A stretch of DNA of 64,000 bases from Wenjunlia tyrosinilytica (GTDB lineage Bacteria; Actinomycetota; Actinomycetes; Streptomycetales; Streptomycetaceae): NCBI RefSeq assembly GCF_014646055.1, contig NZ_BMMS01000017.1, positions 112,453 to 176,452 of the forward strand, read 5' to 3'. The notes beneath the pieces were generated by a model, which saw only the letters and a program-made list of their open reading frames with translations, made no database searches and was not told the origin of the DNA. The translations under genes and the position numbers were made by a program. Below, piece by piece: positions 1-64,000 of this stretch (within the stretch, counting starts at the first letter, position 1; every line of letters begins with the position of its first letter).

Positions 1-102
1 GCCACCGACCGTATGGGGACCGTCCGGGACTCTTCCATGCGTGGAAGGGGGCAGAACATACGCCATCGTGCTCAAGGGCGGCTTCACGGTAGATTCCAGT
101 TC

Positions 103-1059
103 ATGGACGTGTTCAGCGACGTCATTGCCACCATGCGGGTCGGCCGGGCGAAGTTCACCCGCTCGCGACGCAGCGGGGCGTGGGGCAGCCGATTCGGGCC
201 GTACCCGGGCGCGGGGTTCCACATCGTTCTGCGGGGCAGTTGCTGGCTGCTCCCCGCGGACGACTCCGCGAGACTGCTCACCTCCGGTGACGTGGTGTTC
301 CTGCCACACGGAACGATGCACGGCATGAGCGACAGCGCGGACCGGGCGGCGGCGGACCTGCCCCTCGACGTGCAACCGGGGCAGGTGGGCGACCTCCCCG
401 GCGACATGACTGACGAACTGACTCACGATGACACGCTCCTGCTGTGCGGCGCGTACCGTCTCGACCGGGGAAGGGCGCACCCGTTCCTGCATGCGCTCCC
501 AGACATCGTCCACCTCCCCGCCCGGCCCGGCCACCACCCGGCCCTGCGCACCGCGGTCGACCTTCTGGCCACCGAACTGACGGATCCCCGGCGGGGAGCG
601 GACGCCACGCTGCCCGCCCTCCTGGACCTGCTCCTGGTCTACCTCCTGCGCGCATGGATGGACGAGGAATCCGCCCGCCGGCCCAGCACCGGCTGGCTCG
701 CCGCGCTCACCGATCCGGCGGTCGCGGCCGCGCTTAACCACCTCCACCGGGACCCCGCGCGGCCATGGACCGTCCAGGACCTGAGCAACGAGGTCGGGAT
801 GTCCCGAACGGCCTTCGCCAAGCGCTTCACCTCGTTCGTAGGGCAGCCACCGATGGCCTACCTGACCTGGTGGCGACTGAGCACCGCGGCGCGGATCCTG
901 AGCGCCGGCGACTCTCCCCTCGCCACTGTGGCCCAGCAGGTCGGGTACACCTCGGAATTCGCCTTTTCCAACGCTTTCAAGCGCACCTTCGGGGTCGCTC
1001 CCGGCCGCTTCCGACGAGAGCACCGCGCGGCCGGCGCGCACTCTGCCGGTGCTCGGTGA
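103..1059 (+). CDS. AraC/XylS family transcriptional regulator
   Basis: A 318-aa DNA-binding regulator. An N-terminal cupin-like ligand domain occupies roughly residues 1-190, with a beta-rich stretch around WGSRFGPYPGAGFHIVL. It is followed by the double helix-turn-helix AraC domain over roughly residues 210-312; the motifs TVQDLSNEVGMSRTAF and VAQQVGYTSEFAFSNAFKR are visible. The start chosen is ATG 103 (MDVFSDVIATM), the usual beginning for this subfamily; the reading frame extends upstream without homologous-looking sequence. Its stop overlaps the next frame by 11 bp, so the VOC gene may be co-transcribed. The ligand cannot be read from sequence; this subfamily often controls an adjacent oxidoreductase. 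Confidence 0.9.
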   Translation: MDVFSDVIATMRVGRAKFTRSRRSGAWGSRFGPYPGAGFHIVLRGSCWLLPADDSARLLTSGDVVFLPHGTMHGMSDSADRAAADLPLDVQPGQVGDLPGDMTDELTHDDTLLLCGAYRLDRGRAHPFLHALPDIVHLPARPGHHPALRTAVDLLATELTDPRRGADATLPALLDLLLVYLLRAWMDEESARRPSTGWLAALTDPAVAAALNHLHRDPARPWTVQDLSNEVGMSRTAFAKRFTSFVGQPPMAYLTWWRLSTAARILSAGDSPLATVAQQVGYTSEFAFSNAFKRTFGVAPGRFRREHRAAGAHSAGAR

Positions 1060-1543
1060 CGACGCCGCCCCTGCGTCGGCGCCGTGCGCCGGCGGGTCCC
1101 TCCTGCTGCGGAGCTCACAGTGGACGTCCCGAAGGCCCGGGCGGTCGCACCTGGTTCCACCCGCGCCCGAACCGGCCCGCAACCCGGGCCATGGCCCCGC
1201 CCGGTTGTATGTGGACGACCTCGACCGGGCTTTGCCGCTCCTGACCGAGCTCACGGGCTCTGGCCCGCTACGGCGTTTCTCGTATGGCGAGTTGGAACTG
1301 GCGGCCATCGGCGACTTCCTCGTCGTCGCCGGATCTCCGGAGGCGCTTGCCCCGTTCAGGAGCGTCCAGGCGACTGTTGCGGTCGACGACCTTGCTGAAG
1401 CCGAGCGCGACTTGAGTGCGCACGGTGCTGAGATCCTTTCCGGTCCGAATGACGTGCCCACCGGCCGGAACCTGACCGCGCGACACGCGGACAGTGCGGT
1501 GATCGAGTACGTCGAGCTGCGGGAAGCACCGCCGTCCAACTGA
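1049..1543 (+). CDS. VOC (glyoxalase/bleomycin-resistance fold) family protein, start uncertain
   Basis: Residues ~50-164 form a recognisable single VOC domain: it begins [15 protein letters not shown], has a central [13 protein letters not shown] segment and ends in VIEYVEL. The first ~50 residues (rich in Arg, Pro and Ser) do not look like part of the fold, and no convincing ATG/GTG with a ribosome binding site lies close to the domain. Either the true start is a weak codon such as TTG 1205, or the 5' end is decayed. It overlaps the AraC stop by 11 bp. VOC proteins bind metals and act as dioxygenases, isomerases or drug-binding proteins; the specific role is unknown. Confidence 0.6.
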
Positions 1544-1576
1544 GAGGGACGACGCACCGGCCCCTGGTGGCCCGGG

Positions 1577-2227
1577 TCAGCCGGAGGAGGACTTCTTGGC
1601 GGACGACTTCTTTGCTGCCGCCTTCTTTGCTGCCGCCTTCCTATCGGACGACTTCTTGGCGGACGACTTCTTTGCTGCAGCCTTCTTTGCTGCCGCCTTC
1701 CTATCGGACGACTTCTTGGCGGTCGGCTTCTTGGCTGCAGCCTTCTTTGCTGCCGCCTTCTTGTCGGACATCTTCTTCGCGGATGCCTCCTTGACCGCGG
1801 CCTTCCTTGCTGCGGCCTTCTTTGCTGCCGCTTTCTTCTTCGACTTCGATTCGGCCGCCTTGGCAGGCGTCTTCTTGGCGTAGGTCTTCTTCGCCGTCAC
1901 CTCATCGGCTTGCGCTCCCTGGGACGGCGCAAAAAGATCGTTGAAATCGCTGTATGAGATTTCATGCGCAAGCTCATCCCCCTGCAGGGGCGCCACAAAG
2001 AGATCAGCAAAATTGGTGGGAGTGATTTCACTCTCGGCGATTGCTCCAATTACGGCGACAAAAGCATCCTCGGCCGCCTCCCGACTGCCGAGCCGCCTCT
2101 CGACTCGCGACAAAAGGCCCTCCGCGTAAGCCACCCCCTTCTCCGGAGGAATCGGGTTGGCGATACGCCCAGGGGTTTCGTTCAGGCCTGTCCGCAAAGG
2201 CGATTCGGCCTCGCCACCACTGTTCAT
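1577..2227 (-). CDS. Unknown protein with Lys/Ala-rich histone H1-like tail
   Basis: A 216-aa protein. The N-terminal ~110 residues are acidic to neutral and not recognised (motifs [15 protein letters not shown] and [11 protein letters not shown]). The C-terminal half is almost wholly Lys, Ala and Ser, in units such as [15 protein letters not shown]; such tails bind nucleic acid in H1-like and HupS-type proteins, but no HU domain is present here. The tail is encoded by a 60-bp tandem repeat. The gene begins 13 bp after the stop of the four-TM gene upstream on the same strand, so the two are probably one transcript. Role inferred only as possible nucleic-acid or polyanion binding. Confidence 0.7.
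1593..1812 (-). repeat. 60-bp coding tandem repeat, about 3.5 copies
   Basis: The motif TTCTTGGCGG (plus strand) recurs at 1593, 1653 and 1713 with a diverged copy at about 1773, giving an exact 60-bp period. The first copies are almost identical. In the minus-strand gene each unit encodes 20 residues of the Lys/Ala/Ser tail. The period is a multiple of three, so copy-number changes keep the frame. Confidence 0.9.
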
Positions 2228-2240
2228 CGAATTCGTCCCA

Positions 2241-2861
2241 TCACTTGGAAGCCACGGAAGCCGCTACCGCCAGGGCAACCTCCACGACCAAAAGACACGC
2301 ACCGATCTCATAGTAGCGGGACCGACCCACCAGAATATCCTCATTGTCCTTGACGCCCTGCACCATTCCCATGGTTGCGTCCAGGCGGAGCTGGATATCA
2401 TCGCCCTCGTGGTCGAGGAGGTCCTTTGCGGGTGCCCCGTAACTCCAACCACGGCGGACCGGAAGGAGGCTCCTGAGTGCGCAATAGAGGATGACGGTCA
2501 AGGTCAGGAGAAGCCAAAGTGCCCACCATGACGAGATGGGGTTGTCCGTACCGATCAGTCCGATCGTCGAGGTGAACGTCGCAATGGCTCCAGCGACTGT
2601 CAGCAGTCCCGCTGCCCGAACTCTGAGGTTTCCGAGAGTTCCTTCCTGCTGCGTGAGTCTGCGGAGTGCGGCATCGTAAGCCATTTTGTACTTCTCATCC
2701 GACTCGGCGACGTCCTCGGCGTGCGGCGGGGTCGGACCACTGGATCTGGCCGCCAACCGAGCCGCGAGGATCGTGGCTGTCACGCTGATTGTGGAGCACG
2801 TCAGCCACATGAGCGCGTTGCCCGGGTTCGTTCGAGGTGCTGCGACGCCGGCGTCATCCAC
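2241..2861 (-). CDS. Four-transmembrane SLATT-like membrane protein
   Basis: A 206-aa integral membrane protein with four predicted helices: about residues 15-37 (LMWLTCSTISVTATILAA), 82-106 (AAGLLTVAGAIATFTSTIGL), 112-134 (WALWLLLTLTVILYC) and 184-204. A soluble loop of ~45 aa lies between helices 1 and 2 (motif DEKYKMAYDAALRRLTQQEG) and ~50 aa between helices 3 and 4. The layout recalls SLATT-type membrane effectors found beside conflict-system genes, but this is a resemblance, not a family assignment. The start is GTG 2861. The downstream Lys-tailed gene follows after 13 bp. Confidence 0.7.
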   Translation of the reverse strand: MDDAGVAAPRTNPGNALMWLTCSTISVTATILAARLAARSSGPTPPHAEDVAESDEKYKMAYDAALRRLTQQEGTLGNLRVRAAGLLTVAGAIATFTSTIGLIGTDNPISSWWALWLLLTLTVILYCALRSLLPVRRGWSYGAPAKDLLDHEGDDIQLRLDATMGMVQGVKDNEDILVGRSRYYEIGACLLVVEVALAVAASVASK

Positions 2862-3029
2862 GGTCGTATTGTCTGTGCCGCCTTCGGCCCATGGCCGAAG
2901 AACACGCGGGCGCGCCCCCTGTCGAGCCGGTCCTTGCGCCGAACGGCGGAATGCCCGGCCCGGCCCGCCCCGCTTCTCGCTACCGGTACTTCCAAACGAT
3001 GGCGGCCGAGGCCGCGCGGTCGAGGATGT

Positions 3030-3395
3030 TCAGGGGTTGTCGGGGCCGAATTCGGGGGGTGGAGCGAAGGTGATGGTGCTGATGTGCCGAGCCACGTCCT
3101 GGGGCAGGGCGTCAAGGCCGAGGGGTTCGTACCCGGGTCTGCCGGCAGGGAGGTGGAAGGTGTCTTCGAAGAGGGAACGCGGTCCGGTGAGCGCGAAGGA
3201 GATGCCTACTGCTTCGCCGACGTCGAAGCCGCGTGACGCGAACCATTCGGTGACCGTCTGCACCACGCTCGGGGAGGGGATGAGTTGGTGGACACGGTCG
3301 GCGGTGAGCCGGTCCACGACCGGTCCTTCCCCGGGCGGGCGCAGGATGACGAGTGCTGAAAGAGCCTGCTCGTGGTCTCCGGGCGCGGTGGTCAT
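3030..3395 (-). CDS. Small subtilase-prodomain-like protein
   Basis: A 121-aa soluble protein without signal peptide. Residues ~42-80 (VVQTVTEWFASRGFDVGEA ... FALTGPRSLFEDTFHLP) match in pattern the N-terminal domain of the subtilase encoded just upstream (IVDQAAQQLRAAGFTVLEA ... LNISGPPDLYERAFHCTLE). It therefore looks like a stand-alone copy of the protease's prodomain or inhibitor domain. It starts 64 bp after the protease stop and is probably in the same operon. Inferred role: inhibitor, chaperone or substrate adaptor of that protease. Start ATG 3395 has an AGGGAG box about 11 nt upstream. Confidence 0.75.
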   Translation of the reverse strand: MTTAPGDHEQALSALVILRPPGEGPVVDRLTADRVHQLIPSPSVVQTVTEWFASRGFDVGEAVGISFALTGPRSLFEDTFHLPAGRPGYEPLGLDALPQDVARHISTITFAPPPEFGPDNP

Positions 3396-3459
3396 GGCAC
3401 GGACGACTCCCTAGAACCATGGCGCGGCGTACCGGGTGCCACTGCCGGAGGTTGGGTTT

Positions 3460-4977
3460 CTACGGCTGCTGGGCGGCTACGACGGCTGCGTGGGCGTCGA
3501 CAAGACCGGTGCCGGTGGCCAGGTCCGGGCCCGGGACCGCCGCGTGTCCCATGCCGTCCCGGACAAAGCAGTTTCCTGCGGCCACGTCGCGGGCTGTGCG
3601 GCGCAGGATGTCGCGGACCTGCGACGGGGTCAGCTGCGGGTTGGCCTCTTTGACCAGGGCGCAGGCGCCGGCGATCTGCGGGGCGGCGGCGGATGTGCCG
3701 CTGATGGCCGCCCAGCCGTCGTCGGCCGGGGTCTCGTCGCCGTCGGGGTGGTGGTTCCCGGCGAGGTCGCGGTCGATGTCGTCGTTGGGCTGCACCGGCA
3801 GCATGATGTAGGCCGCCCTGGGCAGCATGCCGACGAGCCCGCACAGGTCGGGAGAGTTGCGTCCGACGAAGATCTCGCTGGCGAAGCCGCTGGAGTAGTC
3901 GGATGCGCGCAGGGTTCCGTCGGGTGACATGAAGACACCGCCTGCGGAGATGACGTCGGGATGCTGGCCCGGGAAGCCGAAATGACCGTTTCCCGCAGAG
4001 AAGACCACGATGATCCCGCGTGCGACGGCCACGGCGATCGCGGCGGCCATGGCCTGATCCGCCGCGCTGAACTCGTTCGGACGCCGCTTGCTCGATCCCC
4101 AGCTGTTGCTGATGACGTGCGGGTTCAGTGCGACTGCTCTGTTGAAGGCGCCGATGGTGTTGAAGAAACTCATTTTGACCATCGTGAAGTCCACGTCCGG
4201 CGCGATGGCGAAGATGTTCGCGGATTCGGCGGTACCGTGGCCGCTCTCGTCGTCGGCCGGCGCGGTGGCGCCCGGTCCCAGTACGACGGGTTCCACGTTG
4301 TAGCCGCGTGCTGCGTAGTACGGGTGCGCGAAGTGGCCCGAGTCGGTCATGACCACCTTGATGCCCGCACCGGTGATGCCACTGCGGTGGGCTCTGTCGG
4401 CGTTGCACCCCAGCGATACGTCGCCTGGGACGTCCAGGTGCCAGTAGGCCCTTGGCGGGGCAAGCGCGGTGGCGAAGAAGAACCGGGGCTCCTCGAGGGC
4501 GACTCCTTCGAGGACGTTGGCGAAGTCGGTGTCTGCCGTGTCTATGAGGCCCGGCATCTCGGTCTGAGGGCATTCCACGAAGGTGGCGAGATCTTCTCTC
4601 CTGTGCTCCTTGAGCACCGGCCGTTCCTGGGGCTCCAACGTGCAGTGGAAGGCACGCTCGTAGAGGTCGGGGGGCCCGGAGATGTTGAGTGTCACCTCAG
4701 GAGCGAGTTCGTGTGTGCCGCCTCGGGCGCGCGGGGCCTCGAGCACGGTGAACCCGGCGGCGCGCAGTTGCTGCGCGGCCTGGTCCACGATGCGGGGCTC
4801 GGACTGGACCGCCTGCGCCGTACGCGCGGTGGTGGTGTCGGCCTCGAACAGCGAGGTGCCGCCGATCGAGCGGGGTGAGGCCTGGGCGTAGACGATGCTG
4901 GGCAGGCCGTTGGCAAGCTTCGGCATCTTGGGCTTGCTGAGGAACCCAGGGCTCCCGTCAGGGTATGACGCGCTCAC
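3460..4977 (-). CDS. Subtilisin-like (S8) serine peptidase without signal peptide
   Basis: A 505-aa protease with an intact triad: Asp in VVMTDSG (~212), His in SGHGTAES (~247) and Ser in SGTSAAAPQIAG (~429). The oxyanion Asn is in SAGNG (~330), and the SNSWG strand is present. An N-terminal domain of ~170 residues resembles a prodomain (IVDQAAQQLRAAGFTVLEA; PPDLYERAFHCTLE). No Sec or Tat signal and no membrane helix is seen, so the product is probably cytoplasmic or leaves by another route. GTG 4977 is preferred to GTG 4986 because a GAGGTGG box sits 5 nt before it. It is the first gene of a minus-strand cluster with the prodomain-like and membrane proteins. Confidence 0.9.
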   Translation of the reverse strand: MSASYPDGSPGFLSKPKMPKLANGLPSIVYAQASPRSIGGTSLFEADTTTARTAQAVQSEPRIVDQAAQQLRAAGFTVLEAPRARGGTHELAPEVTLNISGPPDLYERAFHCTLEPQERPVLKEHRREDLATFVECPQTEMPGLIDTADTDFANVLEGVALEEPRFFFATALAPPRAYWHLDVPGDVSLGCNADRAHRSGITGAGIKVVMTDSGHFAHPYYAARGYNVEPVVLGPGATAPADDESGHGTAESANIFAIAPDVDFTMVKMSFFNTIGAFNRAVALNPHVISNSWGSSKRRPNEFSAADQAMAAAIAVAVARGIIVVFSAGNGHFGFPGQHPDVISAGGVFMSPDGTLRASDYSSGFASEIFVGRNSPDLCGLVGMLPRAAYIMLPVQPNDDIDRDLAGNHHPDGDETPADDGWAAISGTSAAAPQIAGACALVKEANPQLTPSQVRDILRRTARDVAAGNCFVRDGMGHAAVPGPDLATGTGLVDAHAAVVAAQQP

Positions 4978-5395
4978 AGCTGCCACCTCATTTCACTGCG
5001 GATCCTGTTGCCTGTCGTGGGTTGGCGGCTGGCCGCTGTGCGAGACAGCGGCTCAGCAACCGTATTGAGCAGGCCGCGAGTCCGAGTTCCCCGCCAATCC
5101 TCGATATTCGAACTAAGCCGACACTTCACCCATTCAGGTCATTCAAGTTGCGGATAGCGCATTCCTATCGGATCATCTCGACCGGGACTGGGAGACCGGC
5201 GCACCGCAACCGCGCGGAAACTACTGCTCGGTGGACCCGGCGGAACAGGCGGTCCAGAGCAATGGTTCGCCGAACGGCGCGGACGTGGGCGGCTCGTCGT
5301 GCATGCGGCGCAGTTCGACTCCCCCCGGTCAGCGTCGCGCCGCATGGCGGGCAAGCAGTACGCACGCGCGCGCCGCCGCGTTCTGCGGCTCAGCT
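4978..5395. other. Intergenic region with leader hairpin
   Basis: No gene is supported here. The part next to the protease must hold its minus-strand promoter. A perfect 8-bp inverted repeat, GCCGCTGT (5032-5039) and ACAGCGGC (5045-5052) with a 5-nt loop, lies ~55 bp upstream of the protease start. It could be a 5'-leader hairpin or an operator. Frames in 5139-5395 are compositional shadows of the neighbouring MMPL gene. Confidence 0.5.
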
Positions 5396-7558
5396 TCAGC
5401 GGCTCCCGGCCGCGTGAGCGAGCACCGGCTCGGGCTGAGGCTGCCGGTCGGTGTCCTCGACGCCGATGCGGGGCAGCCGATGGTCGAGCCAGCGGGGCAG
5501 CCACCAGGTCGCGCGCCCCATCAGCGCCATGGCCGCGGGCACGAGCACCATGCGGACGACCGTCGCGTCGAGCACGATCGCTGTCGCCAGACCCAGGCCC
5601 ATCATCTTGACGAGCGGCGACGGGTTGGCGACGAAGCTGAGGAACACCACTGTCATGATCAGAGCGGCGGAGGTGATCACACGGCCCGTGGCCGCCATGC
5701 CGCGTGCCACCGACTCGGTCGTGTTCCCCGTGGCGTCGTACTCCTCGCGGACACGCGAGAGCAGGAACACCTCGTAGTCCATGGACAGGGCGAACAGGAC
5801 GGCGAAGAAGATCGTCGGCATGGGCGAGGCGATCGGGAAGGTGCCCTTCAGGTTGAACAGGGCCCCGAGCCAGCCCCACTGGAAGACGGCGACCACCACG
5901 CCGTATGCCCCGCCGATCGACAACAGGTTGACCACGGCGGCCTTCAGTGGCAGTGCGACGGAGCGGAACAGCACCATCAGCAGCAGGAACGACGCTGCCA
6001 GAATCGCGGCGATGAAGACCGGCAGGGTGTCGGCGAGTTGCTCGGTGAGGTCGTCGGTCATGGCGGTCAGGCCGGATACGGCGACGTTGCCGGGGACGAG
6101 ATCGCGGACACGCTCAAGGGTCCGGGAGGTCTCGGCGTCCGCGGGGGCGGTGGTCGGGAGCGTGGGCAGCACGACGGTGTCCCCGGCCGGCGAGGTCTGC
6201 GGATCGCCGACCGTGGCGATGCCGGGGTCGGCGGCGATGCGCCGGGAAAGTGCGGGGACGTCCTCGGCGTCGGCACCGGGGCGGGTCAGGTCGACGACGA
6301 TCAGAAGGGGGGCGTTGAAGCCCGGGCCGAAGCCCTCGGCCAGCAGGTCGTAGGCGCGGCGGTGGGTGGTGCTCGTGGAGTCGTCGCCCGCGTCGGGGAA
6401 GCCGGTCTCCATGCGCAGCGCGGGGGCGGCCAGGGCGAGCAGGACCGCGGCCGCGGCGAGCAGGTGGCGCCACGGTCGGCCGGACACACGGTGGGCGAAG
6501 CGCCACCATGCCGTGTCCTCGGACTTCTTCACGGGGCGCTCGCGGCCCCGGCGGCGCCCTTGGTGGACACGGTCGCCCAGGAGCGACAGCAGAGCAGGCA
6601 GCAACGTCAGGGCGGTCGCCACGGCGAAGAGAACGACCAGGGCGGTACTGAGGCCGATCGATGTCAGGAAGCCCAGGCCGGTCAGCGCGAGAGCGGCCAT
6701 CGCCACGATGACGGCGCCTCCGGCGAACAGGACCGCCGCGCCCGAGGACCCCATGGCGTTCGACAGCGCGGTGGCGTTGTCCTGGCCGGCTGCGCGGTTC
6801 TCGCGGTGGCGGGCCATGATGAACAGGGCGTAGTCGATGCCGATGCCCAGGCCGATCATCGCACCGATCGTGGGGGCGGCGGTGGAGACGTCCATGGCGT
6901 TGGCCAGCAGCATGACGCTGCCCAGGCCCGCGGCGACGGCCACCAGGGCCAGCGCGATCGGCACCAGTGCGGCCACGATCGTCCCGAACGCCACCACCAG
7001 GATGACGAGTGCGGTCAGCAGCCCCGCAGCCTCCGCACCCGATGTCTCCGTCTTGGCGTTGATGAACACGGCGTCACCGCCCAGCTCGGCGACGACTCCG
7101 TCCCCCCGTGCGGGCTCGATCGCGTCGGCCAGGGCCTCGATGTCCGCGGGGTCCACGTCCATCGCGGGCACGTCGAATGTGATCCGGGCGAAGCCGATAC
7201 GTCCGTCGGGCGAGAGCGTGTCGGCGGTGAAGGGATCGGCCGCGGTGGTGACGTGGTCCACGTCGGCGATCCGGGCGACCGCGGCGTCGACGGCGTGCCG
7301 GTGGCGCTCCAGTCGCTCCCCGTCCGGCGCGGCGAAGACCGCCATGGCGCTGCCACCGGACGCTTCCGGGAAGCGCTCTTGGAGCAGCCGCATCGCCTTC
7401 TCGCTCTGGCTGCCGGGAGCGACCAGGTCGTCGACGAATGAGCCGCCGACCGCGCCGGCCAGGGGCAGCACGAGGAGGAGGGCGACCGCCCAGGTGGCGA
7501 TGGTGACCCATGGTCGGCGGGCGCTCGCCCTGCCGATGCGACGGGTGAATCGGTTCAT
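5396..7558 (-). CDS. MMPL family RND-type exporter
   Basis: A 720-aa membrane transporter with two MMPL repeats: one N-terminal helix (WVTIATWAVALLLVLPLAGA), a large extracytoplasmic loop of ~150 residues, a block of five helices, then the same order again. The motif GIGIDYALFIMAR and its counterpart ALSMDYEVFLLSRV carry the helix-4 Asp residues that typically relay protons in this family. Start ATG 7558 (MNRFTRRIG) has CAGGAG upstream; an upstream extension of the frame is non-coding. It is divergent from a DesK/NarL two-component pair that probably regulates it. Likely cargo is a lipid, fatty-acid conjugate or drug. Confidence 0.93.
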   Translation of the reverse strand: MNRFTRRIGRASARRPWVTIATWAVALLLVLPLAGAVGGSFVDDLVAPGSQSEKAMRLLQERFPEASGGSAMAVFAAPDGERLERHRHAVDAAVARIADVDHVTTAADPFTADTLSPDGRIGFARITFDVPAMDVDPADIEALADAIEPARGDGVVAELGGDAVFINAKTETSGAEAAGLLTALVILVVAFGTIVAALVPIALALVAVAAGLGSVMLLANAMDVSTAAPTIGAMIGLGIGIDYALFIMARHRENRAAGQDNATALSNAMGSSGAAVLFAGGAVIVAMAALALTGLGFLTSIGLSTALVVLFAVATALTLLPALLSLLGDRVHQGRRRGRERPVKKSEDTAWWRFAHRVSGRPWRHLLAAAAVLLALAAPALRMETGFPDAGDDSTSTTHRRAYDLLAEGFGPGFNAPLLIVVDLTRPGADAEDVPALSRRIAADPGIATVGDPQTSPAGDTVVLPTLPTTAPADAETSRTLERVRDLVPGNVAVSGLTAMTDDLTEQLADTLPVFIAAILAASFLLLMVLFRSVALPLKAAVVNLLSIGGAYGVVVAVFQWGWLGALFNLKGTFPIASPMPTIFFAVLFALSMDYEVFLLSRVREEYDATGNTTESVARGMAATGRVITSAALIMTVVFLSFVANPSPLVKMMGLGLATAIVLDATVVRMVLVPAAMALMGRATWWLPRWLDHRLPRIGVEDTDRQPQPEPVLAHAAGSR

Positions 7559-7812
7559 GGGTGTGTGGGCTCCTGTGAGAGATGGCCGCCGTCCGCCGCC
7601 GGTCCGTGGCGCACCGGAGGCAATTCGTGAGCTCTTCCATCGTGGGTTCCGGCGGCGGTGCTGTCCCCCGCCACCGGACGGGTCCGGGGCTCCCGCTCGG
7701 GACGGGCGGAGTGCGGCGGTACCTCCCCCTGACGGGTGAGCCGGGGATCCGCCCACAGGCGGGTGACTACGCCTGCGGCCCGGACCTACGATGACTTGCC
7801 CGAAGGACCCCG

Positions 7813-9081
7813 ATGACCAGCGCCGGGGCGCCGGATCCTGTTGACGGAGCGATGATGAACCGCACGACGCTGCCCTCGGAGACGCCGGCCCGCGGCGTGC
7901 CGGGCAGGTTCCGCGGGCCCTTCACCCGGTGGCCGCGGGGGGCGGACGCCGTCCTCGCGGCCGCCCTGCTCCTGGCCACGGCATTCGTGCGGGACGAGGC
8001 ACCGGGCGACGCGGTCGGCATCCGCCCGATCACCGAGGTGCCCGTCCCGGTCCTGATCCTGTTCGCCGTGGCGGGCGGGGCGCTCTACCGGCGTCGACGC
8101 GAACCTGTCGCGGTCCTGTCCGTGGCGCTCGTCGCCTGGGGGCCGACGCTGGGCAGCAGCTACTCCAACCTCGGCGGGGTCGTGATCGTGGCGCTGTACA
8201 GCGCCGGGCGATACGCCGCGGACACCCGGCGGAGCCGCCTCGGCACCGCCGCGGCCATCGCCGCCGCCGTCACCGGGGTCGTGATCGACGGCCTGCTGCG
8301 CTCCTTCCCCTGGGGGGACATCGGCTTCGGCGCCGCGGTCATGTTCGTGGCCTGGTACATCGGGCGGCGTCTGCGACTGCGCGCGGAGCGCGCCGCCCGC
8401 CTCCGCGAGGAACAGGCCGCCGAGGCGCGCCGGATCGTCGCCGAGGAGCGCACCCACATCGCCCGCGAGCTGCACGACGTGGTCGCCCACCGGGTGAGCA
8501 TGATGACGGTGCAGGCGGGTGCGGCCCGGATGGTGGCCGCCGACGCTCCCCAGGAGGCCCTCGAAGCGATGGCGGCGGTGGAGCAGGCCGGGCGCCAGGC
8601 GCTGGACGAGCTGCGTCACCTGCTGGGGGTACTGCGGCCGGGAGCCGACCGCGACCTGCTGGGCCCCCAGCCCCGGCTGGCCGACCTCCACCAGCTCGTC
8701 GAACAGGTCCGCGAGGCAGGTCTGGACGTCTCGGTCACCGGCGGTGTCCACGCTGCTCTCCCGGCTCGCGTGGAGCTGTCGGGGTACCGCATCATCCAGG
8801 AGGCACTGACCAACGTGCTCAAGCACAGCGGACCGCGGACCCGCGCCGAGGTGCGCCTGAGCTGCGAGAGTGGCGGCCTGAGCATCGAAGTGCTCGACGA
8901 CGGTCGCGGAGCCGCCGTCCAATCGGTGTCCGCCGGCGCCCACGGTGCTGTGACCGGCCATGGCATCGTCGGCATGCGGGAGAGGGCATTGCTCCTCGGC
9001 GGCAGCCTCGACGCGGGGCCGCGGCCCGGCGGCGGTTTCCGGCTCGCCGCCCGTCTGCCCACTGGAGGAGAGCCCGCGTGA
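7813..9081 (+). CDS. DesK/NarL-type sensor histidine kinase
   Basis: A 422-aa membrane kinase. Four or more hydrophobic segments lie between residues ~40 and 190. They are followed by a HisKA_3 dimerisation domain with the phospho-accepting His at ~221 in RELHDVVAHRVSMM, and a HATPase_c domain with ALTNVLKHS and VLDDGRG. Start ATG 7813 has an AAGGA box. Its stop overlaps the response regulator start as GTGA, showing translational coupling. Signal unknown; position divergent to the MMPL exporter suggests envelope or drug stress. Confidence 0.93.
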   Translation: MTSAGAPDPVDGAMMNRTTLPSETPARGVPGRFRGPFTRWPRGADAVLAAALLLATAFVRDEAPGDAVGIRPITEVPVPVLILFAVAGGALYRRRREPVAVLSVALVAWGPTLGSSYSNLGGVVIVALYSAGRYAADTRRSRLGTAAAIAAAVTGVVIDGLLRSFPWGDIGFGAAVMFVAWYIGRRLRLRAERAARLREEQAAEARRIVAEERTHIARELHDVVAHRVSMMTVQAGAARMVAADAPQEALEAMAAVEQAGRQALDELRHLLGVLRPGADRDLLGPQPRLADLHQLVEQVREAGLDVSVTGGVHAALPARVELSGYRIIQEALTNVLKHSGPRTRAEVRLSCESGGLSIEVLDDGRGAAVQSVSAGAHGAVTGHGIVGMRERALLLGGSLDAGPRPGGGFRLAARLPTGGEPA

Positions 9082-9755
9082 GCATCCGTGTCGTCGTCGT
9101 GGACGACCAGGCGCTGGTCCGCCGGGGCTTCGTCATGATTCTGCGGGTCCATGACGACATCGAGGTCATGGCCGAGGCCGGCACCGGACTCGAGGCCGTC
9201 GAGGCGGCGCACAAGCACCGTCCGGACGTGATCCTCATGGACATCCGCATGCCGGGCATGGACGGCATCGAGGCCGCCTCCCGGATCCTGCGGGAGGCGG
9301 ACTGGGACGTGCGGGTGCTGATCCTGACCACATTCGATCCGGACGAATACGTCTACAAGGCGCTGCGTGCCGGTGCCAGCGCCTTCGTGCTCAAGGACAT
9401 TCCCCCCGAGCAGCTCGCCACCGCCGTGCGTACCGTGGCCGAGGGCGGGGCGCTGCTGGCACCGTCGATCACCCGGCGCCTCATCGACCAGTTCGCGGAG
9501 CGACGTGTCGTCAGCACCTCGGTGGCGGGCCGCCTGGCGCGACTCACCGGCCGCGAAGGCGAGATCGTGGTCGCCGTCGCTCGGGGCGCGAGCAACTCGG
9601 AGATCGCCACCCAGCTCTTCATCGGACCGGCCACCGTCAAATCGCACGTGTCGAGCATCCTCACCAAACTTGGTCTGCGTGACCGCGTCCAGATCGTGAT
9701 CTTCGCCTACGAGAGCGGACTCGTCGAGGCGGGCGACCACGACATCGGTCACTGA
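9078..9755 (+). CDS. NarL/LuxR-family response regulator
   Basis: A 225-aa regulator. The receiver domain has acidic residues in VVVDDQ and the phospho-acceptor Asp ~55 in ILMDIRMPGMDG. A LuxR-type helix-turn-helix follows at ~150-215 (LTGREGEIVVAVARGASNSE; ATVKSHVSSILTKLG). The start is GTG 9078, overlapping the kinase stop; the same frame upstream is a shadow. It is the cognate partner of the kinase encoded just upstream and probably acts on the MMPL gene or itself. Confidence 0.95.
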   Translation: MSIRVVVVDDQALVRRGFVMILRVHDDIEVMAEAGTGLEAVEAAHKHRPDVILMDIRMPGMDGIEAASRILREADWDVRVLILTTFDPDEYVYKALRAGASAFVLKDIPPEQLATAVRTVAEGGALLAPSITRRLIDQFAERRVVSTSVAGRLARLTGREGEIVVAVARGASNSEIATQLFIGPATVKSHVSSILTKLGLRDRVQIVIFAYESGLVEAGDHDIGH

Positions 9756-10144
9756 GGCGACCCGTTGCGACTTTCCCGCGGTCGGTATGCCGCCCAGCAC
9801 CTGTCGGCGCCACGCGGAACGCTCGACCGCGGGGATGCCGGCGTGCGTAGCGGAACAGGTGATCGAACCGATCAGGATTCGAGAAGCGCGGGCCACCGGG
9901 CCACAGCTAGCGTGACCGCCATGGACATCGCCACCACGACTCCGCACGACCTCACCGGTGGCCTACCGGCACGTGCCGGACCTCGAGGCGCAGCCGAGCT
10001 CCTCCGGTGCGCAGCGTGGCCGGGTCCGGAGACTCCAAGGGCCGAGGCCAAGGAAAGCCAGACGTCCTGTTCGAAGCTGGTTGGATGGCGTCGGGCGACG
10101 CCGGAAAGGGCCGCGAAGGCGGCTTCGTACGAGAGGGAGACACG
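9756..10144 (+). other. Intergenic, no supported gene
   Basis: This stretch separates the response regulator from the UvrA-like gene. A short frame from about ATG 9921 (MDIATTTPHDLTGG) looks briefly coding, but it soon becomes Arg/Pro-rich and a second frame takes over. It may be a relic of a small gene. The promoter of the downstream gene is expected here; its ribosome binding site is GAGGGAGA before ATG 10145. Confidence 0.4.
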
Positions 10145-12535
<2,391 letters not shown>

Positions 12536-12570
12536 CCACGTCTCTCACGGGCACCGTTGGACGAGTCCTC

Positions 12571-12693
12571 TCAGCTGTTTCGGCTCGTCCCAGGATCAGG
12601 ATTGCGTTCGATCCTGGCGGCCATGATCCGCGCCGCGAGCGTGCCCACGCCGACGGCGGCCCCCACCGCACTGCACACCAGGCCCTTGCCCAT
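12571..12693 (-). CDS. Possible 40-aa membrane peptide
   Basis: A short minus-strand frame starting ATG 12693 with GGGGAG 5 nt upstream. The peptide begins MGKGLVCSAVGAAVGVGTL and has one hydrophobic stretch (residues 5-26) followed by a charged tail (MAARIERNPDP). It sits alone in the 459-bp gap between the UvrA-like gene and a TetR gene. The supporting evidence is only the ribosome binding site and the membrane-peptide pattern. The remainder of the gap (12694-12994) shows nothing further beyond the expected promoter of the TetR gene. Confidence 0.35.
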   Translation of the reverse strand: MGKGLVCSAVGAAVGVGTLAARIMAARIERNPDPGTSRNS

Positions 12694-12994
12694 CAGCACT
12701 CCCCGTCCCTTGACGGCGATCCCCTGTCATCGGACGGTATCCGCGCGGGCACCGACCATGTCGTCGTGATCCACCGGATGTCCGAAAGCCGCCGCGGTGC
12801 AGTCGAGCCACCGCGGCGCAGTCGAGTGACGTCCACCCGCCCTGCCCGTCGCCACGTACGAGGACCACCCCTGGGCCGGCGCTCACTGCCGACGTCGGCC
12901 CGGTCGTGCTGCGCACGGACCGGCCCTCATTTGGGACGCCCGCAGTCTTGGTTTATCGAGAACCGCTGCTGAAAGACGCCCTACAGTCGGGAGC

Positions 12995-13633
12995 ATGACG
13001 GAGGCACCGGCACACGACCGCGGCACGCGCTCCCGCGAGGCGATTCTCGACACCGCCACCGACCTCATGTCCCGGCACGGCTATGCGGCCACCTCCATAT
13101 CGATGATCTCCGCCGCCTGCGGGCTCCCCGCCAGCTCCATCTACTGGCACTTCGGCAGCAAGGACGGCATCTACGTCGCCGTGCTGCAGCGCGCCAGGAT
13201 CACCCTGGAGACGGCCCTGCCCTCGATCGACGTCCCCGGCGCGGACGTTGCGCAGCGGCTGGACAGCTTCCTCGAAGCGCTGACGGTGGTGTTCCAGCGC
13301 CATCCGCACGGGACGAAGCTGCTGCTGGGGCTGAGCATGCTGCAGCAGAGCGCCAGTGCGGAGGCCGTCGCCGAACTGCACCGCTACCGCGACACCCTGA
13401 TGGCCTGGGCCCGGGGGGCCCTCAGCCGGGTCTTCGACCTCGGCGACCGCCCCGAGGTGTCGGAGGAACTGGCCCGCTTCACCTTGAGAACGGCGAGCGG
13501 AACCGCCGTCGCTCGCTGGTTCGAACCGGCCGCTTCCCTGGACATCGAGCCGCTGCGTGTCGCGTTGCGGGCCCTGGCGGCCCACCGCAGCGGCGTCCCA
13601 GCCGGGAAGACGCCGCGTGTGGGGCACCCCTGA
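12995..13633 (+). CDS. TetR/AcrR family transcriptional regulator
   Basis: A 212-aa repressor. The N-terminal helix-turn-helix (~res 12-58) contains SREAILDTATDLMSRHGYAA and the recognition segment SSIYWHFGSKDGIY. The C-terminal ligand domain is of the TetR_C type, with no identifiable ligand. The start is ATG 12995. It converges with the carboxylesterase gene (20 bp between stops), so its target may lie in the uncharacterised region upstream or elsewhere. Confidence 0.92.
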   Translation: MTEAPAHDRGTRSREAILDTATDLMSRHGYAATSISMISAACGLPASSIYWHFGSKDGIYVAVLQRARITLETALPSIDVPGADVAQRLDSFLEALTVVFQRHPHGTKLLLGLSMLQQSASAEAVAELHRYRDTLMAWARGALSRVFDLGDRPEVSEELARFTLRTASGTAVARWFEPAASLDIEPLRVALRALAAHRSGVPAGKTPRVGHP

Positions 13634-13653
13634 GTTACGTTGTCCTCCTTCGC

Positions 13654-15297
13654 TCAGGGGACGCCGGGCGACTGCCAGAACGCGCAGCGGTGGTCGGCTG
13701 CGAATGCGGTGGTGGGAGCGGTCCGGTCCGGGGCCAAGACCTGGATGCGGTCGCTGTCGGGGGTGTACCGCGGCCAGGGCGGGGCGCCCGGCCCGTTGGG
13801 ACTGCCGGTGGCGGCGAACCTGGCCCAGTAGCCGGCCATGGTCTCCGACAGCCGACGCTGGGCAGGACTGGTGAGGGGCAAGGCGTCCATGGGGAACAGG
13901 TAGGCGAGCTCTGCGGCGTGGAAGGCGCCCTGCGGGGTGTACGGCGCCGGGATGAAGGGGGGTGCGCCGGGATCGTCGAACTCGTACGCGTAGACGGGTG
14001 CCCTGCCGCTGTAGAGGCGGCTGTCCGCCCGCGCCGGACAGCTGAACCGCTGGTCGGTGCCGACCGCGGAGTAGGCAAGATCGGGTGAGGGAAACGCTGA
14101 AGCCGGGTAGGCGTCGAGGACGGCGTCCGCCCGGTCGGCGTGCTCGCGCCTGATCAGGGCGGCGTAACTGCGGGGCGTGAGCGGACCGCCCCCGAGCAGG
14201 TCGACGTAGAGCGCTGTGAAGTACCGGTACTCGTCATGGGTGCTGCCGCTCAGGGTGGGGACCGCGTTGACCTGCCCGGTGGACCACGCCGTCCGCGGTG
14301 GGACGGGCAGGATGCGCGGCCCGGTGTTGGGCGTCCACAGGGATGCGGCCCCGGGGGCTGCGCGGATGAGCTCCGTGGCGGGTACGGCACGCAGGCAGGC
14401 CGCCGCGGCCTGTGGGTCGGCGCAGCCGACCGACGCGGCGAGGCTCCGCCCTCGGTCCTCGGCCGCGCTCAGGGTGAGCGGGGTCGGGGCGCCGTCCGAT
14501 GTGCAGCTGCCGCTCTGCTGGATCGCCCGGCGGAACAGGCCCTTCGCGGTCGGCGAGGCGATGTGGAGGCAGGTGTCCGCGGATCCGGCCGACTGGCCGC
14601 CGAGAGTGATCCTGTCGCGGTCGCCGCCGAACGCCCCGATGTTGCGGCGGACCCAGCGCAGCGCGGCCTGCTGGTCCATCAGGCCGTAGTCGCCCGAAGC
14701 ACGGTCGTGACTCTCGGCGGACAGGGCGGGGTGGGCGAGGAAGCCGAGCGCTCCGAGCCGGTAGTTGACCGTGACCACCACCACACCGCGGGCCGCGAGG
14801 ACCGAGCCGTCGTAGTCGCTCCCGGCGCCGAAGGTGTTGCCGCCCCCGTGCAACCAGACCAGCACCGGCAGGTTCCTGCCGACGGTGCGGGCCGGGGCCC
14901 GCACATTGAGGTACAGGCAGTCCTCCGATGTGCTGCCGGTCCGGTTGGACTCGCCGGGCAGGACCGGCCCGCCGTCGGGGAGCAGCGTCAGTGGTGACTG
15001 GGCACAGGGGGCGGCCGGGGTGGTCGCGTCGCGTACGCCGGACCAGGGTTCCGGTGGCCGGGGCGGTCGCCAGCGCAGCTGCCCTGTCGGTGGGGCGGCG
15101 AAGGGGATGCCGTGGAAGACCCTGCCGCCATCGGGACCGGCCGCACCGCGCACCGGCCCCTGGGCGGTATGGACGACCAGCGGGGTGTGGGCGGAGTCGG
15201 CGCGGGCCGCGGCAGGCACCGTGATCGTGCACAGCAGGGCCGCGAGGGCGGTCAGGGCACGGGTGGTGGCGGGGGTGCGGACGCTGCGGGATCTCAT
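13654..15297 (-). CDS. Secreted type-B carboxylesterase
   Basis: A 547-aa alpha/beta-hydrolase of the cholinesterase/para-nitrobenzyl esterase family. A signal peptide covers ~1-34 (TALAALLCTITVPAAARA). The oxyanion hole is HGGGNTF (~150) and the nucleophile elbow is GGQSAGS with Ser ~236. The typical EDCLYLNV segment is at ~125. Start ATG 15297 (MRSRSVRT) has AAGGAGACTTC upstream, an excellent ribosome binding site; the longer frame is discarded. The cysteines around CTSD and CADPQAAAACL may form disulphides. Probable extracellular ester hydrolase with broad specificity. Confidence 0.93.
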   Translation of the reverse strand: MRSRSVRTPATTRALTALAALLCTITVPAAARADSAHTPLVVHTAQGPVRGAAGPDGGRVFHGIPFAAPPTGQLRWRPPRPPEPWSGVRDATTPAAPCAQSPLTLLPDGGPVLPGESNRTGSTSEDCLYLNVRAPARTVGRNLPVLVWLHGGGNTFGAGSDYDGSVLAARGVVVVTVNYRLGALGFLAHPALSAESHDRASGDYGLMDQQAALRWVRRNIGAFGGDRDRITLGGQSAGSADTCLHIASPTAKGLFRRAIQQSGSCTSDGAPTPLTLSAAEDRGRSLAASVGCADPQAAAACLRAVPATELIRAAPGAASLWTPNTGPRILPVPPRTAWSTGQVNAVPTLSGSTHDEYRYFTALYVDLLGGGPLTPRSYAALIRREHADRADAVLDAYPASAFPSPDLAYSAVGTDQRFSCPARADSRLYSGRAPVYAYEFDDPGAPPFIPAPYTPQGAFHAAELAYLFPMDALPLTSPAQRRLSETMAGYWARFAATGSPNGPGAPPWPRYTPDSDRIQVLAPDRTAPTTAFAADHRCAFWQSPGVP

Positions 15298-15400
15298 GAA
15301 GTCTCCTTTCGCTCCGTCTGTCACCGGTGAGGGCTGCCTTCGGTGAGGGAGGCGCCGCCGGGCGAGCGTGATGCTTGCCTCCCGGACCGGGCCACGGGTG

Positions 15401-16648
15401 TCACCGCGTGCGTTCGTACGCGCCGATGTCGCAGGCGGCGCCCTGAGGACGGGGGATTCCGCGCTGGTCGGTGGCGGGGCACTCGGCAGCCGCGTCGAGC
15501 GCGGGGCTGCCCGGCAGCAGCGCGTGCGGGTCCGTGGGCCCGCCGTTGTCGGCGAGGGGGCCGACCAGCGCGGTACGGCTGGGCAGGTCACCCTCGCCGG
15601 TCAGGCCGCAGCTGCCGTCGCTGTCGATGTTGTGCCCGTTTGAGGCGATGTCCGCGAAGACGCGATCGCAGTCGGCCGGTGTTCCCGCCCCGGTGTTGCC
15701 TGCGATGATCGAGTTCCGCAGGGTGAGGTGTCCCAGTGGGAGATCGATGATGTCGGTGATCGGCGGGGGCAGGCTGTCCAGATAGGCGGGGGCGATATTG
15801 ATCCCGCCGCCGCCGTCGGTCGCGCTGTTGCCGGTCACCGTGGAGTTGAGGATCTGTACGTGCCCGAGGCCGCGGATGTCCAGGCCTCCGCCGTAGCCGC
15901 CCAGGCTTCCGGGGCGGTCGCCGGGGTCGGTCACCCGGTTGTCGGAGATCGTCGAATTCGTCACCGTGCCGCCGTCGTCGAATCTGATGCCCCCGGCCTC
16001 CCCGGCGGTGTTGCCGCTGACCGTGCTGTCGATCAGGTCGAGGTGCGAGCCGGGGACGTTGAAGATGCCGCCGCCGTAGCCGGCGGAGTTCCCGGTCACG
16101 GCGACGCTCTTGAGGGTCATGTGCCGACCGTTGGCTATCGCGCCGCCACCGGTGTCGGTGAAGGGAAGTTCGCGCTGCCTGGCCACTCCCCCGATGATGG
16201 TGAGGTCGGACAGTCGGCTGTCCGCCCGCATGCGGAAGGCCCGGTCGATGCGGTTGGCGTCGATGACAGTCGTGCGCGCCCCCGCTCCCCTGATCGTGGT
16301 GGGAGCGTTGACGTTCAGGTCACCGGTGCTCGGATCGGGGTGCGAGCCGATGATGAGGCGGGGGTTGGGCGGGATGGTCAGCCGGTACCGGCCGGCGGGC
16401 AGCGTGATCGTGCTGCCCGGCCGGGCGTTGGCGGCCATGACCGCGGCACGCAGGCTGCAACCTCCCGTCCGCGTGCGGCACTCGCCGTCCGACGGGTCGG
16501 CGTCCACGGCGTCGGCGGTGGTGTCCACGGTGAACTCTCCGGGCCCGGATTCCCCCCGCGCTTCGTTGGCGGAGGCCGGGGTGGGCAGATACGCCGCCAT
16601 GACGAGTAACACCGCGGCGGGCATGGCTGAGCGGGTGCGGTTTCTCAT
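15401..16648 (-). CDS. Secreted CSLREA-domain beta-helix protein
   Basis: A 415-aa secreted protein. The signal peptide is about residues 1-28 (MPAAVLLVMAAYLPTPASA). A CSLREA module follows (TVDTTADAVDADPSDGECR, then CSLRAAVMAANA), then a right-handed parallel beta-helix made of repeats such as GGGIFNVPGSHL, GGIRFDDGGTVTNS and GGGINIAP. The end is PATDQRGIPRPQGAACDIGAYE, the usual terminus of these polymorphic outer-surface repeat proteins. ATG 16648 is the start. No LPXTG or membrane anchor is seen. Likely a surface or extracellular carbohydrate-interacting protein; no catalytic residues are evident. Confidence 0.88.
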   Translation of the reverse strand: MRNRTRSAMPAAVLLVMAAYLPTPASANEARGESGPGEFTVDTTADAVDADPSDGECRTRTGGCSLRAAVMAANARPGSTITLPAGRYRLTIPPNPRLIIGSHPDPSTGDLNVNAPTTIRGAGARTTVIDANRIDRAFRMRADSRLSDLTIIGGVARQRELPFTDTGGGAIANGRHMTLKSVAVTGNSAGYGGGIFNVPGSHLDLIDSTVSGNTAGEAGGIRFDDGGTVTNSTISDNRVTDPGDRPGSLGGYGGGLDIRGLGHVQILNSTVTGNSATDGGGGINIAPAYLDSLPPPITDIIDLPLGHLTLRNSIIAGNTGAGTPADCDRVFADIASNGHNIDSDGSCGLTGEGDLPSRTALVGPLADNGGPTDPHALLPGSPALDAAAECPATDQRGIPRPQGAACDIGAYERTR

Positions 16649-17052
16649 CGGGTGAACTCCCGTCCGCTGAGGGATGCTGACCGGCATTGCGATGGCGAGG
16701 CGGTGCCGGGTCCGTCGGACCGCGCTGTTGCGCCGGCTCTGTTGCGCCAGGTCGTACGAGCCGCCGCATCCGTACGGCGCGATGGGCACGACATCTCCCC
16801 CGGGCCCGGCAACGGCTCTGCAGTGGGCGGCTCTGTAGTGAGCGTTCCATTCGGAGCAGGCGTTGTCCACAGGCGTGACAGGGAAACCGCGAACGGAAGC
16901 CGAATGGCCCGGGCTCAGCGGCTGGGCGCAGAGTTCCGACCCGGTGCCGCCCGCGTCCAGCACGCCTGCGGCACTCCGACGTGGATGACGTACAGACGTC
17001 CACGGGCGCGTTTCGAGCAGCTGACCAGGGTGGATGGGACAATGCTGGGGCG
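16649..17052. other. Divergent intergenic region, no gene
   Basis: The 404 bp separate the start codons of the beta-helix gene (minus) and a TetR gene (plus) and should hold both promoters. No open frame here has a plausible protein or ribosome binding site. I see no strong palindrome. Confidence 0.5.
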
Positions 17053-17715
17053 ATGACTGATACCACGACGCCGAACGGCCCTGTTGCGACGATGCGCGAC
17101 GACCAGCGGGAGGCCTCGCGACGCAGGCTGCTCGACGCGGCGCTGGGGATCCTCGCGGAGGAGGGCTACCGGGGCTTGACGGTGAAGAAGGTCGGTGACC
17201 GCGCCGGGGTCAGCCGCGGCATGGTCAACTACCACTTCAGTTCCAAGGCCGGACTCGTCGAGGCGGTCGTCCACGACATCCGCGAGGTCTTCCTCGACCG
17301 GCTCCGGGCACTGCCGGGATACGAACACATGACGGGGTTCGAAGCCGTACTGGCCAAGTTGGAACAGTACTTCTCCGCTCTGGCGGAGCCGGGCCCGGGG
17401 GTGCGGGCCCGCGCGCTGCTGGTGCTGCTGGTCGAGGCTGTCGGCAGCTCGGGCGAGGCCGCGCAACCGCCCCTGGCCGGTCAACTCGACCTGGTCCGCA
17501 CCGGCGTGGAGGACGACATTCGGCAGGGAATCGCCGACGGGAGCATCCGCCCGGGCGTGGATCCGCGGGCGCAGGCGTTCCTGCTGGAGAGCCTGGCCCG
17601 GGGCGTTCTGCTCCAGTACCAGGTGGACCCCTCCCGCGTCCGCCTGGAGGAAGTCGGCCGAGCGGCCCGAGAGATGGTGCTGCTGGCGCTCGCCCCCGGG
17701 AAGAGGAAGGGCTGA
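17053..17715 (+). CDS. TetR family transcriptional regulator
   Basis: A 220-aa repressor. The helix-turn-helix spans ~res 18-64, with LTVKKVGDRAGVSRGMVNYH and FSSKAGLVEAVV. The C-terminal domain is all-helical and of BetI-like type. ATG 17053 (MTDTTTPNG) is preferred over the upstream extension starting at 16981. It converges with an SDR/carboxymuconolactone-decarboxylase-like pair, whose upstream region carries a TetR-type palindrome at 19243-19256; this regulator is the nearest candidate to bind it. Confidence 0.92.
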   Translation: MTDTTTPNGPVATMRDDQREASRRRLLDAALGILAEEGYRGLTVKKVGDRAGVSRGMVNYHFSSKAGLVEAVVHDIREVFLDRLRALPGYEHMTGFEAVLAKLEQYFSALAEPGPGVRARALLVLLVEAVGSSGEAAQPPLAGQLDLVRTGVEDDIRQGIADGSIRPGVDPRAQAFLLESLARGVLLQYQVDPSRVRLEEVGRAAREMVLLALAPGKRKG

Positions 17716-17779
17716 CCCCAGCCGTCAGGGCCGCACGTGGGAGCCCGGCAGCGCACACCGGCCGACCGGTGAGGTGCGG

Positions 17780-18586
17780 TCAGACCGCACTCAGTCCGCC
17801 GTCCACGATCAGCTGCTGGCCCGTGATGTAGGAGGCGCGGTCGGACAGCAGGAACGTGACGGCCTGGGCCACCTCCCAGGCAGTGCCCTGGCGGCCGAGC
17901 GGGATCCGGGCGGAGGAGGCCGTCCTGGAGGCACGTGCGGCGGACGCCTGGCGGCCCATCGGAGTGTCGATCAGGCCCGGCACCACCACGTTGGCGCGGA
18001 TACGGCGGGCGGCGCCCTCCTTGGCGACATGCCGGGCCAGACCCAGCAGACCCGCTTTGGAGCTGTCGTACGCGGGCGAACCGGTAGCGGCACGCAGGGC
18101 GGCAACCGACCCCATGAAGACGATGGCGCCGCCCTCCTCCATCACCGGCAGGCCGTATTTCGCGGCGAGGAAGGGCGCGCGCAGATTGAGGGACAGAACG
18201 CGGTCCCAGTCCTCGAGTGAGGAGCCCGCCAAACCGGCGCCGAGCCCGATTCCGACATTCACCACGAGCGCGTCCAGGCCTCCGAGCTCGCGGGCCGCCT
18301 CGGCGACCAAGGCGCCGACCTGGTCGGGGTCGGTGGCATCGGCTGTCAGAGCGGTCCCGCGACGCCCCTCGGCGGTCACGAGCTTCGCGGTGGCGTCCGC
18401 CGCCTCGGGCACGACGTCGGCGCAGGCCACCTTGGCTCCCTCGCGGGCGGCAAGCACGGATATGGCCCGCCCGTTGCCGACGGGTGCGTGCGGATCCTCG
18501 TCCGCACGTGTGCCCGCGCCGATCACCAGGAGCCTGCGCCCTGCCAGGCCGCGTTCCTCCGCCTGCGGTTTGCGGAGCTCAGTCAT
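17780..18586 (-). CDS. SDR family NAD(P)-dependent oxidoreductase
   Basis: A 268-aa classical short-chain dehydrogenase. The catalytic Ser (MGSVAALRA) and the YxxxK motif in AYDSSKAGLLGL are present, as are the NVGIG segment and the C-terminal SDRASYITGQQLIVDGG. The N-terminal cofactor motif is unusual: GAGTRADEDPHAPVGNGRA carries an insertion relative to TGxxxGIG. The start overlaps the upstream gene's stop by 8 bp (ATGACTGA), so the two are translated from one message. Substrate unknown; pairing with a decarboxylase-like protein suggests degradation of a cyclic ketone or aromatic compound. Confidence 0.92.
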   Translation of the reverse strand: MTELRKPQAEERGLAGRRLLVIGAGTRADEDPHAPVGNGRAISVLAAREGAKVACADVVPEAADATAKLVTAEGRRGTALTADATDPDQVGALVAEAARELGGLDALVVNVGIGLGAGLAGSSLEDWDRVLSLNLRAPFLAAKYGLPVMEEGGAIVFMGSVAALRAATGSPAYDSSKAGLLGLARHVAKEGAARRIRANVVVPGLIDTPMGRQASAARASRTASSARIPLGRQGTAWEVAQAVTFLLSDRASYITGQQLIVDGGLSAV

Positions 18587-19223
18587 CGGTGTGCGTCCGT
18601 TCCACCCCTGCGGTCGCCTCGAAGGGTTCGAAGCCGGGGTCCAGCTGCACGCCGGCGGAGTTCAGGAAGAACGCCACCATGTGGTACTGGCCGACGAGCA
18701 TGGCGATCTCTATCAGCTCGGCCTCTCCGTAGCGGGACGCCAGAGCATTCCAGGTGCCGGCCGAGATCCGGGCGTCGCTGTGGAGCTGATCGGCGGCCCG
18801 GAGCAGATGCCTGTCGAGGTCCGTCCATCCCGTGTCCTCCGGACCCTGCGCGATGCGGGCGACATCGTCGGCGGTGAGACCCTCGGCCTCGGCCAGCGGC
18901 AGATGCCGTCCCCACTCGTATGCGGCCCCGGTGTTGTGCGCGGTGCGCAGGACCAGCAGTTCCCGCACCCTTCCGGGCAGCAGCCCGCCGCGCAGCAACT
19001 GAGCGCCGAAAGGCATGAAGGCGGCGTAGAGGTCCGGGTGGCGGACCAACGTGGAGAAGATATTGGGCACCCGCCCTCCGGGATCCCGCGGAGCGCCGGC
19101 CAACAGCCCACGCGCTCGCGCATCCCAGTCCTGTTCCGGCAATGGCGTGAGGCGGGGCAAGCGGCTGCTCCGCGCCAGGCCGTCGGCCAATGAGCCAAGT
19201 GCCCCAGGGGCGGCGTCGTCCAT
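18579..19223 (-). CDS. Carboxymuconolactone decarboxylase family protein
   Basis: A 214-aa all-helical AhpD/CMD-like protein. The core motif is RELLVLRTAHNTGAAYEWGR around residue 90, where the usual peroxidatic Cys pair of AhpD (CxxC) is replaced by NTGAAYEWGRH. It is therefore more like the decarboxylase branch than a peroxidase. A second helical region is YGEAELIEIAMLVGQYHMV. Start ATG 19223. It is the first gene of a two-gene operon with the SDR, and a TetR-like palindrome lies 20 bp upstream. Confidence 0.9.
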   Translation of the reverse strand: MDDAAPGALGSLADGLARSSRLPRLTPLPEQDWDARARGLLAGAPRDPGGRVPNIFSTLVRHPDLYAAFMPFGAQLLRGGLLPGRVRELLVLRTAHNTGAAYEWGRHLPLAEAEGLTADDVARIAQGPEDTGWTDLDRHLLRAADQLHSDARISAGTWNALASRYGEAELIEIAMLVGQYHMVAFFLNSAGVQLDPGFEPFEATAGVERTHTDD

Positions 19224-19242
19224 GACCCCACCTTAGAAACTG

Positions 19243-19256
19243 GCTGAACGTTTAGC
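19243..19256. promoter_or_regulatory. TetR-type operator candidate
   Basis: The 14-bp sequence GCTGAACGTTTAGC is an inverted repeat broken at only one symmetric position (GCTnAACGTTnAGC). It lies 20-33 bp upstream of the CMD/SDR operon start codon, where it would block transcription. The pattern resembles operators of TetR repressors of catabolic genes. The TetR gene at 17053 is the nearest candidate ligand. Confidence 0.5.
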
Positions 19257-19362
19257 AAGTGAATGGGTCAACGGGTACCGGGGCGGGTGGCGCATGACGG
19301 ACTCGCCCGGTAACCGGCCCGCCCCCCTTGCGGGAGACCTGCTGGAGACCTGCGGAAGAGGG

Positions 19363-20052
19363 TCATTTCACGTAGTCCGGGACCACCCGGGGCGGCCAGG
19401 CGCCCACGGTCAGCATGCCCACCGAGTGCGCGCGCGAGACCAGGGCCGCGCGGTTGGGCGCCTTCATCTTCCGGAACAGCGATGCCACGTGGTACTCGAC
19501 GCCCTGCCTGCTGAGATAGAGCTTGGCGGCCATCTGCACGGTGGAGGTACCCTCGGCCACCCCTTCGAGTATCCGGGCCTCCACCGGTGACAGCAGTATC
19601 CGGTGCCGGGTGGAGGGCGGTTCATCGGCCACCCGACCGTCCGGTTTGACGAGGACGATGACGGCCGACCGCTGGTCGGACCGGCCCTGGACGGGCACGC
19701 CGGTCAGCACGCCCGGGAAGACCTCGTCCCGCGAACCGCGTGCGAGGACGTGTTGGGTGAAGCGGGACCGCCGCCCGTCGCGCAGACGCAGGAAGTGCTC
19801 GCGCAGGACGGGCAGGGAACTGGGATGCAGCAGCTCGTACAGGTTGAGGCCGCACAGCTCCGCGGAGGATCTACCGAAGTACCTGATGAAGCTGCTGTCC
19901 ACGGCCAGGATCCGCAGGTCTGGACCGAGAGTGGCAGTGCCGGCGGCGGGCCCGTCGGCCATCACGGCGATCCGGTCCGGGCCGTGAGCCCTCGGTGGCG
20001 CTGCCCGAGCGGGCGCTGCCGGGTCGACGTGAGGGGTGCGGGAAGGCGTCAT
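19363..20052 (-). CDS. PAS-domain LuxR-type regulator
   Basis: A 229-aa regulator. A single PAS domain occupies ~res 35-140 (RILAVDSSFIRYFGRSSAEL; NLYELLHPSSLPVLREHF). A LuxR helix-turn-helix lies at ~165-220 (LSPVEARILEGVAEGTSTVQ; YLSRQGVEYHVASLFRKM). This PAS-LuxR layout is that of PimM-type pathway regulators of polyene clusters, although no polyketide genes are in view. ATG 20052 has GAGGTGA 5 nt upstream; ATG 20082 is an alternative. Targets not identifiable. Confidence 0.9.
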   Translation of the reverse strand: MTPSRTPHVDPAAPARAAPPRAHGPDRIAVMADGPAAGTATLGPDLRILAVDSSFIRYFGRSSAELCGLNLYELLHPSSLPVLREHFLRLRDGRRSRFTQHVLARGSRDEVFPGVLTGVPVQGRSDQRSAVIVLVKPDGRVADEPPSTRHRILLSPVEARILEGVAEGTSTVQMAAKLYLSRQGVEYHVASLFRKMKAPNRAALVSRAHSVGMLTVGAWPPRVVPDYVK

Positions 20053-20463
20053 GGGAGTCACCTCATTTTCTTGTCGCAGCAACGGTGTGCTGGTTCCGCG
20101 ACGTGTATATCAATGGCGTAGCGGCCGGGGCCCCGTCCGAATCCACGGCGTTCTTGCCCGAGTTCAGCCGGATGGATGTTCTGGGACATCGGGCGCCGAC
20201 TCCACTCTGATGGGTCGCGAGAAGGCGCGAAGGGGTCCCCGTCGCTCGTGGCCCAGCGGGATGAAGCCCCCACCGTCGGTCGTGCTCACCACGAGTGCGA
20301 CCGCTACGCATGAATGCCACGACGTCGTGGTCGACCGGCCACCGCCGACTCAACCACCGCCGCGGAGTGATCCTCTGGCACAGCTGCCCGCCGCCGCCCT
20401 TCGCGCGCCCGGACCGCGGCCATGAGCCCGTCCAGCGCATCGAAGGGCGGCGCGGTTCGCCCG
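20053..20463. other. Intergenic, no supported gene
   Basis: About 410 bp between the PAS-LuxR start and the RpiR stop. The frames across it are Arg/Pro-rich in every phase and have no ribosome binding sites. The part nearest 20060-20110 is locally AT-richer and is the likely promoter of the PAS-LuxR gene. Confidence 0.45.
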
Positions 20464-21381
20464 TCAGCCCTCCGTCGGCGGGTGTGCGGGGAATCGGGAG
20501 TGGCGGATGCCCGCCTCGTACGTCTCCTTGAGGTGCTGGAGAGTGTCGTCGAAGTGGCGTGCGGCGTAGGTGGCGTAGAGGATGTCGATCAGGAGGAGTT
20601 GGCCCCACTTGGAGGTGACGGACTCTCCGTACAGCCCCTCCCCCGTGACGTTGGAGGTGAACAGCGGCACATCGCTGAGCTCCGCGAGGGGACTGTCCTG
20701 GGCGGAAGTGATACCGATGGAGGTGGCGCCGGTCCGCCGGGCAAGCCGCATGGCTTCCACGATCGCGGTGGACTGGCCGGAGTCGCTGATGCCGATCAGG
20801 ACGTCCTGCGGGGTCAGAATGGTGGCCAGCATGACCTGCACGCTCTGGTCGCGGTAGAGCAGGCACTTCTTGCCCGCCCGGGTGAACCGCATGACCCCCT
20901 CTTCCGCCGCGATGCTGGAGGAGCCCATGCAGCAGAACACCACCGCGGCCGCGTCGTGCAGGAGATCGACGGCCCGACCGATGGCGTCGCCGCTGACCTG
21001 CTTGGCGGTCTGCATCAGCGCCTGGCGGCTGCTGCGCTCGATCTTGCCCACGATGGCGGGAGCCTCGTCGCCGCGGAGGATGCCCTCGTAGACGAACTCC
21101 TCGTCCCGGCCCGCGCCCGCCGAGCGGGTGGCGAAGGTGGCCTCGGCGAGGCTGAGGCGGAGCGAGTGGTAGCTGTCCATGCGCAACTCGCGCACGAACC
21201 GGGAGACCGTCGACTCGGCCACTCCACAGGCCGAGGCCAATTGTGAAATGGTCATCGACTGCGCCTGCTGGGGATGGGCCAGCAGGTACTCGCCGATCTG
21301 GCGCAGCGCGCCCGGTAGGTACGGCAGCTTGCTGGTGATGAGACGCAGCACATTGCCGGCCTCATCTGCCGGGACAGCCAT
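20464..21381 (-). CDS. MurR/RpiR family transcriptional regulator
   Basis: A 305-aa regulator. An N-terminal HTH_6 domain (~res 20-95; SQLASACGVAESTVSRFVRE) is followed by a SIS sugar-phosphate-binding domain (~135-270; VVFCCMGSSSIAAEEG, IGISDSGQSTAIVEA). It is the last gene of the long carbohydrate operon, starting 16 bp after the hydroxyacid dehydrogenase stop. It probably senses a phosphorylated intermediate of that pathway and controls the operon; candidate operators lie at 33735-33785. Confidence 0.93.
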   Translation of the reverse strand: MAVPADEAGNVLRLITSKLPYLPGALRQIGEYLLAHPQQAQSMTISQLASACGVAESTVSRFVRELRMDSYHSLRLSLAEATFATRSAGAGRDEEFVYEGILRGDEAPAIVGKIERSSRQALMQTAKQVSGDAIGRAVDLLHDAAAVVFCCMGSSSIAAEEGVMRFTRAGKKCLLYRDQSVQVMLATILTPQDVLIGISDSGQSTAIVEAMRLARRTGATSIGITSAQDSPLAELSDVPLFTSNVTGEGLYGESVTSKWGQLLLIDILYATYAARHFDDTLQHLKETYEAGIRHSRFPAHPPTEG

Positions 21382-21397
21382 GACTCGCTCCGTGGTC

Positions 21398-22327
21398 TCA
21401 GAAAGCGGCGGTAAGAACGCGTAGCAGATTCTCCACCGCCGCGCGGGTGGCGCGTTCCACGCTCTCCGTGGTGTACCCCCCGATATGGGGCGTAGTGATC
21501 ACCCGAGGGTGGTGGAGCAGTTCCTGGGGCGCGGGCGGTTCCTGGTCGTACACATCGGTGGCGTACCCGGCGAGCCTGCCCCCGACGAGGGCTTCGAGGA
21601 CCGCGCCGTCGTCGACCAGGCTCGACCGGGCCGTGTTGACCAGATAGGCGCCGGGCCGCATGGCGGCGATGGCGTCCTTGTCGATGAGTGGCCGCTCAGC
21701 GGGCGGACAGTGCAGGGTCACCGCGTCCGACCGGGCGAGCAGGCCCCGCATGGTGGTGTACGAGAAGTCCCCGGCAGGGGTGAACCGCGGATCGGGCCAG
21801 GCGTCGAAGGCGCGAACGGACATGCCGAGCCCGAGGCCGAGCTGTACGACCCGGCGGCCGATCTGCCCGCACCCCACGACGCCGAGGGTGCGTCCCGCCA
21901 CCTCCCGGCCCTCGATGCGCTGCCACCGGTCCACCTTGAGCGCCGCGTCCTGCGGCGGGATGTGGCGCTGCCCGGCGAGCATGAGGGCGATGGCGAGTTC
22001 GGCGACGCCCTGCGCATTGGCTCCTGCGGTGGTCTCGACGGCGACCCCCTGCTCGGCGGCGGCGGTCAGGTCGACGGAGTCGACCCCCACCCCGTTGCGG
22101 CTGATGACCTTGAGGCCACGGGCCGCGGCCAGCACTTCACGAGTGATCGGCTCGACCCCGGCGAGGTAGCCGACGCAGGTGGGCAGGAACTGCAGTTGTT
22201 CCTCGCGGGTGGGCTGGCGCCCGGGGGTGGGGAACAGGAGGTCGTAGCCCGCCGCCTCCAGGGCGGCCAGGGCAGGGTGGCCGCCCTGGGACAGCGAGCG
22301 GGGCGTCACGGCGATCCGGCAGGTCAC
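21398..22327 (-). CDS. D-isomer-specific 2-hydroxyacid dehydrogenase (PGDH-like)
   Basis: A 309-aa NAD-dependent dehydrogenase. The Rossmann motif is GVVGCGQIGRRVVQLG; catalytic Arg is in NTARSSLVDD, Glu in the YDQEPP region and His in TTPHIGGYT. It lacks the ACT/ASB extensions of biosynthetic SerA, so it probably oxidises or reduces a pathway-specific 2-hydroxy acid. The start is GTG 22327, overlapping the cupin isomerase stop as GTGA; the longer frame upstream is a shadow. Member of the carbohydrate operon. Confidence 0.93.
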   Translation of the reverse strand: MTCRIAVTPRSLSQGGHPALAALEAAGYDLLFPTPGRQPTREEQLQFLPTCVGYLAGVEPITREVLAAARGLKVISRNGVGVDSVDLTAAAEQGVAVETTAGANAQGVAELAIALMLAGQRHIPPQDAALKVDRWQRIEGREVAGRTLGVVGCGQIGRRVVQLGLGLGMSVRAFDAWPDPRFTPAGDFSYTTMRGLLARSDAVTLHCPPAERPLIDKDAIAAMRPGAYLVNTARSSLVDDGAVLEALVGGRLAGYATDVYDQEPPAPQELLHHPRVITTPHIGGYTTESVERATRAAVENLLRVLTAAF

Positions 22328-22905
22328 TGCGCCCACTGCGGGTTGTCCACGACGAGCGGGGCGCCGTCTCGTTCCACCACGATCTTGCGGAACCCCTTGG
22401 ACTCGATGGTGCCGTAGTCGTGTCCGGCGTGGCCGGGGAAGGCGAAGAAAGTGATCAGCGGCTCGTCGGGCGAGGTGTTGATGGAGCGGTGGGCGTACCG
22501 GCCGGGGACGTAGACGCCCTTGCCGGGGGTGAGTTCCTCCCACTGCACATCGCCCTCGGGGTTCTCCATCATCAGCAGACCCCGGCCGCGCAGGCAGTAG
22601 TAGATCTCGGCGGTGTCGAGTACCGAGTGGAAGTGGCCCTTGGTCATGAAGTACTCGTCACCGACCTTGCCCGGATAGGTGATGCTGGTGCCGTAGGCCA
22701 CCTCGCCCGGGCTGTCGGGGACGCCCATGTCGAAGAACTCGTAGACCAGGACGTCCTCTTGGGCCAGACGCTGTGCGGCCCCCTGGTCGGCGTACATGCC
22801 GGCCATGGCGGATATGCGGCGCTGGAGGGGGGTCCTGCTCTGCGACAGGCCGGTGACGAGGCTGAAGTCGGTGACGATCGCGGGCCGGGGGGCGATGGCG
22901 CTCAT
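22324..22905 (-). CDS. Cupin-type sugar-phosphate isomerase (archaeal PGI-like)
   Basis: A 193-aa cupin. The metal site is visible as HFHSVLDTAEIYYC (two His and a Glu) and YAHRSINTS (a third His). The flanking EYFMTKGHFH and LTPGKGVYVPGRYAHR are characteristic of the GPI/PGI cupin family that interconverts glucose 6-phosphate and fructose 6-phosphate. Within this operon it may isomerise another aldose or ketose phosphate. It is coupled on both sides: ATGA with the shikimate-dehydrogenase-like gene and GTGA with the hydroxyacid dehydrogenase. Confidence 0.9.
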   Translation of the reverse strand: MSAIAPRPAIVTDFSLVTGLSQSRTPLQRRISAMAGMYADQGAAQRLAQEDVLVYEFFDMGVPDSPGEVAYGTSITYPGKVGDEYFMTKGHFHSVLDTAEIYYCLRGRGLLMMENPEGDVQWEELTPGKGVYVPGRYAHRSINTSPDEPLITFFAFPGHAGHDYGTIESKGFRKIVVERDGAPLVVDNPQWAQ

Positions 22906-23867
22906 GTGTTCTCCTGGGTGACGTCGCGGGCGATGCGGGACAGCCGCTCGAAGGCGGGGCCGTGGGTGGCGATATCGGTGTGGAAGACCTCAGCGATGAC
23001 GCGGGTCCAGCCGTGGATGAAGTACAGCCAGCCGTCGACCACACGCAGTTCCCGGGCGGCCCGCTGGGCCCGGGCCTGGTCGAGGAAGAGCAGGTCTCCG
23101 CGGTAGTTGAAGTCCCAGGCGATGCCGCCCAGAGGGAAGACGGCCGAGCCGGTCAGCGGAGAGCCGGGCCGGTCCTTGCCGAGTCCGGTCGCGTTGACCA
23201 CGACGGAGCGGGCGGCGAGGGTGCGCAGCTGTTCGTCGTTGTCCCGTGGTTCGGGGGTCAGGTGGTATTCCACCGGAATGGCGAATCCGAGGCGTTCGTG
23301 GACGGTGCGCATCTCTCGCAGCCTCGCCTCGCGGCGGTTGGTGACCACGATGCGGGAGGGGACGTCGTGTCCGGCCGTCGCGCGGTTGTGCAGATACAGG
23401 GTGAGGGCGAGAGCGGAGCCACCCGCCCCGAGCAGGAGCATCTCGGCTCCTCCGGTACGGGACCAGTAGCCGTCGGGGACGATGTCCTCCAGGGCCAGGC
23501 CGCTGGTGACGGGGTCCATGGCGTGGCCCCACAGCCGGCCGCCGCGCTTGGAGATGCTGCTGACCTCGTCCAGCAGCCCGGTGTCCCGGCCGACGCCGTC
23601 GAACAGGTCGTGAGCGGCCTTGTAGAGGTTGAGCTTGTGGGTGGTGACCAGGGCGCCGAGCGAGTTGGGGTCCTTCTTGATGAATTCGACGACCTCCCGG
23701 TAGTGGTCGGGGGTGTCGTCCAGCGGAAGGTCGATGCCCTGGATGACGGCGTCGAGGTCCAGCTCGCGCGCCCAAGCCGGAAAGACCTTCATGATGGACG
23801 ACTTGGTGGTGGTGACGCCGATGAAGTACATCGTCGGGCGTGCGGCGGGTTCGTACGTCCGCGGCAT
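22902..23867 (-). CDS. Shikimate dehydrogenase-like oxidoreductase
   Basis: A 321-aa protein with the AroE two-domain layout. The N-terminal substrate domain has the catalytic-type Lys in VTTHKLNLYKAA and the AMDPVTSG segment; the nucleotide loop is LLGAGGSALALTL. The family's usual SxS substrate site is represented by TTKSSIMKVFP. It is longer than typical AroE (~275) and no other shikimate gene is present, so it probably acts on a carbohydrate-derived polyol or keto acid. Start ATG 23867 has AAGGAG upstream. Its stop is coupled by ATGA to the cupin isomerase. Confidence 0.88.
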   Translation of the reverse strand: MPRTYEPAARPTMYFIGVTTTKSSIMKVFPAWARELDLDAVIQGIDLPLDDTPDHYREVVEFIKKDPNSLGALVTTHKLNLYKAAHDLFDGVGRDTGLLDEVSSISKRGGRLWGHAMDPVTSGLALEDIVPDGYWSRTGGAEMLLLGAGGSALALTLYLHNRATAGHDVPSRIVVTNRREARLREMRTVHERLGFAIPVEYHLTPEPRDNDEQLRTLAARSVVVNATGLGKDRPGSPLTGSAVFPLGGIAWDFNYRGDLLFLDQARAQRAARELRVVDGWLYFIHGWTRVIAEVFHTDIATHGPAFERLSRIARDVTQENT

Positions 23868-23905
23868 GTCGGTTCTCCTTCGAGGAGCCGGGGGGACCGG
23901 CCGGG

Positions 23906-25405
23906 TCAGTGCTCTTCCCAGTCCCGGGCGCGGCCCACCGCCCGCTGCCAGCCGCCGTAGAGCCGGTCGGCCCTCGCGCGGTCCATCGCGGAGTCGAAGC
24001 GGCGGTCGAGCCGGAAGGTGCCGGCCAGCTCGGCCCGGTCGTTCCAGAACCCGGTGGCGAGGCCGGCGAGGAACGCCGCGCCCCGGGCAGAGGACTCGAT
24101 GACGGTCGGGCGCAGCACGGGGACGTCGAGGATGTCCGCCTGGAACTGCATGAGGAAGTTGTTGGCGGTGGCGCCGCCGTCGACCTTGATCTCCCGGGCG
24201 GGGATGCCCGAGTCGGTCTCCATGCAGGTGATGACGTCGCGGATCTGGTAGGCGATGGATTCCAAGGTGGCGCGGATGATGTGCTTGCGGTTGGCGCCGC
24301 GGGTCAGGCCGAGGATGGCGCCTCGGGCGTACTGGTCCCAGTACGGGGCGGCGAGCCCCACGAAGGCCGGCACGACGTAGACGCCGTTGGTGTCGGGCAC
24401 ACCGCGGGCGGCGTACTCGGTGTCCTCGGCGTCGTAGATGATCTGCAGTTCGTCGCGCAGCCACTGGATGGAGGCGGCGGCCACGAAGATCAGACCTTCC
24501 AGGGCGTACCGGACGCCGCCGTCGACCCCCCAGGCGATGGTGGTGAGCATGCCGCTGCTGCTGAAGACCGGGTCGGCGCCGGTGTTGAGGACCAGCGAGG
24601 CTCCGGTGCCGTACGTCGCCTTCACCATGCCCGCCTCGAAGCACGCCTGGCCGAAAAGCGCGCCCTGCTGGTCGCCGACGGCGGCGGCGACCGGGATGCG
24701 GGCGCCGAGCAGCACGGACTCCTCGGTATGGCCGTAGACCTCGCTGGTGGGGCGGACGTCGGGCAGGATCGAGCGGGGGATGTCGAGCTCGTCGAGCAGC
24801 CGCCCGTCCCAGTCGAGACGGGTGATGTCGAACAGCATGGTGCGCGAGGCATTGGTGTAGTCGGTGACGTGCGCGGCGCCGCCGGTCAGGTTCCAGATCA
24901 ACCAGGTGTCGACGGTGCCGAAGGCGAGCTCGCCGCGCTCGGCGCGCTCCCGCGCGCCGGGAACGTGGTCGAGGATCCACTTCACCTTGGTGCCGGAGAA
25001 GTAGGCGTCGATGATCAGCCCGGTGGTCCGCCTGACGTGTTCGTCAAGTCCGCGGGCCTTGAGCTGTTCGCACAGGGCGGCGGTGCGGCGGTCCTGCCAC
25101 ACGATCGCGTTGTGGACGGGCTCCCCGGTGGCTCGGTCCCAGACCACCACGGTTTCACGCTGGTTGGTGACGCCGATGGCGGCGACGGCCTCGGCACCGC
25201 ACTCGGCCTGGGCCAGCACCTGCTTGGCGACGGTCACCTGGGTGTTCCAGATGTCCAGCGGATTGTGCTCGACCCAGCCGGGCCGCGGGTAGATCTGCGG
25301 GAACTCCTGGCTGGCGGCGGCTGCGATGTCGCCCGTCCTGTCGAAGAGGATGGCCCGGATGCCGGTGGTGCCGGCGTCGAAGGCCATGACATAACGGTGT
25401 GTCAT
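23906..25405 (-). CDS. FGGY carbohydrate kinase, glycerol kinase-like
   Basis: A 499-aa FGGY kinase close to GlpK. The phosphate motif [13 protein letters not shown], the glycerol-contact Arg/Glu in [10 protein letters not shown], Trp in IVWQDRRTA, Tyr in [11 protein letters not shown], and Asp/Gln in [11 protein letters not shown] are all kept. These residues are those of true glycerol kinase, yet no glpF or glpD is present and the gene sits within a sugar operon. It may phosphorylate glycerol, dihydroxyacetone or a short polyol produced by the pathway. Coupled by a 4-bp overlap (25402-25405) to the upstream dehydrogenase. Confidence 0.92.
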
Positions 25406-26505
25406 GGGTTCTCCCTGCCCTCCCCTGATGCCGCGGGGTGCGGCGCGGTGGCGCGGGGGTCGCCGTCGAACGCGACCACCGCCTTCATTCCGGCTCCTGA
25501 GGCCGCGTAGGCGAATGCGTCATGGATCTCTTCCACCGGGAACACCTCGCTGACCAGCGGTGACAGATCGACGCGGCGCTCGCCGACCAGCCGCAGGCAG
25601 CGGCCGTAGTCGCCGTTGGTCGAGCCAGTCGTCCCGGTGAGGGTGAGCCCCTTGTAGTGCACGGTGTTGGTGTCGACGGGGACGGTCTGCGCGGCGCCGA
25701 GTCCCGCGAAGTAATTGAGCCGGCCGTGGGCGGCGAGCAGTTCCACGGCCTGTGCCTGCACCTGTCGGTCGGACACCGCCGTGATGACCACGTCCGCGCC
25801 CCGGCCGCCGGTGTGCTCCCGTACGACCTCGGCCAGGTCCCGCTCGCGGACGCTGACGCATACGTCGGCGCCGAGCCGGGCGGCCAGGTCCAGGCGAGGA
25901 CGGCTGCGGTTGGAGATGATCACCTTGCGGGCACCGGCGAGCTTGCCGAGCAGCACATGAAACGCGCCGATGGGGCCCGCCCCGGTGATGACCACGACGT
26001 CCTCGGGTCCCACCCTGAGCCCGCGCTGCCCGCTGTAGCAGCAGGAGAACGGTTCCACCAGGGCCGCCTCGGCGTACGAGAGGCCATCGGGGACGTGGAA
26101 GACGTTGCCGCGCTGGACGGCGAAGCCGGGCACCCGCAGCAGTTCCTGGAAGCCGCCGTCGATGCTGATGCCGAACGCCTCGTAGTCCGGGCACATGTTG
26201 TTGTAGCCGCTGCGGCACATGTCGCATCGGCCGCAGCCCACGTTCGGGGTGACGCTGACCCGCATGCCCTCGCGGAACCCGGTCACCCGCGGGCCGACCG
26301 CCGCCACGTCTCCGGCGACCTCGTGGCCCAGCACCCGGCGCTGTCCGTCCGGGATCTTGAAGTGGCCGTGCTTGAGGATGCGCAGGTCGGTGCCGCAGAT
26401 GGAGGCCGCCCGTACCCGCACCAGCAGCTCGTCGTCACCGGCGGTGGGCTCGGCCACCTCCTCCACGGTCAGCGCGCCCGGCCGGTGCAGAACGGCGGCC
26501 TTCAC
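25402..26505 (-). CDS. Zinc-dependent medium-chain dehydrogenase (polyol type)
   Basis: A 367-aa MDR-family alcohol dehydrogenase. Catalytic zinc ligands are in SICGTDL and VLGHEVAG; the structural zinc site is intact as [15 protein letters not shown]. The NAD motif is [12 protein letters not shown]. The layout matches sorbitol/L-iditol-type dehydrogenases. It overlaps its neighbours by 4 bp on both sides, so translation is tightly coupled. Presumed to oxidise a secondary hydroxyl of the imported carbohydrate or of its phosphate. Confidence 0.92.
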
Positions 26506-27590
26506 AAGACACCTCCGACGGCACCGGGCCGGATCGACTCGGCCTGCGCCTCGTCAGCGACCGCGAAGACGACCTTGTTGTACCAGGTGCGGCGCTCGAA
26601 CATGTCCGCGAACATCGCGGCTGCCTCCTCCAGGCGGGGGGTGTGGCTGATCAGCGGCGCCACCTTCAGGTCACGGCCGAGGTGGCGGACCACCATGTCC
26701 CACTCGCTGCGTCCGGCCGGGGTGATCCTGGAGTTCCAGGTGCCGTAGATGCGCAGCTCACGGCGGAGGACGGAGGAGACCAGGGCGCGCGGCAGGGTCA
26801 GGTCGCCGGACAGGTCGCCGAGGAGCACGACCTGGCCGAGCGGGGCGGCCGCGGTGATGGCCTGGACGAGGGTGGCGGGCAGGCCGCCGGCCTCCACCGC
26901 GCAGTCCACGCCCCGGCCGCCGGTCAGCTCACGGACGGCGTCCACGGTGTCACCGGCGGACGCGTCGATGACCGGGAAGCCGAGGCCGGCCATCACGGTG
27001 CGCTTGCGCTCGTCGACGTCGGCCACGTACACCTCGCTGGCGCCGAGGATGCGGAGCCACTGGGCGGCCAGCGCGCCGATCGGTCCGGCCCCGATCACCA
27101 GCGCGGTGGCATGGGCCGGCAGCCGGAACTTCAGCATGGCGTGCAGGGCGACCGCCGCGGGTTCCACCATGGCGGCGTGGATCAGTGGCACATCCCGTTC
27201 CACCGGCACCAGATTGGCCTCGGGGACGTGCAGGAACTCGGCCATCGCGCCGTCGCGCCGCGACCCGTAGTAGTCGTAGCCGGAGCTGACGGCGTACTCG
27301 CCGATCTGCGTCATCGGGTCCGCCGGGTCGGGCAGCAGGGGGAAGACCGCGGCGCGGTCTCCGGGGGCGAAGCGGCTTCCCGGCGGCGCCTCCTCGACCA
27401 CCGCGGAGAACTCGTGGCCCAGGACGAGGGGGTAGTGGTACGCCTTGCCTCGGCCGTATCTCAGCACGTCCGAGCCGCACACGCCCACACCGCCGACGCG
27501 GACGAGCACGGAGCGGTCACCCACGGGGGCGGGGGCGGGGACGTCGGTAAAGGTGAGGACGCCCCCGGATTGCAGTACTGCTGCCTTCAT
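26502..27590 (-). CDS. GatD-like medium-chain dehydrogenase lacking the structural zinc site
   Basis: A 362-aa MDR dehydrogenase resembling galactitol-1-phosphate 5-dehydrogenase: GVCGSDVLRYG, VLGHEFSAVV, and the GatD-like YDYYGSRRDGAMAEF and AQWLRILGASEVYVADVD. Where family members have four zinc-binding cysteines, this protein reads FPLLPDPADPMTQIGEYAV, with no Cys, so the structural zinc lobe has been lost or replaced. Catalytic-site ligands remain. It starts 12 bp after the SDR stop and overlaps the next dehydrogenase by 4 bp. A polyol-phosphate substrate is a reasonable inference. Confidence 0.9.
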   Translation of the reverse strand: MKAAVLQSGGVLTFTDVPAPAPVGDRSVLVRVGGVGVCGSDVLRYGRGKAYHYPLVLGHEFSAVVEEAPPGSRFAPGDRAAVFPLLPDPADPMTQIGEYAVSSGYDYYGSRRDGAMAEFLHVPEANLVPVERDVPLIHAAMVEPAAVALHAMLKFRLPAHATALVIGAGPIGALAAQWLRILGASEVYVADVDERKRTVMAGLGFPVIDASAGDTVDAVRELTGGRGVDCAVEAGGLPATLVQAITAAAPLGQVVLLGDLSGDLTLPRALVSSVLRRELRIYGTWNSRITPAGRSEWDMVVRHLGRDLKVAPLISHTPRLEEAAAMFADMFERRTWYNKVVFAVADEAQAESIRPGAVGGVL

Positions 27591-27602
27591 CGCTCGCCTG
27601 CC

Positions 27603-28439
27603 TCAGACTTCCATGCCGTAGCGGTGCGCCTTGTGGGTCGGGTAGAGCGCGATCTGGGGGATGGTGACGTCGGGCGTGCGCGTGGCGACGCACAGGGAGA
27701 TCTCGGCGACGTTGTCGACGTCGATGCAGCTGGCGTGGACGCCCTCGGCGAGCTCCTTCTCGTCCAGCCAGCCGTCGAGGTAGGCGGGGATGTCGCCGTC
27801 GTACAGGCCCTTGTCGATGATCTCGGTCATGGGGGTCTTGACGTGTGACGGGTTGATCACCGTCACACCGATGTTCTTGTCCTTGCCCTCGAGCAGGATG
27901 TTCTTGCTGAACCCCATCATTCCGTGCTTGGAGGCGCGGTAGGGGCTGTGGCCGGGTCCGGATGCCAGCCGTGCGGAGGAGGACCCCATGTTGATGATGC
28001 GCCCGCCGGTGGGCTGTTTCTCCATGACACGGAAGGCCTCGCGGCAGCACAGGAAGACCGCGGTCAGGTTGGGGCCGATGGTCTTGTTCCACTCCTCCAG
28101 CGTCACCTCGGTCACCGGGGGCGAGAGGGAGTCGCGGCCGGCGCTGTTGACGAGGAGGTCGACGCGGCCCCACTCCTGCACGGCGGACCGGAAGAAGTCC
28201 TGGACCTGCTCCTCCTCGGTGACGTCGGCCTCGACGCCCACGCAGATGCCGCCCTTGGACCGGATGGAGGTGACGATCTGCTGGAGTCGGTCGCCATCGT
28301 TGTCCACCAGGAGGACCTTGGCCCGGTTGGCGGCGAAGATCCGTCCGACGGCCTCGCCGATGCCGGAGGCGCCGCCTGTGACGATGGCGACCTTGCCCTC
28401 CAGCGCGGTGCCGGGGGCGGGTTCGTAGGTGGTGGTCAT
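27603..28439 (-). CDS. SDR family oxidoreductase
   Basis: A 278-aa classical SDR. It has the cofactor motif VTGGASGIGEAVG, NSAGRDS, the catalytic Ser in MGSSSARL and the YxxxK in YRASKHGMMGF. The C-terminal part (TRTPDVTIPQIALYPTHKAH) is typical of clan members related to 3-ketoacyl reductases rather than to Gly-Gly-terminated sugar dehydrogenases. ATG 28439 (MTTTYEPAPG) has AAGGGG upstream; the longer frame is discarded. Presumed to perform an oxidation step in the carbohydrate pathway. Confidence 0.92.
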   Translation of the reverse strand: MTTTYEPAPGTALEGKVAIVTGGASGIGEAVGRIFAANRAKVLLVDNDGDRLQQIVTSIRSKGGICVGVEADVTEEEQVQDFFRSAVQEWGRVDLLVNSAGRDSLSPPVTEVTLEEWNKTIGPNLTAVFLCCREAFRVMEKQPTGGRIINMGSSSARLASGPGHSPYRASKHGMMGFSKNILLEGKDKNIGVTVINPSHVKTPMTEIIDKGLYDGDIPAYLDGWLDEKELAEGVHASCIDVDNVAEISLCVATRTPDVTIPQIALYPTHKAHRYGMEV

Positions 28440-28508
28440 GGGATCCCCTTGTGGGTGTGACGGCGTACGTGGTCGGTTTCGCGCGCCGGGGCGCGCGAGG
28501 GGCATGGT

Positions 28509-29153
28509 TCAGGGGGTGGCCGCGGCGGCGATCTCCACCGCGCGGCGGGCGTTGCGTCCGATGGCCTCGTACGCCCCCTCGGTCAGCAGGCCCGCGGTGG
28601 CGATCCAGGTGCCTCCGCACGCGGCCACCTGCGGCCGGCTCAGGTAGTCGGGAAGGTTGTGGGGCGTCAGGCCGCCCGTGGGCATGAACGCCACCTCGCC
28701 GTACGGGGCGGCCATGGCGTCCAGCAGCCGCAGCCCTCCCGACGCCTCGGCCGGGAAGTACTTCACCAGCGGCAGCCCCTTGGCCAGGGCCGCCTCGATG
28801 CCGGTGGGGCTGTTGACGCCCGGGACGACGGGGATCTCCCGCTCGCGGCAGTAGTCCACGACGTCCGGGTTGAATCCCGGCGCCACCACGAACTGGGCCC
28901 CCGCGTCGGCGGCGCGGTCCACGGTCGCGCGGTCCAGTACCGTTCCGGCGCCGACCAGCAGCCCGGGGTGGCGGGCCCGCAGGGTGGCGATCCCCTGCTC
29001 GGCCGCCCGGGTGCGGAAGGTGATCTCGGCGACCGGGAGCCCCGCCTCGTGAAGCGTCTCGCCGAGCGGGCCGGCGTGGCGTACGTGGGGCAGGGTGACG
29101 ACCGGGACGAGCCGGATTCGGCGCAGTTCCTCGAGGAGCTCACGGGGGTTCAT
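28509..29153 (-). CDS. KDPG/KHG-type aldolase
   Basis: A 214-aa class I aldolase. The Schiff-base Lys is in LVKYFPAEASGG, the catalytic Glu in VAEITFRT, and phosphate-binding loops are in GAGTVLDRATV and MPTGGLTP. It would cleave a 2-keto-3-deoxy-6-phospho-sugar acid to pyruvate and an aldehyde phosphate, the final carbon-splitting step of an Entner-Doudoroff-like route. The true start is ATG 29153, coupled (ATGA) to the lactonase-like gene; the long upstream frame is a shadow. Confidence 0.93.
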   Translation of the reverse strand: MNPRELLEELRRIRLVPVVTLPHVRHAGPLGETLHEAGLPVAEITFRTRAAEQGIATLRARHPGLLVGAGTVLDRATVDRAADAGAQFVVAPGFNPDVVDYCREREIPVVPGVNSPTGIEAALAKGLPLVKYFPAEASGGLRLLDAMAAPYGEVAFMPTGGLTPHNLPDYLSRPQVAACGGTWIATAGLLTEGAYEAIGRNARRAVEIAAAATP

Positions 29154-30073
29154 CGGATCTCTTTCGCGGTGATGTCGCCCGGGGTCAGGACGTAGGCGCC
29201 GCCGACGTCCGGCACGGTCCAGGACAGTGGCGCGGCACGGCGGCGAAGTTCGTCGCGGGCGTCGTCCGGATCGACGGTGTTGAAGTCGAACAGGCCGAAG
29301 TGGTGGCACAGCAACCGCGGGATCCCGGCCGTCTCGCACAGCTCGGCCGCTTCCTGGACGGTGAAGTTGCCGGGGACGCCGTTGTCGGTGCGGTAGGCGT
29401 CGCGGCCGTTGACGGGCAGCAGCGCGAGATCGACGCGTAGGTCGCGCAGCAGCTCGGCCTGACCGTCGTAGGGGACGCAGTCGCCGGAGTGGTAGACACG
29501 GATCCCGGCGATGGTGAGCACGTATCCGAGGAAGCGGTGGTCCCCGTTCTCGTCCTGCTCGAGGCGCTCGTGGGCGGCGGGGACCGGTTGGACGGTGATG
29601 CCGTCCAGCTCGAGGCGCTCGCCCGCGGTGGTGCCGGTCAGGCGGGTGGCGGGGACACCGCGTTCCAGCGCCCGCTTCCGCTCGGCGCGCGGCACCACGA
29701 AGCGTGGGTCGTTGTGCCGCAGCAGGGCGCGGATCGTGCCCGGGTCCATGTGGTCGGTGTGGCCGTGGGTGCACAGGACCGCGGTGACGCCGCGGATGGT
29801 GTCCGGCGCCACCGGGACGGGGTGCATCCGCACATGCGGGAAGAGCGTGCCGCGGTACTTGTCGGCGAGAGTGTCGGACAGATACGGGTCGATCAGGAGG
29901 AGACGCTCTCGGTGACGCAGGGCGAACCCGGCCTGGCCGAGCCACCACAGCGCCACCTCGTCGGCCCGGGTCCCCGCGGGGGCCGGGAAGGCGCCGGAGA
30001 CGGCGTCGCAGGGCACCGGGCGCAGGTTCGGGGCGGACCGGGCGCCGGGATGCCTACAGGGCGTGTTGTGCAT
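29150..30073 (-). CDS. UlaG-like metallo-beta-lactamase-fold hydrolase
   Basis: A 307-aa MBL-fold protein. The metal motif is CTHGHTDHMDP, with later ligands in YHSGDCVPYDG and CHHFGLFDFN. These and the opening VALWWLGQAGF match L-ascorbate-6-phosphate lactonase (UlaG) relatives. In this operon it may open a sugar-phosphate lactone before the aldolase. The first ~35 residues are poorly conserved-looking, but no better start is seen than ATG 30073, which overlaps the SDR relic by 20 bp. The stop overlaps the aldolase start by 4 bp. Confidence 0.9.
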   Translation of the reverse strand: MHNTPCRHPGARSAPNLRPVPCDAVSGAFPAPAGTRADEVALWWLGQAGFALRHRERLLLIDPYLSDTLADKYRGTLFPHVRMHPVPVAPDTIRGVTAVLCTHGHTDHMDPGTIRALLRHNDPRFVVPRAERKRALERGVPATRLTGTTAGERLELDGITVQPVPAAHERLEQDENGDHRFLGYVLTIAGIRVYHSGDCVPYDGQAELLRDLRVDLALLPVNGRDAYRTDNGVPGNFTVQEAAELCETAGIPRLLCHHFGLFDFNTVDPDDARDELRRRAAPLSWTVPDVGGAYVLTPGDITAKEIR

Positions 30074-30400
30074 GGCGGCCCCCTCGGATCACGGACCGGC
30101 GGGTGCCGCCGTCCACGCAGCGGCAGGCGCCGATGGTGGCCGAGCACTGCGGTGTGCTGAGACAGACGATCATGTTGGCGACCTCCTCAGTGGTGGCGGC
30201 GCAGCAGCGAGGTGCGGCGGTGTTCCCGGACGAACGCGTCGACGAGTTCATCGGCGGACCTGGCGCTGTCGTCCGCGCCGGGTTCGGCCACGAAGTGGCC
30301 GGCCCCTCGGACGTGGTGGGTCCGGGCAGGCAGGAGCCGGCGGTTGCGCCGGTGCCTGCGCACAGTTCCACGAGGCCGCGGGGGTCGACGTTCACGCGTT
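30054..30400 (-). pseudogene. Decayed SDR (3-ketoacyl reductase-like) 3' fragment
   Basis: The C-terminus of an SDR can be read in two frames. One frame gives SADELVDAFVREHRRTSLLR (about 30190-30260), then a frameshift near 30190, then TTEEVANMIVCLSTPQCSA and CRCVDGGTRRSVI down to 30054. A PGPTTSEG motif lies upstream. All are typical of the last third of fabG-like SDRs; the N-terminal two thirds are absent. It sits between the ABC ATPase stop and the lactonase start. Either an operon member was lost or a transferred gene was left to decay. Confidence 0.8.
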
Positions 30401-30441
30401 CGTCCGTTTCCGTAACGTGATGATGTGGCCGGTATGTGCCG

Positions 30442-31253
<812 letters not shown>

Positions 31254-31257
<4 letters not shown>

Positions 31258-32297
31258 GCGGTCACCTTCCGGATCCACTGGTCGGCGGCGACGGCCACGA
31301 CGACCAGGACGCCGACGGTGAAGACCTGCCACAGGGCCTCCACCCCGGCCAGGGCCAGGCCGCTGCTGAACACGCCCACGATGAGGGAGCCCAGGAGGGT
31401 GCCGAGGACATGGCCACGGCCGCCGAAGAGGCTGGTGCCGCCGATGACGACGGCGGTGATGGACTGGAGGTTGAGGTTCTCGCCCGCCTGCGGGCTGACC
31501 GAGCCGATCCGGCCGATGAGGAACCACGCGGCGAGCCCGCAGATCACCCCGGCCACGACATAGACGCTGAGCAGTACTCGGTCGGTGCGGATCCCGCTGA
31601 GGCGTGCCCCGTCGGGGTTGTCGCCCACCGCGTGCAGATGCGCGCCCCACGCGGTGCCCCGAAGCAGATAGGCGACGGTGGCGAAACAGCCGACCATCAG
31701 CAACGAGCTGTACGTCACCTCGGTGCCCAGGACGTGGATGGAGCGGCCCGGCCAGCTCAGCAGGGACGGCACATCCTGGGCACGGATCGTCTCGCTCTGC
31801 GAGTAGAAGAGGGTGAGTGCGGAGAAGACGCTGAGGGTGCCGAGCGTGGCGATGAAGGGGGGAATGCGGAACCGTGTGACCAGCGTGCCGTTGAGGCCGC
31901 CGCAGACACCGCCGGTGACGAGGCCGAGGAGCAGGGCCGGCAGCACGGGCAGGCCGCTGTCGACCGCGAGCTTGCCCATCACCACGGAGGCGAGGACGGT
32001 GATGGCGCCGACCGACAGGTCGATGCCGGCCGTCAGCACGACCAGCGTCTGCGCGATGCCGACCATGCCGATGATCTGCACCTGCTGGACGATGAGCGAG
32101 ATGTTGAGCGGGTCGCTGAACCGGGAGCCCACCCAGACGCTGAAGAACAGCGAGGCGAGGAGGAGGACGACGAGCGGGCCGAGGAGGGGCTTGGTGTGCA
32201 GGGCCGCCTGTCCGCGAGCGATCAGGCCGTGCTTCGCCGACCGCGTGGCGGGAGGGTCTGCGGCGTGTGGGGTGACGGTGTCGTGCGCCACGGTCAA
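31254..32297 (-). CDS. RbsC-type sugar ABC permease
   Basis: A 347-aa membrane protein of the carbohydrate-uptake-2 (BPD_transp_2) family with about ten helices. Diagnostic segments are LVVLTAGIDLSVGAITVLAS, GLNGTLVTRFRIPPFIATLG and VIGGTSLFGGRGHVLGTLLG. The N-terminus has a ~25-residue cytoplasmic extension. It forms the channel of the importer with the adjacent ATPase and lipoprotein. Confidence 0.96.
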
Positions 32298-32515
32298 CTC
32301 CTGGAAACGGTGTGAGATGTCTGGGGGTGCGGTCGGCGCGGCCGGGGAGGCCGCCGCGCGCCGCCGGGGTCCGGACCGGCTGCCGGGGGCGGCGGCAACC
32401 GGCCCGTGTCCGAGGCGGAATGGGCGGGCTGCCCGGCAGATGCCGGCCTCGGCCGTGAGGCCTGCGACGGCGCCGAGTGCCGGACGCGCCCGAGGTACTG
32501 TCCGGCGGACAGGAC

Positions 32516-33571
32516 CTAGCCCCAGCAGTGGGTCAGGCCCCAGTCCGACTTCTTGGAATCCAGGCCGGCCGCGGGGGTGTCCGTGATGAGGGCGACTCCG
32601 GTGTCGGTGAAGTCCCGTCCGCGTGGGCTGGAGGGTTTGCTGCCGTCCTTGGCGTACGCGGCCACGGCGGCGACGCCCTCGGCGGCCATCTTCACGGGGA
32701 ACTGCATCGACGTAGCGCCTATGATGCCGGCGGCCACGTTCTTGACGCCGGGACAGCCGCCGTCGACGGACACAAGGGTGATGTCCTTCTGCTTGCCGGC
32801 CGCCTTGATCGCCTGGTACGCGCCGGCGGCGGCGGGCTCGTTGATGGTGTAGACGAGGTTGATGGACCGGTCCTTCTGCAGCAGCTTCTCCATGGCGCCG
32901 CGCCCGCCCTCCTCGTTCGCCCCGGTCACCTCGTGACCGACGATCCGCGAGTCGCGTTCATCGCCGATCCGCTCCGGATTGCCGACATCGATACCGAAGC
33001 CTTCCAGGAAGCCCTGGTCCCGCAGGACGTCGACCTTGACCTGCTCGGGGCTGAGGTCCAGGAGGGCGATGTGCACAGGCTTGCCCGCCATCCGCGACTT
33101 GGCCCACTTGCCGATCATGCGGCCGGCCAGCCGGTTGTCGGTGGCAAAGGTCCCGTCCACCGCGGAGGCCGGATCCGTCGGCGAGTCCAGGGCGACGACC
33201 ATGACGCCTGCCTTACGGGCCCGGTCGAGGGCGGGAATGATCGCGCTGGAGTCCGCCGGGGTGATCAAAATGCCCTTGGCGCCCGCCGCCACCAGGTTCT
33301 CCACGGCCTTGACCTGCGAATCGTTGTCGGCCTGGCCCTTGCCGGCGAAGGTCCTCAGGTCCACGCCGAGCTCGTCGGCCTTCTTCTGCGCACCCTCGCG
33401 CATCTTCACGTAGAACGGATTGTCGTTGGTCTTGGTGATCAGCCCGACGATCGTCTTCCCGTCGTTGTGGGCCCCGACGCCGCTCCCGCATGAGGTGAGC
33501 AGCAGGGTCAGGCCGATTCCCGCGGACGAGGCCGCGAGCGCACTGCAGCGTAGCTTGACGCGGTGTGCCAT
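32516..33571 (-). CDS. Sugar-binding lipoprotein of the ABC importer
   Basis: A 351-aa periplasmic-binding-protein family 4 (ribose/LacI-like) lipoprotein. A type II signal peptide ends in LLTSC, with lipidated Cys ~28. The core opens TIVGLITKTNDNPFYVKM and includes ITPADSSAIIPAL and VSVDGGCPGVKNVAAG. It is the first gene of the operon. The 218-bp gap before the permease contains GC-rich inverted repeats (such as GGTCCGGACC) that may dampen downstream expression, as is common after binding-protein genes. The ligand, presumably a monosaccharide or polyol, cannot be read. Confidence 0.94.
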   Translation of the reverse strand: MAHRVKLRCSALAASSAGIGLTLLLTSCGSGVGAHNDGKTIVGLITKTNDNPFYVKMREGAQKKADELGVDLRTFAGKGQADNDSQVKAVENLVAAGAKGILITPADSSAIIPALDRARKAGVMVVALDSPTDPASAVDGTFATDNRLAGRMIGKWAKSRMAGKPVHIALLDLSPEQVKVDVLRDQGFLEGFGIDVGNPERIGDERDSRIVGHEVTGANEEGGRGAMEKLLQKDRSINLVYTINEPAAAGAYQAIKAAGKQKDITLVSVDGGCPGVKNVAAGIIGATSMQFPVKMAAEGVAAVAAYAKDGSKPSSPRGRDFTDTGVALITDTPAAGLDSKKSDWGLTHCWG

Positions 33572-33734
33572 GAGGTTGCCTTTTCTCGACGTGCTGGGGG
33601 TGCTGGGGAGGGTTGCCGCCCGCCGGGCGCCGGTTCGCTGTAGCGGGTGGCCCTCGGTGCCGTCGCCTTCACCTGGTGCCTCCGCCCGGTCGGGCTACCG
33701 AGTGAGCGGTTCGGTGGGCTCAGCGGCTTGACCA

Positions 33735-33785
33735 AGAAAATCGCAGAGGTTTCTAGCCATGTCAATATTCCTCGAAGAAATTTCT
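33735..33785. promoter_or_regulatory. Candidate RpiR operators upstream of the carbohydrate operon
   Basis: Two related palindromes lie 165-215 bp upstream of the binding-protein start. One is AGAAA (33735-33739) with TTTCT (33750-33754) separated by 10 bp. The other is the perfect 10-mer AGAAATTTCT at 33776-33785. The AT-richness stands out from the surroundings. RpiR regulators often bind GAAA/TTTC inverted repeats, so the operon's own RpiR is the natural candidate. Confidence 0.5.
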
Positions 33786-33822
33786 ACGATGCGCTCGGAC
33801 CCGTAGCCCACCGCAAGGTGTC

Positions 33823-33990
33823 GTGGAAATCTCCGTGTTCGCCCATCGGCTGCCGGCCACGTTGACGCACCTGAGTCATGGCACGACACATGACGTGCTG
33901 GGCCGCTGGTTCGGCGCGGACCGCTCGACCATCACGCGCCATCAGGGAAGCGCGGCCGCCGTCGGCGGAGCAGCGTCGCGCGGCCCGGCC
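33823..33990 (+). pseudogene. Transposase N-terminal fragment (HTH of IS5-like DDE type)
   Basis: The frame gives LPATLTHLSHGTTHDVLGRW then FGADRSTITR, the helix-turn-helix opening typical of IS5-type transposases. After TITR the frame shifts and continues as AIREARPPSAEQRRAARP, the expected follow-on. No DDE catalytic part remains. It is a relic of an insertion sequence next to the operon promoter. Confidence 0.7.
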
Positions 33991-34087
33991 GCCCAGTCCG
34001 GAGGGCAGGCGGTCACACCACCACACCCCGTCCCAGGTCGTCCCCGGCCCGCTCCCCCGCCGCACCGCCCCACCTCACCGGACTGTG

Positions 34088-34369
34088 CGAGTCGCCGGTG
34101 CGGCCGACCTGGCCGAGCTGATACGTACCCAGGTCCTGGACGACTCCCCCCGGCCTCCCGCACAGCCCGCCCAGTTGACGGCACGCGAACCCGAGGTCGC
34201 CGAACCCGTCGCGGAGGGACTGAGCAACCAGGCCGTCGCGACCAGGCTCTGCCTCAGCCGCCGTACGGTCGAGACCCAACTGTCCGCGATCTACCGCAAG
34301 GCCGACGCACCGTCCCGCGCGGCTCTGGCGAGCCTCAGGACGGGCACCGCGTTCGGCGGACTCTCCTGA
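34088..34369 (+). pseudogene. Decayed LuxR-family C-terminal fragment
   Basis: The frame 34088-34369 encodes ADLAELIRTQ, then LTAREPEVAEPVAEGLSNQA and LCLSRRTVETQLSAIYRKAD. This is a LuxR helix-turn-helix with damage at normally conserved positions (Pro for Arg in LTAREREV). No receiver or ATPase domain precedes it; the same frame runs directly back into the transposase relic. It is a broken regulator fused by decay to IS debris. The rest of the 33572-34685 gap holds promoters only. Confidence 0.7.
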
Positions 34370-34553
34370 GTCGGCGCCGGGACCGCACCAGCGCCGTTGT
34401 CGCTGTTGACGCCCTCCTCAATGATCGGACAGAGCTCTCTCCCTGTGCCGTCGGCCATACGTTCACAAGATGAAGCATTGAAGATGAATGTCACCGTTTA
34501 CCGTTTCATCTCTTGACCCAACCGCGCTCTGAGAGCACTGTATCCGGGCGGAG

Positions 34554-34585
34554 TTGAGAGCGCTCTCAAAACCAGCGCTCTCAAA
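34554..34585. promoter_or_regulatory. LacI-type operator upstream of GH64 glucanase
   Basis: A perfect 16-bp palindrome TTGAGAGCGCTCTCAA occupies 34554-34569, and the half GCGCTCTCAAA repeats at 34575-34585. A further GCTCTGAGAGC palindrome lies just upstream near 34525. The form resembles the CebR box (TGGGAGCGCTCCCA) used by LacI regulators of glycan-degrading genes. It is ~115 bp upstream of the glucanase start. A similar GAGCGCTCTCA occurs at 38514-38524. Confidence 0.65.
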
Positions 34586-34685
34586 CCCTGCTCGCACCCG
34601 ACCTCGATCTCCGATCCGACTCCTGGCGGGGCCGCGCACCACCGGTACCGCGGCCGCTGTCCTCAATCGCCCGGAAGGCACACTC

Positions 34686-36227
34686 ATGACGGCACATCCC
34701 CCCACCCCTCTCGCCGGTCGCCGACCAGCGGGATCGCGTTCCGTGATCGGGCGGCTTCTGATCGCCGTACTGACCGTGTTCGCACTGCTCGGCCTCGGGA
34801 CGGCGGACGCCGTCGAAGCGGAGGCAGCCGCGGACTACACCCAAGGAGTCACCTCGCAGGCCACCGGCTCGGCGCAGATCTGGTTCAAGCCGACCACCCC
34901 CTCCGCCCTCGTGGACGTGCACTACCTGCCCAACGGCGGCGGCGAGCAGGACTTCCGGATGACCGACAACGGGGGTACGTGGCAGCAGACGGTCAGCGGC
35001 CTCAGCAGCGGGTCGACGCTGGAGTACTGGTTCACCTACGACAAGGGCGGACCGCTCCACGTCACACCGCACTTCACCTATACGGCGGGCAGCGGCGAAG
35101 GTAGCGGTGGTGGAGGAGGGGCCGGGGCCGGCTCCTTCCCCATCGCCTTCCAGAACAACACCCATGGCGCCTACGGCGATTCACAGGTCTATGTGACGGT
35201 ACTGGGGCAGGTCACGCCCGGTCAGTGGTCGTACATGAAGCCCGACGGGACAATGGCCCACATCAGCCACCTGGGCGCGACCGCGCCCGGGCACCTCACC
35301 AAGAACGGCGTGAACTACCCGAATATGTCGTTCACCCTCTCCCAGGCGGGCTCGGTCCCGTCGCCCACACAGATCCGAGGAGGACGGATCTACATCTCGC
35401 TGGGCTCGCCGATGTACATCCCGGTCTCGCCCGACGACCAGGGCTGGGGCGGCCCTGACCTGCGCAACTCCGCCGACCCCAACAGCGACGTGTACTACGA
35501 CTGGTACGAGTACACCTATATCCACGGCCAGGTGGCGTTCGGCGGAAACACCACGCAGGTGGACCAGTTCGGCTTCCCCATGACCTCCCGGCTGCAGCAG
35601 ACGTCGAGCGGCTACGACAGCACCGCCGGCATCACGCTGAGCCGCGCCCAGGTCATGTCGCAGTACGCGGCCTCCGTGGGGGCGGCGTTCAAGCCGTTGC
35701 AGAACACCTACCGCATCGTGGCGCCACGCTCGTCGAACCTGTTCCTGGCCGGTGGCTCGCAGGCGAACCACCTCCAGTCGTACATCGACCAGACCTGGTC
35801 CTACTACACCACCCATCAGTTCACCCTCACCCGGCTGGGAGAGACGTTCACCGGGCGGGTCAGCGGCAACGCCCTCACCTTCACCAAGAACGGCGCGGGC
35901 CCCTTCACCCTGGCCAAGCCGACCTCACCCGACGTGGTGGCCTGCGCGGGCGCTCTGGCCTCCGGCAGCGACACCGAGAAACAACTCGGCGCGGAGTTCT
36001 GCGCCGCGTTCAACCGAGGAGTCGCGCAGAACACGGCCAACTGGTACACGCCGTCGGCCTACTACACCAGCACGCCCAAGAACGACTACGCCGGCTTCTT
36101 CCACACGATAGGCATCGACAAGCGGGCATACGGCTTCCCCTACGACGACATCAACGACCAGTCGTCCGTACAGATCCTGAACAACGCCAACCCCCCGACA
36201 GCCTTGACCCTCGGCATCGGCTGGTGA
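34686..36227 (+). CDS. Secreted GH64 beta-1,3-glucanase with CBM56-like domain
   Basis: A 513-aa secreted enzyme. The signal peptide covers ~1-45. A glucan-binding module lies at ~48-140 (YTQGVTSQATGSAQIWFKP; DVHYLPNGGGEQDFRMTDN; LEYWFTYDKGG), followed by a Gly-rich linker GEGSGGGGGAGAG. The GH64 catalytic domain runs from FPIAFQNNTHGAYGDSQVYV to the end, with the characteristic YYDWYEYTY and TTQVDQFGFPM. It hydrolyses beta-1,3-glucans such as fungal or algal laminarin-type polymers. ATG 34686 has GGAAGG upstream. Expression is probably controlled by the LacI-type palindrome at 34554-34585. Confidence 0.93.
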   Translation: MTAHPPTPLAGRRPAGSRSVIGRLLIAVLTVFALLGLGTADAVEAEAAADYTQGVTSQATGSAQIWFKPTTPSALVDVHYLPNGGGEQDFRMTDNGGTWQQTVSGLSSGSTLEYWFTYDKGGPLHVTPHFTYTAGSGEGSGGGGGAGAGSFPIAFQNNTHGAYGDSQVYVTVLGQVTPGQWSYMKPDGTMAHISHLGATAPGHLTKNGVNYPNMSFTLSQAGSVPSPTQIRGGRIYISLGSPMYIPVSPDDQGWGGPDLRNSADPNSDVYYDWYEYTYIHGQVAFGGNTTQVDQFGFPMTSRLQQTSSGYDSTAGITLSRAQVMSQYAASVGAAFKPLQNTYRIVAPRSSNLFLAGGSQANHLQSYIDQTWSYYTTHQFTLTRLGETFTGRVSGNALTFTKNGAGPFTLAKPTSPDVVACAGALASGSDTEKQLGAEFCAAFNRGVAQNTANWYTPSAYYTSTPKNDYAGFFHTIGIDKRAYGFPYDDINDQSSVQILNNANPPTALTLGIGW

Positions 36228-36236
36228 CCTGATCGG

Positions 36237-36265
36237 CCGACCGCTCCCCCACCTCCGGCGGTCGG
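36237..36265 (+). terminator. Hairpin terminator after the GH64 gene
   Basis: A perfect 8-bp stem, CCGACCGC (36237-36244) and GCGGTCGG (36258-36265), with a 13-nt loop begins 9 bp after the stop codon. No T-run follows, as is usual in streptomycetes. Confidence 0.55.
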
Positions 36266-36369
36266 GCGGGCACGAGGCGCGGGCGGCGAGGACGGCCGCG
36301 CCTCATGCGGCCACCGGGTGGGTGAACCGGCCGAGTACGGCGCGCTCGCCCCCCGGAGTCGGCCGGCCG

Positions 36370-37014
36370 TCACAGTGCCGCGTCGTGGATGAGCATCGCG
36401 ATCTGGACCCGGTTGTTGAGGTCCAGCTTGGTGAGGATGTTGGAGACGTGTGCCTTCACCGTGGGGACGCTGATGAACAACTCGGCCGCGATCTCGGCGT
36501 TCGTCCGGCCCTTTCCCACGGCGGCGGCCACTTCCCGTTCGCGCTCACCGAGGAGGCCCAGGCGCGCCCGTGCGCCGTGCCGCTTCTCACCCGTGTCCGT
36601 GGCGACCGCGCTGATCAGCTGCTGGATCACCGGGGGTGAGAGCACCGGATCCCCCGCCGCGACCTTGCGTACCGCGTCGACGATCTCCCGCGGCGGGGTG
36701 TCCTTCAGCAGGAAGCCGGCCGCTCCGGCGCGCAGCGCGCTCAGGACGTTCTCGTCCGAGTGGAAGGTTGTCAGCATCACGATCTCCGGAGAAGGCGCGG
36801 GACCTCGGAGCGCCTTGGTCGCGGCCAGCCCGTCCATCGTCGGCATGCGGATGTCCATGAGCACCAGGTCGGGCGCGAGTGCGCGGACCAGCGGCAGGAC
36901 CTCGCTGCCATCGGCGGCCTCGGCGACGACCTCGATGTCGGGTGCACCGGCGAACAGCAGGCGCAGGCCGGAGCGGACGAGAGGGTCGTCGTCGACGAGC
37001 AGGATGCGGATCAT
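36370..37014 (-). CDS. NarL/LuxR-family response regulator
   Basis: A 214-aa regulator. The receiver has LLVDDDPLV and the phospho-acceptor Asp ~54 in LVLMDIRMPTMDG. The LuxR helix-turn-helix is C-terminal (LLGEREREVAAAVGKGRTNA; VPTVKAHVSNILTKLDLNN). ATG 37014 overlaps the kinase stop as ATGA, so this start is preferred over GTG 37023. It is the partner of the kinase encoded just upstream; targets unknown. Confidence 0.94.
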   Translation of the reverse strand: MIRILLVDDDPLVRSGLRLLFAGAPDIEVVAEAADGSEVLPLVRALAPDLVLMDIRMPTMDGLAATKALRGPAPSPEIVMLTTFHSDENVLSALRAGAAGFLLKDTPPREIVDAVRKVAAGDPVLSPPVIQQLISAVATDTGEKRHGARARLGLLGEREREVAAAVGKGRTNAEIAAELFISVPTVKAHVSNILTKLDLNNRVQIAMLIHDAAL

Positions 37015-38210
37015 GTGGCCCACGGTAGCCAGGCCCGCAGACGGTAGTCGTCACCGGTCCGGCCGTGCTCCAGCCGACCGCCGGCCAGCGTGGCGCGCTC
37101 GGCCAGACCGATCAGTCCCTGCCCGCTGCCGGGGATGGGGGTCCGCGTCCCGTCGCGCGTCGCGCGATTGCACACGAGGAGCGTCAGCCCGTCCGGCGGA
37201 CCGCCGGTGATCTCAATGCGCACCGCCGCGCCGGGGGCGTGCTTGCGGGCGTTGGTCAGTCCTTCCTGGACGATGCGGTAGACGGTCCGGCCGGTGAGTG
37301 CCGGCACGGCGTCCGCATCGGTGACCCGCTGGTCGATCCGGACCCGCATACCGGCATCGCGCGACTCCTGTGCCAGTCTCTCGAGATCCGCCATCTCGGG
37401 CTGGGGAGGCGGGGCGCCGGTCTCCTCGGCTGTGGGTGCCCGCAGGACACCGATGACCGTACGCAGGTCCTGCAGCGCCCTGTGCGCGCTGTCCCGGATC
37501 ACCGCGGCCGTGTGCTCGATCTCGCTGCGGGTCGCCCCCGGATTGAACTCCAGGGCCCCGGCGTGCACGCTCAGCAGCGACAACCGGTGCGCCAGCACGT
37601 CGTGCATCTCCCGCGCCATCTCCTCCCGGGCCGTCCGCTGCGCCTGCTCGGCGCGCAACGCCGCCTCGGCCTCCGCGCGCTCGGCACGCTCGTGCAAGGA
37701 GCGGACGAACAGTCCCCACCCGACCGCCACCGCGATCAGTGCCATCGCGGCCAGTCCGGGAACCAGGCGCTCGACGGTGGTCGCGGGGGGCCCGACGTAG
37801 TGGGCCAGCAGGACGTAGTACAGCACTACGGGGGCGCAGGCGAGACCGGCCACCCACGCCGTGATCACCGGCGGGCGGTACACCGCCACGGAGAACAGCG
37901 CCACCGTCGCCGGGATCACGAGCGGGCAGGACAGACCGGCCACCGTGAGCCCGACCGCCAGGGCGGCCGGCCACCTGCGCCGCCACCACAGCACACCGCA
38001 GGCGGCCACGCCCAGCACCCACTGGTCGGAGGCTTCGCCGAGCCCAAGCGCGTTCAGCGGGTAGGCCAAGGACTCGAACGTGAACTGCGGGAAGAGCGCC
38101 AAGCCGCGCCCGGTCAGCTGGATCACCGCCAGGGAAAGGCCGGCGGCCAGCAGCACGATCAGCAGGTCGAGCGCTCTCCCGCGGAACTGGGATTGCATGC
38201 CCGTCAACAT
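37011..38210 (-). CDS. DesK/NarL-type sensor histidine kinase
   Basis: A 399-aa kinase with about five or six membrane helices within residues ~10-170, a short coiled segment (HERAERAEAEAALRAEQ), the HisKA_3 motif with His ~203 in REMHDVLAHRLSLLS, and an ATPase domain (EGLTNARKHAPGAA; GSGQGLIGLAERA). Start ATG 38210 or 38198; no strong ribosome binding site decides. Coupled to its response regulator by ATGA. Divergent from a polysaccharide deacetylase. Confidence 0.92.
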   Translation of the reverse strand: MLTGMQSQFRGRALDLLIVLLAAGLSLAVIQLTGRGLALFPQFTFESLAYPLNALGLGEASDQWVLGVAACGVLWWRRRWPAALAVGLTVAGLSCPLVIPATVALFSVAVYRPPVITAWVAGLACAPVVLYYVLLAHYVGPPATTVERLVPGLAAMALIAVAVGWGLFVRSLHERAERAEAEAALRAEQAQRTAREEMAREMHDVLAHRLSLLSVHAGALEFNPGATRSEIEHTAAVIRDSAHRALQDLRTVIGVLRAPTAEETGAPPPQPEMADLERLAQESRDAGMRVRIDQRVTDADAVPALTGRTVYRIVQEGLTNARKHAPGAAVRIEITGGPPDGLTLLVCNRATRDGTRTPIPGSGQGLIGLAERATLAGGRLEHGRTGDDYRLRAWLPWAT

Positions 38211-38563
38211 AGGCGACGAATACGCCGAACGAGAGCCCTCCGGGGAGCGACGAGACTTTGGTAGGGGTGCGGGTCGCCCCGAGACGCTACTTCCGCCTCT
38301 CGGGATCTGAACTTCCCGCCGATACCCCCGCTGACCTGCGCGCATAGTGTCAACGCCAGGAAAGCGACCATCCGCGGCCACGGCGGCGGCACGGCCCGCG
38401 CGGCCCACGGCGTGGCCGCGCAGGCACCTGCGGCCCGATCACCGTCACCGCCAACCCCTGTGAAACCGCGCGCGGCCGCGGGACCGCGGACCCACCGGAG
38501 ACCCTCCGCACCCGAGCGCTCTCACCGAACCTCACCCACCACTGAACGAAAGCGAGCTTTGCC
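38211..38563. other. Divergent intergenic region
   Basis: Holds promoters of the sensor kinase (minus) and the deacetylase (plus). The only notable element is GAGCGCTCTCA at 38514-38524, ~40 bp before the deacetylase start, which matches a half of the glucanase operator. No gene is supported. Confidence 0.45.
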
Positions 38564-39325
38564 ATGCCCTGGAAGAAGAGAGCAGGCTGGTTGAGCGCGG
38601 CGGCAGCCGTCCTGGCGGCCGCCTCCCTGACGGCGAGTTCCTTGTGGCCGCAACGCATCTCGCCGAGCGAAGCCCGGGCGAACGCCCACTCCAAGGCCGT
38701 CCCCGCCGGCCAGGTCGACTGCCGAAGGGCCAAGTGCATCGCTCTGACCTTCGACGCGGGTCCCGGCGAGGACACACCCCGCCTGCTGGACATCCTCAAG
38801 GAGGAGAAGGTACGGGCGACCTTCTTCCTGCTCGGCAGGAACCATGTCCTGCGGTACCCCGGCACCGTGCGGCGCATGGCGGCCGAGGGTCACGAGGTGG
38901 CCAACCACACCTGGTCGCACAGGATCCTCACCGATCAGGGCGCGGACGGCATACGCGCGGAGCTGTCCGGAACACAGGACGCCGTTGAGCGGATCACCGG
39001 ACGCAAGCCCACTCTGATGCGCCCTCCGCAGGGACGCACAAACGACGAGGTCTCCCGGGTCAGCAAGGAACTGGGCCTGGCACAGGTGCTGTGGAGCGCC
39101 ACCGCGAAGGACTACTCCACCACCGACCCCGCCCTCATCACCCGCCGCATCCTCGATGCGGCCGGACGCGACGGCATCATCCTCCTGCACGACATCTACA
39201 AGGGAACCGTCCCGGCCGTCCCGGGCATCGTCAAGGAACTCAAGAACCGTGGCTACACCTTCGTCACCGTTCCCCAGCTGCTCGCGCCCGCCGTGGCGGA
39301 ACCGGGCAAGGTCTACAAACCCTGA
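38564..39325 (+). CDS. Secreted polysaccharide deacetylase (NodB domain)
   Basis: A 253-aa exported CE4-family protein. The signal/anchor is ~1-26. The NodB motifs are TFDAGPGEDTP, NHTWSHRIL, RPPQGRTNDE and IILLHDI. In the first motif the second Asp of TFDDGP is Ala, a variant seen in several actinomycete homologues that removes one classical metal ligand. It probably removes N-acetyl groups from peptidoglycan, chitin or a capsular glycan. Start ATG 38564; the leader contains a sequence matching the glucanase operator half-site. Confidence 0.9.
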   Translation: MPWKKRAGWLSAAAAVLAAASLTASSLWPQRISPSEARANAHSKAVPAGQVDCRRAKCIALTFDAGPGEDTPRLLDILKEEKVRATFFLLGRNHVLRYPGTVRRMAAEGHEVANHTWSHRILTDQGADGIRAELSGTQDAVERITGRKPTLMRPPQGRTNDEVSRVSKELGLAQVLWSATAKDYSTTDPALITRRILDAAGRDGIILLHDIYKGTVPAVPGIVKELKNRGYTFVTVPQLLAPAVAEPGKVYKP

Positions 39326-39361
39326 TGTGCAAATCCTGGAGCCCGACCCCGCTCACGCGGC

Positions 39362-39400
39362 TCCCGAGCGTCCGGCCAGGCAGTTCCCGAGCGTCCGGCC
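39362..39400 (+). repeat. 16-bp direct repeat
   Basis: TCCCGAGCGTCCGGCC occurs at 39362-39377 and again at 39385-39400, a 23-bp period. It lies in the gap between the deacetylase and the large hydrolase gene. The origin could be a small duplication; a regulatory role is possible but not shown. Confidence 0.6.
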
Positions 39401-39566
39401 CGTGGGAATCGGTGCCCGCTGACGCAATTGTTGGCGTGATCGCGTCGTCGGGTTCCCCCGCTCCGCTCCTCACCGGCAACCCGCGGCCTTCACATCCCGT
39501 CATCCGGAAGGCGAGAGGCCCCGGGACCGACGGGCGCCCGAGCATGGGTTTTCAAGGAGGGGACCA

Positions 39567-42347
39567 TTGTTCCGTGCCCGACGAACAGGGGTCACTGCCG
39601 TGGCGGTGCTCGCCCTGGCGGGGGCGGCGCCCATACCGGCGTCGGCACAGCAACCGCCCGGAAACCGGCCGTTCACCGCAGCGGCCGACAACGGCGGCGG
39701 ACTTCCGCCGGGTTGGCGGATCACCGGGAAGGGGGCCGCCCGGGAGCTGGTGTGGCGGTCGGACACGCCGGTGCCCATGGGGGACGCACGTGTCGGGTTC
39801 TACACCGGGCATCGGCTGCTCGGGCGGCCGCAGCCCGGAAGGGACGGGCGCACGTTCCACCTCGGTCTGGAGGGCATGCGGACCGCTGATCTGAAGGGCC
39901 TTCAAGTCCGGGCCTCCGGTAGGCGACTGGACGCCCCCGGCACGCGGCCGCAACCGCACGACCGCGTCTCCGTGCCGAAGCAGCCGTCCGCACAGGCCCC
40001 GGCGGGCAGCGTCGACCCGGGCAAGCCGGGTTCGTACCGCACCGTCACCGGCGAGTACAACCTCAACCCGGTACGGCTGCCCGGCCTTTCGGTGCCGGTC
40101 GAGATGCGCGCCGTGGTGGTCGCGCCGAAGGGGGCCACCGGCCGCCGCCCGTTCGCGCTGTTCCTGCACGGCCGCCACTCGACCTGCTACAAGCCTCACG
40201 GCGACGTCACCGGCGACTGGCCATGCCCGACCGGTACGAAGCCGATCCCGAGCCACCGGGGCTATCTCCAGGACCAGAGGCTTCTGGCCTCGCAGGGCTA
40301 TGTGACGGTGTCGATCTCGGCCAACGGAATCAACAGCCAGGACTGGGCCGCCGAGGACGGCGGCGCGCAGGCCCGTTCCTCGCTGGTGCGGCTGCACCTG
40401 TCCCGCTGGGCCGACTGGGCCGCCCACCCGGCCTCGGCACCGGACGTCGTACGCAAGGCACCGAAGGCAGACCTGTCGCGCGTCCTGCTCGTCGGACACT
40501 CACGCGGCGGCGAGGGCGTGAACCGCGCCGCCATGGACAGCGTCCATCCGCCGCCCGCCGACCAGGACGGCGCCCGCGGCCCGGCCCGATGGCACATCGG
40601 CGGCACGGTCCTCATCGGCCCGACGATCTTCGGCCAGAATCCGGTCGCCGACGTGCCGTCGGTGACGATCCTGCCGGGCTGCGACGGCGACGTCTCCGAC
40701 CTGCAGGGCGAGGTGTACATCGACGGCACCCGCGGCGTCAGCCGCGGCACCGCACTGCACAGCGCCGTGTACGTGGTCGGCGCCAACCACAACTTCTTCA
40801 ACACCGAGTGGACGCCGGGCAAGGCGCAGGCGCCCGCCGACGACGACTTCGGGGACGACCCCGACCACAGGGACCCGGTGTGCTCCCCCGGCACCGGGAC
40901 CCGCCTGACCGCCGACCGGCAGCACAGGGCCGGCGCCACATACATCGCCGCGGCGGCACGGCTGTTCCTCGCCGGGGACGACCGGGTGCGCCCGCTGCTC
41001 GACGGCTCGGGCTCCAGGGCGCCCTCCGCGGATCCCGCGCGGGTGCTCACGCACGCCGTCGGCGCCAGGCGCACCGGCGGTTTCCTGCCGGACGGCCCGG
41101 TCTCGGTGACCGGCGGCGGTCGGCTGTGCTCGGCGGTGGACCCACACCCGTCCGCCGCCTGCCTCGCATCCGGCACGGTCGGCGCATCGCCGCACTTCGC
41201 CGAGTGGGAGACCGACCGGGAGACCGGCCGCCGTGCGGTGGCGCTGCGCTGGTCCGCCGCGGGGTCCGCGGTGCGGGTACGGCCCGCCGAGCCCGTCTCG
41301 CTCGACGGCGCCAAGGACCTGGCGCTGCGCGTGATCGTGCCGCCGAACACCTCCGGGACCCGGATGGAGGTGTCCATCGCCGACGCCTCCGGCCGCAGGG
41401 CGAAGCTCGGCCGCGTCCGCGCGGACGGGCTGCCGGGCACCGTGCGGACCGCCTCCTACTGGGCGCGCGAGCTGCGTGTACCGCTCACCGCCGCCCGCCG
41501 CGCCGGTCTCGACCTGCGCCACGTGGCGACCTTGGAGCTGACGCCGCGCACGCGCTCGGGCCGCGCCTGGCTGATGGACGCCTGGGGCTGGCGCCCCGGC
41601 ACCCCCGCGGTGCGGACGGCGGCGCTGCCGCGCGTCGACATCGGCCGCCTGGCGGTGAAGGAGGGCGACTCCGGAGTGCGCACCTACCGGGTGCCGGTGC
41701 GGGTGTCCGGGCACGGCAGCGGGCAGGTGCGCCTGTACGTCCTCGACCCGGTGACGGGCAAGGCCAAGGACCGGTTGGTGACCGTGCGGCCGGGCGGCCA
41801 CGACATCGAGGTGCCGGTGCAGGTCAAGGGCAACACCCGCTACAACTGGGACGTTCGGCACGACGTGCTGGTGAAGGCGGTCCACACCTCGGTGATCGGC
41901 TCCTACCGGGGCGGGGTCACGGCCGAGAACGACGACCCGAAGCCCAAGGTCACCGTGACGCCGCTCGCCGACCGGGTCACTGAGGGCAAGCCCCTGAAGT
42001 GGCGGGTGGACCTGTCCGCGGCGGCCGACATGGATGTGGAGTCGCTGTTCGTGGTACGGCCGGTCACCGGCGGGCCCGAACTGTCCACGAAGGACGTCGA
42101 CCCGCAGTGGCTGCAGGAGCACTCCGGTGAATCCCCCGATCCCGAGCGCCCGTTGTCCAAGCTGGAGTACCTCTACCTCCGGGTGTCCGTCCCGGCGGGC
42201 AGGAGGAGTGCCGAGGTGAGCGTGCCCACGGTCAAGGATCAGGTCCGGGAGCGGGCCGAGGCGGTCCGCTTCCAGTTGGCCGACGACACCGAAGAGCCGC
42301 GGGACGGAGGACCGGTGCTGACCGGGACGGTGCTCGACGCGTCGTAG
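39567..42347 (+). CDS. Large secreted alpha/beta-hydrolase with Calx-beta-like C-terminal repeats
   Basis: A 926-aa exported protein. The signal peptide is ~1-28 (TAVAVLALAGAAPIPASA). An alpha/beta-hydrolase domain lies at ~150-480: FALFLHGRHSTCY, nucleophile elbow LLVGHSRGGEGVNRA, and a His in VYVVGANHNFFNTEW. The C-terminal third has two beta-sandwich segments resembling Calx-beta repeats (VKEGDSGVRTYRVPVRVSG; VTEGKPLKWRVDLS). The start is TTG 39567, decided by AAGGAGGGG 5 nt before it. Probably an extracellular esterase or lipase; substrate unknown. Confidence 0.85.
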   Translation: MFRARRTGVTAVAVLALAGAAPIPASAQQPPGNRPFTAAADNGGGLPPGWRITGKGAARELVWRSDTPVPMGDARVGFYTGHRLLGRPQPGRDGRTFHLGLEGMRTADLKGLQVRASGRRLDAPGTRPQPHDRVSVPKQPSAQAPAGSVDPGKPGSYRTVTGEYNLNPVRLPGLSVPVEMRAVVVAPKGATGRRPFALFLHGRHSTCYKPHGDVTGDWPCPTGTKPIPSHRGYLQDQRLLASQGYVTVSISANGINSQDWAAEDGGAQARSSLVRLHLSRWADWAAHPASAPDVVRKAPKADLSRVLLVGHSRGGEGVNRAAMDSVHPPPADQDGARGPARWHIGGTVLIGPTIFGQNPVADVPSVTILPGCDGDVSDLQGEVYIDGTRGVSRGTALHSAVYVVGANHNFFNTEWTPGKAQAPADDDFGDDPDHRDPVCSPGTGTRLTADRQHRAGATYIAAAARLFLAGDDRVRPLLDGSGSRAPSADPARVLTHAVGARRTGGFLPDGPVSVTGGGRLCSAVDPHPSAACLASGTVGASPHFAEWETDRETGRRAVALRWSAAGSAVRVRPAEPVSLDGAKDLALRVIVPPNTSGTRMEVSIADASGRRAKLGRVRADGLPGTVRTASYWARELRVPLTAARRAGLDLRHVATLELTPRTRSGRAWLMDAWGWRPGTPAVRTAALPRVDIGRLAVKEGDSGVRTYRVPVRVSGHGSGQVRLYVLDPVTGKAKDRLVTVRPGGHDIEVPVQVKGNTRYNWDVRHDVLVKAVHTSVIGSYRGGVTAENDDPKPKVTVTPLADRVTEGKPLKWRVDLSAAADMDVESLFVVRPVTGGPELSTKDVDPQWLQEHSGESPDPERPLSKLEYLYLRVSVPAGRRSAEVSVPTVKDQVRERAEAVRFQLADDTEEPRDGGPVLTGTVLDAS

Positions 42348-42363
42348 CAGGAACGGGAGGAGG

Positions 42364-42407
42364 AGGTCGGCCGCGTGGCGTGCCACAGAAAGCCGCGCGG
42401 CCGACCT
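42364..42407. terminator. Bidirectional terminator between convergent genes
   Basis: A perfect 12-bp stem, AGGTCGGCCGCG (42364-42375) and CGCGGCCGACCT (42396-42407). The 20-nt loop contains a second small inverted repeat, TGGC...GCCA. It lies between the stops of the hydrolase (plus) and SnoaL-like (minus) genes. Confidence 0.75.
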
Positions 42408-42439
42408 GGCGCACGCACACGGTTTGGACGGCTTCTCCC

Positions 42440-42832
42440 TCAGCGGGCGCTGCCCGTGCGCCGGTCCGCTTCCGAGCCCTCGAGCATCAGCGTGATCTCT
42501 TCGATGCGCCGGAAGCGGCCGTCGGGTGCGAGTTCACCGAACAAGTAGACCTCCATGCGCACGGTGGATCCGTCGTTCTTTGTGATGTGGACCGTGTGGC
42601 GATCGGCGTACAGGGTGCCGTCGCAGAGCTCGTCGTGCACTTCGATGGAGCCTTCGGCCACGACCGTGCGCAGATGGGCGATGTGCTCGAGGAAGCCGTC
42701 GCGGTCGTCCCATGCCCCGTCCGTGCGCTGGCGGTGGTCGGGAGCGAAGTGCCGGTCGGCGGCCTCGTGCAGTTCCAGCCCAGGAGTGAACAGGAGGTCG
42801 GTGAGGGCAACGGCCATGCGGCTGCGGTTCAT
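42440..42832 (-). CDS. SnoaL-like/NTF2-fold protein
   Basis: A 130-aa small alpha+beta barrel protein: ALTDLLFTPGLELHEAADRH, HLRTVVAEGSIEVHDELC and GSTVRMEVYLFGELAPDGR are consistent with the SnoaL-like polyketide-cyclase fold. ATG 42832 has AAGGGA upstream. It is divergent from a MarR regulator, and the two 17-bp palindromes between them likely control both. Function unknown; members act as isomerases or ligand-binding proteins. Confidence 0.8.
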   Translation of the reverse strand: MNRSRMAVALTDLLFTPGLELHEAADRHFAPDHRQRTDGAWDDRDGFLEHIAHLRTVVAEGSIEVHDELCDGTLYADRHTVHITKNDGSTVRMEVYLFGELAPDGRFRRIEEITLMLEGSEADRRTGSAR

Positions 42833-42865
42833 GGCAATCCCTTTCGAAGCGCATATCCCGAATAT

Positions 42866-42923
42866 GCGTGCGCCGCGCACGCTTCCCGCTCACGGTAACA
42901 CCACATGCGTGCGCGGCGCACGC
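42866..42923. promoter_or_regulatory. Duplicated MarR operator
   Basis: Two near-identical 17-bp palindromes, GCGTGCGCCGCGCACGC at 42866-42882 and GCGTGCGCGGCGCACGC at 42907-42923. They differ only in the central base and their starts are 41 bp (about four helical turns) apart. Both have ATGCGTG as the left flank. They lie between the divergent SnoaL-like and MarR genes, so autoregulation by the MarR protein is likely. Confidence 0.8.
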
Positions 42924-42935
42924 TATTGTGGCGGG

Positions 42936-43379
42936 GTGGAGGATGACGCAGGCCGGCAGATCGCCGAGGCGCTGGGCACACTGCTCAAGCGCGCCACCCG
43001 CGCACGGCTGCATCGCACCCTGACCGAAGGCATGGGTGAGGCGGTGGACGAGCTGACCTATCCGCTCCTGAGCGCGCTGGCCCGGACCGGTCCCCGCAGC
43101 GCCGCCGAACTGGCCCGGGACGTGGGACTCGACCGCTCCGGTGTCACCCGCCGCGCCTCCAGGCTCGAGGACGCCGGGCTCGTGCGGCGTGAACCCGACC
43201 CCTCCGACCGGCGAGCGGCACTCCTGGTCCTGACCGACCACGGCCGACGAACCGTGGAGGCACTGCGTCGGCGCTTGGCCGACCGCATCGCGGCAAGCCT
43301 CAGCTCCTGGCCACCCGGCGAAGCCGAGACCTTCGCCCGCCACCTCCGCCGCTTCATCGCCGACGGCCCCTTCACCTGA
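42936..43379 (+). CDS. MarR family transcriptional regulator
   Basis: A 147-aa winged-helix repressor: TYPLLSALARTGPRSAAELA, DVGLDRSGVTRRASRLEDAG, and the wing RREPDPSDRRAALLVLTDHG. GTG 42936 is the start, 12 bp after the second palindrome; there is little room for a ribosome binding site, so a leaderless or short-leader message is possible. It is divergent from the SnoaL-like gene, which is its probable target. Confidence 0.93.
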   Translation: MEDDAGRQIAEALGTLLKRATRARLHRTLTEGMGEAVDELTYPLLSALARTGPRSAAELARDVGLDRSGVTRRASRLEDAGLVRREPDPSDRRAALLVLTDHGRRTVEALRRRLADRIAASLSSWPPGEAETFARHLRRFIADGPFT

Positions 43380-43480
43380 CCGCCACGGGCACCTTCAGCG
43401 GCTGCGGCGGGCGATCACCCGGCCGGGCTGCGCCCACGTCGCGGCGCCACGGCGGCGCCGCGGCCGGCCCCCGCCCCGCC

Positions 43481-44662
43481 TCACAGACCCAGGTCGGGCC
43501 CGAACGCCTCGTAGTGGATGCGTGAGGCCGGCACTCCCCGCTCCAGAAGCTGGCCCCTGATCGAGCGCATGAACGGCACCGGTCCGCACATGAGCACCTG
43601 CGTGCCGTCGGCGATCTCGATGGCCGACAGGTCGGCCAGACCGGTGCGCTCGGCCGGCCAGGGGCCCTCGGGGTGCTCGTACCAGACATGCGCGGTGGCG
43701 TTCGGGAGCTTGTCGGTGAGCAGCGCCAGGTCGCCGCGGAAGGGGTGGGTGCGCTCGCAGCGGTCGGCGTGCACCACGGTCACCGGGCGGGTGGCACCGG
43801 TGGCGGCCAGATGGGCCAGCATGCTGATCATCGGGGTGCTGCCGATTCCCGCCGAGGCGAGCAGGACCGGGCTGTCACCGTCGTCCAGGACCACATCCCC
43901 GAACGGTGCGCTGACGCTGAGGACATCGCCCTCGTCGACTTTGTCGTGGAGCCAGTTGGACACCTCGCCGTCCACGGCGCCCCTGATCCGCTTCACCGAG
44001 ATCCAGCGGTCGGTGCCTCCGGGAGCGCAGGACAGGCTGTACTGGCGTATCTGGCGTGCCCCGTCCGGCAGTTCGGCCCGCACCGAGACGTACTGCCCGG
44101 GCCGGAACAGCGGTGCCGGAGCGCGGTCGGCCGGGCGGAGCATGAAGGTGACGACCTCGTCCGTCTCCTCCAGTCGGCCGACGACCCGCCAGCGCCGCCA
44201 GACGTCCCCGTCGGCGACCCCCGCCTCGGCGTACAGGCGGGTCTCCATGGCGATGAGCGCTCCCGCCATCAGCCAGTAGACCTCGTCCCACGCCGCGGCG
44301 ACCTCCGAGGTGACCGCGTCGCCGAGCACGGCGCCGATGGCCTCGAACAAGTGGCGGTGGACGATCGTGTACTGCTGGGCGGTGATGCCCAGGGAGGCGT
44401 GCTTGTGGGCGATGCGGGCGAGGAGCTGGTCGGGGCGGCGGCCGGGGTCGTGGACGAGCATGGCCGCGAAGCCCGCTATGGAGCCGGCCAGTGCCCTGCT
44501 CTGTGTGCCGTTGACCTGGTTGCCCCGGTTGAACAGGTCCCGCAGCAACTCGGGGTGCGCCTCGAACATCCTTCGGTAGAAGACCGAAGTGATCTCGTCG
44601 ATCGAGGCGCCCACGAGGGGCAGGGTGGTGCGCACGACAGCGGCGGACTTCTCGGACAGCAT
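43481..44662 (-). CDS. hmp: Flavohaemoglobin (nitric oxide dioxygenase)
   Basis: A 393-aa three-domain enzyme converting NO and O2 to nitrate. The globin domain (~1-140) has the proximal His in IAHKHASLGI and CD/E-helix residues in FNRGNQVNGTQ. The FAD domain has RQYSLSCAPGG and the NAD domain GIGSTPMISML and VLMCGPVPFMR. Start ATG 44662 has AGGAGGTCGTG upstream, a very strong ribosome binding site. An NsrR-type operator at 44678-44696 lies immediately upstream and NsrR is encoded next door, so it is a nitrosative stress gene. Confidence 0.95.
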   Translation of the reverse strand: MLSEKSAAVVRTTLPLVGASIDEITSVFYRRMFEAHPELLRDLFNRGNQVNGTQSRALAGSIAGFAAMLVHDPGRRPDQLLARIAHKHASLGITAQQYTIVHRHLFEAIGAVLGDAVTSEVAAAWDEVYWLMAGALIAMETRLYAEAGVADGDVWRRWRVVGRLEETDEVVTFMLRPADRAPAPLFRPGQYVSVRAELPDGARQIRQYSLSCAPGGTDRWISVKRIRGAVDGEVSNWLHDKVDEGDVLSVSAPFGDVVLDDGDSPVLLASAGIGSTPMISMLAHLAATGATRPVTVVHADRCERTHPFRGDLALLTDKLPNATAHVWYEHPEGPWPAERTGLADLSAIEIADGTQVLMCGPVPFMRSIRGQLLERGVPASRIHYEAFGPDLGL

Positions 44663-44677
44663 CACGACCTCCTGAAC

Positions 44678-44696
44678 ATGCATCACAGATGCGTAT
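44678..44696. promoter_or_regulatory. NsrR operator upstream of hmp
   Basis: ATGCATCACAGATGCGTAT is an inverted repeat (ATGCATC / GATGCGT) ending 15 bp before the hmp start. It shares the half-site GATGCRTAT with the element upstream of nsrR at 45207-45226. Streptomyces NsrR is known to bind such 11-bp inverted repeats at hmp and nsrR promoters. Confidence 0.75.
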
Positions 44697-44743
44697 TTTC
44701 TTGTGTGCGGAATCGCGGCCACGGGGGCCTCGCCTCCGGATCT

Positions 44744-45190
44744 CTACACGGGCGGTGAAGTGAGCAGTCGCACGAGCACCGGTCGCGCGGGGGTGCCGAC
44801 CAGGTCCTGCACCGTCAAAGGATCGAGCACGCGGAAGAACGCCTCCTGCGCCTCACGCAGCGCGGTACGCAGACGGCACGCACCACGCAAGGGGCACGGC
44901 GCCGATGGATCCTCGCAGCCGACCACGTCACCCGCACCCTCGAGCTCGCGCACCAGCCAGCCGACCGAGGCCGCCCGGCCCCGGCCCGTGAGCTCCAGCC
45001 CGCCGCCGCGCCCGCGCCTGGCTTCGAGCACTCCCAGATGCTGGAGGCGGCTCACGACCTTGGCGACGTGGGTGTACGGCGCGGCCACGGAGTCCGCCAC
45101 CTCCCTCGAGGTGGGCACCTCCGTGTCATCCACGACCGCCAGACGCATGGTCACACGCAGCGCCAGGTCGGTGAACTTCGTCAACCGCAC
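44744..45190 (-). CDS. nsrR: Rrf2-family nitric-oxide-sensing repressor NsrR
   Basis: A 148-aa Rrf2 regulator. The winged helix is N-terminal (MRLTKFTDLALRVTMRLAVV; VAAPYTHVAKVVSRLQHLGV). The three [Fe-S] ligand cysteines have the NsrR spacing C-x6-C-x5-C in CEDPSAPCPLRGAC (~res 93-106). NO nitrosylates the [4Fe-4S] cluster and releases the repressor. It precedes hmp on the same strand, each with its own matching operator. Confidence 0.95.
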   Translation of the reverse strand: MRLTKFTDLALRVTMRLAVVDDTEVPTSREVADSVAAPYTHVAKVVSRLQHLGVLEARRGRGGGLELTGRGRAASVGWLVRELEGAGDVVGCEDPSAPCPLRGACRLRTALREAQEAFFRVLDPLTVQDLVGTPARPVLVRLLTSPPV

Positions 45191-45206
45191 ACCGGGAGAC
45201 TAGCAA

Positions 45207-45226
45207 GTGGTATCCAAGATGCATAT
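45207..45226. promoter_or_regulatory. NsrR operator upstream of nsrR
   Basis: GTGGTATCCAAGATGCATAT aligns with the hmp operator (TATC-N3-GATGCATAT) and lies 17 bp upstream of the nsrR start. The left half is degenerate, consistent with weaker autoregulation. Confidence 0.65.
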
Positions 45227-45389
45227 TTAGGGGGTCGGGAACCGGCCGCGGCCGCGGGGCCGTCGAGCTCCACGAGTCGGGCCCTTCGAGGACGAGCCGC
45301 ACCAGCGCCGTCGCCCGGAGACCCTACGCCAAAGAGACCGTGGAGCCGCTCCAGAGCCCTTTCGGCCCCGCCGCGCCGGCACCGCGGGC

Positions 45390-46853
45390 TCAACTGCTCG
45401 GCGCGGCCTGCGCGGAGGTGTCGTAGGTGAAGTACCACCAGTTGCTGGTATCGCTTTCCGTGCCGTCGGCGGCGATGGCCGTGATGTGCCATCGGCCCTG
45501 CTGGTCGCCGTACCAGTCGAAGGTGAACGAAGTACCGTTGGTGGTGTCGTTGAACGAGGTGACCCACACACCCGAGCACATGCACTCCACCTCGTACCGG
45601 TACGAGACAGCCTTCTCCTTCCGCGCCCACTCCAGCGTGGTATTGCGCGGATAGTTGGTCAGCACGCTCCCGTCCGCCGGGCCCAGGTGCTCCGGGGCGG
45701 AGGCCGTGAACTCCTCCGCAGGCGGGTCGGTCACAGGCGGCGGCGAGGAAGGGCGCTTGGAGGCGGACCCATGGGTTGACGGCCTGCGGTCCGTCCGGGT
45801 GGCTGTCGGCCGTGGCGCAGTGGTGGCGTGGGAGGTGCCGCCGCCGCCATGACCGCCGCCACCGTCACCGCCGCTGGTTGTCTGTCGGGGCGACGTGGAG
45901 CCGCCCGTGGTGGGGCCGCCCGTTGCGGCCTTGCCCGTGTCAGCCGGTTGCTGTCGGTCCAGCAGTTCCGGGCCGAAGCGCACAGCGCCTGCTGTCAGCA
46001 CAACGAGCACGACGACGGCCAGCGTTGCCCCGGCCCAGGGGCGCTGCGGTCGCGGGGGCGGCGGGAGCGGGCGGTTGTCGGGTAAGGCGCCGGGGGGCGG
46101 GCCGGTGCGGTCCGCATGGTCTTCGGCGGCTTCGAGGCGGGCGATGTCGCGGGCCACCGACTGCCGCAGCACCTTCAGGATCTGATCGGTCCGGTCGAGG
46201 ATGGCCTCCACCGTGGAGCGCAGGCCGGAGTCTCCCGGTGGATCCGGCGGCACCAGCGGCTGGCGGACCAAGGGAATCTGCTCCTCCACCGCCTCCTCGA
46301 CCAGCTGCACGGCCTCGTTGTGCACCTGCACCGCCGGGTGGTCCTCCCCCAGTTCCTCCCCCACCGAAGGTTCCTCGTCGGAGGACTCGCCCTCCGGTGC
46401 GGCGCGGGCGGCCAGCTCGTTGCGCCGCTGATGGTCGTTGCGCGCCTGGACGTCCTCGACCTTGTCGTCGAACAGATAGTCCCTGAACAGCTTCGTCGGC
46501 TTGGCCACAGCCGCGGCCCGGTAGTACACCTGCCTCACGTGCTCGCGCACCGGCTTGGTCAAGGCGTCCCCGGCGACCTCCTCAATCAGGTCCAAGATCG
46601 CCTCGAGGACGTCGCGGTTGGGCACCCGTTCCCCGTTGGCGATCCGGCTCAGTGTGGTGGGGCTGAATCCGGGCCCCAGTTTGGTGCTGATCGCCTTGTA
46701 GTCGTAGCCGAGCTCCTTCATCCGGTCGAAGAACTGCTCCCGCATCACATCGGCGAACGCACGCACCGGCTCGGGCAGATCGGAGGCCAGGGCGCTGCGC
46801 GGACGCCCCCGCCCGGACCTGCGGACCAACCCGCCCCCGCTCTCCTCGGACAC
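45390..46853 (-). CDS. Membrane-anchored HTH protein with extracellular C-terminal domain
   Basis: A 487-aa bitopic protein. Residues ~30-95 contain an XRE-like helix-turn-helix (ELGYDYKAISTKLG; SPTTLSRIANGERVPNRDVL). A linker follows, including an acidic, coiled-coil-prone segment (VQLVEEAVEEQ; DRTDQILKVLRQ). One TM helix lies at ~274-292 (TLAVVVLVVLTAGAV), then a Gly/Thr/Pro-rich stalk and a ~90-residue beta-rich outer domain with a CMCSGVW motif. Start GTG 46853 has GGGGGAG upstream. The layout suggests direct coupling of an outside signal to DNA binding. It is divergent from two coupled micro-ORFs across a pair of TTTCACCCCT repeats. Confidence 0.82.
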   Translation of the reverse strand: MSEESGGGLVRRSGRGRPRSALASDLPEPVRAFADVMREQFFDRMKELGYDYKAISTKLGPGFSPTTLSRIANGERVPNRDVLEAILDLIEEVAGDALTKPVREHVRQVYYRAAAVAKPTKLFRDYLFDDKVEDVQARNDHQRRNELAARAAPEGESSDEEPSVGEELGEDHPAVQVHNEAVQLVEEAVEEQIPLVRQPLVPPDPPGDSGLRSTVEAILDRTDQILKVLRQSVARDIARLEAAEDHADRTGPPPGALPDNRPLPPPPRPQRPWAGATLAVVVLVVLTAGAVRFGPELLDRQQPADTGKAATGGPTTGGSTSPRQTTSGGDGGGGHGGGGTSHATTAPRPTATRTDRRPSTHGSASKRPSSPPPVTDPPAEEFTASAPEHLGPADGSVLTNYPRNTTLEWARKEKAVSYRYEVECMCSGVWVTSFNDTTNGTSFTFDWYGDQQGRWHITAIAADGTESDTSNWWYFTYDTSAQAAPSS

Positions 46854-46886
46854 CGGTCTCCCCCTTCTGTCGCCGCAGCGGAATTG

Positions 46887-46927
46887 TTTCACCCCTGACC
46901 TGCGGTTATTTCAGTTTTTTCACCCCT
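46887..46927. promoter_or_regulatory. Paired TTTCACCCCT direct repeats
   Basis: TTTCACCCCT occurs at 46887-46896 and 46918-46927, spaced 31 bp (three helical turns) in an AT-richer divergent promoter region. They lie between the membrane-anchored HTH gene and the micro-ORF pair. They are candidate binding sites, possibly for the HTH protein itself. Confidence 0.5.
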
Positions 46928-47021
46928 TGAGGATGAATTCGCGGTCCCCGACGGTAGGTGTACCGGCTTCGGAGCGGACCCCGCAGCCGGGCCACCCCAC
47001 CTGCCGCTGTAGGAGACCAGC

Positions 47022-47099
47022 ATGCTCAAACACACCCGACGACCGCACCCGATTCGCCGCATTGCACCCGTACCGACCACTGCCGGGGCGGTGGGGTGA
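47022..47099 (+). CDS. 25-aa basic micro-ORF, coupled to the next ORF
   Basis: A short frame starting ATG 47022 with AGGAG 7 nt upstream encodes an Arg/His-rich peptide (MLKHTRRPHPIRRIAPV...). Its stop overlaps the start of the next ORF as GTGA. It may be a leader whose translation controls the membrane peptide, or a peptide in its own right. Confidence 0.45.
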   Translation: MLKHTRRPHPIRRIAPVPTTAGAVG

Positions 47100-47239
47100 A
47101 GGTGTACGCGTTCGTCCTCCACGACCTCGCCGGCAACCTGCTCGCCGGCCTCATCCTCACCACCGGCCCGTTACTGGTGCGCCGGGCCAGGACCTGGAAC
47201 ACCCACCGCCGCCGGGGAAGCGACGACCCACGCGCCTAG
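47096..47239 (+). CDS. 47-aa membrane micro-protein
   Basis: GTG 47096 overlaps the stop of the 25-aa ORF. The peptide has one predicted helix (YAFVLHDLAGNLLAGLILTT) followed by an Arg-rich tail (RRARTWNTHRRR), giving a positive-inside orientation. Small proteins with this single-helix plus basic-tail pattern occur in streptomycetes, but I cannot name a family. Translational coupling is the main evidence that it is real. Confidence 0.5.
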   Translation: MKVYAFVLHDLAGNLLAGLILTTGPLLVRRARTWNTHRRRGSDDPRA

Positions 47240-47428
47240 AGGATCCGCCGCCGTCCAGGGCTTCGGCAGCGGGGCCGACGCGGCGGCGGGAGCGGCGGCG
47301 CGTACGGGGCCCTCGCCGCGGCGGCGGCACGGTCGCGGCGAGGGGCCCGGCCATGCCACGGGCGCGGCGCTCGCCGGGGCCCGCTCAGCGACGTATCGTT
47401 TGGTGATGTCCGAGACGTGGAGCCTCTC

Positions 47429-48034
47429 ATGACCACACCGCGGGACCTGTTGATCGTCGCCTTGGACGTGGAATCCAGCCGTCCTGTGGAGCGAGGTGAG
47501 CTTTCGCTCGCACTCGCGGGAGCCGAGGTGATCGACCTCCTCGGGGTCCGGGCCGTCGCGCTGGACGGTGGTCACATCGTGCCCGGTCAACCGCCGACGA
47601 CAGGTGATCGCCTGTTGGACGAGGCCGCCTCGTCGCTCACCCGGCAGGAGCCGTACGAGTCGGTCGACGACTGGCTGTGGCGCAGAGGCCGCGGCCTGTC
47701 CTCGGCCTATGCGGCCGTCCTCGAGGCGGACGGGCAGCTCACTCGGCAACGCCGCCGCTGGATGCCGTCGTGGACTCCGCGGATCGCGCTGGTCGATTCG
47801 CCCGCTCGCCGCCGGGCTGTCGACCGCTGGAGATCGGATGAACCCGTCCTCGCTGCCCTTGCGGCGGCTGTCGGGATTGACGGCAAGCCGGCGGCGGACT
47901 TCACGACCACGACCGACGACGCGGTCGAGACCGTGCTGGCGGCGGTCAATACCGCGGTGCTGGAACTGGAGGCCGTACGGCAACGGCGAACCGTCGAGGA
48001 CGCGGCCTTCGACAACATCTGGCGAGGCGGATGA
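47429..48034 (+). CDS. GPP34 (Golgi phosphoprotein 3-like) family protein
   Basis: A 201-aa protein. The opening TPRDLLIVALDVESSRPVER then GELSLALAGAEVIDLL is the signature of bacterial GPP34 proteins, followed by a helical domain (DDWLWRRGRGLSSAYAAVLE; LTRQRRRWMPSW). The eukaryotic homologue binds phosphatidylinositol 4-phosphate; in actinomycetes the family is abundant and uncharacterised. ATG 47429 has GGAG upstream; GTG 47417 is an alternative. Confidence 0.88.
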   Translation: MTTPRDLLIVALDVESSRPVERGELSLALAGAEVIDLLGVRAVALDGGHIVPGQPPTTGDRLLDEAASSLTRQEPYESVDDWLWRRGRGLSSAYAAVLEADGQLTRQRRRWMPSWTPRIALVDSPARRRAVDRWRSDEPVLAALAAAVGIDGKPAADFTTTTDDAVETVLAAVNTAVLELEAVRQRRTVEDAAFDNIWRGG

Positions 48035-48061
48035 GATTTCCACTCATCGCTCGGCGTCGAG

Positions 48062-49207
48062 TCATGGCTCGGCGTCGAGCCGGTCGGCGAGGATCATCGC
48101 CACATCGTCGGTCAGACGGGCCTGGGTGTGGCGGATCAAGCCCTGGTGAAGCTCTTCCAGGAACTCCGGCGGGGTGCGGGCGCGTATCGCTTGCATGGCC
48201 TCGGGCAGGGCGAAGAAGTCATTGTCGGGGCTGCGGGCCTCGATCACTCCGTCGGTGTAGAGCAGCAACCGGTCGCCGGGGACGAAGGGATAGCTGTCCG
48301 GCTTGGTGGGAGGACCGCTGAGGAAGTCCTCCAGGCCGAGCGGGGGCAGCGGTGTGAGGGGCATCAGGGCCTCGACCCGGCCCTGCCGCAGCAGCAGCGG
48401 GGGCGGATGACCCCGGTTGACCAGCTGGACGACGGGGCTGTCCGGCACCTGGGCCACCAGCACGGTGACGAAGCACTCCGTCCGGCTCGTCTCGGCTTCC
48501 GGATCGGTTTCACTGGAGACGGTGGCGCACTCCCGTTGCATCGCGGCCGCGCAGTGGTCCATCACCTCGACCAGTTCGTCCTCGTAGTGCACGGCTTCGC
48601 GGAACGCGCCCAGCACCGCCGCGGCCACTCGCACGGCGGGCAACCCCTTGCCCCGGACGTCCCCGATGATCATCCGGACCCCGTAGCGGGTCTGCACGGC
48701 CTCGTACAGGTCACCGCCGATCTGCGCCCCCACCTCGGCCGCGAGGTACATGCTGGCCGCCCGCACGGAACCCAGCCGGGGAGGTACCGGCCGCAGAAGG
48801 ACTTCCTGGGCGGCCACGGCGATCCGGCGGACCTGGTTGAGCTCGATCTGCCTGCGCGTGTGCATGGCGCTACTGGTCGTGACGCTGGCCACGGAGACCA
48901 GCAGGATGGCCAGGAAGTTCGTGTACACCTGCTGGGTGCCCCAGGCCTGGTTGTACGTGGCGGTGGTCACGCTGACGGCCAGGGCGACGCACGCTGCCGC
49001 CATGGTGCCTTTGGGGCCCGAGGTCACCGCGGCCAGCGCGGGCGTCGCCGTGAGGAGGGGGCCGGTGTACAGAAAGTGCGCAGGGGTCAGCTCGATGGCC
49101 ACCACCAGGAGTGCGATCACGAAGGGCACACACTGCGCGAATGTGAACAGGATCCGGCCGTGACCGCCCGCCCGCGGTGAATAAGACAAGCGGAGAATCG
49201 ACCGCAT
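48062..49207 (-). CDS. Membrane PP2C-type (SpoIIE) serine phosphatase
   Basis: A 381-aa phosphatase. Three or four membrane helices lie within residues ~18-115 (FAQCVPFVIALLVVAIELTP; FLAILLVSVASVTTSSAM). A short linker (RIAVAAQEVLLRPVP) precedes the SpoIIE catalytic domain with metal ligands in GAQIGGDLYEAV, IIGDVRGKGLPAV and LLLYTDGVIEARS; the last part is LTDDVAMILADR. Start ATG 49207. It probably dephosphorylates anti-sigma-factor antagonists. No partner anti-sigma gene is adjacent. Confidence 0.93.
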   Translation of the reverse strand: MRSILRLSYSPRAGGHGRILFTFAQCVPFVIALLVVAIELTPAHFLYTGPLLTATPALAAVTSGPKGTMAAACVALAVSVTTATYNQAWGTQQVYTNFLAILLVSVASVTTSSAMHTRRQIELNQVRRIAVAAQEVLLRPVPPRLGSVRAASMYLAAEVGAQIGGDLYEAVQTRYGVRMIIGDVRGKGLPAVRVAAAVLGAFREAVHYEDELVEVMDHCAAAMQRECATVSSETDPEAETSRTECFVTVLVAQVPDSPVVQLVNRGHPPPLLLRQGRVEALMPLTPLPPLGLEDFLSGPPTKPDSYPFVPGDRLLLYTDGVIEARSPDNDFFALPEAMQAIRARTPPEFLEELHQGLIRHTQARLTDDVAMILADRLDAEP

Positions 49208-49739
49208 AGGTACAGCCTGCCTCCTTGAGGGCCAGCGTTCCACTCAGGCTCTCACGGCGGTGGATGCGCCGGCGGTGCTGGCGCGAGGACGGTCGACACG
49301 GCGCCCGCAGCACACGACCCGGCTGCTGGGGTTCAGGGCGGCGAGGACCGTCTCTGCGCGCCGGATGAAGGCCGGGTCGCGGCGAAGCGCGTGACCCAGC
49401 CGCCCGGGGTGATCCGCCAGATGCCCGTGAGGTCGGCGGTTGCCGTGAGGTAGTGGACGTGGAGCGTTCCGTCGTGGGACGGCCCACGGCCGAAGGCAGG
49501 CGCGTGCGCGGGTGCCGCGCTCACGACGGGCTCCCCGGATGAGGCAGGATGGCAGATCGCGTCGCGCCGGCCGTCCGTGCTGCGACGTGACCGAGACAAC
49601 CAGGCATGAGCAGGTGACGAGTGACGACGCAGCACACCGAACTCCCGGCGGCCACAGCCGCCTTGCGACCGGGACCGGGCAGGCCCCGACAGCATGGTTG
49701 CCGACCGGGCGCACCCTTCGCGCCGGGAAGGGGGACCCG
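49208..49739. other. Intergenic region with a possible broken small gene (minus)
   Basis: No intact gene is supported in these 532 bp. On the minus strand, two overlapping frames read plausibly in succession: TLHVHYLTATADLTGIWRIT (about 49400-49470), then LRRDPAFIRRAETVLAALNP (about 49320-49390). This looks like a small protein broken by a frameshift. The region also holds the divergent promoters of the phosphatase (minus) and MscS (plus) genes. Confidence 0.35.
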
Positions 49740-50858
49740 GTGAACCGGGCCGTCACCCTGCACGACCTGATGGTCGTCGGGGCCGCGCTCGCCGCCGGTG
49801 CCGCATCGGGCGTCCTTCTGCGGCTGGCGCTGCGGTGGCTGGGCGAGCGGGCGCGCAGGACGCGCTGGAGCGGCGACGACATCATCGTCGACACGCTGTC
49901 CGCGCTGGCCCCTTGGGCGGCGCTGACCGCGGGTGCCGCGGCAGCCGCCGCCGCTCTGCCGCTGACCCCGACCGTCGGCCACAACGTCGACCAGGTGCTG
50001 ATCGCCACGCTCATCCTGGTCGCCACGACCACGGCGGCTCGCGTTGTCGCCGACCTGGTGCGGTCGCTGGCGCTGTCCCGCTCCGGTGTGGCCGGCACAG
50101 CCACCATCTTCGTCAACCTCACGCGCATAGCCGTACTGGCGATGGGCGTCCTGGTCCTGCTGGAGACGCTGGGGATCTCGATCGCCCCGCTGCTCACCGC
50201 CCTCGGCGTGGGCGGTCTGGCGGTCGCCCTCGCCCTCCAGGACACACTGGCCAACCTGTTCGCCGGAGTGCACATCCTGGCGTCGAAAACGGTGCAGCCG
50301 GGCCACTACATCCGGCTCAGCAGCGGTGAGGAGGGCTACGTCGTCGACATCAACTGGCGGAACACCGTGGTGCGGCAACTGCCCGACAACCTGGTGATCA
50401 TCCCCAACGCCAAGCTCGCCGACGCCATCATGACCAACTTCCACCAGCCCGAACAGCAGATGTCGATCCTGGTCCAGGCGAGGGTCGGCTACGGAAGCGA
50501 CCTCGAGCACGTGGAGCGGGTGACCTCGCAGGTCGCCGAAGACGTGATGGCCGAGGTGACGGGCGGTGTCCCCGACCACGAACCGGCCGTGCGCTTCCAC
50601 ACGTTCGGGGAATCGGGCATCGACTTCTCGGTCATCCTGCGGGCCCTGGAGTTCAGCGATCAGTACGTGATCAAGCATGAGTTCATCAAACGGCTGCATC
50701 GGCGGTACCAGGCGGAGGGCATCGACATCCCGCTGCCCGTCCGCACCGTTGTGGTGCGTGAGCAGAGCCAGGTGCCGCTGCCCGGCCCGCGTGGGGCGTC
50801 GTGGGAGGGTCCGGGCGGTCTGCCCGAGCCGACGGCACCGGTGCCGACGAAGGGCTGA
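49740..50858 (+). CDS. Small-conductance mechanosensitive channel (MscS family)
   Basis: A 372-aa membrane channel. Hydrophobic helices lie at ~10-30, 57-80, 88-110 and 122-145. The pore-lining TM3 region is LLTALGVGGLAVALALQDTL, and the beta-domain has VQPGHYIRLSSGEEGYVVDI and WRNTVVRQLPDNLVIIPNAK. GTG 49740 is chosen for the GGGGGA upstream; the longer frame to 49512 is Arg-rich and unlikely. It releases solutes on hypo-osmotic shock. Confidence 0.92.
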   Translation: MNRAVTLHDLMVVGAALAAGAASGVLLRLALRWLGERARRTRWSGDDIIVDTLSALAPWAALTAGAAAAAAALPLTPTVGHNVDQVLIATLILVATTTAARVVADLVRSLALSRSGVAGTATIFVNLTRIAVLAMGVLVLLETLGISIAPLLTALGVGGLAVALALQDTLANLFAGVHILASKTVQPGHYIRLSSGEEGYVVDINWRNTVVRQLPDNLVIIPNAKLADAIMTNFHQPEQQMSILVQARVGYGSDLEHVERVTSQVAEDVMAEVTGGVPDHEPAVRFHTFGESGIDFSVILRALEFSDQYVIKHEFIKRLHRRYQAEGIDIPLPVRTVVVREQSQVPLPGPRGASWEGPGGLPEPTAPVPTKG

Positions 50859-51322
50859 TCGCGCCGCGTAGGCCGAGCAGGGCCCCGGCGCCGACGACCG
50901 GCCGAGCGGCCGAGCGTGCCACGTGTGCCAGGAAGGGCGCCCCGCTCGATCCGATGCGCCGCGGGCGCGACCGCCGACCGGTCGCGCCCGGTGTGCGCCC
51001 CGCGCCCCGGGCGACGAAGTCGCGCATGAAGCCGTCGAAGCGGAACCCCGGACCGGTCTCCCGCTCGAAGCGGCCGCGCGGAGCGTGGAGGCCACGGTGG
51101 GCCCGCGAGGTGAACACTTTACCCCCCACTGATGGCATGTCTGGGTCAAATCTGCCAGGCTTCCGGCAGCCGTCGCCCCCACCGGGGAGACGGCTGCGAT
51201 CTCACCTTCCAGGGACCCGCGCAACCGCTTCGCACAGCCCACGGCTGCCCTCCGGCGCACCCAAGCCGTCCGGGCCGCCATCGAGCAGACCGGGAATCCC
51301 GGCCGCCGCAAAGGAGTTCCGC
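50859..51322. other. Intergenic, no supported gene
   Basis: About 460 bp between the MscS stop and the M1 peptidase start. All frames here are compositional (Arg/Pro/Gly) and lack ribosome binding sites. The promoter of the peptidase is expected here, in the less GC-rich patch around 51110-51150. Confidence 0.45.
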
Positions 51323-53182
51323 GTGAGAGCATCCCCCCGAAAGGCCCTGGCAGCGAGCGCACTCGCCCTCGCCGCGCTGGCCGCCGCCGCACTCCCCGCC
51401 GCCCCGGCGACGGCCGCGGCACCGGCAGGCCCGAAGGCGGCTGCGGCCTGCACCCCGACGCAGGTGGTCGCCAACGGCGGGTTCGAGAGCGGCACTTCGC
51501 CCTGGAGCCAGACGTCCGCCGTGATCACCAGCCGAGCCGGGCAGACCGCTCACGGCGGCACGACCTTCGCCTGGCTGAACGGCGTCGGCGGCACACACAC
51601 CGACACCCTCTCGCAGAACGTCACGATCCCGTCCGGATGCGGCAGCGCCAAGCTCTCCTTCTGGCTGCACATCGACACCGCCGAGACGACCTCGTCCACG
51701 GCGTACGACAAGCTCACGGCGAAGATCGGCGGCACCACGCTGGCGACGTACTCGAACCTGAACAAGAACACCGGCTACGCGCAGAAGTCGTTCGACGTGT
51801 CGGCCTTCGCGGGCCGGACCGTGGCCGTCGCGTTCACCGGCACCGAGGACTTCAGTCTGCAGACGAGCTTCGTCATCGACGACGTCGCCCTCGACACCTC
51901 GGGCGACACCACCCCGCCCGCGGACTCCACCCGCACCCCCTCCTCACCCGCCTACACGGTCAATCTGACCAGCAACACCGACGGCACCGTCTGGACCGGC
52001 CACCAGAGCGCCACCTTCACCAATGCCTCCTCCTCCCCGCTCGGCGAGGTGTATCTGAGGCTGTGGGACAACGCCCACGGCACATGCGCCTCCACGCCCA
52101 TCTCGGTGACCAACGTCACCGGGGGCACCGCGGGCGGCCTGTCGGGCGACTGCACCTCCCTCAAGGTCACCCTGCCCGGACCGCTGGCGCAGGGCCAGAA
52201 GGCCACGATCGGCTTCGACCTCGGCATCACCGTGCCCAGCGGCGCCGACCGCTTCGGCCACGACGGGGCCTTCAGCTTCATCGGCAACGCCCTTCCCGTA
52301 CTCGCGGTCAAGGACGGCGCCGACTGGCATCTCGACCCCTACACCAACAACGGTGAGTCGTTCTACTCCCTGGCCTCCGACTTCAGCGTCGCCCTCGACC
52401 ACCCGAACGGCCTGCTCGTCCCGGCGACCGGCGCCTCCGTCGACACCCCCGGCTCCAGCGGACGCACCGTCACGACCGCCACCGCCACCAAGGTCCGTGA
52501 CTTCGCCTGGGCCGCGGGCCCGTTCACCAAGATCTCCGGCACCTCGGCCTCCGGCACGCCGGTCAATGTCTACTCCGTCTCGGGGATCAGCTCCTCCAGT
52601 GCCCAGTCGATGCTCACCACCGCCAAGTCCGCCGTCGACGCCCATGCCTCGCGGTTCGGCGCCTACCCGTACGGCGAGTTGGACGCGGTGATCGACAACA
52701 ACTTCTGGTTCGGCGGGATGGAGTACCCCGGGTTCGTTCTCGACCTGGTGAGCACCACGGCCCTCACCCACGAGATCGGCCACCAGTGGTGGTACGGAAT
52801 CGTCGGCGACGACGAGTACACCAGCCCGTGGCTCGACGAGGCGTTCACCGACTACGGCACCGACCTGGCGCTGAACAAGACCGGCACCGGCTGCTGGAAC
52901 AGCGTCTCGTGGGCCTCCGCGGCCGAGAAGATCACCAACTCGATGGCCTACTGGGACGCCCACTCCTCCCGGTACTCCACCGTCGTCTACAACTACGGCA
53001 AGTGCGCCCTGCACGACCTGCGACGTGTGCTCGGCGACACCGTCATGGCCAAGCTGCTGAAGGACTACGCCACCTCGCACTGGTACGGCGTCTCCACCAC
53101 GGCCGAGTTCAAGGCCGCGGCCCAGGCCGCCACGGGCACGGACCTGACCTCGTTCTGGACGCAGCACCGCATCGAGGGCTGA
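51323..53182 (+). CDS. Secreted M1 family zinc aminopeptidase
   Basis: A 619-aa exported metallopeptidase. The signal peptide is ~1-35. A carbohydrate-binding-like beta-sandwich follows at ~45-195 (VVANGGFESGTSPWSQT; FVIDDVALDTSGD), then the M1 N-terminal sandwich and the catalytic domain with HEIGHQWW (His ~483, Glu ~484, His ~487) and the third ligand Glu ~506 in WLDEAFTDY, the exact HExxH-x18-E spacing. The family's exopeptidase motif appears as WFGGMEYPG. GTG 51323 has AAGGAG 6 nt upstream. It acts outside the cell on peptides. The N-terminal sandwich is unusual for M1. Confidence 0.93.
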   Translation: MRASPRKALAASALALAALAAAALPAAPATAAAPAGPKAAAACTPTQVVANGGFESGTSPWSQTSAVITSRAGQTAHGGTTFAWLNGVGGTHTDTLSQNVTIPSGCGSAKLSFWLHIDTAETTSSTAYDKLTAKIGGTTLATYSNLNKNTGYAQKSFDVSAFAGRTVAVAFTGTEDFSLQTSFVIDDVALDTSGDTTPPADSTRTPSSPAYTVNLTSNTDGTVWTGHQSATFTNASSSPLGEVYLRLWDNAHGTCASTPISVTNVTGGTAGGLSGDCTSLKVTLPGPLAQGQKATIGFDLGITVPSGADRFGHDGAFSFIGNALPVLAVKDGADWHLDPYTNNGESFYSLASDFSVALDHPNGLLVPATGASVDTPGSSGRTVTTATATKVRDFAWAAGPFTKISGTSASGTPVNVYSVSGISSSSAQSMLTTAKSAVDAHASRFGAYPYGELDAVIDNNFWFGGMEYPGFVLDLVSTTALTHEIGHQWWYGIVGDDEYTSPWLDEAFTDYGTDLALNKTGTGCWNSVSWASAAEKITNSMAYWDAHSSRYSTVVYNYGKCALHDLRRVLGDTVMAKLLKDYATSHWYGVSTTAEFKAAAQAATGTDLTSFWTQHRIEG

Positions 53183-53203
53183 GCGCACTCGCGGAACCGG
53201 CAG

Positions 53204-53237
53204 CGCACCGCCGCCCACCTCCGCGGGCGGCGGTGCG
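53204..53237 (+). terminator. Strong hairpin terminator after the M1 peptidase
   Basis: A perfect 13-bp stem, CGCACCGCCGCCC (53204-53216) and GGGCGGCGGTGCG (53225-53237), with an 8-nt loop, 22 bp after the stop codon. Confidence 0.85.
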
Positions 53238-53330
53238 TCGTTGCGGGCGGGGGTACCCCGGCGACCGGGCCAGGTGACCAGGCCCGGGACCAGGATGGAG
53301 GTGTCCTCCGCCGGCTGCGGGGCGCCGGAG

Positions 53331-53783
53331 CTACGCCACGCAGAACTCGTTCCCCTCGGGGTCCCGCATCACCCACCAGTGGCCCGCCGGGCCCTTGTCC
53401 ATCTCATGGACGCGGGTCGCCCCCAGGCCTTCCAGCCGGGTCACCAGGGCTTCCAGGCCGCCGGGTTCGCTGTGGATGTCCAGGTGCAGGCGGTTCTTGC
53501 CCGTCTTGCCCTCGGGTACGTCCTGGAAGAGCAGGCGCCGACCGCGGCCGATGCCGCTGGTCTCGTCGAACGGGTCCTCGGGATGGCGGATCGCGGCGTA
53601 GCCGCGGAACGTCTTGCGGCCCCGGTGCTCGACAACCGCCTCTTCGCCGATGTGACCGGCGCCCAGCAACTGCTCGATCAGGGCGCTCGGGTCCTCCACC
53701 TCGTACTCGAGCGCCGCGGCCCAGAAGTCCGCGAGCGCGGGTGCGTTCGTGCTGTCGACGACCAGCTTCCAGCTCAGTGCCAT
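53331..53783 (-). CDS. VOC family protein, probably leaderless
   Basis: A 150-aa glyoxalase-fold protein. It opens MALSWKLVVDSTNAPALADF with WAAALEYEVEDP, has NRLHLDIHSEPGG in the middle and ends HWWVMRDPEGNEFCVA; the spacing fits a VOC dimer-forming domain. Start ATG 53783 lies inside the inverted repeat shared with the divergent CGNR gene, 21 bp from its start, leaving no room for a ribosome binding site. Function unknown; probably co-regulated with the CGNR protein. Confidence 0.9.
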   Translation of the reverse strand: MALSWKLVVDSTNAPALADFWAAALEYEVEDPSALIEQLLGAGHIGEEAVVEHRGRKTFRGYAAIRHPEDPFDETSGIGRGRRLLFQDVPEGKTGKNRLHLDIHSEPGGLEALVTRLEGLGATRVHEMDKGPAGHWWVMRDPEGNEFCVA

Positions 53784-53807
53784 GTAACCAGTTATATTGG
53801 TTACATG
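53781..53807. promoter_or_regulatory. Inverted repeat spanning both divergent start codons
   Basis: CATGTAACC (53781-53789) and GGTTACATG (53799-53807) are a perfect 9-bp inverted repeat around the AT-rich centre AGTTATATT. The outer ATG of each arm is the start codon of the VOC gene (minus, 53783) and of the CGNR gene (plus, 53805). Hexamers TATATT (plus, 53793-53798) and TATAAC (minus) stand ~7 nt before each ATG, as for -10 boxes of leaderless messages. Confidence 0.8.
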
Positions 53808-54404
53808 GATGCCGCCGCAACCAGAGGGCTGATATTGCGCTCCCGCACCGGGGCCGCCTACCGGTTCGACCCCGGCGCGCTCTGCCTGGAACTGCTGACC
53901 ACCGGCGGCCCCGGCCCCTTCCGCCGGTACGAGGTGCTGCACCGGCCCGCCGACCTGGCCGCCTGGGTGGACCGGTCGCGGCTCGCGCCGGCGCCCGCTC
54001 TCGAGATCTCCGCCGCCGACGTGGCGCACGCCCGACGGCTGCGGGACGCGCTGTTCCGGGCGGTCCTCGCCCGCACGGGCGGGGAGCCCTATCCGCCCCA
54101 CGACCTGGAGGTCGTCAATGAAGCCGCCGCCCGCCCGCCGCTGGCGCCCGCGATCGGGCCGGGCGGACAGCGGCAGTGGGCCGGGACCGCCGGCGGAACG
54201 CATCTGATCTCCACCGTCGCCCGCGACGCCGTCGACCTGCTGACCGGCCCCCTCGCGCACCGCATCCGCACCTGCGCCGCCGACGACTGCCACCTGGTCT
54301 ACGTCGACACCTCACGCCCCGGCCGCCGCCGCTGGTGCTCCATGGAGCACTGCGGCAACCGCCACAAGGTACGGGCCCTGCGCGCCCGCTCCGAGGAAGG
54401 ATGA
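53805..54404 (+). CDS. CGNR zinc-finger (ABATE-domain) regulator, probably leaderless
   Basis: A 199-aa protein. An ABATE-like domain is N-terminal (RFDPGALCLELLTTGGPGP; HARRLRDALFRAVLARTGG). The CGNR treble-clef finger is at the end: CAADDCHLVYVDTS, then RRWCSMEHCGNRHKVRALR with four zinc cysteines. Such proteins are presumed transcription factors of stress or stress-adaptation genes. The start is inside the palindrome shared with the VOC gene, so it likely regulates both. Its stop overlaps the next ORF as ATGA. Confidence 0.92.
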   Translation: MDAAATRGLILRSRTGAAYRFDPGALCLELLTTGGPGPFRRYEVLHRPADLAAWVDRSRLAPAPALEISAADVAHARRLRDALFRAVLARTGGEPYPPHDLEVVNEAAARPPLAPAIGPGGQRQWAGTAGGTHLISTVARDAVDLLTGPLAHRIRTCAADDCHLVYVDTSRPGRRRWCSMEHCGNRHKVRALRARSEEG

Positions 54405-54799
54405 GCACGATGCCGACCGGACCGACCGAGGACGCCGGCCGGCAGATCGGCGTCCGGCGCTGGTCTCGGTGGCGTGCGGGCTCAGCGACTGCCCCGTCGG
54501 CCCGCTCGCCGGATTCCGCGGCGCTGGGCCGGTTGGAGCGACAACGGCGGCAGCGTGGAGAACGTCTCACGACCGGCGAACAGCGGATCCACAGCCGGCT
54601 CTCCAGCGACCGCGCCGACTGGTACAAGCACGTCAACCTCACCGCCCGCGACAGCGGCGGCCACTTCATCCCCCGGGAGATCCCGGACGCCTGGGTCGAC
54701 GACCTGCGCCGCACCGTCCGCGACCGGCCGTTGAACTGTTCCGGCCCCTGCCCCGAGCACCCCACCGCCGCACGGGCCGTTCATCCCTTGGCGCGGTAG
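54401..54799 (+). CDS. Hypothetical protein, coupled to the CGNR gene
   Basis: A 132-aa soluble, basic frame beginning ATG 54401 inside the CGNR stop (ATGA); ATG 54410 is better spaced from the GAGGAAGG box. The first ~65 residues are Arg/Ser-rich (VRRWSRWRAGS). The rest looks more protein-like (RADWYKHVNLTARDSGGHFI; PDAWVDDLRRTVRDRP). No family is recognised. It overlaps the end of the convergent lipoprotein gene by 19 bp. Coupling is the main support. Confidence 0.5.
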   Translation: MSTMPTGPTEDAGRQIGVRRWSRWRAGSATAPSARSPDSAALGRLERQRRQRGERLTTGEQRIHSRLSSDRADWYKHVNLTARDSGGHFIPREIPDAWVDDLRRTVRDRPLNCSGPCPEHPTAARAVHPLAR

Positions 54800-56031
54800 A
54801 CCTCGACGATTCCCTCCGTGTCCTCGTAGCCGAGCCCGAAGCGGTGGTTGACCACGGACGGGGCGGCGCCGACGTCCGTGCGGAGGTCCTTGCCCGTGCG
54901 GGCGTCGAGTGTCATGGGGGCGTCGGCCTCGGCGTAGACGACACCGTGCCATGCCGTCGTCACCTCCGGCGCGATCCGGTTCGCCGTCCTGTCCGGCAGG
55001 CGCCACAGCACACGGCCGGTGGGCAGGTCCACCGCCGTGATGGCCGCGGAGCCGGAACCGTCGGCGCCCGAGCAGACCGTCGTCGTCCATCCGTCGTAGT
55101 GGCAGTCGCGTACCGTCGCGTCGCCCATGTCCAGCCTCGCCTTGCCCGTGACCGGGTCGACGAGGCGGCTCTCACCCGCCCCGATCCCGTTCGCCAGCGT
55201 CAGCCCGGGGCCCGGATCCGCCGTCAACGCCTCGCCGGTGACCAGTTGCCGCTTCCACATCCGACGGCCGTCAGCGGTCGACCTGCCGGCGAAATCGCCG
55301 TCGTCGCGCGTCCCCACGGCCACCGACTTCTCCAGGTCGATGCCGTCGAAGTCCCGGTCCGTCCACACCACTCGACCGGTCCGGGTGTCGAGCAGGGCGC
55401 TCATGGGAGGGGTCTGCGAGTAGCCCTCCTCGGACACGGAGACCAGTACCCGCCGATCGTCCGCCCCGACCACACGAGGGCTCGCCGCCGAAGTGCCCTT
55501 GCCCTTCTCCACCTCACGCGCCCACAGCTGCCTTCCCGTGGCGGCGTCGTAGGCGACGACCGTGACCGTGTGCCCGCCCGCGGAGGTGCCCGACCCCGCC
55601 GTGCTCGTGCCGAAGGCACCCACCACCGCGGTGCCTGCCAGACGCGGCGCCTGTGCCACGGAGTCGCCGTCCTGCACGGCCTTGTGCCAGGCGATCTCCC
55701 CCGTGTCCAGCCGGTAGGCGGTGATGCCGACGTCCTCGACGTCGTACGTGTACGCGAGACGGTCGCCGAGGGTCAGGAAGTCGGCGATGCCGCCTCGAAG
55801 CGTCGGGCGGGGCCAGCGCCCGCTGAACGATGCGATGGCCTCCGGCGCGAAGGCCTGGGGCGGAGCCTGCGACCGCGTCCCACCGCCGTCCATGGAGGAG
55901 TTCGATAAGTCGCCGTGCGGCGCCTTTGCCCCGGAAGGCGCATGGCCGCCGCCGCACGCGGCCAGGGAAAATGCCACGGCCGCCCCGGCCGCCGTCATCA
56001 GGAGACGGCTCCATGCCTGTGTGGTCCTCAT
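54781..56031 (-). CDS. PQQ-like beta-propeller lipoprotein
   Basis: A 416-aa exported lipoprotein. A type II signal peptide with lipobox LAAC lies near residue 26. Propeller blades recur with the pattern ITAYRLDTGEIAWHKAV, VVAYDAATGRQLWAREV, ALLDTRTGRVVWTDRDF and AVDLPTGRVLWRL. It has no visible quinone-binding catalytic residues, so a scaffold or ligand-binding role outside the cell is more likely than a dehydrogenase. Start ATG 56031; the longer frame is discarded. Confidence 0.88.
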   Translation of the reverse strand: MRTTQAWSRLLMTAAGAAVAFSLAACGGGHAPSGAKAPHGDLSNSSMDGGGTRSQAPPQAFAPEAIASFSGRWPRPTLRGGIADFLTLGDRLAYTYDVEDVGITAYRLDTGEIAWHKAVQDGDSVAQAPRLAGTAVVGAFGTSTAGSGTSAGGHTVTVVAYDAATGRQLWAREVEKGKGTSAASPRVVGADDRRVLVSVSEEGYSQTPPMSALLDTRTGRVVWTDRDFDGIDLEKSVAVGTRDDGDFAGRSTADGRRMWKRQLVTGEALTADPGPGLTLANGIGAGESRLVDPVTGKARLDMGDATVRDCHYDGWTTTVCSGADGSGSAAITAVDLPTGRVLWRLPDRTANRIAPEVTTAWHGVVYAEADAPMTLDARTGKDLRTDVGAAPSVVNHRFGLGYEDTEGIVEVYRAKG

Positions 56032-56360
56032 GGGCACCACAGAGTGGCAGAGCTGGACGTCGGGCGGAAGCGGGCCCCTTGGGTCGAGCCGGGAACACCT
56101 GGCCGTGGTGGCCGGCTTCACGCTGCGGGCGGCGTCCTGCCGGCGCCACAAGCCCTCCGCCACCGGGGCGCCCGCGCCTGTCGGGAGCGGCGGGAACACC
56201 GCCGGATCCGGTGCTCCCGGTCAGTGGGCGCACGCGGCCCCGGCGTCGCGGACGGTGCCGTCCTCGGGGACGGCGACACGCACGCCCACCAGCGGTAGCG
56301 ACTCTTCGCATCCAAGTGATTACTCTTGGCGCACATCGCCTCGACTGGTTGGAGAAGAGT
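56032..56360. other. Divergent intergenic region, no gene
   Basis: The 329 bp lie between the lipoprotein and LPMO-like gene starts. A local AT-rich patch at about 56300-56345 (for example AAGTGATTACTCTTGG) is the likely promoter of the LPMO-like gene. No protein frame is convincing. Confidence 0.45.
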
Positions 56361-56936
56361 GTGAGCAACGCACCCCGTCATGGATCGGTGAGCGAGCCGC
56401 CGTCCCGCGCCGACATCTACCTGGAGCCGTGGCAGGCGGCCGGGCTGGAAGCGGGCAAGTTCTTCCCAGCGACGGAGGCGGGCCTCAGGGACCCCTACGC
56501 TCCTGACGACACCGTCAATGCGCAGCCGCCGGAGGACGGCCGGATCGCCAGCGCCGGCAAGGACTTCGCCATGAAGCTCGACGAGCCACGCACCGACTGG
56601 ACCAAGCACCCGGTCAACGCGGGCCAGACTCTTGAGATCAGCTGGAACTTCCACGCACCGCACAAGACCCGCCGTTGGAACTACTTCCTCACCCGGCCCG
56701 GCTGGGACCCGTCCGCGCCCCTGACCCGGGCCCAGTTCGAGGGCGAGCCCTTCCACTCCGTCCAGTTGTCCTGCCAGCCCTACTGGTCCTGCGACGACCT
56801 CATGCCGGAGAACCCGACAACACACATCATGCGCCTGCCCGAGCGTCCCGCCGGCCACCAGGTGATGCTCGCCGTGTGGGAGGTGGCCGACACGGGCAAC
56901 GCCTTCTACCAGGTCATCGACCTCGAATACCGCTGA
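56361..56936 (+). CDS. LPMO-like (AA10/chitin-binding 3) protein without signal peptide
   Basis: A 191-aa protein. The sequence RHGSVSEPPSR near the N-terminus, SWNFHAPHKTRRWNYFLT (~95) and QVMLAVWEVADTGNAFYQVI at the end match lytic polysaccharide monooxygenases, which need an N-terminal His as copper ligand. Here that His is residue 7 and there is no signal peptide. Secretion and maturation by an unknown route would be required, or the protein is a non-exported homologue. GTG 56361 has GGAG upstream. Confidence 0.82.
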   Translation: MSNAPRHGSVSEPPSRADIYLEPWQAAGLEAGKFFPATEAGLRDPYAPDDTVNAQPPEDGRIASAGKDFAMKLDEPRTDWTKHPVNAGQTLEISWNFHAPHKTRRWNYFLTRPGWDPSAPLTRAQFEGEPFHSVQLSCQPYWSCDDLMPENPTTHIMRLPERPAGHQVMLAVWEVADTGNAFYQVIDLEYR

Positions 56937-57064
56937 CCCGGTGCCGGACCACGTGGCGGCCCCGGGGTCCCGATGCCGTTGGGCATGCGGCGGCCGAGTC
57001 CTGCGACCGGCCGCCGCGCCCCGCGTGCGGATGCCCCCGGCCGACGCACGGCACGTGGACATCC

Positions 57065-57195
57065 ATGCCGCTCGGCTCAGATCCTGATGATCGGTCCACG
57101 GTGAAGTTCCACGTGGCGAAGATCCTGACCAAGTCGGGAGTCGCCTCGCGCGGCGAGGCGGCGGCGCTGTACCACGCGGCGGCGTGGGCGACCGC
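57065..57195 (+). pseudogene. LuxR-type HTH C-terminal fragment
   Basis: A plus-strand fragment encodes STVKFHVAKILTKSG and VASRGEAAALYHAAA, the second half of a LuxR helix-turn-helix. Nothing upstream in any frame supplies a receiver or the first helices. It lies between the LPMO-like gene and a convergent MBL gene. A remnant of a lost regulator. Confidence 0.65.
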
Positions 57196-57234
57196 TGACC
57201 GACGGCTCCCCGGCCGCCACCGGCACCCGTACCC

Positions 57235-58137
57235 TCACCGGGCGACGTCCCGATGCTCGGAGCACAGGCAGCCGACACCCTTTTCGATCCACTCCTGCCC
57301 TGCCCAGTCCGGGTGCCGCTGGATCATCAGCGCCGAGATCTCTTCGACGATCGCCTGCTCGCCGACCGCCGAATCGCGGCGGACCCAGGTCTCGTCCCTG
57401 AGGAGTCGGAGGTAGTCGCGGACATCAGCCAGCAACCGCGGGCCCCCGACATCACCGTGGCCGGGCACGACCACCCGGGGGCCCGCGGCTGCGAGGCGTT
57501 CCATGACCGCGAGCCAGCGGGTGCCCGAGACATCGGTGTCGTACGGAGGGAACCACGGGAAGATGGCGAACTGCCCGGCTTCCACGAGGTCGCCCGTGAA
57601 CAGAACGTCCGCGTCCGGCACCTCGACCACCTGGTCGCCCTTGCTGTGCGCCCGCCCGGTGGCCCGCAGGCGCACCACCCGGCCGCCCAGATCGAGGTCG
57701 TACGCCTGGTCGTAGACGATGTCGGCCCGCGCCAGTTCGACGCCCTCCAACTGGTGTGCGACCGGTTCGCCGAGCTCCTTGAACATCTCCGCGTAGCCGG
57801 GGCCCTTCACCTTCAGGTCCTCGGCCTGGTCCCGATTGACCAGGTACGTCGCCTCCCCCGCGAAGACCTGCGCTCCGAACGCGTGCTCGGGGTGAAAGTG
57901 CGTCGTCGTCAGATACAGCTTGCGCCCCCTGGCGTAGTCCCTGGCGAACTCCAGCACCTTCTCGGCATTGCGAGGACCCATGCCCGTCTCGACCACCAGA
58001 ACGGAGTGCTGCCCGCCGATGACGCCGATGTTCGGCACGAGTTGCACCCGCCGTTCCGGGATGACCACCAGGTCATGGGCGAGTTCCCGTACACCCGTGA
58101 TGTGGACGACGGGTTCCGGCATCGTGTGTTCGGCCAT
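57235..58137 (-). CDS. MBL-fold metallo-hydrolase
   Basis: A 300-aa metallo-beta-lactamase-fold protein. The zinc motif is TTTHFHPEHAFGAQ, with Glu in place of the usual Asp in HxHxDH; further ligands are in ATGRAHSKGD, LFTGDLVEAGQ and VVPGHGDVGG. This HxHxEH form is seen in NDM-distant hydrolases (quinoprotein relay or SoxH-like). ATG 58137 has CGGAG upstream. It is divergent from the LysR regulator at 58246, which probably controls it. Confidence 0.9.
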   Translation of the reverse strand: MAEHTMPEPVVHITGVRELAHDLVVIPERRVQLVPNIGVIGGQHSVLVVETGMGPRNAEKVLEFARDYARGRKLYLTTTHFHPEHAFGAQVFAGEATYLVNRDQAEDLKVKGPGYAEMFKELGEPVAHQLEGVELARADIVYDQAYDLDLGGRVVRLRATGRAHSKGDQVVEVPDADVLFTGDLVEAGQFAIFPWFPPYDTDVSGTRWLAVMERLAAAGPRVVVPGHGDVGGPRLLADVRDYLRLLRDETWVRRDSAVGEQAIVEEISALMIQRHPDWAGQEWIEKGVGCLCSEHRDVAR

Positions 58138-58245
58138 GGCGACTCCGTAAGCGTTGCGGGTACGCCCCAACTCCATCGCGAGGGCGCCCGAGGCGTCCAA
58201 GACCGATCCTGTGCGGCCGATACCGTCCCGGTATCCTTGCCGGTG

Positions 58246-59130
58246 ATGGAGCTACGCACACTGCGCTACTTCGTGGCGGTCGCTGAAGAACTCCACTTCG
58301 GCAGGGCCGCCGCGCGGCTGCGGATGACCCAGCCCCCACTGAGCCGGGCCGTCAAGCAACTGGAGACCGACCTCGGCTGCGCCTTGCTGCTCCGCTCCCC
58401 CACCGGGGTGGCCCTCACCCCCGCCGGGATCTCGCTCTACGACGAGGCACGCGCGCTGCTCGCGCAGGCGGACGAGGTGCGCGCCCGGGTGGCGGTGGCG
58501 GCCGGCGCCGACACCCTGACCGTCGGCACCCTCGCCGACAGCGCCGAGCAGGTCGGCACCCGACTCGCCACGGCCTACCGGCAACGCCACCCCGGCGTCC
58601 GCGTCCGCATCCGCGAGGCCGACCTGACCGACCCCACCACCGGACTGCGGGCCGGCCTCGTCGACGTGGCCCTGACCCGAGCACCGTTCGACGACACCGG
58701 CATCACCACCCGCGTCCTGCGCTCGGACCCCGTCGGCGTGGTCCTCCGCGTCGACGACCCGCTGGCCGACCGCGACAGCCTGTGCTCGGACGATCTCACC
58801 GGCCGCCGATGGTTCCGGCTGCCGGAGGGCACGGACCCGGTGTGGCAGGCCTTCTGGAGCGGACCGGCGGAGAGCGGCCGCCATCGTGACGGTCCGGTCG
58901 TACGGACGGCGCACGAGTGCCTGCAGTCCGTCCTCTGGAACGGCACCGTGGGGCTGATACCGCTCGGCGACGGCGTGGGCCTTCCCGAGGGCCTCACAAC
59001 GGTCCCCCTGACCGACAAACCGCCGAGTCACCTCGTCATCGCCTGGAACAGCGCCGAACCCGGTCCGCTCATCCGCTCGTTCATCCACATCGCCGCGGCC
59101 CTCCACCGCCGCGACGGCACCGTCACCTAG
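58246..59130 (+). CDS. LysR family transcriptional regulator
   Basis: A 294-aa regulator. The winged helix-turn-helix is N-terminal (LRYFVAVAEELHFGRAAARL; PPLSRAVKQLETDLGCALLL), followed by a periplasmic-binding-like effector domain from ~90. ATG 58246 is the start; the 108-bp divergent gap to the MBL gene is its probable regulatory target. Its TAG stop shares the palindrome CTAG with the stop of the convergent DUF5997 gene. Confidence 0.95.
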   Translation: MELRTLRYFVAVAEELHFGRAAARLRMTQPPLSRAVKQLETDLGCALLLRSPTGVALTPAGISLYDEARALLAQADEVRARVAVAAGADTLTVGTLADSAEQVGTRLATAYRQRHPGVRVRIREADLTDPTTGLRAGLVDVALTRAPFDDTGITTRVLRSDPVGVVLRVDDPLADRDSLCSDDLTGRRWFRLPEGTDPVWQAFWSGPAESGRHRDGPVVRTAHECLQSVLWNGTVGLIPLGDGVGLPEGLTTVPLTDKPPSHLVIAWNSAEPGPLIRSFIHIAAALHRRDGTVT

Positions 59131-59507
59131 GCCGTTTCCGTCTTCTTGTCCTTGATGCGCACCGCTTCCTTCCGGACCTCGGCCTGGATGGCACGCTCAC
59201 GCTGGAGCCACTCGGGACGCTCCGCCTTCAACGCCTCGATCTGGTCCGTGGTGAGAGCCTCGGTGACCCCACCCCGCGCGAGGCCCGAGATGGAGACGCC
59301 CAGCTTGGCCGCGACCACCGGCCGGGGGTGCGGGCCGTCGCGTCGCAGTTCCACCAGCCACTCCGGCGGATCGGCCTGGAGCGCACTCAACTCGGTGCGC
59401 GAGACGACACCCTCCTGGAACTCGGCGGGGGTGGCCTCGAGGTACACACCCAGTTTCTTCGCCGCGGTCGCGGGCTTCATCGTCTGGGCGGTCTTGTGCG
59501 ACGTCAT
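59127..59507 (-). CDS. DUF5997 family protein with internal duplication
   Basis: A 126-aa protein. Two related halves are visible: KLGVYLEATPAEFQEGVVSR with LSALQADPPEWL, and KLGVSISGLARGGVTEALTT with IEALKAERPEWL. The family is known only by sequence in actinobacteria. It is divergent (58 bp between starts) from an HTH-less LysR-like gene, a pairing that suggests joint function. ATG 59507 is the start; the frame upstream of it is not used. Confidence 0.88.
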   Translation of the reverse strand: MTSHKTAQTMKPATAAKKLGVYLEATPAEFQEGVVSRTELSALQADPPEWLVELRRDGPHPRPVVAAKLGVSISGLARGGVTEALTTDQIEALKAERPEWLQRERAIQAEVRKEAVRIKDKKTETA

Positions 59508-59565
59508 GGTGTCCAGGGTATCGAGCGGGTGCGGTGCCTCCGACCACGACCGGTAGCCTGGCCAA

Positions 59566-60327
59566 GTGACAGGCTCGCAAGCACCCCCTTCGTTTCGGCT
59601 CGCGTACGTCCCGGGCGTGACGCCCACCAAATGGCTGCGGACCTGGGACGAGCGGCTGCCCGAGGTCCCGCTGACCCTTGTTCCGGCCTCCGCCGCCGAA
59701 GCGTCGGACCTCTTGCGCGCCGGAGGTGCCGACGCGGGTCTCGTGCGGCTGCCGATCGACCGGACGGGGCTCAGTGCGATCCCCCTCTACACCGAGACCA
59801 CGGTGGTCGTCGTCCCCAAGGACCACGTGGTGGCGGCGGTCGAAGAGGTGTCCGCCGACGATCTGGCCGACGAGATCGTGATGCACCCCCTCGACGACGC
59901 CCTCGAATGGGAGCACCGGCCGGGACAGTCGGCGAACGAGCGCCCGGCCACGACCGGTGACGCCATCGAGCTGGTGGCGGCGGGAGTGGGGCTCCTCGTC
60001 GTCCCGCAGTCGCTCGCCCGCCTCCACCACCGCAAGGACCTCACATATCGGCCGATGACGGATGGTCCCCAGTCACGCATCGCACTGTCGTGGCTGGAGG
60101 ACCGGACCACGGATCTGGTGGAGGAATTCATCGGGATCGTCCGCGGGCGGACCGTCAACAGCACCCGCGGTCGCCCCCTGACACCGGCGCAGCCCAAGAG
60201 CAAGCGCCCCGAGAAGGGCGGGACACGGCAGAAGCCCTCAGCCGGCAAGCCGACCGGCAAGAACCCCCGGCAGGGTTCCGGCCGCCCCGGCGCCGGCAAA
60301 CGCGGCAGACCTCGCCGCCGGTCCTGA
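59566..60327 (+). CDS. LysR-type substrate-binding domain protein lacking the HTH
   Basis: A 253-aa protein. Residues ~10-195 are a LysR effector domain (FRLAYVPGVTPTKWLRTWDE; TETTVVVVPKDHVVAAVEEV; VAAGVGLLVVPQSLARLHH) without any DNA-binding helix-turn-helix. The last ~50 residues are a strongly basic tail (KSKRPEKGGTRQKPSAGKP) ending GKRGRPRRRS, with an AT-hook-like RGRP core. DNA contact may come through this tail or through the divergent DUF5997 partner. GTG 59566 is the start. Confidence 0.88.
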   Translation: MTGSQAPPSFRLAYVPGVTPTKWLRTWDERLPEVPLTLVPASAAEASDLLRAGGADAGLVRLPIDRTGLSAIPLYTETTVVVVPKDHVVAAVEEVSADDLADEIVMHPLDDALEWEHRPGQSANERPATTGDAIELVAAGVGLLVVPQSLARLHHRKDLTYRPMTDGPQSRIALSWLEDRTTDLVEEFIGIVRGRTVNSTRGRPLTPAQPKSKRPEKGGTRQKPSAGKPTGKNPRQGSGRPGAGKRGRPRRRS

Positions 60328-60590
60328 CGGGCCACGACGCGTGGCTCCTCGCCACTCGCACCACCTTTCCCGCCTTCCGGGGGCCGACCTAGCGCCTTGG
60401 CCGCGGCGCCGGCAAGTGGCCCGGCGTCCCGCCGACCGAGGGCGGCGGGACGCCGGGGCGGCCTGTCGGGTCCCGGTGCCCCTGCCGACCGGCGTGGTAA
60501 TTTCGGCGGTGGAGGCTCGTAGGTGTGCCTGCCCCGGACGAGATGTGCGCCGTACCCGGTCCGCCAAGACGACGCACTCGAGGAGACGTC

Positions 60591-61469
60591 GTGGACGCGG
60601 GCATGGCTCCGATCGATTTCTCGGGCGGGGTTCCCCGGCCCCGTGCGCTGGATGTGCGGTGGATCCATGGATCGCCGTCGGCCAAGCACAACACCGACCC
60701 GGACATCCAGGTCCATGAGTACGACGAGCACTCCTTCATCCTCCGGCAGAACAAGGCGGTCGACTTCGAGGCGCCGTTCATGTTCCTGCTGTTCGGCAAT
60801 GAGCGGGCGGTGTTGATCGACACCGGTGCCACGGCGTCCGCCGAGTTCTTCCCCCTGCGCCGGGTGGTCGACGAACTGGTCGAACGCCGGCTGGCGAGGC
60901 ACCCCCGCGTCGGGTACCACCTGCTCGTGCTGCACACCCACGCGCACGGCGACCACATCGCGGGCGACGCCCAGTTCGCCGACCGCCCCGACACCACGGT
61001 CGTCGGCGGGGACCTGGCCACGGCCTGGGAGTACTTCGGGTTCGGCGAGGACCCCGGCGCCGTCGCGGAGGTCGACCTCGGGGGCAGGGTGCTCGAGTGC
61101 CTGGCCACCCCGGGCCACCATGAGGCGGCGGTGACGTTCTACGACCGTTGGACCGGATTCCTGCTCACCGGTGACACGGTCTACCGCGGCCGGCTCTACG
61201 TCCAGGACTGGCCGGCCTTCGCCCGCACCATCGACCGGCTTGTCGAGTTCTCGGGCAGCCGGCCGGTCACCCACGTGCTCGGGTGCCATGTCGAGATGAC
61301 CAGGCAGCCCGGGGTGGACTACCCGATCCGCACCACGTATCAGCCCGACGAACCTGCGCTGCAGATGACGACTGGTCACCTGCACGAGATCCAGGCGGCC
61401 GTCAGGGAGATGGGCGACCGTCCGAGTCGGCGTGCCTTCCCCGACTTCGTCATCTGCCCGGACGCATGA
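60591..61469 (+). CDS. MBL-fold metallo-hydrolase
   Basis: A 292-aa metallo-beta-lactamase-fold enzyme with the canonical HTHAHGDHIAGD motif, a LIDTGATASAEFF strand, a second ligand in ATPGHHEAAVTFYD, Asp in LLTGDTVYRG and His in LGCHVEM. GTG 60591 is preferred for the GAGGAG box 6 nt upstream; the frame before it is Arg-rich. It may be a thiolesterase, lactonase or nuclease-like hydrolase. The 263 bp before it hold no gene. Confidence 0.9.
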   Translation: MDAGMAPIDFSGGVPRPRALDVRWIHGSPSAKHNTDPDIQVHEYDEHSFILRQNKAVDFEAPFMFLLFGNERAVLIDTGATASAEFFPLRRVVDELVERRLARHPRVGYHLLVLHTHAHGDHIAGDAQFADRPDTTVVGGDLATAWEYFGFGEDPGAVAEVDLGGRVLECLATPGHHEAAVTFYDRWTGFLLTGDTVYRGRLYVQDWPAFARTIDRLVEFSGSRPVTHVLGCHVEMTRQPGVDYPIRTTYQPDEPALQMTTGHLHEIQAAVREMGDRPSRRAFPDFVICPDA

Positions 61470-61663
61470 TCGGCCCGGACGAATCGACCCGCGTCGTCCT
61501 CGGCTCAGCCTTATTCGATCCCGACGATCCGCACACGTCAAGGGCGAGGACCGCGATGTGCGGGTGGGCGGTGCGGCGACCCTCAGCGGGTCGGCGGGTC
61601 GCGCGGTGCCTCGGTGATGTCGGTGGGGGCTTCCTCGGCCATGGAGGTGGGGCGGGATTGCGG

Positions 61664-61690
61664 CGGCGGCCCCGCACGACGGGGCCGCCG
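61664..61690 (-). terminator. Hairpin terminator of the NlpC/P60 gene
   Basis: A perfect 11-bp stem, CGGCGGCCCCG (61664-61674) and CGGGGCCGCCG (61680-61690), with a CACGA loop, located 14 bp past the stop of the minus-strand hydrolase gene. Confidence 0.8.
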
Positions 61691-61704
61691 TCCGTCCGTC
61701 CCGG

Positions 61705-62850
61705 CTACGCGGGCCTGACGTTGCCGTAGATGGGCATCTCCGTGATGGGTGCGATCTTCACCGTGTCACCCGGCTTGGGGGCGTGGATCATCCGGCCGTT
61801 GCCTATGTACATGCCGACGTGGCTGATGTCGTTGTAGAAGAAGATCAGGTCACCGGGCTTCAGTTGGCTCGTCGAGACCCGCCGGCCGGCCTTCACCTGG
61901 TCCCAGGTCGTGCGCGGCAGGGATACGCCCGCGGCCTTCCACGCCGCCTGGGTCAGTCCCGAGCAGTCGTAGGAGTTGGGGCCCGTGGCGCCCCAGACAT
62001 AGGGCTTGCCCAGCTGTGCTCGGGCGAACGCGACGGCCTTGGCGGCCTGGGTCGTCTGGCTGCCGCCCGAGGTACCGCTGTCCCCTGTGCCGCCTCCCGA
62101 ACCGGAGTCCGAGCCGCCGCTTTGCTGGGCCTTGTTCTCGGCGGCCTCGCGCGCTTTGCGCTCCTGCTCGAGCTTCTTCGCGCGCTCCAGGGCTTCGGCG
62201 GCCTTCTTGCGCTCCAATTCCTTGAGCCGGGCCCGTTCCTCGGCGGTCAGCCGGGCCAGGAGCTTGCGCGCCTTGCCCAGCTTGTCCTGGACGGTCCGCT
62301 TCTCCACGGCCAGCTCGCGCTGCGCCTTGGTCAGCCGCCCCAGGCTCCTGGATGCCTCCAGCCGCTTGCGCGCGGTGTTCGCCTGCTTGTCCTGGAAGTC
62401 CTCGACGGCGTGCCGCTGGTTGTTCCCCAGCCGAGTCATGATGTGCGTCTGGTCGAAGTAGGCCTGGGGATCCTTGGCAAGCAGCAGTTCGGCGGTGGCG
62501 CCGACCCCGCCGGTGCGGTACTGCTCGGCCGCGTATTCGCCGAGCTTGCGACGGGCCTGGTTGAGCGAGTCGGCCTGCTCGGCCACCTCGTCGAGCAGGC
62601 GGTTCACCTTCTGGCGCTGCGCCTTCGTCTTCTCCATGGCGCCGTTGTAGCGCTGAGTGGCGCTTTCGGCCTGGTGGTAGAGCTCGTCGACCTGCGCCTT
62701 GACCTCCTTGACGGTGGCCTTGGCGGGGGCGGCGTTCGCCGTCTCGCTGAGGAGGGTGACCGTCGCGAGAGCGGCGGTGGTGAGCCCGGCAGCGGCGCGG
62801 GTGCCCGGTGAGGCGAAGAGGGCAGGGCGGGGTTTGCGGTGCGTCGCCAA
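61705..62850 (-). CDS. NlpC/P60 peptidoglycan endopeptidase (RipA-like)
   Basis: A 381-aa secreted cell-wall hydrolase. The signal peptide ends near ETANA (40). A long coiled coil spans ~45-240 (KVNRLLDEVAEQADSLNQ; ERARLKELERKKAAEALERA), then a Ser/Gly linker, then the C40 domain with Cys ~296 (NSYDCSGLTQAAW), His ~344 (ISHVGMYIGNG) and His ~356. It cleaves stem peptides during cell separation or spore development. The start is TTG 62850 with AAGGAG upstream. Expression is under the c-di-AMP riboswitch immediately upstream. Confidence 0.95.
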   Translation of the reverse strand: MATHRKPRPALFASPGTRAAAGLTTAALATVTLLSETANAAPAKATVKEVKAQVDELYHQAESATQRYNGAMEKTKAQRQKVNRLLDEVAEQADSLNQARRKLGEYAAEQYRTGGVGATAELLLAKDPQAYFDQTHIMTRLGNNQRHAVEDFQDKQANTARKRLEASRSLGRLTKAQRELAVEKRTVQDKLGKARKLLARLTAEERARLKELERKKAAEALERAKKLEQERKAREAAENKAQQSGGSDSGSGGGTGDSGTSGGSQTTQAAKAVAFARAQLGKPYVWGATGPNSYDCSGLTQAAWKAAGVSLPRTTWDQVKAGRRVSTSQLKPGDLIFFYNDISHVGMYIGNGRMIHAPKPGDTVKIAPITEMPIYGNVRPA

Positions 62851-62870
62851 TGCAGGCGGCTCCTTCCGTG

Positions 62871-63050
62871 GACCGCCTACCGGGTTAGCTGTCGGGTTCG
62901 GGCCGATGGGTCGGAAGGTTGCCCTACGGTCCCGGCCTGGAAGACCGGACCCGATTCACCCCAGAATGCGTGGGTCCCCGGCTCCGGACAGGCCGGACTC
63001 GGCGCGGGCGGCCGACCTCGACGTCTTTCGCCGGTGTGGGGGACGACCGC
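62871..63050 (-). ncRNA. ydaO/yuaA-type c-di-AMP riboswitch
   Basis: Read on the minus strand, the leader contains GGGGTGAATC (62953-62962), the hallmark conserved ydaO element, and near its 3' end AACCCGACAGCTAACC followed by GGTAGGCGG just before the ribosome binding site. In streptomycetes such riboswitches precede cell-wall hydrolase genes of the NlpC/P60 and Rpf types and switch them off at high c-di-AMP. The 5' boundary is estimated. The other part of the 62851-63183 gap holds the promoter and the end of the next gene's transcript. Confidence 0.85.
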
Positions 63051-63183
63051 TTGAGCGAGCACGTTACTCAAACGTTGTGATCGATGGGAAGGCGGATCCG
63101 GTGTGAGGTTGGAGCAATCTCGAGGCACCGGGTGAATACATCCCTCCGTTTCCTGACATGCCGCACCGCGTGATCGTCGGCGC

Positions 63184-64000
63184 TCATTGGCGACGGGGCT
63201 TGCCGTTCTCCAGCAGACGGCCGCGAAGGACGGTCAGCTGGTGGGAGTACTCCACCGACCGGGTCTCGTCCAGGGACGCCAGAGCGAGCAGGAGCGCGTC
63301 GGTGAGGACGATGCCGGTCAGGGCCTCGGCGGTGATCCCCGTCGGAGTGTGCGGAGCGGACAGGATGACATCGGCGTCGCCCGCAAGCCGCTGCGCGAGT
63401 TCGTCGGTGACCACGACCACCGACGCCCCCACCAGCCTGGCCCGCTCCAGCAGGACCTCCAGGTCGCGCAGCAGCCTTCCGGGGACGTAGGCCACCACCA
63501 CGGCGTCCCGGCTCAGGGCGAGCAGGTCGTCGGCCAAGGTGAAGCCGGTGCTTCCCACGAAGCGGGCCCGGCGGCCCATCCTTCCCAGCTTGAGCGCCAG
63601 ATGCCGCGCGGGCAGTTCGGAGGCGCCGACACCGTAGGCGAACACCTCCCCCGCCCCGGCGACGACATGGACGGCATGGTCGAAGGCCTCGAGGTCGATC
63701 TGCGTCCGGCCGTGCTCCACACGCTCCGCCGCCTCGGCGTAGACGCGCTCGCGGATGCCGCTCAGGTCGTGGCCGACCTTGCTGATCCGCTGCCGCAGCC
63801 GCACCTCGGGGGCGACCTCCGAGCTGAAGTCCTCGGCGACGTCCCTTTTGAACGCCGACAGGCCGCCGAGCCCGAGCTTTTGCAGCGTGCGCACCACGGT
63901 GGCGCTGCTGGTGCCTATGGCGGTGCCGAGGTCCTGCGCGCTGGCGAAGAGCACCTGCTCGGGAGAGCAGTGCGCGAGGTACTGGGCCACCGTGCGCTCG
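63184..64000 (-). CDS. MurR/RpiR family transcriptional regulator (5' end outside the window)
   Basis: At least 268 aa of an RpiR regulator. The HTH_6 part reads FASAQDLGTAIGTSSATVVR and LGLGGLSAFKRDV; the SIS domain has VHVVAGAGEVFAYGVGASEL, DAVVVAYVPGRLLRDL and SVVVVTDELAQRL. The frame runs on to the window edge (ERTVAQYL), so the first ~20 residues are probably missing. It is distinct from the operon regulator at 20464. Its target probably lies beyond 64000. Confidence 0.9.
   Translation of the reverse strand, partial: ERTVAQYLAHCSPEQVLFASAQDLGTAIGTSSATVVRTLQKLGLGGLSAFKRDVAEDFSSEVAPEVRLRQRISKVGHDLSGIRERVYAEAAERVEHGRTQIDLEAFDHAVHVVAGAGEVFAYGVGASELPARHLALKLGRMGRRARFVGSTGFTLADDLLALSRDAVVVAYVPGRLLRDLEVLLERARLVGASVVVVTDELAQRLAGDADVILSAPHTPTGITAEALTGIVLTDALLLALASLDETRSVEYSHQLTVLRGRLLENGKPRRQ

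Follow-up and report, generated by a model that had tools for sequence, protein, structure and literature searches.

The 21-bp gap between the divergent VOC and CGNR genes of Wenjunlia tyrosinilytica lies within a perfect palindrome. Comparative sequence analysis points to this palindrome as the operator of the adjoining ABATE-CGNR protein (probability, roughly 0.83), which would bind to it and repress both its own gene and VOC. The proposed regulator is encoded on the plus strand (53805–54404) of the window, i.e. the whole 64-kb stretch of DNA that was analysed, and its proposed regulated partner on the minus strand (53331–53783).

The VOC protein matches the Pfam family Glyoxalase_6 (PF18029) at 1.8e-26, with 93.3 bits against a cut-off of 23.6, and this VOC-type domain would class it with the VOC enzymes. 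The CGNR protein carries an N-terminal ABATE domain (PF07336; 4.8e-29, 102 bits, cut-off 24.4) and a C-terminal, four-cysteine CGNR finger (zf-CGNR, PF11706; 1e-20, 73.6 bits, cut-off 24), which is the domain arrangement of the ABATE-CGNR family. Its AF2 model (pLDDT, 85.6; pTM, 0.82) retrieves a single PDB entry below E 0.001, namely 3h0n (Jann_2411; E 5.9e-6; TM 0.57/0.61), and thus has the fold of this family. At the other end of VOC, a 13-bp GC-rich hairpin (53204–53237) lies between the convergent ends of VOC and an M1-peptidase-like gene (stop at 53182) and is likely a two-way terminator.

The ATG of VOC is at 53783 (minus strand) and that of CGNR at 53805 (plus strand), so the two are 21 bp apart, as stated in an earlier note on this DNA. 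The gap reads GTAACC-AGTTATATT-GGTTAC (53784–53804). This predicted operator core touches both start codons. The earlier note placed a perfect 9-bp inverted repeat at 53781–53807; the repeat is present between the ATGs, and its arms are in fact 11 bp long. The full palindrome (CCATGTAACCAGTTATATTGGTTACATGG, 53780–53808) is composed of two perfect arms around a 7-nt loop, CCATGTAACCA-GTTATAT-TGGTTACATGG.

We compare the window with 60 simulated windows, each of 64 kb and with the dinucleotide make-up of the real one. The window contains one inverted repeat with 11-bp arms, a spacer of at most 10 nt, and at most 50% GC; the simulated windows contain none, and a chance origin of the AT-rich palindrome was accordingly rejected. 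Without the GC limit, the window contains 11 such inverted repeats versus a simulated mean of 0.87, indicating that GC-rich hairpins are in excess as well. Two further repeats in the window are a perfect 11-bp inverted repeat at 34554–34584 (TTGAGAGCGCTCTCAAAACCAGCGCTCTCAA), which resembles a LacI-type operator, and a perfect, GC-rich 15-bp inverted repeat at 60420–60457, the longest in the inverted-repeat scan. In the 8.49-Mb genome of the host, GTAACC-N9-GGTTAC is present once. The relaxed pattern GTNACC-N9-GGTNAC is present at 16 places (control pattern, 1), with the GTAACC/GGTTAC form at this locus alone. The single site rules out a large regulon in this genome.

Within the palindrome, promoter-like elements overlap on the two strands, in line with the −10-like hexamers that the earlier note had seen ahead of each ATG. 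With +1 at the A of ATG, the CGNR −10 element TATATT (53793–53798, plus strand) spans −12 to −7, and the VOC −10 element TATAAC (53791–53796, minus strand) spans −13 to −8. Across 62 VOC-linked orthologues whose start abuts the site, the bases T-12, A-11, T-10, A-9, and T-7 are each conserved at 96–100%. These bases make up a TANNNT −10 element, which has its usual distance if transcription begins with the start codon itself, and the complementary strand of the conserved core, TTATANT, reads TATAAN, i.e. the VOC −10. In the same orthologues, GCAA at CGNR positions +13 to +16 is kept at 83–91% per base; it reads TTGC on the VOC strand and falls in CGNR codons 5–6. This conserved TTGC is the predicted −35 element of VOC, lying inside CGNR codons. 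In the window, it is TTGCGG (53815–53820, minus strand; codons 4–6), separated from the VOC −10 by an 18-bp spacer. No CGNR −35 element stands out in the alignment of the 62 orthologues.

The −10 elements lie six or seven nucleotides before the start codons, with no space for a ribosome-binding site. If in-frame candidates in the sequence are taken as start codons, 48 of 64 VOC-linked loci have a VOC start that touches the site (0 nt) or is 1 nt away. The first in-frame VOC start is 35–101 nt off in 10 loci, several of which show a GGAGG-like word ahead of it by eye, and the last 6 loci are other cases. The TANNNT spacing and the abutting starts suggest that transcription probably begins at the operator edge, and that the CGNR message, and in most cases the VOC message too, is probably leaderless. 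The proposal that both messages are leaderless agrees with the near-invariant TATANT spacing and needs narrowing for VOC, which does not appear leaderless in every homologue. The palindrome region is very probably a bidirectional promoter of mostly leaderless messages, its shared −10 being overlapped by an operator.

At least 88 of 297 genomes of the family contain a CGNR relative (E 1e-30 or lower). Matches from the family genomes were combined with 80 loci from named genomes (the best 80 of 527 relatives retrieved by a finger pattern), giving 120 orthologues of at least 51% identity, which were reduced to 84 at 85% identity. The site, with at most 3 mismatches in 12 positions, is present in 80 of the 84 non-redundant orthologues (0 mismatches in 40, 1 in 32, and 2–3 in 8). 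In 76 of these 80, the site adjoins an in-frame start codon of CGNR, and 64 of the 80 have a divergent VOC gene on the far side, which in L199 is at a distance of 1.7 kb. The earlier note had named absence of the repeat from homologous pairs as the finding that would count against it, and the repeat is kept. No recognisable site is found in the remaining 4 of the 84 orthologues, L135 (a fragment), L168, L184, and L188. Hosts of the site include Streptomyces, Actinacidiphila, Kitasatospora, Micromonospora, Thermomonospora, and Microbispora. The locus thus has the features of a divergent repressor–target pair, i.e. a predicted dyad operator over both promoters that is conserved with the regulator gene.

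In Kitasatospora (70 genomes), CGNR and VOC are mostly unlinked. A CGNR orthologue (E 1e-40) is found in at least 20 of the 70 genomes and a VOC homologue (E 1e-25) in 47, including all 20 with CGNR. A site with at most 3 mismatches abuts the VOC start in 19 of the 20 genomes with CGNR (16 unlinked VOC genes with 0–3 mismatches and 3 linked ones with 1–2), versus 4 of 27 genomes that have VOC and no CGNR among the matches listed (E 1e-40). In G080, the exception among the 20, the only VOC gene belongs to another VOC group (71–83%) and has no site. For VOC proteins of 45–60% identity, grouped by identity rather than by tree, the site is present in 19/19 genomes with CGNR and in 4/10 without (Fisher p = 4.4e-4, kinship ignored); G080 and G168 (two fragments) are left out of this comparison and are inside the 19/20 and 4/27 counts. 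The VOC site follows the presence of CGNR although the two genes are mostly unlinked, a connection in trans between the site and CGNR. By eye, the DNA upstream of the VOC genes that stand apart from CGNR often reads as a TTG-rich −35, ~17 bp, TATAAA, 7 bp, and ATG.

In more distant CGNR members, the 6-9-6 geometry is retained and the half-sites differ (GACACC, GAAACC, GTCACC, GTTACC, and GTCACG). In a motif-free spacer scan, 29 of 54 non-redundant CGNR genes have exact 6-bp arms at spacing 9 in their upstream DNA, versus 2/54 and 3/54 in control stretches. The 54 genes come from 58 non-redundant loci, 4 of which have too little upstream DNA; the set is unbiased as to DNA and biased to the clade, being drawn from the best 80 of 527 relatives by finger pattern. 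We also score sites by arm symmetry, AC/GT, and outer G/C. The score is at least 9 in 149 of 170 loci, 148 of which are tabulated; L140, with a CGGR finger and a GTCACG-like half-site, falls below the cut.

Among the 148 tabulated loci, the half-site varies with the finger. CGAR fingers pair with GTTACC (5/5), CG[GT]K fingers with GTCACG (3/3), CGNK fingers with a GTCACC-like half-site (2/2), and CGN[RLV] fingers mostly with GTAACC, GAAACC, or GACACC. In the reverse test, GTTACC-N9-GGTAAC occurs at 13 sites in 345 genomes; 4 of these adjoin a CGNR gene, and all 4 genes encode CGAR, one of them (L444) being the locus already counted as L347. In the ABATE-domain tree, CGAR/GTTACC is on two separate branches (placement support 86–87, not starred), and the co-variation of finger and half-site draws on few independent branches. 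A protein search for further CGGK members gives at least 3 of 200 genomes, all 3 known before, and one for CGAR members gives 0 of 200. The GTCACG pattern occurs in 0 of 345 genomes, a draw that included no genome known to carry GTCACG sites and is therefore uninformative. Together, the varying half-sites and the split regulon of Kitasatospora argue for the autoregulation of CGNR that the earlier note thought likely.

Two loci, L144 and L140, have two tandem CGNR-type palindromes upstream of a single CGNR gene by eye. In the W. tyrosinilytica genome, the GTG of a CGNK paralogue directly follows GTCACCTGTCAATATGGTCAC. A second GTCACC palindrome lies 2.5 kb on from that of the paralogue, ~150 nt from a DinB/mycothiol-S-transferase-like gene. 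A GTCACC-like pair on contig C5 of the same genome was rejected as palindromes and consists of direct GTCACC repeats (L276, 1018–1090).

The operator claim is limited to one clade. In a class-wide sample of zf-CGNR members (126 loci, 6 of them without a finger found, hence 120; L303, L314, and L317 excluded as used before), the site score is at least 10 in 9/120 versus 0/120 in a coding control, and one of the loci, L394, falls at a site already in the list of exact sites. The motif-free scan of this sample gives no excess at spacing 9 (25 versus 22 of 120). Most sampled subfamilies thus lack the site. CGAR is present in 6 of the 120, of which L347 has GTTACC; no site (score below 9) is found at the five others, L380, L384, L415, L418, and L430, which belong to another subfamily.

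The exact sequence GTAACC-N9-GGTTAC occurs 76 times, in 59 of the 297 family genomes (reversed control pattern, 2). By hand count, 43 of the 76 sites are at CGNR-family genes or VOC (30 at CGNR orthologues or fragments, 9 at unlinked Kitasatospora VOC genes, and 4 at other CGNR paralogues), and 33 fall outside this assignment. We read 30 sites with their flanks, of which 18 are at CGNR or VOC and 12, all from the 33, are elsewhere (9 + 2 + 1). Nine have alike flanks and lie upstream of an apparent valyl-tRNA synthetase gene in Kitasatospora (L067, 1501–1521, where Pfam finds tRNA-synt_1; L072, L075, L077, L078, L082, L084, L086, and L090). Two, in L071 and L074, are near molybdopterin oxidoreductase genes, together with cytochrome b561 in L071, and the remaining one is unassigned. 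The 3-kb loci of the nine valyl-tRNA synthetase-type sites and of L071 and L074 contain no CGNR match.

Such sites would be expected if a different regulator, e.g. GlnR or an unlinked protein, read the operator and CGNR were merely co-regulated. GTAAC and GTTAC are, moreover, GTNAC words, and GlnR boxes are GTNAC repeats with an 11-bp period. Here, however, the GTNAC words are 16 bp apart from start to start, which rules out a GlnR box. In addition, the half-site sequence changes along with the finger of the adjoining CGNR protein, and VOC is mostly without the site where CGNR is absent. We therefore consider another reader improbable, and the CGNR protein itself the better candidate.

A smaller chance still attaches to RNA polymerase as the sole reader of the palindrome, whose symmetry would then reflect only a bidirectional promoter with a shared −10. 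The near-invariant TTATA core indeed carries a −10 element on each strand, as do bidirectional promoters described in the accessible part of a published account (PMC12825309). However, the outer arms, which are not promoter elements, are almost as conserved as the core (96–100% per base in the right arm and 69–100% in the left). Furthermore, other CGNR clades retain the arms with the nearest start codon 15–58 nt away, and both arms persist at the ATG of unlinked VOC genes. An RNA hairpin that hides the start codons of longer transcripts is hardly credible and was rejected: a transcript begun upstream would bear an 11-bp stem around the ATG, but a conserved −10-like element sits in the middle of the stem-loop, placing the transcription start at its edge, and the centre is a near-invariant TTATA instead of a variable loop.

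For repression by CGNR, the following mechanism can be proposed. A CGNR dimer would contact the two GTAACC half-sites with one zinc finger each. The 21-bp site spans a single AT core that would serve as the −10 in both directions, and it would extend to the first base of both messages. Since the site lies over the shared −10 and both starts, one bound dimer could block RNA polymerase at both genes. Without the bound dimer, both leaderless messages would begin at their ATGs. Release of the dimer would follow when CGNR senses a ligand or a stress signal, so that the VOC enzyme and its own repressor would be induced together. We infer repression rather than activation.

The divergent neighbours in other clades include DUF6817-Glyoxalase (L136), a zinc-type dehydrogenase (L216), RidA (L190), mycothiol maleylpyruvate isomerase (L228), and a SnoaL-like protein (L206); the scanned neighbour in L210 has no Pfam match. 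A DNA ligase domain (L137), ketopantoate reductase (L138), and MerR-methyltransferase (L034) are also found, not all of them shown to face the site. The system may have a role in electrophile handling or detoxification. As a tentative generalisation, which we hold to be somewhat less than an even bet, one ABATE-CGNR clade would comprise undescribed local repressors with a readable DNA code. In such a code, GNNACS half-sites would be 9 bp apart, and the finger residues around CG[N/A/G/T][R/L/K] would determine which bases fill the variable positions; the small, detoxifying-type partners read in several members (VOC, zinc-type dehydrogenase, RidA, and mycothiol maleylpyruvate isomerase) would point to the zinc-thiolate finger or the ABATE pocket as the sensor of reactive electrophiles.

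The analysis yields a specific predicted 21-bp site for the zf-CGNR/ABATE regulator family, a two-gene regulon that can be traced where CGNR and VOC have come apart, and a proposed match of the bases of the half-site to the residues of the finger. No operator for any zf-CGNR/ABATE protein is named in the titles or abstract openings among the matches listed, a scope that leaves out most subscription journals, and the predicted operator, its partners, and the finger–site correspondence appear to be new. The switch would be very compact, with one 21-bp element acting as repressor site, −10 of two promoters, and whole gap between two leaderless genes.

Actinobacterial leaderless genes with TANNNT promoters are a known class. 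The two genes resemble this class in the TANNNT 6–7 nt before the start and in the lack of space for a ribosome-binding site, and differ from it in that two genes share one core and the predicted operator fills the whole intergenic gap. The zf-CGNR/ABATE proteins were predicted as regulators in 2009, likely dimeric and with DNA binding proposed; for Jann_2411 (3h0n), a dimer is considered likely and the finger is predicted to bind DNA (PMC2954205, accessible part). The CGNR protein is like Jann_2411 in its ABATE and CGNR domains, four-cysteine finger, and fold. In contrast to the accessible text on Jann_2411, which gives no operator, target, or genetics (PMC2954205), a predicted operator and partners are available here. 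Other bidirectional promoters are known to share a −10, one of them together with an autorepressor: in E. coli, the acrR repressor and acrAB pump genes diverge from a shared −10 under AcrR, according to the accessible part of that report (PMC12825309). The present locus shares this layout but differs from what is described there in that the proposed repressor belongs to a zinc-finger family, the predicted operator falls on the −10 itself and adjoins both starts, and the messages look leaderless.
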